From: a virus
Length of the DNA: 22,027 bases
Direction: 5' to 3' (one strand)
IMG/VR virus record: IMGVR_UViG_3300006100_000091
Span: 1 to 22,027 of that record
The notes below the pieces were generated by a model, which did not search any database, was not told the DNA's origin, and saw only the letters and a list, made by a program, of their open reading frames with translations. Within the stretch, counting starts at the first letter, position 1, and every line of letters begins with the position of its first letter. A program made the position numbers and the translations under genes. This document shows positions 1 through 22,027 of this stretch, piece by piece.

Positions 1-10
1 AGATTGTAAA

Positions 11-331
11 ATGAGAGTATGGAAAAAAATCTATATTCCATATTATACCCCTGAGCCTGAGCGCGAATTTAAGCGCAAAGACGGAACAACCATGACGGGC
101 AAGGAATTTAAAAAAATCCGGCGCACGTTTGGTTTATCGCAAGAAGCTATGGGTAGAACTTTAGCAGTGCCTCCGGCGCGTTATTCTCGCAGGTGCGTAG
201 CTTATTGGGAAGATGGTAAAAACAAAATCCCGCCCGCTGTAGAATTGCTCATGCTGATTTTTAGAGAGCGATTTGTTTTAATCCCCTCCAAAACTAAACA
301 TCGCTTCACCCGGACGGATGTAAGTCCTTAA
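11..331 (+). CDS. Helix-turn-helix (XRE-like) DNA-binding protein
   Basis: A 106-residue protein that I read as a small transcriptional regulator. Residues about 31-85 have the form of an XRE-type helix-turn-helix: a KEFKKIRR lead helix, the turn FGLSQEAMG, and a later helix with VAYWEDGKNKIPP, the phrase that follows the recognition helix in many antitoxin-type and phage HTH proteins. The N-terminal 28 residues are basic and aromatic. Only ten bases precede the ATG in the window and no ribosome binding site is visible there; the true start may lie further left, or at Met28. It is convergent with the helicase gene and overlaps its 3' end by 54 bases, so residues about 90-106 are read antisense to the helicase tail. 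The regulated target is not visible. The DNA-binding role is fairly safe, the exact family is not. Confidence 0.7.
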   Translation: MRVWKKIYIPYYTPEPEREFKRKDGTTMTGKEFKKIRRTFGLSQEAMGRTLAVPPARYSRRCVAYWEDGKNKIPPAVELLMLIFRERFVLIPSKTKHRFTRTDVSP

Positions 332-1765
332 TTCCTTGTTATAATTCAAAGTATAATCCCCTGCCTGTCCTATGAAATAATCATCACGGGATTTTTGCAC
401 CCTTATCAAAGTTTCACCCTCTTTCGGCCTATGCACAACTATTCCTAGATCAGGCTTGTTGCTCCAGTGTGCAGAATCAGCAATGTCATAAAGCGTTGGT
501 ATTCCATCGTTATATTTATCTTTCCGTTTCATTTTTGAAGGGTGGGCGACAATCATCATGTGAACATTGTATTTGCGGGCAAATTTTTTTAGCTGCCTTA
601 TTGCAAAGCCCGTATATTCTGTTTGTGTCATCGGCCCCCTATCGTGTTCCATCTCATTCCAAGGATCGACGACAAACATATCCACCCCATGCCTTACAGC
701 AGCAGCAGCCATTTTTTCGAGCAACCAGCCTAAAGTTACCTCGTCATCAATATTAGGCACAATAAACCTGAACTTTTCATCCATCCATTTATCAGCGTGA
801 GCAATCTCATCCGGCTGGGCAAGTTTAGGCCGCATTCCTAGAATCAATGTTCTTAGATTGTGCTTATGGTGCGTCTGGGGCGTTTGTTCAAAACTGGCAA
901 AAGCAACCCTCCAGTTTGAATTTTTAGCAATGTCATAAGTGATAAAATTGATAAACGTGGTTTTACCATGCGAAGGAATACCCGTGACCACCGAAAAATC
1001 GGCTTTGCGTATGTTAATCGGTATCACGTCAAGTTTGTGGTACTCCTGAGGAGGTAAAGGAGCTAATTCACTCATTTTGTAAACGCCACTTACTTCCACC
1101 CACTCCGCTGCTGCAATCGTTTCTAAAACTAAATCCCTTCCACCCTTAAGATAAACTTCGTTCAAGTCTTTCGTTCCTGCCGGGTATTTTACCCATAAAC
1201 AACGGTGCTTTCCTAACCTTAGCGATAGATCATGCAACAGGTTTGCACCTGCCTTGTCACCGTCAGCACAAATCACTATTTCACCATTTGCGGGGAAACC
1301 ATCCAAATAAGAGTATTTAACGCTGTCAGCACCTACCCTACTGGAGGGTGCTCCATCTGGCACTGAGCAGGCAAAAAAACCGCATTGTAGGGCTATTAAA
1401 CAATCCATCTCCCCCTCAGTGATGATTAAACGGCTATTAGGGGAGTTTTGCCAGTCGGTGATTGCGTTTTGATTGTAAAAACACTTAACCGCATCTTTTT
1501 GTTGAGTAAATTGCTTTTCGCCAGACAAAGTGCGAAATTTGCTGTTGACGTGTTCTTCGCCAATAAAGAAAGGAATTTCAATACATTCACCACCTGTAAG
1601 TTGACTTGAACTTCTCCACCCAAGCCGCGTTGCTAGTTCGAGGTCTATTCCCCTGTTCTCTAGCAATTCCGCTGCTTTCTGAGTGAGAACCCCCGCTGTA
1701 TCCGCAGTGGTGGCAGTTGAAAATGAAGCTTTGTCCATCGAGGGTGACTGAGAGGCATCGGTCAT
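278..1765 (-). CDS. Phage primase-helicase, Toprim plus RecA-like helicase (T7 gp4 type)
   Basis: A 495-residue replication protein expected to prime and unwind DNA at the phage fork. The Toprim fold spans about residues 110-200: the conserved glutamate is E117 in ITEGEMD and the acidic pair is D168/D170 in ADGDKAG. Residues about 250-495 are a DnaB/Twinkle-like helicase with Walker A GIPSHGKT at 262-269 and a Walker B-like strand ending in VVDPWNEME near 360. The sequence from V26 (VLTQKAAELLENRGI) is the linker that normally follows a primase zinc ribbon; the first 25 residues are low-complexity and read the zinc-ribbon codons out of frame. The start is supported by AAGGAG eight bases before the ATG, inside the upstream ORF. 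This resembles T7, where a full-length and a short helicase-only form are made from one region. The zinc ribbon lies in the overlapping ORF in another frame. Confidence 0.9.
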   Translation of the reverse strand: MTDASQSPSMDKASFSTATTADTAGVLTQKAAELLENRGIDLELATRLGWRSSSQLTGGECIEIPFFIGEEHVNSKFRTLSGEKQFTQQKDAVKCFYNQNAITDWQNSPNSRLIITEGEMDCLIALQCGFFACSVPDGAPSSRVGADSVKYSYLDGFPANGEIVICADGDKAGANLLHDLSLRLGKHRCLWVKYPAGTKDLNEVYLKGGRDLVLETIAAAEWVEVSGVYKMSELAPLPPQEYHKLDVIPINIRKADFSVVTGIPSHGKTTFINFITYDIAKNSNWRVAFASFEQTPQTHHKHNLRTLILGMRPKLAQPDEIAHADKWMDEKFRFIVPNIDDEVTLGWLLEKMAAAAVRHGVDMFVVDPWNEMEHDRGPMTQTEYTGFAIRQLKKFARKYNVHMMIVAHPSKMKRKDKYNDGIPTLYDIADSAHWSNKPDLGIVVHRPKEGETLIRVQKSRDDYFIGQAGDYTLNYNKELRTYIRPGEAMFSFGGD

Positions 1766-1862
1766 TTTTGTTTCTCCTTGTGTGAGAGCATTTAGGGCAA
1801 ATTGTTTTGTTATTTCCTTGCCTTAGGTTAAAAGTAATTCCAAAATCTGATGGTTTTTTCAT
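1587..1862 (-). CDS. Primase zinc-ribbon domain ORF, out of frame with the helicase
   Basis: A 91-residue ORF with the zinc-binding module of a T7 gp4-like primase: CPKC near residues 19-22 and CHHCGYSGG near 47-55, with the extra cysteine RCLSV between. This module recognises the priming trinucleotide. I start it at the ATG at 1862, which overlaps the stop of the upstream DUF6291 gene as ATGA, rather than at 1928, which would add 22 residues without family character. After CGYSGG the frame runs on for about 36 residues that look unrelated to primases. The expected continuation (VLTQKAAELLENRGI) is in the +1 frame in the helicase ORF. Either the domain is a separate short protein, or a +1 slip at the G run 1690-1694 gives a fused product of about 527 residues, or the read has one extra G. 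Confidence 0.75.
   Translation of the reverse strand: MKKPSDFGITFNLRQGNNKTICPKCSHTRRNKNDRCLSVTLDGQSFIFNCHHCGYSGGSHSESSGIAREQGNRPRTSNAAWVEKFKSTYRW
1688..1697 (-). other. Candidate +1 frameshift site joining zinc ribbon to helicase
   Basis: On the minus strand the zinc-ribbon frame reads AGC GGG GGT T. A ribosome slipping one base forward on the run of five G would next read GTT CTC ACT, giving CGYSG followed by VLTQKAAELL, a natural junction for this protein family. Removing one G from the run (1690-1694) would have the same effect, so a homopolymer error in the sequence is the main alternative. I see no in-frame stop or rare codon at the site that would force slippage. Confidence 0.45.
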
Positions 1863-2494
1863 AACAGATAACTCGGTGATTGATTGCGTTTTTTCTTGAT
1901 AAAGTCTATCGTTCTTTCCCAACCCCACCGCCTAAAAGCTATGTCAAAATGCTCGTATTTGTAATTGTATTGGGCGCAAGCTAAACGAAATTCCTCAATG
2001 AGAATTGGCAGATCACTAACTGCAATGCCATATTTTTTGCAAACTGATGTCAGGTCGTGGGTTTCTAATTTTCCCCTTTTCAATTCCCACTCCGTAAGAG
2101 TCATCTTCTTACTACTACCTTTATTAATTTTTTCTTTCTTACTTCCTTTATCATTATCATTATCATTATCACTATCACTATGGGCATGTTTTGGTACAAT
2201 CTGGTACCCACTGGTACCCACTGGATGCGACTGGATGCGACTGGTAATTTCTTCTTTCCACCTACTTAACGCATTGTTTTTATTTCTTTTGCATATTGCA
2301 TCATACCTTTCGCAATCCCTGTCCATCTGATTTTTGAAGTTGATAAACAAAGCCTTTAGTACACCAGAAAGTTGCACATTTCCGGTTTCATTGTACAATT
2401 TAATTGCTTTGAAAAGTTGCCCAGCTTGCGCGTCATCAAGTTCATCAAGAGCGCTTAATGAATCGACATAAAGAATAAATGATTTTTTGGTCAT
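1859..2494 (-). CDS. DUF6291-like phage replication protein
   Basis: A 211-residue protein placed directly before the primase-helicase. Residues 1-70 (KKSFILYVDSLSAL, then DELDDAQAGQLFKAI) match the N-terminal DUF6291 type found in phage replication modules. A charged linker at about 90-130 contains SDSDNDNDND and lysine-rich stretches. The C-terminal part (about 132-211) is helical, with aromatic FDIAFRRWGWER, and could contact DNA or the helicase. By position it corresponds to the initiator or helicase-loader slot of other phages, which is inference. The start has AAGGGAAAG just upstream. It overlaps the zinc-ribbon ORF by four bases (ATGA). The gene carries two repeat arrays, one out of codon phase, which suggest that the replication origin lies inside it. 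Confidence 0.75.
   Translation of the reverse strand: MTKKSFILYVDSLSALDELDDAQAGQLFKAIKLYNETGNVQLSGVLKALFINFKNQMDRDCERYDAICKRNKNNALSRWKEEITSRIQSHPVGTSGYQIVPKHAHSDSDNDNDNDKGSKKEKINKGSSKKMTLTEWELKRGKLETHDLTSVCKKYGIAVSDLPILIEEFRLACAQYNYKYEHFDIAFRRWGWERTIDFIKKKRNQSPSYLL
2148..2183. repeat. TTATCA hexamer array, AT-rich
   Basis: Four perfect TTATCA units (2148-2171) are followed by CTATCA and a degenerate CTATGG. The period is two codons and encodes the alternating D/N/S stretch in the linker of the DUF6291 protein. Upstream, 2113-2150, is a pyrimidine-rich and T-rich run. The block lies beside the 10-bp iterons and is what one would expect of a DNA-unwinding element, but it could be simple low-complexity coding DNA. 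Confidence 0.7.
2191..2250. repeat. Six 10-bp iteron-like repeats inside the replication gene
   Basis: Six consecutive decamers start with YTGG: TTGGTACAAT, CTGGTACCCA twice, CTGGATGCGA twice, and CTGGTAATTT. The middle four form two perfect tandem pairs. The period of 10 is not a multiple of three, so the encoded peptide (ITSRIQSHPVGTSGYQIVPK) is not repetitive; the repetition belongs to the DNA. About one turn per unit puts all sites on one helix face. Iterons inside an initiator gene next to an AT-rich tract are the layout of the lambda origin in gene O. I therefore read this as a probable origin; binding by the encoded protein is inference. Confidence 0.7.
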
Positions 2495-2526
2495 AATCTT
2501 TCCCTTCTTTCCCTGTAAAAAGTAGT

Positions 2527-2590
2527 AGTGGGGGCGCTTCCATCCGGGAAAGGATTGATTGAAGCATTACGGAGCAACCCGCCCCCCACT
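2527..2590 (-). ncRNA. Structured 5' leader of the replication operon
   Basis: In the RNA made from the promoter at 2615-2642, AGTGGGGGGCG (2590-2580) can pair with CGCCCCCACT (2536-2527), with one extra G. Inside, GCTTC pairs with GAAGC and ATCC with GGAT, giving a long irregular hairpin about 33 bases before the gene start. A short T5 tract follows at 2516-2520. It could be an attenuator, a stability element or a regulator binding site. No known riboswitch class is recognised. Confidence 0.4.
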
Positions 2591-2614
2591 GTATCTAACC
2601 GATACGACTGCGAC

Positions 2615-2642
2615 AGTATATTTACGGAATCCTTACGGTCAA
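2615..2642 (-). promoter_or_regulatory. Promoter of the DUF6291/primase operon with TTACGG repeats
   Basis: On the minus strand, TTGACC (2642-2637) and TATACT (2620-2615) are separated by 16 bases, close to the sigma70 consensus. Transcription would start near 2608 and leave a leader of about 115 bases. On the plus strand TTACGG occurs at 2622 and 2633, exactly 11 bases apart within this promoter, and again at 2567 and 2663, which suggests an operator. Confidence 0.6.
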
Positions 2643-2645
2643 GGC

Positions 2646-2672
2646 AAAAAAGAACCCCCTTTTTACGGGGGG
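2646..2672 (-). terminator. Rho-independent terminator after the HNH gene
   Basis: On the minus strand CCCCCC, a seven-base loop GTAAAAA and GGGGG form a short GC-only hairpin, followed at once by TTCTTTTTT. It lies 25 bases after the stop of the HNH gene and just before the next leftward promoter, so it separates the two leftward units. Confidence 0.75.
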
Positions 2673-2696
2673 CCAAGTAGTCACAAGGGAGGTGTA

Positions 2697-2981
2697 TTAA
2701 TACGGCAAACAGCGTATAATATCAGCAACTTTTTCTAATAATTCATCCTCTGACCAGTATTTTTGTTGCCATGCTTTGCGTCCTAAAGTGTGGATACCTT
2801 CACGGCCTTGATGGTGAAAGTGACACAAGGGAAGAACTTTCAATTCGTTTTTACGTCCTCCGGCCCCTGTTTTAGCGTGATGTACGCTAGCAGGGGTACG
2901 TTCGCCCATTTTTAGCAAACAAACGATACAGCCTATGTCCCTGACTAATGCCTGATGCTTTTTTTCTGCAACAGTCACCAT
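2697..2981 (-). CDS. HNH nuclease, Ref-like
   Basis: A 94-residue nuclease of the compact HNH/Ref type. Visible features are the zinc-like pair GCIVC (residues about 17-21), the HNH core SVHHAKTG (about 32-39), then LPLCHFHHQGREGIH (about 49-63) and the terminal helix YWSEDELLEKVADII. This order (CxxC, HH, CxxHH, GxxGxH) is that of the P1 Ref family and its many phage relatives, which cut DNA in recombination-dependent settings. It overlaps the end of the VRR-NUC gene by seven bases. Together the two make a nuclease pair beside the replication genes, probably for processing recombination or replication intermediates. A Ref-like role is family inference; the HNH call is strong. Confidence 0.85.
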   Translation of the reverse strand: MVTVAEKKHQALVRDIGCIVCLLKMGERTPASVHHAKTGAGGRKNELKVLPLCHFHHQGREGIHTLGRKAWQQKYWSEDELLEKVADIIRCLPY

Positions 2982-3301
2982 TGCTTTGCCAATATCTGCC
3001 CTTTAAGGCGCTCTAATTCAGAAACGTCATCTCTGCAAACAATGTACAGTCCTTTGTTTTTTTCTACAATCAGCTTGCGTCTTACCTGATCGTCCGAAAG
3101 AGGATTAGATTTTACCTTGCATTCAACTTCTACCCACCTTCCAAAAGGTGTCAGCGCAGTAATATCCCCAAGCCCCTTTTTACCAAAACGTATGTAATGG
3201 CCTTTGTCTGTTTTAATTGCGCCAGTGTTTTGCCTAATGACATCACAGCCCCACAAACAGAGAAGCTGAATACATGCGGCAACTAATTGGCTCTCGCTCA
3301 T
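2975..3301 (-). CDS. VRR-NUC domain nuclease
   Basis: A 108-residue stand-alone VRR-NUC protein of the PD-(D/E)XK superfamily, a class of structure-specific nucleases often encoded in phage replication modules. Visible elements are the N-terminal helix SESQLVAACIQLL, the basic strand RQNTGAIK, the substrate loop RFGKKGLGDITAL with the catalytic aspartate, and WVEVECKVK, which carries the E-x-K metal-binding core, followed by the helix LSDDQVRRKLIVEKN and the strand GLYIVCRD. Its length is typical for the single-domain phage form. Its ATG overlaps the stop of the ribbon-helix-helix gene (ATGA) and its end overlaps the HNH start, so the three are co-translated. Confidence 0.9.
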   Translation of the reverse strand: MSESQLVAACIQLLCLWGCDVIRQNTGAIKTDKGHYIRFGKKGLGDITALTPFGRWVEVECKVKSNPLSDDQVRRKLIVEKNKGLYIVCRDDVSELERLKGQILAKQW

Positions 3302-3441
3302 TTCTTTTCGCTCAATAAATACTCTTTAACCAGCACATCGCGTATATATTGTGCAGGGGTGGTTTTGTTGCGCGAAACAATTTTATCCAGCCATTTTTTC
3401 ATGTCGTCGTCTAAAAAAGTTTGCACTCGATGGTTAAACAT
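3298..3441 (-). CDS. Small ribbon-helix-helix (Arc/CopG-like) protein
   Basis: A 47-residue protein. It begins MFNHRVQTFLDDDMKKWLDK, a strand with alternating basic and hydrophobic residues, then two helices (DDMKKWLDKIVSRN and TPAQYIRDVLVKEYLL) separated by a short turn: the layout of an Arc/CopG ribbon-helix-helix dimer. The ATG at 3441 is preceded by GGAG at a spacing of six bases. It is the first gene of the leftward unit and stops within the VRR-NUC start (ATGA). Such proteins usually repress their own promoter, and the divergent promoter region with the palindrome at 3495-3508 lies immediately upstream, so it is the prime candidate for controlling the early switch. The regulatory target is inference. 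Confidence 0.75.
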   Translation of the reverse strand: MFNHRVQTFLDDDMKKWLDKIVSRNKTTPAQYIRDVLVKEYLLSEKK

Positions 3442-3461
3442 TATTTTCTCCAAAAATTGAT

Positions 3462-3489
3462 TTGACAGCTAGATTCTATCTGATACATT
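3462..3489 (+). promoter_or_regulatory. Rightward early promoter
   Basis: A perfect TTGACA (3462-3467) is followed after 16 bases by TACATT (3484-3489), which is preceded by TGA, an extended -10. It points toward the 53-residue membrane protein and the accessory/recombination operon. The expected start point near 3496 lies on the palindrome at 3495-3508. Confidence 0.65.
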
Positions 3490-3501
3490 CCGTGTTGTAA
3501 A
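3473..3501 (-). promoter_or_regulatory. Leftward promoter of the RHH/VRR-NUC/HNH unit
   Basis: On the minus strand TTTACA (3501-3496) and TAGAAT (3478-3473) are separated by 17 bases; each has one mismatch to the sigma70 consensus. It would give a leader of about 25 bases before the ATG at 3441. It lies face to face with the rightward promoter, and the two overlap by about 17 bases. Confidence 0.6.
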
Positions 3502-3508
3502 GTTACAA
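3495..3508. promoter_or_regulatory. Palindromic operator between divergent promoters
   Basis: TTGTAA-AG-TTACAA is a perfect inverted repeat covering the leftward -35 and the expected rightward start point, so one bound dimer could block both. A second, wider inverted repeat, GTGTTGT (3492-3498) with ACAACAC (3521-3527), encloses it. The likely binder is the adjacent ribbon-helix-helix protein or the helix-turn-helix protein at 11-331. Confidence 0.5.
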
Positions 3509-3538
3509 AACGATAATAACACAACACAAGGTGATAAC

Positions 3539-3700
3539 ATGGATAATGATTCTCTCATAGGATTTTTGTTTGGTTTGGTAATTGGGGTATTTCTTACCCT
3601 GATAGTTATTGTTGCTATTAGAGAGCAAGATTTAGATGCTTGCCGCAAAGAACATAACGTTTATTTTTGCAAAACCGTGACTGTTGTAGGTAAGCCATGA
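3539..3700 (+). CDS. Small single-span membrane protein, first gene of the rightward operon
   Basis: A 53-residue protein not recognised by family. Residues about 6-27 form one strong transmembrane segment (LIGFLFGLVIGVFLTLIVIV), followed by a short polar tail with two cysteines (DACRKEH and YFCKT). AAGGTG precedes the ATG by five bases. The stop overlaps the next ATG (CCATGA). It is the first product of the rightward promoter, a position that in many phages holds host-takeover or superinfection-exclusion proteins; that role is only a positional guess. Confidence 0.6.
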   Translation: MDNDSLIGFLFGLVIGVFLTLIVIVAIREQDLDACRKEHNVYFCKTVTVVGKP

Positions 3701-4401
3701 ACGAACAAGTAGATAACGCCATTGGTGGATTTATGGGGGATGCCTCGAAAGAGGGCGGGAAATTCTGTGCAGACGTTGGTAAACTTGCCGTAGCACCATC
3801 CCCCACCCAAACCACTGACCGCGAGGCGTTTAAAAAGGCAAATCAACGTGGCAAAGAAATTGCAGAGCAGTCTATTGAAAAATCTTTTGGCCTAAGTCCT
3901 AATTTTACCAAACGTGAAAGAAGAATGGCTAATGCTATTTTGTATTTGCAAGCCGCCCGCGCTGAATCAGATGAGGAGATTGAGAAGTTAAAGCATGAAA
4001 TTGACGAGCAATGCCGCATTAACGGAATGGGCGGTGAGCGTGAATTAAGTCTGATGGCGCAAATTGAACGGCTGAAAAGCGAAATCAATGAAGTAAAATA
4101 CGACGAGGACGACTGTTATGAGGAAATTCAGCGGATGAGGCATGGGATTAGAAACGCATTGTACCCCAAAGGCATTAAACATCCGCAACAAAGCGAATGG
4201 AAATGGATGCTTGAAAAAATCGCTGAACAAACAAAAGAAATCGAACGTCTGAAGCGGGTGGTTGATGCTGCAAAAGCTATCTTGCCTTATGCTGATGCCA
4301 TTATTTGTTATGCCTCGACTATGGATGAACACGAGCCTAATCGTCTAGTTTTTAATTTAGGGGAAGCCCTAAAAGCCGCAGAAAAGGAGAGCGCGAAATG
4401 A
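3697..4401 (+). CDS. Coiled-coil phage accessory protein
   Basis: A 234-residue protein of unknown function. The N-terminal 45 residues contain glycine- and proline-rich stretches. Residues about 80-215 are dominated by heptad-like helices (SDEEIEKLKHEIDEQ, LMAQIERLKSEINEV, IAEQTKEIERLKRVV), so a dimeric coiled coil is likely. Similar mosaic proteins are common in the early left-arm operons of lambda-like and related phages. It overlaps the previous gene by four bases and the next by four (ATGA), which indicates tight translational coupling. No enzymatic motif is seen. Confidence 0.65.
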   Translation: MNEQVDNAIGGFMGDASKEGGKFCADVGKLAVAPSPTQTTDREAFKKANQRGKEIAEQSIEKSFGLSPNFTKRERRMANAILYLQAARAESDEEIEKLKHEIDEQCRINGMGGERELSLMAQIERLKSEINEVKYDEDDCYEEIQRMRHGIRNALYPKGIKHPQQSEWKWMLEKIAEQTKEIERLKRVVDAAKAILPYADAIICYASTMDEHEPNRLVFNLGEALKAAEKESAK

Positions 4402-5261
4402 GCGAGGAATCTAAACACACCGCCGACACCAGCGTCGTTGAGTTGGTGAGGGAGTTGCGGGAAGCTTTGGTTGAAACAGTGGATTGGGCCGGGACTGTTA
4501 ATGGCTACACCAACGCGAGACAATATGCGTTTCCTTTTGTTGCCAAAGCCGACGCATTCCTAGCCAGCGCACCGGAAGCAAAAGATGAAAGGCCAATTAC
4601 CGAGGATGGCCGCCCAATTTTTGGGGATGGTAGCGCATGGGATATTAGAAGCTATTTGCTTGGTATCGAGCAAGCAAAACCGGAGTTGAGCGAGGATGAG
4701 CGCATACGAGTTGAAGAAATAACAATGTCGAAACTTCAAAGCTTTTTAAAAATAAATAATACACGAGTACGACAAACAGCGGAAGGGCAAGCATCAGTGA
4801 ACTTTGCGATCGATAACTTAAAACAATTAGTACCTGATCAAGCATTTGAACTGGAGAACTACGTAAACCAATTGATTTATGCGGTTACAAGTAACTCTAA
4901 AAATATGAATTCTGATAACTTACAAGAAGCGGCGCGCGCGGCTTTGAGAATATTGCCTGAAACAAGTCGAGAACCCAAATTAGCAAAGTCTGCTATTAGT
5001 GCTATGGCTCGCACGATCGTCTTTTTAGCACCTCCCGAAAGATTGCGCGCTGTAAAGACAATTCTGGAAATTTCACTTAGTGATGGAATTGCATTAGAGA
5101 CTAAAGAGCGATTGGCTAGTGTAGGGCTCGCAGTTGCCCCAACGTTAGATCAGGCGGGATTGGAGCAAATTATTCGTGATTTAAGACCCAAGCTGCGTTC
5201 AAATGAAAAAATATCTCCAAGCCTAGCACAAATAATTTCCTTAGCCACTTCACGCATTTAA
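4398..5261 (+). CDS. Early accessory protein with a helical-repeat C-terminal half, possible fusion
   Basis: A 287-residue protein of unknown function made of two unlike parts. Residues 1 to about 80 (VVELVRELREALVETVDWAG, later AFLASAPEAKDERPITEDG) look like the short mosaic proteins of phage early operons. From about residue 90 on, the composition changes to a purely helical, leucine- and alanine-rich array (ELENYVNQLIYAV, LQEAARAALRIL, LAKSAISAMARTIVF, RLRAVKTILEI) suggestive of an ARM/HEAT-like repeat or a bundle. No membrane segment or catalytic motif is visible. It starts within the stop of the preceding gene. Confidence 0.6.
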   Translation: MSEESKHTADTSVVELVRELREALVETVDWAGTVNGYTNARQYAFPFVAKADAFLASAPEAKDERPITEDGRPIFGDGSAWDIRSYLLGIEQAKPELSEDERIRVEEITMSKLQSFLKINNTRVRQTAEGQASVNFAIDNLKQLVPDQAFELENYVNQLIYAVTSNSKNMNSDNLQEAARAALRILPETSREPKLAKSAISAMARTIVFLAPPERLRAVKTILEISLSDGIALETKERLASVGLAVAPTLDQAGLEQIIRDLRPKLRSNEKISPSLAQIISLATSRI

Positions 5262-5281
5262 CCCACATATTGAGGCATTCG

Positions 5282-5410
5282 ATGTATCTCGTTAGTTTGC
5301 ATTCACAAAAGAGCGGAACCGGAAAAGCGAGCGTGCGCGAGGGGGATTGCGTGCTTACCCACTGGATGCCACTACCAGCGCCACCAGCAGCGCAGAAAGA
5401 GGGGGCGTGA
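5282..5410 (+). CDS. Short DUF551-like protein
   Basis: A 42-residue ORF beginning MYLVSLHSQ and carrying VREGDCVLTHWMPLPAPP at its end. The phrase THWMPLPxPP is the C-terminal signature of DUF551 proteins of phage early operons. The usual longer N-terminal body (a GWI..P.DG..VL type sequence) is missing, so this is a shortened version or a remnant. GAGG lies seven bases before the ATG, and the stop is shared with the next start (TGATG), so it is probably still translated and needed for coupling. Confidence 0.55.
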   Translation: MYLVSLHSQKSGTGKASVREGDCVLTHWMPLPAPPAAQKEGA

Positions 5411-5655
5411 TGAGATTGCTATATTTGCAAGGTATCGGTGAAAGTGCAAACGCGGTAATTATTGTTGCCGACAAAGTAGTTTCAATTCACCCGCGCATGG
5501 TCGGTGTAGATTTTAATGCTGTGCTAGAAACATACGATACTTACAAGGTAGAAGGCACGACCATTATTTGTGTAGGCGAAGCGTATATTGTGGCGAATGA
5601 ATTTGCTGATGTGTTGAAAATGTTAGAACAACAACCCACCGAGAGGAGCGAGTGA
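5410..5655 (+). CDS. Small phage protein of unknown function
   Basis: An 81-residue protein beginning MRLLYLQGIGESANAVIIV. I start it at the ATG at 5410, which has a GAGGGGG ribosome binding site and overlaps the preceding stop; an upstream TTG would add 21 residues that are only the shifted reading of the DUF551 gene. Alternating hydrophobic strands (AVIIVADKVVSIH, GTTIICVGEAYIV) suggest a small beta-rich fold, with a helical end FADVLKMLEQQ. It is part of the run of overlapping accessory genes. No family is recognised. Confidence 0.6.
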   Translation: MRLLYLQGIGESANAVIIVADKVVSIHPRMVGVDFNAVLETYDTYKVEGTTIICVGEAYIVANEFADVLKMLEQQPTERSE

Positions 5656-5861
5656 TGAAAGTATTGCAACTGAAAGAAATTTTAACGATGTTTGGCGATG
5701 AAACAGAAGTTTTTATTCAAACTACACCACACGATTTATGTCAACCTATTACCAAAAAAGCCATCAGCTTAATCGGTGCTTCGATTGATAGCCGTTCGGG
5801 GTGTTTAAATAAAGAGAAAGTTCTTCTAACCGCTTATTTCCCACACGAGGCAACCCAATGA
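5655..5861 (+). CDS. Small phage protein of unknown function
   Basis: A 68-residue protein beginning MKVLQLKEILTMFGDETEVFI. The start is the ATG at 5655 in a TGATG overlap with the previous gene, with GAGAGGAGCG upstream; a GTG directly in front is also possible. The sequence LKEILTMFGDETEVFIQ is like the short phage proteins that pair an N-terminal helix with a small sheet, but I cannot assign a family. The stop overlaps the next ATG (CAATGA). Confidence 0.6.
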   Translation: MKVLQLKEILTMFGDETEVFIQTTPHDLCQPITKKAISLIGASIDSRSGCLNKEKVLLTAYFPHEATQ

Positions 5862-6499
5862 CAACTGAATCACGCAGAGCGACACTAGAGAGATTGAACA
5901 AAATGCTTTATGATTTGGTGAAAGTAAACGTTGAAAAAGCAGCCCTAGACAGCGTTGCCGCGCCTGTGGCTGAACTGGAATTGCGAAAAGTCGGTTTCAC
6001 TTGCGAGCGTACTGGCGAACGCCACACTTACAATAGCATGACCGATTTTGTTATGGCATTCTTGACCATGAAGCGTGAACGCGATGAAGCGCTAGCCGCG
6101 CCTGTTGAATATGAATATCGCCCGTATAATCCAACAACTGGTTCCAACGGTGTTTCAGCGGAAGCTATTATTCCACACACAACAGCGCCTGTGCCGCAGC
6201 AAGAGGTGGTGGAGCGTGAAGCTAGAATCATAGCGGCAAAAAAAATGGGACTTATAAAAGACCCCTACGGTGAAAAACTACCGAACGACTTGTGGCGACA
6301 GTGCATTCCAGAGGCCAAAGCAGCCCTCTCCACCCTCCCCCAGCAGCGAGTGTGGACGCGGGAGGAGTTGGTTGACCTAATAGCGCCGCGCACAGGGTAC
6401 AACATGGATAATTATAACGGCACATCTTTTGCGCTCAGAATTGGCGGAGAAATTGCAGACGCCCTCATCGCCAAACAAGCCGTGATTGTGAGGGAGTGA
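5858..6499 (+). CDS. Mosaic early-operon protein of unknown function
   Basis: A 213-residue protein. It has an N-terminal helix (RRATLERLNKMLYDLVKVN), a middle part with FTCERTGERHTYNSMTDFVMA, proline-rich linkers with repeated APV elements (VAAPVAELE, LAAPVEYEY, TAPVPQQE), and a C-terminal part with VWTREELVDLIAP and an alanine-rich helix. Such linker-joined modules are typical of variable phage early-region proteins that recombine domain by domain. No catalytic motif is recognised. It is linked by four-base and TGATG overlaps to both neighbours. Confidence 0.6.
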   Translation: MTTESRRATLERLNKMLYDLVKVNVEKAALDSVAAPVAELELRKVGFTCERTGERHTYNSMTDFVMAFLTMKRERDEALAAPVEYEYRPYNPTTGSNGVSAEAIIPHTTAPVPQQEVVEREARIIAAKKMGLIKDPYGEKLPNDLWRQCIPEAKAALSTLPQQRVWTREELVDLIAPRTGYNMDNYNGTSFALRIGGEIADALIAKQAVIVRE

Positions 6500-6726
6500 T
6501 GAGCAGTACAGAAAAAAATATTTTTTTATTTCATGAGTTAACTCCTTTTAAATTTACAGGTGCTTTTGAAAGCTTGGATTCAAAATATTTTATAGGAAGT
6601 ATTGTTAGCGAATCTACGGGAATTATAATCGCAAACATTTCCTTGAATGGTGTCAATGCATCAAAAGAAAAAGTTAATCAAATTGGGGTTCTTTTAACCA
6701 AAATCTTAAACGACCTTGAACGGTAA
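6499..6726 (+). CDS. Small phage protein of unknown function
   Basis: A 75-residue protein beginning MSSTEKNIFLFHELTPFKF. The ATG at 6499 overlaps the preceding stop (TGATG) and has AGGGAG just upstream. Strand-rich segments (KYFIGSIV, GIIIANISLNG) and a final helix (VNQIGVLLTKILNDLE) suggest a small alpha/beta fold. Its base composition is more AT-rich than its neighbours, so it may be a recent acquisition. No family is recognised. Confidence 0.55.
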   Translation: MSSTEKNIFLFHELTPFKFTGAFESLDSKYFIGSIVSESTGIIIANISLNGVNASKEKVNQIGVLLTKILNDLER

Positions 6727-6733
6727 AAATTTC

Positions 6734-6832
6734 ATGAGCGCTAAAATCATATTATTCGGGTTAATCATAGGATATTTCATCCTAGGAATTACCATTGTTG
6801 TAACTGGTTGCGTATGGGGATGGTGTCAATGA
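6734..6832 (+). CDS. Tiny membrane peptide upstream of the exonuclease
   Basis: A 32-residue ORF, MSAKIILFGL onward, that is almost entirely hydrophobic (about residues 4-25 form one transmembrane segment) and ends CVWGWCQ. It fits exactly between the previous gene and the YqaJ start, and its stop overlaps the YqaJ ATG (CAATGA). No strong ribosome binding site precedes it. Together with the first gene of the operon it makes two small membrane peptides in this unit. Translation is likely but unproven. Confidence 0.45.
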   Translation: MSAKIILFGLIIGYFILGITIVVTGCVWGWCQ

Positions 6833-7518
6833 TTAAAATTCATGAAGAAGTAGTGCAAGGCAGTCAGGACTGGATGGCTTTACGGTGTGGCGTTTTAACG
6901 GCGAGTGACATGCATAAAATCGTTACTGAAACGACGCTAAAAGCAGCCAATAACGACAAATCACGGGCGCATGTGTATGAGATTCTTTCGCAGAAAATCA
7001 CCAAACACGTTGAACCCACCTATGAAAACATGAATATGCTAAGAGGCTATGAGGACGAAATAGAGTCACGTCGGCTTTATTCAGAGAACTACGCCCCTGT
7101 TACGGAAGTAGGGTTTATCACTAACGACAAATGGGGGTTTACGCTGGGCTATTCGCCAGACGGTTTAGTGGGGGATGATGGGTTAATTGAGTGCAAGTCC
7201 CGCGCCCAAAAGTACCAGATTCAGACCATTTTGAACGGTACTGTACCCCCTGAATATGTCATGCAGCTACAGACGGGGCTTTTGGTATCCGAAAGAGAGT
7301 GGATTGACTTTATCAGCTATTGTGGTGGACTGCCAATGTACACACTTCGAGTCTATCCCGACGCTAAGATTCAAGAGGCTATTATTGAGGCCGCTAGAGT
7401 GTTCTACGATAAGATTGACGAAATGATCCTGCAATTCTCGGAAAAGCTTTCAACGGAGCATTTACGTCTGATTGCTACGGAACGTCAAGACTACAGCACA
7501 GGAGGAATGCATGTCTGA
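6829..7518 (+). CDS. YqaJ-type viral recombinase (lambda-exonuclease-like nuclease)
   Basis: A 229-residue DNA exonuclease of the YqaJ/lambda Exo group, which resects double-strand ends for phage recombination. The family entry motif is near the N-terminus (VVQGSQDWMALRCGVLTASD, residues about 6-25). The catalytic core is GYSPDGLVGDDGLIECKS, with the aspartate of SPDG and the E-C-K triad-like site around residues 111-124. The following helix carries YVMQLQTGLLVSE, the conserved Q-x2-x-G segment. I start at the ATG at 6829, which overlaps the preceding stop; upstream Met codons in the same frame lie inside the tiny membrane gene. It is followed directly by its usual partner gene. Confidence 0.92.
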   Translation: MIKIHEEVVQGSQDWMALRCGVLTASDMHKIVTETTLKAANNDKSRAHVYEILSQKITKHVEPTYENMNMLRGYEDEIESRRLYSENYAPVTEVGFITNDKWGFTLGYSPDGLVGDDGLIECKSRAQKYQIQTILNGTVPPEYVMQLQTGLLVSEREWIDFISYCGGLPMYTLRVYPDAKIQEAIIEAARVFYDKIDEMILQFSEKLSTEHLRLIATERQDYSTGGMHV

Positions 7519-8062
7519 TATGACCAAAGTAATTGTCGCCAAGAGTGACCAGCTAAATACTGATGATTTAATAGGTGGAAGCCAGACCATTCACATTACC
7601 AAGGTTGCTATTGCTCAAGGCGGTGAGCAGCCCGTTTCTGTGCATTATGAAGGGGATCAGGGCAAGCCATACAAGCCGGGTAAATCAATGTGCAGGGTAA
7701 TGGTTGCGGCATGGGGCAATGATGCCAAAGCCTACGCAGGACGCTCTATGACGGTCTACAGGGACGAAAAGGTAAAATGGGCGGGTATGGAGGTAGGAGG
7801 CATCCGAATAAGCCACATGAGCCATATTAACGAACCTATGACCATTGCGCTTACTGCAACCAGAGGGAGCAAGAAGCTATTTACCGTAAAACCTTTAGTC
7901 ATTCTAACCGAGGAGGAGAAAAAAATAGCTACGGACGAGGCATCTAAAGGGATTGAACACCTAGAATCATGGTGGAAAGCTCTTACTGCTGCCGATAAAA
8001 AGAAATACCATCCGATTAAAGACGAACTCAAAACCATAGCAGAAGGAGTAAACCATGGCTAA
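7511..8062 (+). CDS. Conserved partner of the YqaJ exonuclease, possible annealing or ssDNA-binding protein
   Basis: A 183-residue protein found next to YqaJ-type nucleases in several phages as I recall them. AGGAGG lies six bases before the ATG at 7511, which overlaps the exonuclease gene by eight bases; earlier Met codons lack such a site. The central part (KSMCRVMVAAWG, later YAGRSMTVYRD and VGGIRISHMSHI) looks like an OB-like or small beta core that could bind DNA; the C-terminal part (WWKALTAADKKKYHPIKDEL) is a helical tail. Position and partner suggest single-strand annealing or end-protection in recombination. No RecT, Erf or Beta signature is recognised, so the role is inference. Confidence 0.65.
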   Translation: MSDMTKVIVAKSDQLNTDDLIGGSQTIHITKVAIAQGGEQPVSVHYEGDQGKPYKPGKSMCRVMVAAWGNDAKAYAGRSMTVYRDEKVKWAGMEVGGIRISHMSHINEPMTIALTATRGSKKLFTVKPLVILTEEEKKIATDEASKGIEHLESWWKALTAADKKKYHPIKDELKTIAEGVNHG

Positions 8063-8258
8063 ACGACGCTACAAAATTGAAATCACCGACTATGACCGCC
8101 TACAAGAAGCCTATCCGCTGGCAATTAAAGAAAGGGTCATTCGCACTTTTGACTATGCCTACATTGCAAAGCTGCTGGATTGTCAACTACCTGTCCCCGG
8201 CGTCATTGTAGGGGATCAGCAAATGGACATTGAAACACTAATCAGAAAGGAAGCGTAA
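8055..8258 (+). CDS. Small phage protein of unknown function
   Basis: A 67-residue basic protein beginning MAKRRYKIEITDYDRLQEAY. It overlaps the end of the previous gene by eight bases, with AGGAG just upstream, and its stop abuts the next ATG. The sequence KRRYKIEITDYDRLQE with a helix-rich middle (LAIKERVIRTFDYAYIAKLL) could be a small nucleic-acid-associated or regulatory protein. I do not recognise it. Confidence 0.55.
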   Translation: MAKRRYKIEITDYDRLQEAYPLAIKERVIRTFDYAYIAKLLDCQLPVPGVIVGDQQMDIETLIRKEA

Positions 8259-8579
8259 ATGTACCAGCTTAGTATTCTTCTAAGTCACCATAATCAAGTC
8301 ATTAGCTTGATTTACAACACCAAAGAAAAGGTGGATGCTGCGTGTAAATCTGTGATGAATTTAATTGAAAACCATGAAAATGTTATCACTATTGATGATG
8401 AGCACGCTCATTCTGCTACTTTTTACAGCAAGAGCGTAACTTCTATCTTGGTTTCAAACTACGACGCTGATTTGAATTTGCAGGTGGACAAGAAATTTTT
8501 AGAGGCTCGTTCCCAAAAGAAATTCGAGAACAAACTACGCACTGACCCATCATTCAATTTAACTGGAGGCATCCAATGA
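8259..8579 (+). CDS. Small phage protein of unknown function
   Basis: A 106-residue protein beginning MYQLSILLSHHNQVISLIYN. The N-terminal two-thirds show a strand-helix-strand pattern (LSILLSHHNQVISLIY, VDAACKSVMNLIENH, VITIDDEHAHSATF) with several histidines. The lysine-rich C-terminus (FLEARSQKKFENKLR) is probably helical. It starts one base after the previous stop codon (TAAATG) and overlaps the next gene by four bases. No family is recognised. Confidence 0.55.
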   Translation: MYQLSILLSHHNQVISLIYNTKEKVDAACKSVMNLIENHENVITIDDEHAHSATFYSKSVTSILVSNYDADLNLQVDKKFLEARSQKKFENKLRTDPSFNLTGGIQ

Positions 8580-8764
8580 CGGAAGAACCACCATCACTGG
8601 CTGACGTAGCCGAAAAACAAACGGACGAAGCCAAAATCTATCTAAAAATAGCCCAAGCCATTAAACTGAAACAATGGTGCGTCGAACAAGCCGTTCAATC
8701 CCATTCTTTGAGTGATCCTCTTAGCTTGGCTAATAATTTTTACAAATTTATCACTACGCCTTAA
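8576..8764 (+). CDS. Last gene of the rightward operon, unknown
   Basis: A 62-residue acidic, helical protein beginning MTEEPPSLADVAEKQTDEAK, with a following helix IYLKIAQAIKLKQWCVEQAV. It overlaps the previous gene (ATGA). Its stop codon overlaps the stop codon of the opposing spanin-like gene at 8761-8764, so the two operons meet end to end with no visible terminator. Function unknown. Confidence 0.55.
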   Translation: MTEEPPSLADVAEKQTDEAKIYLKIAQAIKLKQWCVEQAVQSHSLSDPLSLANNFYKFITTP

Positions 8765-9006
8765 TTTACACACCCGCGTTTGAAGAACTCCTGCTGCTTG
8801 GTGTATTTATCAAACCAAACTGCAAACGTAGGGGGAGTCCTGACAGAGTCTATCCAGTCTAGGGTAGCTCTGTCAGGTATCACAGGGGAAGGGCAGAAAT
8901 AAGGAACAGGCTTATTCGTCGTCCCGCAAGCGCACAACATTGTCATGGACGCTATTGCTAGGCTTAGAAAGAGCCTCCGCTTCATCTTTGTAAGGTTGTA
9001 TGGCAT
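8761..9006 (-). CDS. Rz1-like outer-membrane lipoprotein (o-spanin)
   Basis: An 81-residue lipoprotein expected in the outer membrane and periplasm, as the outer half of a spanin that fuses the two membranes at the end of lysis. The signal peptide MKRRLFLSLAIASMTM runs into the lipobox LCAC, followed by GTTNKPVPYFCPSPVIP, proline-rich as in Rz1 proteins. The start is set by AGGAGG nine bases before the ATG at 9006; a longer start at 9093 reads the neighbouring gene in the wrong frame. The first 95 bases overlap the preceding small ORF in another frame, the usual overlapped spanin layout. The coding region also contains a strong hairpin at 8839-8877. Confidence 0.75.
   Translation of the reverse strand: MPYNLTKMKRRLFLSLAIASMTMLCACGTTNKPVPYFCPSPVIPDRATLDWIDSVRTPPTFAVWFDKYTKQQEFFKRGCVN
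8839..8877. repeat. Strong inverted repeat inside the o-spanin gene
   Basis: CCTGACAGAG (8839-8848) is exactly complementary to CTCTGTCAGG (8868-8877). Inside, CTATCC can pair with GGGTAG with one wobble, leaving a six-base loop, so the stem is about 16 bp. No T run follows on either strand, so this is not a classical terminator. Possible roles are transcript-end protection, RNase III processing or blocking of the opposing operon. Confidence 0.65.
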
Positions 9007-9103
9007 TTTTAATGTCCTCCTGCTCTTGGTGGGCGCTGAACAACCTGTCCAGCCACCCCCCAATGAGTGATTTAACCACTGCAAATGCAACACTGAACCA
9101 CAT
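8912..9103 (-). CDS. Small lysis-cassette protein, possible i-spanin-like partner
   Basis: A 63-residue protein beginning MWFSVAFAVVKSLIGGWLDR. The first 19 residues are hydrophobic or amphipathic and could act as a short membrane anchor; the rest (SAHQEQEDIKNAIQPYKDEAEALSK) is charged and helical, as in the periplasmic part of an inner-membrane spanin. Its 3' half contains the start and the ribosome binding site of the lipoprotein gene in a different frame. The ATG is shared with the stop of the preceding gene (TAATG). It is much shorter than a standard Rz protein, so the i-spanin call is uncertain. Confidence 0.5.
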   Translation of the reverse strand: MWFSVAFAVVKSLIGGWLDRLFSAHQEQEDIKNAIQPYKDEAEALSKPSNSVHDNVVRLRDDE

Positions 9104-9471
9104 TATGCAACCGTTGGAGAAGCGCCTTCTACCACAGCAGCGGGTTTAGGCAGGTTAGCAATAATGAGTGATACAGCACCATGCGCTGCGTTCACAGCGT
9201 CTTGCTTCAAATCTTCTTTAACTTGAGCCGTAACTTGTGGAACCAATGCAGCAATCGCAGCACCCACGTTACCGCCCGATGCAATGACCGTACCAATATC
9301 TTCCAAACCTTGTTCTAAAATGGTCAGACCTTGTTGGCCGATGGTAGCTTCAATTTGTTTTGCCAAAGCAGCAAGACCGGGAAGAAGCTTCTGCTCCAGT
9401 TCCGTAAATACGGTATCTACTTCGGTTTCGGTTGAATCAAAAAAATCTACAATTTTAGTCCAAATGCTCAT
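9103..9471 (-). CDS. Alpha-helical lysis-cassette protein
   Basis: A 122-residue protein of unknown function, alanine- and valine-rich with long amphipathic helices (TVFTELEQKLLPGLAALAKQ, later VGAAIAALVPQVTAQV and AAHGAVSLIIANLP). The hydrophobic stretches are short for a membrane span, so a soluble bundle or a weakly inserting, holin-like protein are both possible. It lies between DUF5675 and the spanin-like pair, a place where phages put holins and regulators of lysis. AGGGGAT precedes the ATG. Confidence 0.5.
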   Translation of the reverse strand: MSIWTKIVDFFDSTETEVDTVFTELEQKLLPGLAALAKQIEATIGQQGLTILEQGLEDIGTVIASGGNVGAAIAALVPQVTAQVKEDLKQDAVNAAHGAVSLIIANLPKPAAVVEGASPTVA

Positions 9472-9479
9472 AAAATCCC

Positions 9480-9860
9480 CTATTGAATGGTGAGGCTGAA
9501 TGAATCAGCTAGAGTAGATAATAACATACGAAATGTTGAACGGCTATTCAAAACTGCAACCATTCCATCAATGTTTCCAATGGTATCACCCACTCCAATG
9601 CAACCCAGAAGTTCATCAGCTAGGTTTGCGGGGTGAATCTCTATGTTTGTGCGGTTAGGTACATCCCGTGCTATCCACACACTACCATGCTTAGGACTGA
9701 TATAACGGTTGAATTCATACGTTCCCAGCGGAATGCAGCTTTTGTCAGGTAGGTTTTCTTTCCACGGTAATTCGATGGTGTAGCAAAGGTGATTACCATC
9801 ATCATCAAATAACTCGCCCAGTGTCCCATCATCAGTCGATGGTTGGCGTTTGAGAAGCAT
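9480..9860 (-). CDS. DUF5675 protein, candidate cell-wall-lysis enzyme
   Basis: A 126-residue member of the DUF5675 type. The family phrases are GTLGELFDDDG, CYTIELPWKENLPD, CIPLGTYEF, then NIEIHPAN with H76 and GCIGVGD with C87. The order of a conserved histidine followed by GC resembles the active site of YkuD-type L,D-transpeptidases, so a wall-active cysteine enzyme is a fair hypothesis. No other endolysin (lysozyme, amidase or peptidase) is visible in this cassette, which makes this gene the best candidate for that job. GGGAGG precedes the ATG, which shares a base with the stop of the upstream membrane gene. Confidence 0.75.
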   Translation of the reverse strand: MLLKRQPSTDDGTLGELFDDDGNHLCYTIELPWKENLPDKSCIPLGTYEFNRYISPKHGSVWIARDVPNRTNIEIHPANLADELLGCIGVGDTIGNIDGMVAVLNSRSTFRMLLSTLADSFSLTIQ

Positions 9861-10159
9861 TAGTGCCTCCCAAGCAAAGATTTAATGTCCTCTGATACTA
9901 CGTCCAAACGGTCGTGTAACCGTTCAAAAGATTCTTTTACATCTTTGTTTGCTGCAAATGTCTTAAAACTTTCTAATTTATGTTCGTCCAAATTTTTTTG
10001 GACTTCATTGACATTTTTCTGCACAAGACTGACTTTGACATCATTATTATCAACTTGTTTTACTATCCTCATACCAAAGTATCCCAAAACAGTCATAACA
10101 CCTGCCAATAAACCCGTTATCAACTCGTGAATAAAAGAATATTCATATTCAGTAGCCAT
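9860..10159 (-). CDS. Membrane-anchored coiled-coil protein of the lysis cassette
   Basis: A 99-residue protein with one transmembrane segment at about residues 12-31 (LITGLLAGVMTVLGYFG) and a long charged helix behind it (KVSLVQKNVNEVQKNLDEH, later FERLHDRLDVVSEDIKSLL). This is the layout of XhlA-like lysis-associated proteins and also of Rz-type inner-membrane spanins. It starts three bases after the stop of the large esterase fibre gene. A holin, holin partner or i-spanin are the realistic choices; I cannot decide between them. Confidence 0.65.
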   Translation of the reverse strand: MATEYEYSFIHELITGLLAGVMTVLGYFGMRIVKQVDNNDVKVSLVQKNVNEVQKNLDEHKLESFKTFAANKDVKESFERLHDRLDVVSEDIKSLLGRH

Positions 10160-10162
10160 GTC

Positions 10163-12643
10163 TTATCTCATTCTTACAGCGGTTATTTTCCCTGTTGAAG
10201 TCGCAGTGGAAACAGCAAAACTGCCGTTTGCTACAAGATAAACTGTTGTAGTTCCTGATAATTTTAATGTTTGTGGTGGTACAGTCAATATTGTGGCTGG
10301 GTTTCCACCTGTTAAATATGAACCTGCATAAGTCGCAAAATCTGGAACGGTTGGTAAAGTAGCTGATGTAGTGCTAATACCAGCAGAAAATATGGTGGCG
10401 GTGGTAGTTCCAGCTAAGTTAAAAGAAGCTGACCCATACACTAACCATTGCCCTGCTGTGAGAGAAATAGATGTAATATTTGCAGAAGTACCTGATGAAA
10501 GACTAACAGCCGTACCAGTCGATGTTACGGTTTCTCCAACTATACCAGCCGACGCACTATCATTGGTGGTAGTTCCTTTTATGCCGCCAGTTGTAGGAGA
10601 AAAAATTAATTGAGGAACAGTAAGAGTTTTTCCTACTCCATCAAAAGCACCGACTTTGTTACCGTTTGCATAAATATTAACAACGCCGGATGACCCATTT
10701 GCAGATAGGTCCAATTCGTTGTCGGTTGAATACAAATAGGCCGCATTAGCTGATGTGAACGGAGAAGTTCCACCATTAGAACTATTGATACCCATATTAA
10801 TAAAATGGGTCGTGGCCGTACCGTTATCTGCTGTTGCAACAAAATCGGAACTTGCTGCTGATCCTGAATTGGTATTTTGAATGCTTACTTGGTAGTAATT
10901 GTTCACGTTTCCTGTGAATTGCGCTGCAATAGTATCGATTGTGTCAATGTATCCACCCGTACCAAGAATCAATGGAAGCGTGATATTTTGATTGTAGTTG
11001 GTGTTATTTAAAACGCTCCCTGTAAATCTTCCATAGGTGCTATCAACTATTGCTGCATAGGTATTGCCCAAAGCCATTTCGCTTGCTGCGGTGAAATGTA
11101 AATTATCAGCGTTTAGAGCTAAGTTTGTGGTATCAACGTATCTGTTACCCGCTGCTGCACCAACTGCTTTTTGAGCAGCGCGTACAGTTGCTTGATAAGG
11201 AACCGTCGCAATAGACTGATTAGGCAAACCTGCAATCACAAATAAATAGTTTGGAGATAACGTGTAGCTTGCAAACAAAGTGGACTTCAAAGCTGCTGCA
11301 AATGCCGTTAGATTGGATTGATACGCATTGGCATTAGTTTGGTTTTGCGCGTCTGTTTCACCCTGATCCCAAATAAAATCATTCACTACCGCAATTTGTC
11401 CGGTTAAAGCAATCGCTGGCAAAGCTGCGTTTACTGCGTTTGTCAAACCAGTCCATTGAGCACCGGGGCCGGATGGGTTCCAGTTAGTTGCAAGGCTAGT
11501 GGCTCCTACTGCATATTTTACAATATAGGTAGGTTGTCCCGTAAATGCTGTAGCCGCTGCTCCAAAAGATACTTCTGGCCCTATGCTTTTTGCATCTAAA
11601 CCTTGGTTATTATTGCCGGATGATAGGGGGCTAAAAGTGTTCCCGTTCCAAATCAAAGACTGCAAATTAGGATAGTTAGCTGGAGTATACGGGAAAGGAG
11701 TATTTGCTACTGCACCGTTACCTACCATATTGCTCTGTCCAGCCAAGACAGATACTAGTGCCGTTTTAATGCCCGATAACCCACCAAGATACGATTGAAG
11801 CTGCGTAAGGAACGATGACGAAGGTACGCCGCCGCGATACATAGTAAATTGTCCAATTTGACCTAAGAAAGGCTGCAAACCTCCGTCTTGGTTGTTACCA
11901 ATAATTAAATTACCACCAGCATCTGTTCCCGGTGTTCCCGAGAAAGCTTGAACTGTGGTCATTGATAAAGTTACACCGTTGGCCGTAATTACTGGAGCTA
12001 CGGTTGGCGTAGAAGTATTGTAAGAAATAGTTATTTCATACGGAACATTAAGCGCAAAAATTGCCGGAGTATCCCATATACCAGTTGTGGTGCTACCCCC
12101 AGCAGAAAACCTCATAGTTACTTTAGAGCCAGACCCATAAAACAAAGCAGAATAACCAGAAGTAGTGACCCCTGCTACATTGGTACTTTTATAAAAAATC
12201 GCGCTGTTTGAACCATTTCCAGTAGCCATTGCGGTCAAAGAAATAGTACCGCCGCCCGAAAATATATTTTGAAGATTTGATGCATCTGTTACTACAAGGT
12301 CATCAAGGCCTTGAAAATCCATGCCGGGGGCAGTTCCATTAAACCCAGTTGATGACCAAATTGGTTTTGCACCGCCCGATTGGTTTGCATTGTATGAGTT
12401 ACCAGATTTATCGTTGATAGTGGCAACTTTACTGCCTGATAAAGTCAAAGAAGCGTAATCATTGGAATCAAGCCAAAGAACTGTACCGCCTGCTGCTAAT
12501 ACAGGGCTAAATGCGTAATTCTGACCCGTTGGGCTTTGGCCTTGAGTCGTAGAATTAAGCGGATTAAAAATACCCCCGCCAGCAAATTGGGCGAGGGATG
12601 GTGAGGCAAGTAAAATGAAAAGAAGGGCAAGTATCTTTCTCAT
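10163..12643 (-). CDS. Large tail fibre with LamG-like and SGNH/SASA esterase domains and a Sec signal
   Basis: An 826-residue protein, probably a receptor-binding fibre that deacetylates surface glycans. Residues 1-19 are a typical Sec signal peptide (RKILALLFILLASPSLAQ, cleavage after SLA). Residues about 45-280 look like a concanavalin/LamG-type sandwich with WLDSNDYASL and DKSGNSYNA. Residues about 295-535 form an SGNH esterase of the sialate-O-acetylesterase (SASA) type: GQSNM with Ser304, QGETD at 427-431, and DNLH with D513 and H516. The last 130 residues (AVSLSSGTSANITSISL, GQWLVYGSASF) are a C-terminal module common in phage fibres. It overlaps the preceding small gene by four bases. 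A secreted enzyme rather than a virion part is the alternative. Confidence 0.8.
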   Translation of the reverse strand: MRKILALLFILLASPSLAQFAGGGIFNPLNSTTQGQSPTGQNYAFSPVLAAGGTVLWLDSNDYASLTLSGSKVATINDKSGNSYNANQSGGAKPIWSSTGFNGTAPGMDFQGLDDLVVTDASNLQNIFSGGGTISLTAMATGNGSNSAIFYKSTNVAGVTTSGYSALFYGSGSKVTMRFSAGGSTTTGIWDTPAIFALNVPYEITISYNTSTPTVAPVITANGVTLSMTTVQAFSGTPGTDAGGNLIIGNNQDGGLQPFLGQIGQFTMYRGGVPSSSFLTQLQSYLGGLSGIKTALVSVLAGQSNMVGNGAVANTPFPYTPANYPNLQSLIWNGNTFSPLSSGNNNQGLDAKSIGPEVSFGAAATAFTGQPTYIVKYAVGATSLATNWNPSGPGAQWTGLTNAVNAALPAIALTGQIAVVNDFIWDQGETDAQNQTNANAYQSNLTAFAAALKSTLFASYTLSPNYLFVIAGLPNQSIATVPYQATVRAAQKAVGAAAGNRYVDTTNLALNADNLHFTAASEMALGNTYAAIVDSTYGRFTGSVLNNTNYNQNITLPLILGTGGYIDTIDTIAAQFTGNVNNYYQVSIQNTNSGSAASSDFVATADNGTATTHFINMGINSSNGGTSPFTSANAAYLYSTDNELDLSANGSSGVVNIYANGNKVGAFDGVGKTLTVPQLIFSPTTGGIKGTTTNDSASAGIVGETVTSTGTAVSLSSGTSANITSISLTAGQWLVYGSASFNLAGTTTATIFSAGISTTSATLPTVPDFATYAGSYLTGGNPATILTVPPQTLKLSGTTTVYLVANGSFAVSTATSTGKITAVRMR

Positions 12644-13008
12644 TGTGTCTGCGCTGCCTCAAATGCGTGGTTAGTGGTTGCTGCATAGACATAAACAGCC
12701 TGCTCACTAATATAACTTCCAGTCATGGTAAGAGTACCGCATGGGGCTAATTCAAAAGTTCCAGACGTACCGCCGCCACTAGGAGCCGAACCAAACGCTA
12801 CAAACAAGCTTTCTGCTGTAGTAATACCCTGAGTGGTTGCACTGCAAGGATTCTCAATCCACAAAGTTGACCGATTCTGGTTTTTTGCAAACATCGTTTG
12901 CCATGTGCCGCCCGTTGTAATGGTAAGGGTAGAAGCATTAACCAAAGGGCCAACTGCCGCAAATGCAACAAATGGGGCTAAGAGAAAAAGCGTAAGCCAT
13001 TTTTTCAC
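12640..13008 (-). CDS. Small beta-sandwich adhesin-like protein with Sec signal
   Basis: A 122-residue protein. Residues 1-17 form a signal peptide (KKWLTLFLLAPFVAFA, cleavage after AFA). The remainder (QNRSTLWIENPCSA, SLFVAFGSAPSG, FELAPCGTLTM, VYVYAATTNHAFEA) has the strand pattern of small phage proteins built on an NxNRxxLxIxN opening, thought to sit at the virion surface. The start is GTG at 13008 with AGGAG seven bases upstream. It is the same general type as the 115-residue protein at 13720-14067, so the two may be paralogues flanking the fibre-like gene between them. Two cysteines (in PCSA and PCGT) could form a disulfide, consistent with export. Confidence 0.6.
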   Translation of the reverse strand: MKKWLTLFLLAPFVAFAAVGPLVNASTLTITTGGTWQTMFAKNQNRSTLWIENPCSATTQGITTAESLFVAFGSAPSGGGTSGTFELAPCGTLTMTGSYISEQAVYVYAATTNHAFEAAQTQ

Positions 13009-13018
13009 GCTAAATCTC

Positions 13019-13717
13019 CTATGAAGTTGCGCTAGAGAACGGAGTCGTTGGGGTTGTTCCAGCTTGATAAGTTATGCTGCAATTCCACAAATTTGTCGCA
13101 ACATCGGTGCAAGAAATTGTATCACCAATAAAACCACCGCTAGGCTGAGAACCAGTAAAAGGCATTTGAATAGAATGGTTAGTTGCAGCAGCAGAAGAAA
13201 AGATTTTTGCAGTACCACCGTTTTGACCAATAGCAATACCGTTAATGAAATCAGAAACAGAAGCAGCCAGAACAGCATGTTTACCGCTGGTAGTAGTGGT
13301 GGTAACAATGAAATTGTATCTGTTACCTGTACCAGTAGCTGCTGGAAGCGTTGCTGTTGAACCTGCTGCGGTATTAAGAAGCAAAGTTCCGTTTGAATTT
13401 GCAGAAGTAACGGCCAAACTTGCGCCTACTGCTACAGGTGCAGGGCCAGTAATGACTGGATTATTCACTGTTGGAGCTGTCAGAGTTTTATTAGTCAGTG
13501 TATCAGTCGTTGCGCGTCCTACAAGCGTATCCGTAGCAGCCGGAAGGGTAAGAGTACCCGAAGCCACTGACGATGCTACTACCGTGGTCGTACCCGAAGT
13601 AGAACCCGTATAGGTATTACGCGAATTTGTTGTAGATAATGATGGAATAATAACTTGAGAGTATGCGGCGGTTGCCAGCAAGCAGATCGCCGTGGATAGA
13701 AGAAGATGCTTCCGCAC
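13019..13717 (-). CDS. Tail-fibre-like repeat protein with Sec signal
   Basis: A 232-residue threonine- and serine-rich protein. Residues 1-20 form a signal peptide (RKHLLLSTAICLLATAAYS). Residues about 60-95 contain DTLVGRATTDTLTNKTLTAP with VNNPVITG, a well-known repeat unit of phage tail fibres. The C-terminal part (GTGNRYNFIVTT, GFIGDTISCTDVATNLWNC) resembles the head of such fibres, with a probable cysteine pair. The start is GTG at 13717 with AGGGAG upstream. The gene lies between two small adhesin-like genes, so the three plus the esterase form one surface module. Confidence 0.7.
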   Translation of the reverse strand: MRKHLLLSTAICLLATAAYSQVIIPSLSTTNSRNTYTGSTSGTTTVVASSVASGTLTLPAATDTLVGRATTDTLTNKTLTAPTVNNPVITGPAPVAVGASLAVTSANSNGTLLLNTAAGSTATLPAATGTGNRYNFIVTTTTTSGKHAVLAASVSDFINGIAIGQNGGTAKIFSSAAATNHSIQMPFTGSQPSGGFIGDTISCTDVATNLWNCSITYQAGTTPTTPFSSATS

Positions 13718-13719
13718 GA

Positions 13720-14067
13720 CTATCTCCCTTCATAGCAAGTAAGAGGCTGTGCAGCAGTACCAATTGCAGTTACTTTGCTTGTGCTAATAGTTGGGCCACT
13801 TACAACAATGGAAGCACCTACCGAAAGAGCTACGCTGCTAGCACCTGAAGTTGCAGCGGTACCCCCGGCAAGGTTAACATAAGCAGGGTTTGCACCGCTG
13901 TTGAAAATCATCAGATATTTACGCTGTGGGTTAGCTGCAATAATTTGCTGCGACGAACCAGTCAACGAGCTGATTGAACAATCGTACAAGGTGTAAGGAA
14001 ATTGTTGTGCGTTTGCTGCCGAGGCCATCAAAAGCAGAGAAGTAGCGGCCAAAAGAATCTTTTTCAT
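13720..14067 (-). CDS. Small beta-sandwich adhesin-like protein with Sec signal
   Basis: A 115-residue protein with a textbook signal peptide (KKILLAATSLLLMASAANA, cleavage after ANA, glutamine next). The mature part (ANPQRKYLMIFNSGANPAYV, VALSVGASIVVSG, VTAIGTAAQPLTCYEG) follows the NPxRxxLxIxN pattern seen in small phage surface proteins, and a two-cysteine layout is present. I start at the ATG at 14067, with GGAG five bases upstream; an earlier start at 14103 adds residues before the signal that would abolish it. It is the first of the surface-protein genes after the ejection block. Confidence 0.65.
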   Translation of the reverse strand: MKKILLAATSLLLMASAANAQQFPYTLYDCSISSLTGSSQQIIAANPQRKYLMIFNSGANPAYVNLAGGTAATSGASSVALSVGASIVVSGPTISTSKVTAIGTAAQPLTCYEGR

Positions 14068-14151
14068 GGTGACTCCAAAAGTTATTTGCACACACCTTAC
14101 CACCTTATTTAGTGGGTTGCAATAGCCTTGGAGTACCTTCTATTGAATCTG

Positions 14152-14382
14152 CTATCCTTTACGGGCGTACAATATAAAAATAGGCCAGAGAACTCCTACT
14201 GAATACAGACTTGCCCCCCACAAACGTAAATTTGATGGATCGTACATCACAAACCCAAAAATCACCATTGCACCTATCAACGAAAGCATGGCTAACAGAC
14301 GAGCATTCAAGATAAGCCTCCATTGTGAAATGACGCGCACTACGTTGGACAATTCGGCATCTACTGGCTGTTCATTTTCCAT
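14152..14382 (-). CDS. Two-span small membrane protein
   Basis: A 76-residue protein with two hydrophobic segments at about residues 27-46 (LNARLLAMLSLIGAMVIFGF) and 54-72 (LWGASLYSVGVLWPIFILYA) and a polar N-terminus. Two-helix proteins of this size in late operons are sometimes holins, but this one lies far from the lysis genes and among ejection genes, so it could also help DNA entry. AGGGGAT lies upstream of the ATG. About 84 bases without a recognisable gene or terminator separate it from the next signal-peptide gene. Confidence 0.55.
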   Translation of the reverse strand: MENEQPVDAELSNVVRVISQWRLILNARLLAMLSLIGAMVIFGFVMYDPSNLRLWGASLYSVGVLWPIFILYARKG

Positions 14383-14390
14383 AATATCCC

Positions 14391-14573
14391 CTATTTTTTG
14401 CTGAAAAAACTTTCTTCCTCACCTTTTCCGGTGATTCCTTTGCGAGCCTGAATAAGCTTTAGCCCCATATTGGCGGCTTGCATCTTGTTTGCGGGAGTGG
14501 ATTTTTTATTATTAAGAACATCAAGTATGGCTTTTTCAACAGCTAGCTCCAACTTGTTCAGTTCTTCTGTCAT
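14391..14573 (-). CDS. Small helical late-operon protein
   Basis: A 60-residue protein beginning MTEELNKLELAVEKAILDVL, followed by a second helix (ANKMQAANMGLKLIQARKG) and a glutamate/lysine-rich tail. It is coupled to the KTSC gene by a four-base overlap, and AGGA precedes its ATG. The two-helix form with MQAANMGLKL is reminiscent of small packaging-associated phage proteins, but this is weak. Function unknown. Confidence 0.5.
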   Translation of the reverse strand: MTEELNKLELAVEKAILDVLNNKKSTPANKMQAANMGLKLIQARKGITGKGEEESFFSKK

Positions 14574-14782
14574 TTTTTCCTATGCGGGTGCTGACCCTTA
14601 ATGATTTGACTTAAATGCTTGCCGTGGCTATCCGCATTGAGCAAGCTTGATGCTTTTTGAATCGGTACGTTACTGTAGATATAGCTGCCTGTTTTATGAA
14701 AGTCCACATGTAATTCTCTATTCAGCACATCATAGCCGATTGCTTTGATGGTAGAGCTTTCTACTGGAGTCATTTTTGTCAT
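14570..14782 (-). CDS. KTSC-domain protein
   Basis: A 70-residue protein matching the KTSC fold: SSTIKAIGYDVLNRELHVDF, then the strand GSYIYSNVP, a helix ending LNADSHGKHLSQIIKG, and a basic tail. KTSC domains occur as small stand-alone phage proteins and at the ends of lysyl-tRNA synthetases, and are thought to bind nucleic acid. It overlaps the ejection protein gene upstream and the helical gene downstream by four bases each. A role in genome ejection or packaging is suggested only by position. Confidence 0.8.
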   Translation of the reverse strand: MTKMTPVESSTIKAIGYDVLNRELHVDFHKTGSYIYSNVPIQKASSLLNADSHGKHLSQIIKGQHPHRKK

Positions 14783-16278
14783 TTTATCATCTTCTGCTGA
14801 TTTTCAATTCCAGCCAAAGGATCAGCAGTAGCACCAAGAGCTTCGGTTGCCTCAGGCCCTAATGTTTCTCCGCGTCCTTCAATCATTTTAAGGAGGCGCT
14901 CTAGCTTGGCTTGGGCCATTTTCTTTTGGGCATACTTAGCGCCAGTCCCTACAGCAACACCTGCCATGCCTTTTTTCATGCCCCCGTAAAGAAGTTCTAC
15001 AGCAGGAAGGGCATTACCAGTTGCAGCAGCGCGAGAATCACCCAAAGTGATACCTAATTTGCCAGCCATTTTAGTTAAACCCTCAATGGTGGTATTTTTA
15101 GCGGCTTCTCGGATTGCTTCTTTTTCTTCCTTTGTGAAACCGCGAGAAAGCCTGTCGTTATTCACAAGTTTTTCAAGTTCGCTTTTGATTTTATTGGGGT
15201 CGCCTTCGGACTTTTCTGCAATGTCAGCTAATTTTTGAAAGCTTTTCTTTTTTGACCATGTGGCTTTTGCTTTTGTAAGGCTGTCCAGTTGATTTTTAGC
15301 CTCAGGTGGTAGGTCACTAGCCCCTAATTCACTATAAGCATCATCAATGGCATCCATAGCCTGTCTTGCTTTGAACGCTTGGTTGCCTTTTCCTGCTCTT
15401 GCAGACGTAGTGTACAATTCTGCAAATGCCCTATCGTAAATGTCTAAATCTTCTACAGACAAACCATTGGCTGCCTCTGAGCGCATTGTGTTTACCAAAT
15501 TTATAGCTTTCTTATGCAAAAGAGGTGTCAATTTACCGTCTTTTTTCATTTGGTTTTCAATGCTATCTACTATTTTTACAGATTTTTCAGGTGTAATTTT
15601 AACACCATTTGTTCGCATCTGAGCGTAATTTTCATCCGCTATATCATCAAATTTACGAGTAGCAGCGTCTAACGCTTCTTTTGAACGAGCCGAAAATCCT
15701 TCTCCAAATAATTTACCTGCTTGGCCTATCTCTGATCCTACTTTGCCAATGACTTTTCCAGCACCTTTAAGAGCGTAAGGAGCTACTGCACCTATGCCAG
15801 CACCTTCTGCGGCATTTTGGACATTCTCTTTAATGTCTTTAGCCCCTGTTTCAGTAGCACCCGCCGCTGCACCATATTTAGCACCTGCTTTGGCTAAATC
15901 ATATACACCATGAGCTGCTTTTACTTCTCCCCCACCTGCAAGTGTCAAAGGATCACCGATAAACTCTCCTACCGCACCTGCTACGCCCGTACCCTTACCT
16001 TGTTCTTCGGCAATTCCTTTGGCACTTTCCAGAATTTCATTAGAAGGTAACCCCAATGTTTTGCCAACACCTAGGTTATTGGCTAATTCCCCTACTCCCA
16101 GCATTCTTTCAGCAGCACCACGTCCAACGCCTTGGGCTACAGCTTTACCTTCGCGTTCTAACCAATTAGGGCTGTCTACGGACAAACCATTTGCCTTTAA
16201 TTTAGCACTTAGCTGCTCTTTCGTCGTTCCATCCGGTACGCCGCGCAATATCTTTCCGTTTGGAAGCTGTACGTCCAT
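14779..16278 (-). CDS. Ejection-type internal virion protein
   Basis: A 499-residue protein, third of three large genes in the ejection block. The N-terminus (LPNGKILRGVPDGTTKEQLS) is an opening I associate with phage DNA-transfer/internal proteins. Residues about 45-170 are glycine- and alanine-rich (GVGRGAAERMLGVGELA, AGAKYGAAAGATETGAK), typical of membrane-interacting segments. From about 190 to 400 it is a long charged helical region, and the end is lysine-rich and helical. Such proteins are packaged in the capsid and leave with the DNA to form a conduit through the envelope. The TAATG overlap ties it to the preceding gene. Confidence 0.65.
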   Translation of the reverse strand: MDVQLPNGKILRGVPDGTTKEQLSAKLKANGLSVDSPNWLEREGKAVAQGVGRGAAERMLGVGELANNLGVGKTLGLPSNEILESAKGIAEEQGKGTGVAGAVGEFIGDPLTLAGGGEVKAAHGVYDLAKAGAKYGAAAGATETGAKDIKENVQNAAEGAGIGAVAPYALKGAGKVIGKVGSEIGQAGKLFGEGFSARSKEALDAATRKFDDIADENYAQMRTNGVKITPEKSVKIVDSIENQMKKDGKLTPLLHKKAINLVNTMRSEAANGLSVEDLDIYDRAFAELYTTSARAGKGNQAFKARQAMDAIDDAYSELGASDLPPEAKNQLDSLTKAKATWSKKKSFQKLADIAEKSEGDPNKIKSELEKLVNNDRLSRGFTKEEKEAIREAAKNTTIEGLTKMAGKLGITLGDSRAAATGNALPAVELLYGGMKKGMAGVAVGTGAKYAQKKMAQAKLERLLKMIEGRGETLGPEATEALGATADPLAGIENQQKMIK

Positions 16279-17534
16279 TATTTAAGGTCATCCCAGTGAA
16301 CAATGTTTGAAGATGAAGGCTGATCTATTTGTCCTTGTGGTGCATTTCCTTTTGTATCTTCAATCGCGGCTAATTGTGATTGCTTTTCTTTTTCTACTTG
16401 GTCAAAAAATCCTTCTAATTGTCCTTTTGACATTGCTGCATTTACCATTTCTCTGGCGGCATTCCTTGATTCTACTGTAGGCTGTCCACCACGCACCATT
16501 AAAGCGGCATAATCGGCAACAATAGCTTGCAAATTAGTATTTAGGTTGGTCACTTCTGGACCACCAGTTTTTGTAATTACGGCATTCTCTAATTTATTTA
16601 GATCAGGGAATTGCGACAAATCAACTTTCTTCATGCTTTCTTTAGCTATTGGTATCATGCGCGACAAGCTATTAGCTGCAAGTTTAATCCGTCCAGCGTT
16701 TGCCCCAACAGTCCTATCTTCTTGTAATTCACCTGAATATTTGGCTGCCATGTCTGCTAATTTAACATTAGGATATTTTTCAGCAAGTCTGTCCAACACT
16801 GCTTTTTTATCTCCCGTCATCCCTATACCAAGACCGGGTGGTAACTTTCCTGTTCCACCGGGGCCACCAATAGTATCTACAATTTGTTCAACTGCTTCTG
16901 GCGTTAAATTGGGAGTTTGCTTTAATTCTCTTGCATAATCCATCATGGCTTTACGATTTTGAAGGGCTAGTGCAGCAGCGGCGGCTCTGTCCTTGGCTTT
17001 TTCTTGCAAATCAATCAGCTTTTCAACGGCTGCAACAGATGATTGTTGCGCGGTAATCGTATCACCATACTGAGTAGCTAGGATTTTCACTTTTTCCATT
17101 TGCTCTTGTTCAGTGAGCTTTCTGTTTTCAATAATTTCTTTGTACTGATCGGTGAGAAATTTATTGTTAGTAATGGCTTTGTCAGTAGCATCTTTCCATT
17201 CTTTGTGGGCTTGATCTAATGCTTCTTTGTTGCCTTGTTGGTAGCCTTTCATGCCGCTAGCAAACGCACCTAAAGCTACTGTCCCATGCTGACGCGAAAA
17301 CGCACCTGCAAGCGTAGAAAGAACAGACATAGCCGTGACGTATTCTTTGGCTTCTGCACCAAAATCACCACTTTGAGGAGCTTCGGGTGATTTTTCTAAC
17401 GTAGGGGCTTTTGGCAAGGGAGCGTCTGCTACCTGATTGAATTTATCAACAGCAGGTTGCATGGCCTGTTTCTCTTGCTTCACAGTAGCCATCAAAGGCT
17501 CTACTGCGGCTCCAATCTGTGAGGCGGCATCCAT
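16278..17534 (-). CDS. Ejection-type internal virion protein, coiled coil
   Basis: A 418-residue helical protein. It has an alanine- and proline-rich N-terminus (residues 1-55), a hydrophobic glycine/alanine stretch (STLAGAFSRQHGTVALGAFA, about 70-90), a long coiled-coil-like region (about 100-210) with EWKDATDKAITNNKFL and SVAAVEKLIDLQEKAKDR, and a second helical part with LGIGMTGDKKAVLDRLAE. This composition and its place between two other such genes fit the second ejection protein of a podovirus. Start and stop are joined to its neighbours by TAATG overlaps. Confidence 0.65.
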   Translation of the reverse strand: MDAASQIGAAVEPLMATVKQEKQAMQPAVDKFNQVADAPLPKAPTLEKSPEAPQSGDFGAEAKEYVTAMSVLSTLAGAFSRQHGTVALGAFASGMKGYQQGNKEALDQAHKEWKDATDKAITNNKFLTDQYKEIIENRKLTEQEQMEKVKILATQYGDTITAQQSSVAAVEKLIDLQEKAKDRAAAAALALQNRKAMMDYARELKQTPNLTPEAVEQIVDTIGGPGGTGKLPPGLGIGMTGDKKAVLDRLAEKYPNVKLADMAAKYSGELQEDRTVGANAGRIKLAANSLSRMIPIAKESMKKVDLSQFPDLNKLENAVITKTGGPEVTNLNTNLQAIVADYAALMVRGGQPTVESRNAAREMVNAAMSKGQLEGFFDQVEKEKQSQLAAIEDTKGNAPQGQIDQPSSSNIVHWDDLK

Positions 17535-18670
17535 TACGCTGTCTTTTTGTTAGGTTGTGAACCGTATAGGCCACCAAGAGATTCAAACGCTGCATTGAGG
17601 CTCTGTTGGAAAGCACTATCTTGCGATACTTGTTCGTTAGCAACCTGACCAAGATTACTACCCGCCAGACCTGCTGCTTTAAAAGCATTATCAATTTCGC
17701 TTTGAATGAAGCTTTGTTGCAGGGCTTGGGCTTGCTTGTTAATCTCGTTTACGCCTTGAATATAACGACTATCACCCGCAAAATTAGTAACACCTTCATT
17801 TGCTAACTGTTGAATGAGCTGGTTCTTAGCTTGTTGGGTGTATTGGTCAATGCTTGCCTGTGCAGCAGGGGTTATTTGGCCTGAGTTAGCAACAGCTAGA
17901 TTACTGGTTTCAGTTGCAATCAATGGGGCTGTTACGTCTCCACCTGCTGTTAATGGTTGCGATGCGGAAGGAAGCTTACCCGGCCCAGACAAAGCATTAT
18001 ACGCAACATTTCCAAGAGAGGCCACTTTTGCAATGTCTGATCCACCGCTTACCAGCTTGCCAAGGGTAGATGTAGGTGCTGACGAGGCGGCAATAGACTT
18101 ACCATCCGCAAAGCCACCCTCTATTCCAAGTGAATCAGCACCCGATGAACCAAGCTGCGTTGCAGACGATGTAGAACCTAGTTGCGTATCCAAAGCTGAT
18201 TTAGACAAGTCACCTACGTTTGCTGCCGATGTAAACCCTGCGCCTGATGAAGGAGTAGAAAGACCTTTTGCAAACTGACTGTTTATGTCGCTGCCACTTG
18301 ATCCTGTCGCTAATGACCCTCCACCTGTAGGGGTAGAAGTACCCCCCAAATAATCTTTCACTCCACCAAGGGCATCTCTAATGCCACCACCAATATCAGG
18401 AAGTCCTGTAGCACCGGGAGAAATGTCAACGCCTAGTGCATCGTTGACAGCCGTGTTTCCTGAACCAATCCCTACTGCACCTGCAAGTTCTTGTCCGGCT
18501 AAAGTTTCACCACCTGAAACAAGTCCTTTACCGAGTGCAGTACCTAAGCCCTTACCTTTGGCAAGATTCTCACCAGTAGACACCCCAGCGTTAATCAAAG
18601 GCAACAGTTCTTCTTGGCCTGTTGCTACAGCAGCAGTATCAGCAAGAGCAGTTATTGGATCGACACCCAT
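17534..18670 (-). CDS. Ejection-type internal virion protein, glycine/serine-rich
   Basis: A 378-residue protein, first of the three ejection-block genes. The first two-thirds are glycine-, serine- and alanine-rich with many short hydrophobic pieces (GTALGKGLVSGGETLAGQEL, GLPDIGGGIRDALGGVKDYL). The last third is helical, with QYTQQAKNQLIQQLANEG and SAFQQSLNAAFESLGGLYG. I find no catalytic motif and no transglycosylase signature. GGAG seven bases before the ATG lies in the end of the GNAT-like gene. Function by composition and neighbours only. Confidence 0.6.
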   Translation of the reverse strand: MGVDPITALADTAAVATGQEELLPLINAGVSTGENLAKGKGLGTALGKGLVSGGETLAGQELAGAVGIGSGNTAVNDALGVDISPGATGLPDIGGGIRDALGGVKDYLGGTSTPTGGGSLATGSSGSDINSQFAKGLSTPSSGAGFTSAANVGDLSKSALDTQLGSTSSATQLGSSGADSLGIEGGFADGKSIAASSAPTSTLGKLVSGGSDIAKVASLGNVAYNALSGPGKLPSASQPLTAGGDVTAPLIATETSNLAVANSGQITPAAQASIDQYTQQAKNQLIQQLANEGVTNFAGDSRYIQGVNEINKQAQALQQSFIQSEIDNAFKAAGLAGSNLGQVANEQVSQDSAFQQSLNAAFESLGGLYGSQPNKKTA

Positions 18671-19060
18671 TTATATCTCCATTGAATATGACGTGGATTC
18701 TACACCAGCGCCTAGTATTTTGGCTAGCTTATTTACTTTGTGCTTTGTGGATGACCCAAAATGATATTTCTTAGCGCCGTTTTCTTTGGCCCACTGTATG
18801 GAAATTTGGAACATTCTTACTATTTCGCGGGCTTTTCCTGCGTAATGCCTTGCCGTTGCTTCTGTGACTAAATTATGAATATGTGTAACCAAAATAGTCA
18901 CCATGATCGAATCATCCGTCCTAAGCGTAAGACAATTAGGATTCACAAGTGCTTTTAGCGCCCATTCCCTAAAACCATCTAAATTGGTAACGTCGTCATA
19001 TTTAGTTTTAGCAATGTGCATGATCCATTCAATATCATCCACTGTGCATTGACGTATCAT
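18671..19060 (-). CDS. GNAT-like acetyltransferase
   Basis: A 129-residue protein with a shortened N-acetyltransferase layout: the entry MIRQCTVDDIEWIMHIAKT, strands NCLTLRTDDSIMVTILVTHI, a helix with ATARHYAGKAREIVRMFQIS where GNAT enzymes bind CoA, and the strand AKKYHFGSSTKHKV. The pyrophosphate-binding signature is not the classical Q/RxxGxG/A, so activity is uncertain. The ATG at 19060 shares a base with the tailspike stop (TGATG); a TTG just before it is less likely. Small GNAT-like genes beside ejection proteins occur in other podoviruses. The substrate is unknown. Confidence 0.65.
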   Translation of the reverse strand: MIRQCTVDDIEWIMHIAKTKYDDVTNLDGFREWALKALVNPNCLTLRTDDSIMVTILVTHIHNLVTEATARHYAGKAREIVRMFQISIQWAKENGAKKYHFGSSTKHKVNKLAKILGAGVESTSYSMEI

Positions 19061-20583
19061 CAATTATTACCACTGATTGCACATGAAGCATTGTTGGTAA
19101 ATCCAGTGGAAGCACCATAAGTTGTGTTACCTATCACCATACATTTTGTAACACCTACAGAAGTTAGAATACCAGTTTGGTTTGTCCCATAAACGGAAGA
19201 TGTACCTGCTGCGTTTCCAGTTACGTTAATGTTAGACCCCCCATTAAGAAGTATTCCTGCGGTGGCTTCCCCAAAAATACGATTCCCTAGTATATTTATG
19301 TTTGATCCTGCACCAACCAATATACCGTATGATCCTCCCCAAAGTATGCTATTGGATATGGTAGTGTCACCTGTCCAAGTAGTATCAAGATAAATGCTTG
19401 CTGCACCAGATAATATTGGACCTGCAATTTCCATATTATCAAGAACCAAATCATCCCCGTAATGAGCATACACACCCGATTGATAATTTTGACCAATAAC
19501 GCTATGCGAAATTTTGGTGTGTTTTGGAATCGCACCAGAAAGAGTATTGGTTAAAGCCAATCCCGAAGTATAAGACCCACTCATATCCATATCTATAAAT
19601 GAATTTTCAGAAGCACCAGTATCTAGTTGGATTCCATAGTAAGTTCCTGCTCCAACTAACTGCCATGTTAAGCCATTGGAACCGTCTGTTATAGTCAATC
19701 CATAATTTTTTAAAGTTGGCTGAGAAGAACCGCTGGTTCCCCCATGTGTGCATTGAATTAAATAACCCTGTGTGCTTACAACTGTGCCAATCGTATAGGC
19801 CGTGGTTGAAGCCCAAGAGCCAAAAGTAGTAGGAAAAGAAGGCTGACTTACAGGCCAACTTTGGTCAATTTTATCCCGAATAAACCAATTCCCCCCATTA
19901 CTTACATAAACCACTGCTGATCCATAACCTTCTTGAGCGAAAACATCTTCTACAAAAACATCCGAAGTGCTTTTTATGGATAAAGTATTTTTACCTCCAT
20001 ATAAACTATCATGCAATAAAACACAATTTACGCACCCAGACCCTATAGCTACGGCATCGTAGGTTGCACCAAAAGTAGTTGAATCGTTGTTTGATCCTTT
20101 TCCAAATACCGAGAGATTCTCAATAGAGGAATATGCAGCAGTCATGGACACAGTAGGAGCAGTATTCCCCCCACAAGCGCTAATTGCTATGGTTCTTGAA
20201 GCCCCATACAACCTTACTGCCACACTTCCGGTAACGGATATTCCTGATTTTACGCAATAAGAGCTTGTAGATGGGGGAAAATAAACTGTACCACCAGTGG
20301 GGCTTGATTGTGCTGCCGTAATTGCAGCTTGAATTGCTGTAGAATCATCCGTAGTTCCATCGCCTTTAGCGCCAAACGCTTTGACATCATACCAAGGAGA
20401 ACCATTAGCAAAAAATGCACTTCCCGAATAAATTTGATCTGAATTGAGAATAGCAGCAAAATCAGCATCAAGCCACGATGCCGGAACATTCCCCGTCTGA
20501 GTGGCAAAAATATAAGGAACGCTTGCGTAGCAACCAAAAGAAAAAGTAATAATCAATGTTGCAATAATTTTCTTAAAAGACAT
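19060..20583 (-). CDS. Beta-helix tailspike with Sec signal peptide
   Basis: A 507-residue protein likely to bind and cut host surface polysaccharide. Residues 1-20 form a signal peptide (FKKIIATLIITFSFGCYA). Residues 24-44 (YIFATQTGNVPASWLDADF) match the usual virion-anchoring opening of phage tailspikes, here placed after the signal. Residues 65-89 (YDVKAFGAKGDGTTDDSTAI) are the entry of a pectate-lyase-3 type beta-helix, and the following repeats (LHDSLYGGKNTLSIKST, NINILGNRIFGEATAGILL) are beta-helix coils. The catalytic residues cannot be fixed by eye. AGGAG eight bases upstream supports the start; the 5' end overlaps the previous gene by 11 bases. Confidence 0.82.
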   Translation of the reverse strand: MSFKKIIATLIITFSFGCYASVPYIFATQTGNVPASWLDADFAAILNSDQIYSGSAFFANGSPWYDVKAFGAKGDGTTDDSTAIQAAITAAQSSPTGGTVYFPPSTSSYCVKSGISVTGSVAVRLYGASRTIAISACGGNTAPTVSMTAAYSSIENLSVFGKGSNNDSTTFGATYDAVAIGSGCVNCVLLHDSLYGGKNTLSIKSTSDVFVEDVFAQEGYGSAVVYVSNGGNWFIRDKIDQSWPVSQPSFPTTFGSWASTTAYTIGTVVSTQGYLIQCTHGGTSGSSQPTLKNYGLTITDGSNGLTWQLVGAGTYYGIQLDTGASENSFIDMDMSGSYTSGLALTNTLSGAIPKHTKISHSVIGQNYQSGVYAHYGDDLVLDNMEIAGPILSGAASIYLDTTWTGDTTISNSILWGGSYGILVGAGSNINILGNRIFGEATAGILLNGGSNINVTGNAAGTSSVYGTNQTGILTSVGVTKCMVIGNTTYGASTGFTNNASCAISGNN

Positions 20584-20923
20584 TTAGCGCTCTCCTAAAA
20601 TAGCTGTGTTCACTTGCGTGACCATCCAGCCACGATATAAAATCATCCTCGTTAGAAAAATCCACCAAAGATAAATCGCTTCCTGAAATACCCGTTGCTT
20701 GTCTTATCTGGGCGTGGATAGATTCGTGAGCTACTAACCATTGTTGGACAATCTTTGGATCGTCTTTCCATGCAAATATATCATAATCTGGTAGGTTTAC
20801 GGAAGGGCTAAGTGCGCGGCATTTTTGAATGAATGTTTGATGTTCCCTGTAATGACCATCTAACCATGCTGCCCATCCGTTAGGATCATTAGGGATGACC
20901 GTATCTGGCTGAAAACTTATCAC
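20573..20923 (-). CDS. Small triple-repeat HxxxH protein
   Basis: A 116-residue protein with three copies of a WLxxHxxxH motif: WLDGHYREH (20-28), WLVAHESIH (62-70) and WLDGHASEH (98-106), spaced 42 and 36 residues apart, joined by aspartate-rich turns (DPNGWAAW, DDPKIVQQ, NEDDFISW). Histidine pairs four apart on a helix can bind a metal ion. Similar small proteins lie next to tail-hub genes in other podoviruses as I recall, but I know of no function. The start is GTG at 20923 inside the stop of the hub gene (GTGA). Confidence 0.7.
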   Translation of the reverse strand: MISFQPDTVIPNDPNGWAAWLDGHYREHQTFIQKCRALSPSVNLPDYDIFAWKDDPKIVQQWLVAHESIHAQIRQATGISGSDLSLVDFSNEDDFISWLDGHASEHSYFRRALNVF

Positions 20924-22027
20924 GTTGTTACTCCAAAGTCTACTGCGGTAGAAGTAAAGGCCGCTGTCAGACCGTATTCAATCATTAGGTTATTAAAACT
21001 GTAACCTGTTACCGTGCCAGTCAAAGTAGCACCTATGTAATTTCCCGAAATTCCGCGTGTGTTTCCTGTTTTATAAAAGAATGTTGCTGTACCAAAGAAA
21101 ATTAAGGGATTACCATCAGCACCAATAAAATTAATGGCGTTGCCTGAATTATTAACAAATTGTATTCCAGAACTTGCTGAATAAGCTTCTGCATCAGAAG
21201 TTCTTTCAGACTCAAACGTCAAAGTAAGATTATTGGCGCTGCTGATGGATTGCGATATTGCGTACCGAATCGTTCTCTTGCCGATAAAAGGTTTTCCTTG
21301 GGACGTGAGCGACGTTGAAAGTTTGATATTTACTGCTGACGTTGCTTGCGAAAGAATTGGGGTTACATCATGTCCCGACGTTGCGAATGTTTCGGTTGTG
21401 GAATTAACAATACCCGTTGTAATAAATGTTACATTATTTCCCTGTGAAATAATAAACCATTTTTTATTCATGTATGACAACATGATACTGCGTGATCCGG
21501 TAGGGTCTTGGTATTTAACCAACAGCAAAAAACAGTGAATATTATTGATATTGGCAACGGCTGAACAGGGTAACTGAGTGAAGTCAATCAGCTTGAATAT
21601 ACCGTCCATTTCATCCGATACTTTAGTAACAGACGCACCATAGACAGCAAAAACACCCACATAGTTGGCAAACAGCACAATCCTGTCATAGGACACAATA
21701 CTATCCCTAAATACTGTGCCTTGGTCAGAAGAAAGAACGACTACCGTAAATGAAGTTGTGCTCCCTGAAACTGAAATGTTCCCGATTTGACGAACCGAGT
21801 TGTCCCCAAAAATAAACAAATAGTTGTTATAAGCACGCAAAGCAGTGACAGAATGAACAAGGTCAGCCTCGTTGATGGTAAATGAACCTGACGCATCCCC
21901 TGCAATAAAATCATCATATCCAACACCACCGTAGGATGATCCTGTACCTGTATACGTGATGATATTTTTATAGGCCAGCCATACCCTGCCTTGAAATACT
22001 GCTAGTGTAGTGGGATTGTTGGTAAGA
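20920..22027 (-). CDS. Tail hub / tail-tubular-type structural protein, 5' end missing
   Basis: An open frame runs without a stop from the window edge to 20920, so only the C-terminal part (about 368 codons) is present; the ATG at 21840 is internal. The residues before that ATG read VFQGRVWLAYKNIITYT, then YDDFIAGDASGSFTINEADL, and continue as YNNYLFIFGDNSVRQIG, which is the beta-propeller phrase of podovirus tail-hub proteins (tail tubular B / P22 gp10-like). Later segments (SYDRIVLFANYVGVFAVYG, SRSIMLSYMNKKWFI) continue the blade pattern. It leads the late genes of this window and is coupled to the HxxxH gene by GTGA. Confidence 0.75.
   Translation of the reverse strand, partial: LTNNPTTLAVFQGRVWLAYKNIITYTGTGSSYGGVGYDDFIAGDASGSFTINEADLVHSVTALRAYNNYLFIFGDNSVRQIGNISVSGSTTSFTVVVLSSDQGTVFRDSIVSYDRIVLFANYVGVFAVYGASVTKVSDEMDGIFKLIDFTQLPCSAVANINNIHCFLLLVKYQDPTGSRSIMLSYMNKKWFIISQGNNVTFITTGIVNSTTETFATSGHDVTPILSQATSAVNIKLSTSLTSQGKPFIGKRTIRYAISQSISSANNLTLTFESERTSDAEAYSASSGIQFVNNSGNAINFIGADGNPLIFFGTATFFYKTGNTRGISGNYIGATLTGTVTGYSFNNLMIEYGLTAAFTSTAVDFGVTT

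Follow-up and report, generated by a model that had tools for sequence, protein, structure and literature searches.

Evidence for a conserved, overlapping pair of zinc-ribbon and primase-helicase genes with two translation starts in a phage lineage

The two genes and their products

The stretch of DNA analysed here (the window) is the IMG/VR record IMGVR_UViG_3300006100_000091, 22,027 bases long. On its minus strand a small zinc-ribbon ORF runs into a larger gene for a Toprim primase-helicase. The features needed for the following are:

278..1765, minus strand: T7 gp4B-like Toprim primase-helicase of 495 aa with a start codon of its own (ATG at 1765)
1587..1862, minus strand: zinc-ribbon ORF, 91 aa, ATG at 1862-1860, with the motifs CPKC and CHHC
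1587..1765, minus strand: dual-coded overlap of the ribbon and helicase genes, 179 nt
1676..1687, minus strand: place of the usual helicase start of most relatives, in which the ATG lies 16-25 nt past the last Cys codon
1690..1694, minus strand: run of five G, the proposed slip site (AGC GGG GGT T at 1697-1688); not conserved
1704..1799, minus strand: zinc ribbon proper, first to last cysteine codon
1774..1779, minus strand: putative ribosome-binding site AAGGAG, within the ribbon codons T-R-R, 8 nt 5' of the ATG at 1765
1859..1862, minus strand: ATGA stop-start overlap of the ribbon gene with the upstream DUF6291 gene, read from the sequence
2494-1859, minus strand: DUF6291 gene (Pfam, E 4e-20)

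The first-pass annotation had described the ribbon and the Toprim-helicase as lying in different frames that overlap by about 180 bases, with AAGGAG eight nucleotides before the helicase ATG inside the ribbon codons; the overlap measures 179 nt, and the coordinates are confirmed. The helicase frame is +1 relative to the ribbon frame, and the ribbon codons from 1765 on also encode the helicase N-terminal leader. Beyond its last cysteine the ribbon protein carries a tail of about 38 aa with the C-terminal end ...AWVEKFKSTYRW. No start codon is present in the window at 1676..1687, where most relatives have theirs. Translation of the ribbon gene probably starts by coupling to the upstream gene through the ATGA, and the helicase probably initiates independently at the ATG at 1765, from the AAGGAG in the ribbon arginine codons. 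Two further observations were made upstream: a short ATTATC/ACTATC repeat run (2150-2200, minus strand) corresponds to a SDSDNDNDNDKGS linker within the DUF6291 gene, and 2697-2981 (minus strand) encodes a small HNH-type protein akin to the RecA-dependent nuclease Ref (Pfam RecA_dep_nuc, E 1.5e-8).

The helicase protein matches the DNA primase/helicase family phrog_239 (E 4e-70). Its Toprim domain (Toprim_2, E 1e-6) has the EGE and DxD motifs, E117-G-E119 and D168-x-D170 being invariant in the alignments, and its RecA/DnaB-type domain (DnaB_C, E 2.5e-12) has a Walker A motif whose residues G262, G267 and K268 are likewise invariant. The earlier suggestion that the short product resembles T7 4B is borne out both by profile comparison with T7 gp4 (E 1e-23), in which the alignment begins at residue 77 of full gp4 and at residue 15 of the short construct, and by the predicted fold (Foldseek E 1.6e-23). 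In the predicted structure residues 1-23 are disordered, and the first helix and the fold begin at residue 29, which is the place where the relatives start.

As to the ribbon protein, C22, C25, C50 and C53 form two CxxC pairs that are invariant among 24 members, and the commonest match of these members is the DNA primase family phrog_47 (10/24, best E 2.7e-8). Profile comparison of the ribbon protein with solved structures returned weak unrelated matches only, and a low-confidence prediction places a helix at the end of its tail (residues 78-88). The ribbon lies in another frame from the helicase and has its own stop, as it does in 107 relatives, instead of belonging to the same polypeptide as in a 4A form; therefore, the helicase is filed as 4B-like only. 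As judged from their sequences, the ribbon and the Toprim-helicase together correspond to a single T7 gp4-like primase-helicase.

Gene 4 of T7 (gp4A, 63 kDa; gp4B, 56 kDa) shows the same order of ribbon, Toprim and RecA-type helicase, and its short form, also ribbon-less, starts near the same boundary as the window helicase. Both gp4 forms are made in T7 from two starts in one frame, one form being priming-competent and the other priming-deficient. The long form of T7 therefore includes the ribbon; in the window, the ribbon is encoded out of frame as a protein by itself, and no fused form is needed. According to PMC9198812, citing Bernstein and Richardson (1988), the ribbon region of T7 is needed for priming and not for unwinding. 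The mitochondrial helicase Twinkle belongs, by profile and fold, to the same helicase family as the window's; human Twinkle is described in PMC9860392 as having lost primase activity. Unlike in Twinkle, a ribbon gene is kept here beside the helicase.

Split and fused relatives

Scans of viral and bacterial contigs, together with a few annotated records, yielded 210 helicase loci, 172 of which form a non-redundant set (<85% identity). This set comprises 107 loci with a +1 split, 51 fused genes, 11 loci in which no ribbon was found and 3 scored with another offset (+2); two of the latter (L200 and L201) are +1 splits whose frame break comes later, while L151 is a true non-+1 arrangement. The division noticed in the first pass is therefore real, since the same +1 split in 107/172 relatives is far beyond chance. 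In a FastTree phylogeny of 166 helicases, one change suffices to separate split from fused loci. The constant +1 offset is thus inherited from one event and needs no mechanism of its own. Fused phage primase-helicases (phrog_239; L005, L006, L008, L131) contain the same domains and are the closest outgroup on the tree, but they consist of one open frame with a ribbon-helicase linker, and show neither an excess of +1 starts nor dual coding.

A sequencing or assembly error, or a decayed gene, could be suspected from the homopolymer run at the junction and from the existence of fused relatives. However, the identical split and offset recur in 107/172 non-redundant relatives, the splits are confined to one side of one tree branch, and both frames are under selection (see below), so that error or decay retains a negligible probability; sequence error in particular is ruled out by the relatives that share the split at the +1 offset. 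The first pass had taken fused relatives as a sign of such an error: they do exist, but they form the other side of one tree branch, and the test was consequently too simple. Two other IMG/VR records are identical to the window over 6.8 kb, G5 included, although they could share one sample and are by themselves no proof of correctness.

Some relatives depart from these layouts. In the fused relative L007 the frame is broken at about 3360, inside the helicase soon after the RG motif; in contrast to the family split, this break probably reflects decay or an error in the sequence. Three helicases of the split clade from Reyranella-type genomes (L097, L099, L100) have no ribbon gene within 2.3-3 kb upstream, possibly through loss of the ribbon. 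A ribbon gene elsewhere was found in neither of two of these genomes, and the third gave one weak ribbon match inside a 327-codon open frame.

Coding in the overlap and the helicase start

The ribbon tail was evaluated by synonymous recoding of the helicase, which predicts how often the ribbon frame would stay open; the sequences are related, and a divergence-filtered subset was added. In 104/104 split loci, as compared to 45.6 expected, no stop interrupts the ribbon frame over at least 32 codons after the last Cys. The excess holds for helicase genes below 50% GC (15/15 open, 2.5 expected), for representatives below 50% identity (27/27, 10.7 expected) and for codons -9 to +15 around the helicase RG motif (95/96, 45.4 expected). 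On the other hand, the controls, namely four downstream stretches, the third frame and all equivalent tests in fused genes, are at or near expectation. Both frames of the overlap are thus constrained, as in a dual-coding pair. Since the ribbon frame is open beyond expectation only within the overlap, selection acts on the ribbon protein as a product that has its own C-terminus. With the ribbon frame kept open past the last Cys in all split loci and the controls at expectation, the locus is very probably, on these sequence comparisons, a conserved overlapping dual-coded gene pair with two translation starts rather than a single gene that a frameshift divides. The first gene would encode a zinc-ribbon protein that stands alone and ends in a basic, aromatic tail, and the second, with a +1 start inside the first, a T7 4B-like Toprim primase-helicase devoid of the ribbon.

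The position of the second start is well defined in the family. In most split loci the distance from the last cysteine to a helicase-frame ATG is fixed (mode 19-25 nt); such an ATG within 30 nt or less is found in 75/104 split loci versus 11/50 fused genes (Fisher 4e-9), and the other two frames have no such excess. Counting ATG, GTG or TTG 4-46 nt past the last cysteine, a start is found in 97/104 split loci. The usual ATG is missing from 20/104, most of which have GTG or TTG there or an ATG higher in the ribbon; L030, L067 and L105 have no clear helicase start. The ribosome-binding site of most relatives is written in the glycine-rich codons of the ribbon, and its predicted strength in split loci is -6.77 kcal/mol versus -5.99 in synonymous recodings (p 0.0014); at the equivalent place in fused genes the strength falls below the synonymous null. 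In six loci the +1 frame is interrupted by a stop codon after the last Cys and before the ATG. The strong internal helicase start claimed in the first pass therefore stands, start codons and ribosome-binding sites being conserved in the relatives, and the downstream gene appears to possess a start codon and a ribosome-binding site of its own, as the second member of an overlapping pair would.

Other variants were seen at this place. L067 and L105 have a CTG exactly at the position of the relatives' helicase ATG and no other standard start nearby, and CTG initiation is possible in these two loci. In L151 a TAATG, in which stop and start share one base, lies just after the ribbon; it is the only relative seen with this stop-start pair instead of the long +1 overlap. 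In L029 (2142-4533) the ribbon is separated by an HNH endonuclease ORF from the helicase, which has an ATG of its own. This HNH/AP2-type ORF carries, in the same frame, a copy of the helicase N-terminus (MLNPKAIDFLESRAIEAE...) and so appears to have captured the helicase start site; the helicase itself has another, second N-terminus.

Together with L136, L137 and L138, three relatives with 50-55% helicase identity to it, the window makes up a single supported clade, which is nested within the loci that have the usual start. None of the four clade members has this start; each carries an ATG that corresponds to the one at 1765 (-62/-65), within the (N/H/D)-D codons of the ribbon. Upstream of it lie AAGGAG (window), AAGGAG (L136, again with 8 nt spacing), AAGAAAG (L137, a weak ribosome-binding site) and AAGGAA (L138); L096 has GGAG with 8 nt before its helicase start. 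In most relatives the helicase start lies some 84 nt further downstream, just past the last cysteine; in the window's clade it has most likely shifted upstream, to within the ribbon. The null used for this clade keeps the ribbon protein and draws synonymous codons over the +1 frame from the ATG to the last cysteine. The probability that the frame stays open is 0.14, 0.16, 0.55 and 0.23 for the window, L136, L137 and L138, respectively. The +1 frame upstream of the proposed slip site is open in 4/4 members versus 1.1 expected, which is modest evidence, the members being related. The null is calibrated, since the same test on loci with the usual start gives 42 open frames observed versus 40.5 expected.

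Frameshifting and the role of the ribbon protein

A +1 step at AGC GGG GGT T would yield a fusion of 527 aa, and the first-pass annotation had proposed that a +1 frameshift joins the two parts. Under this explanation, programmed frameshifting at GGG-G (1694-1690) would produce a 4A-like protein of 527 residues and the internal start the 4B-like form. An offset that is nearly always +1 would fit, as would the domain order after the join, which is the natural one of the family, the identical GGG-G of L004 shortly past its last Cys codon, and the lack of the usual helicase start in the window. However, a single ancestral split accounts for the constant offset, and the slip site is not conserved: GGG-G is found in 20/104 split loci and is absent from the other 84 and from the three closest relatives, whose counterparts are GGC-G (L136), GGA-G (L137) and GGA-C (L138), so that comparison of the G run among relatives speaks against the proposal. 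In addition, no conserved stop or other slippery codon was seen at the site, the ribbon frame is kept open far past it, and the window's clade keeps the +1 frame open upstream of it, which frameshifting does not need. Neither L029, with its intervening HNH gene, nor L151, with its TAATG, can use the proposed shift. Programmed frameshifting is thus a highly improbable origin of the two products. Frameshifting and internal initiation (coupling and recoding) can coexist (PMC3711429), and a low-level fusion product may accompany the two starts.

The locus is reminiscent of the GeneTack 'translational coupling' clusters (PMC3711429), in which adjacent frames may be mistaken for a frameshift while the downstream gene starts by itself, as here. 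Those clusters are recognised by a stop and a start within 10-20 nt (PMC3711429); in the present family, unlike in them, the dual-coded ribbon frame continues across the helicase start for at least 99 nt after the last cysteine. PMC3711429 does not mention primase or helicase, and in the open-access literature we found no paper describing phage primase-helicases whose ribbon is split off or out of frame. The family may serve as a warning case: a constant +1 offset across relatives resembled recoding, and one inherited overlapping start explains the offset.

The ribbon protein probably acts in trans with the T7 4B-like primase-helicase: it would provide template recognition for the primase, perhaps docked through its tail, and the ratio of helicase to primase-competent complexes would be set by two independent translation rates, in analogy with T7 4A/4B. 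Alternatively, the overlap could be real and the ribbon protein an independent regulator or DNA-binding protein rather than the missing domain of the primase. The tail, which is more basic and more aromatic than the synonymous null, the weak library matches of the ribbon and the Reyranella-type helicases without a ribbon gene nearby are compatible with such a role. It is nevertheless unlikely, as the ribbon matches the fused N-terminal ribbon of close relatives in order and motif, and its members match DNA primase families with E values down to 2.7e-8. A more specific form of the trans-acting ribbon, to which we give about even chances, is that this phage lineage, which includes relatives in alphaproteobacterial genomes, runs a two-subunit T7-type primase, in which a detachable ribbon serves as specificity subunit in trans on a ribbon-less helicase hexamer, its docking tail being written in the codons of the helicase N-terminus. 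If so, primer-site choice and dosage would be controlled independently of the helicase.

The textbook example of a fused primase-helicase is T7 gp4, and here a lineage of more than 100 phages has cut such a protein once at the ribbon boundary. The overlapping dual-coded halves offer a natural test of ribbon action in trans and of the balance between helicase and primase dose. The small ribbon gene is easily missed, and such helicases would then seem ribbon-less. This is the case in Bradyrhizobium phage BDU-MI-1 (L130, KY940711.1), the one cultured phage found with this layout: its ribbon ORF, which begins at about 2380 in the gap before the annotated primase/helicase, is unannotated.

Follow-up and report, generated by a model that had tools for sequence, protein, structure and literature searches.

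A probable phage replication origin within the DUF6291 gene, the gene of its own proposed initiator

The window analysed here is a stretch of 22,027 nucleotides of viral DNA (positions 1 to 22,027 of IMG/VR record IMGVR_UViG_3300006100_000091). It carries a DUF6291 gene followed by two ORFs with similarity to replication proteins, all on the minus strand:

278-1765, minus strand: TOPRIM-DnaB primase-helicase (DnaB_C, E 2.5e-12; Toprim_2, E 1.1e-6; phrog_239, E 3.9e-70)
1587-1865, minus strand: small zinc-ribbon ORF, primase zinc-finger-like (weak phrog_47/239 match at model positions of about 40-100), whose ATG overlaps the DUF6291 stop codon (ATGA)
1859-2494, minus strand: DUF6291 gene, proposed initiator, 211 aa (PF19808, E 4e-20; relatives match replication-initiation families of PHROGs)
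1883-2098, minus strand: C-terminal helical domain (aa 133-204), the proposed replisome-recruiting part (AlphaFold2; in relatives, this domain has matches among O-like, DnaD-like and primosomal PHROGs)
2255-2482, minus strand: DUF6291 N-domain (aa 5-80), the proposed origin-binding domain (Pfam; AlphaFold2 pLDDT about 95)

The assignment to DUF6291 (PF19808) rests on amino acids 5-80, which score 72.2 bits against a gathering cut-off of 27.2. In the AlphaFold2 model the N-domain is composed of three helices (residues 10-18, 21-37 and 44-87), and the linker which follows is disordered (pLDDT about 45-50) and coincides with the DNA repeats described below. The C-domain of the window protein matched no family, and the C-terminal halves of several relatives match PHROGs annotated as replication initiation, O-like, DnaD-like loader and primosomal. 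Foldseek on the PDB, with a second look by VIA-align, returned no confident structural relative of the model, a known fold being still possible, while the structure search of a viral library recovered DUF6291 proteins, one DnaD-domain protein and replisome organizers.

The neighbourhood is a recurrent one. The principal ORF downstream of the gene was compared in 56 homologous loci; it matches the phrog_239 primase/helicase in half of them (28/56) and DnaC-like loaders in others. For Flavobacterium phage elemoA, the annotation of the two genes reads 'replication protein' and 'DNA primase/helicase'. The primase of the window looks split, with the zinc-ribbon ORF overlapping the TOPRIM-DnaB ORF in a different frame; the latter has its own AAGGAG ahead of the ATG at 1765, and the same sequence is present identically in two other contigs. 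Either these are two genes, which would somewhat resemble the forms of T7 gp4, or a frameshift has occurred close to a stretch of five G.

The linker region of the DUF6291 gene contains the following DNA elements:

2110-2169: least stable 60-mer of the entire 22-kb window by nearest-neighbour scan, spanning most of the hexamers and AT-rich DNA beyond them
2148-2181: hexamer array, proposed DNA unwinding element (GATAGT/GATAAT on the gene strand; peptide DSDNDNDND), supported by Tandem Repeats Finder and by block-specific codon bias in homologues
2182-2190: iteron-hexamer junction, gene strand ..ACATGCCCATAGTGATAGT, identical in one relative (L066)
2191-2250: six 10-bp iterons, on the gene strand AAATTACCAG, TCGCATCCAG twice, TGGGTACCAG twice and ATTGTACCAA (window 2250-2191)

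A first-pass annotation, made from the sequence without database searches, had described six decamers with two perfect tandem pairs at 2191-2250, beside four copies of TTATCA at 2148-2171, and had remarked that their period is out of codon phase and the peptide not repetitive. Direct reading bears this out. On the window strand, 2191-2250 reads TTGGTACAAT CTGGTACCCA CTGGTACCCA CTGGATGCGA CTGGATGCGA CTGGTAATTT in exact register; the sixth decamer has only CTGGTA in common with the others, and both 10-bp tandem pairs were also reported by Tandem Repeats Finder. The four TTATCA units are continued by CTATCA CTAT up to 2181, and the same program gives 5.7 copies of period 6 over 2148-2181. The decamers start in codon frames 1, 2, 0, 1, 2 and 0, so that all three frames are used, and the encoded peptide has no repeats. 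Across the 22-kb window, the iteron array is the sole 10-bp-periodic segment above threshold.

Part of the array, TACCCACTGGATGC, recurs as an exact copy of 14 bases on the plus strand at 5356-5369, in a 42-aa ORF (5283-5411) without a Pfam match. It was rejected as a second site: since it reads as Thr-His-Trp-Met and stands alone, it is probably due to coding or chance. A reading of the hexamers as a DnaA-trio was likewise discarded, as the orientation, judged by eye, does not fit. GC skew is uninformative on the origin, because its minimum follows gene orientation and the change near the array coincides with the orientation switch at about 3.4 kb.

For the first-pass annotation, homologues without any repeat at this place would speak against its reading; this test was run and did not refute it. 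The main source of homologues was a profile search with patterns taken only from conserved N-domain stretches, and the set is therefore unselected for repeats; one viral scan yielded 313 relatives. Cultured phages of marine Shewanella, Vibrio cyclitrophicus and Flavobacterium are among the relatives. Their linkers typically hold short words at near-multiples of 10 bp followed by a low-stability hexamer array, so that iteron-plus-hexamer arrays stay at this position in spite of changes in iteron sequence, linker peptide and reading frame. In the GGRPK class (defined below), pairwise core spacings cluster at 9-10, 19-20, 29-30 and 39-40 bp, the distance from one core to the next is mostly 9, 10 or 20 bp, and the last core lies 14-15 bp before the hexamers in 28 of 38 cases. 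Over 59 loci, the median stability percentile is the 2nd for hexamer blocks and the 81st for iteron blocks. Six deposited phage genomes were scanned for 10-bp arrays; the DUF6291 linker came out as the strongest in four of them and second in ZP9, and was not among the leading ones in RAP44. Two contigs near-identical to the window are identical to it over 2.2 kb, and population variation is for this reason uninformative.

Individual loci depart from the common layout. A gut-phage relative (L118) has no clear hexamer array, and Flavobacterium phage elemoA (about 2830-2900) has two repeats of about 20 bp (TCGCATAGCGATAAAAA) before the hexamers in place of the 10-bp units, which suggests that iteron length varies in the family. 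The annotation of Aeromonas phage 4_L372X splits the DUF6291 gene (2992-3680) in two, with a frame break near a GATAGT hexamer array which is consistent with slippage or sequencing error at the hexamers. Spirosoma plasmid NZ_CP056033 (about 2489-2830) also carries a DUF6291 frame, in which both AACCCA iterons and hexamers are present, and the collection's table lists no gene at the N-terminal part of this frame; this 17-kb replicon, listed as a plasmid, is perhaps a plasmid prophage.

Binding sites within a gene could also serve its own regulation. According to this explanation, the protein would repress its gene by binding it as an autoregulatory operator, and the AT-rich tract would merely encode a flexible linker. 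Sites placed inside the protein's own gene fit such a role, and are compatible with an origin too, but they lie about 250 bp inside the gene and not at a promoter, and the neighbouring genes are those of replication. Moreover, the hexamer array is conserved, locally unstable and written in codons unlike those of the rest of the gene: in hexamer blocks Ser is AGT in 213 of 226 cases against 160/824 elsewhere, and Lys is AAG in 89 of 118 against 488/1669. An operator is, on this evidence, improbable.

It may also be supposed that the region is a low-complexity linker peptide with tandem duplications made by slippage, devoid of any DNA function; the disorder predicted for the linker and the two perfect tandem pairs of the window speak for this. 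Synonymous codons were permuted within the gene, preserving both peptide and codon usage, and the observed 10-bp score of 26.9 was not reached in any of 20,000 permutations (maximum 19.7). The periodicity of the window is neither chance nor a by-product of the peptide, in agreement with the initial proposal that selection acted on the DNA, which had also set the 10-bp period in advance of the test. Of 67 non-redundant homologous genes, 41 have 10 bp as their best off-frame period; 39 reach P<0.05 individually and 28 fall short of it. In the 66 other genes of the homologous loci which served as control, the corresponding figures are 5 and 2.

The same conclusion emerges from the words themselves, although these were defined from the sequences in which they were then counted. 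The commonest, AACCCA, has 149 occurrences in 10.9 kb of linker, divided over the three reading frames as 57, 51 and 41, versus 22 in the remaining 35.0 kb of these genes. Proline codons track the frame, being CCA after Asn in 56/56 instances and CCC after Lys in 40 of 52 in linkers versus 3 of 50 elsewhere. Within a gene the four spacer bases are no more than 37% identical; recent slippage therefore fails to explain the arrays, and selection keeps the cores while the spacers drift. One word in three frames with codon choice to match, cores kept among diverged spacers and a conserved 9/10-bp phasing strongly disfavour a linker without DNA function, which is very improbable.

The basic motif that directly follows the core domain can be sorted into classes, and these correspond to the iteron words: GGRPK is paired with AACC[CG] in 39/39 genes, LIAxKR[YH] with TACCA in 9/9 and AGxGGK with AGCAA in 5/5. 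The class of the window, with a KRW motif, is mixed (GCAT, TACCA or none) and its iterons are the least uniform; 4 of its 11 genes have no recurrent word among those counted. Motif class requires 21 changes on the core-domain tree, which is poorly resolved. The motif lies next to the iterons in the gene, and linkage could therefore account for part of their tracking; the two may travel together as a cassette, which would fit a specificity module through which the protein would bind. A parallel for such a module has been published for the RepA protein of PLE (PMC8263062).

The repeats could instead act at the RNA level in an early transcript, as hairpins or as protein-binding RNA. Inverted copies such as AACCCAGTGGGTT recur, and one linker (L087) folds better than its shuffles (z -3.8), but the other seven of the eight linkers tested have z between -0.6 and -1.9, conserved RNA structure being mostly absent from this set, and an Rfam search gave no match. 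Spacing by helical turns and the adjoining low-stability tract suggest double-stranded DNA, which leaves the RNA explanation with very little likelihood. Some plasmid centromeres have repeats of about 10 bp, but a partition or packaging site with phased repeats is extremely improbable here, with primase/helicase neighbours and no recognised partition ATPase or terminase adjacent.

The locus is very probably a phage replication origin lying inside the gene of its own DUF6291 initiator, an attribution drawn from sequence and from comparison with known systems. Through its N-terminal helical domain and the basic motif, the DUF6291 protein would bind the six sites, which are spaced by one helical turn and themselves encode the flexible linker of the protein. 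In light of the anatomy and of its conservation, an ordered array of protein on a single face of the DNA is most likely; it would strain and melt the adjoining AT-rich hexamers, and the C-terminal domain would then bring the replicative primase-helicase encoded just downstream, so that replication would start at the array. Melting and helicase recruitment are extrapolated from the biology of lambda and of iteron plasmids (PMC7466680, PMC4081077). Least certain is whether the initiator 'loads' the helicase, because a TOPRIM-DnaB primase-helicase may partly load itself.

The initial comparison with lambda O holds in the anatomy, since N-domain, iterons, AT-rich tract and C-domain are followed by a helicase or loader gene. 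Repeated sites under DNA-level selection lie within the coding sequence of the proposed initiator, an easily melted AT-rich flank is provided by 2110-2169, and the helicase/loader gene belongs to the same cluster, all of which characterise the lambda-O type of organisation. Both systems have a linker between N- and C-domains and a next gene concerned with helicase recruitment. In contrast, the iterons of lambda are 18 bp, longer than the 9/10-bp-phased ones of DUF6291, the unwinding tract of the window is a hexamer array, and its next genes are a zinc-ribbon ORF and a primase-helicase in place of P. For the window protein, which matches DUF6291-type families only, no sequence relation to lambda O was found; the C-domains of some relatives match O-like PHROGs. 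In lambda, the origin lies mid-way in the initiator gene O, with an AT-rich tract flanking the iterons (PMC7466680).

Other replicons share parts of this design. For SPP1 G38P (oriL) and 80alpha ORF20 the origin is embedded, or proposed to be, in the replisome-organizer gene, as is proposed for the window, although the proteins belong to other families with no DUF6291 domain reported (PMC5499656). At RK2 oriV, Rep proteins bind iteron double-stranded DNA and single-stranded DNA of the unwinding element together (PMC4081077); a repeated unwinding element adjoins the iterons there too, but Rep is a winged-helix protein and the element consists of 13-mers instead of hexamers. The PLE satellite RepA and its origin differ in having a RepA_N domain and in belonging to a satellite family of one phage. 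A literature search, with most subscription journals outside its scope, retrieved only the lambda, SPP1, 80alpha, PLE and plasmid cases among related origins, and no paper naming DUF6291.

Intragenic origins are thus already known, and what is new is a real and well supported variant with a lambda-O type organisation in a family without assigned function. Many distant phages share this arrangement, and a role is therefore indicated for the whole uncharacterised DUF6291 family. More tentatively, and with a likelihood somewhat short of even, DUF6291 may be a large modular family of phage initiators in which the linker codons carry the origin, a swappable cassette of basic motif and 9/10-bp-phased iterons sets specificity, and the hexamers form a distinct unwinding element, possibly read in single-stranded form by the initiator. 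A family named only as 'unknown' gains a testable function, and in hundreds of uncultivated phages the probable origin can be located by means of the sequence alone. The pairs of initiator and iterons would offer a natural series for the study of how origin specificity changes under overlapping DNA and protein codes.
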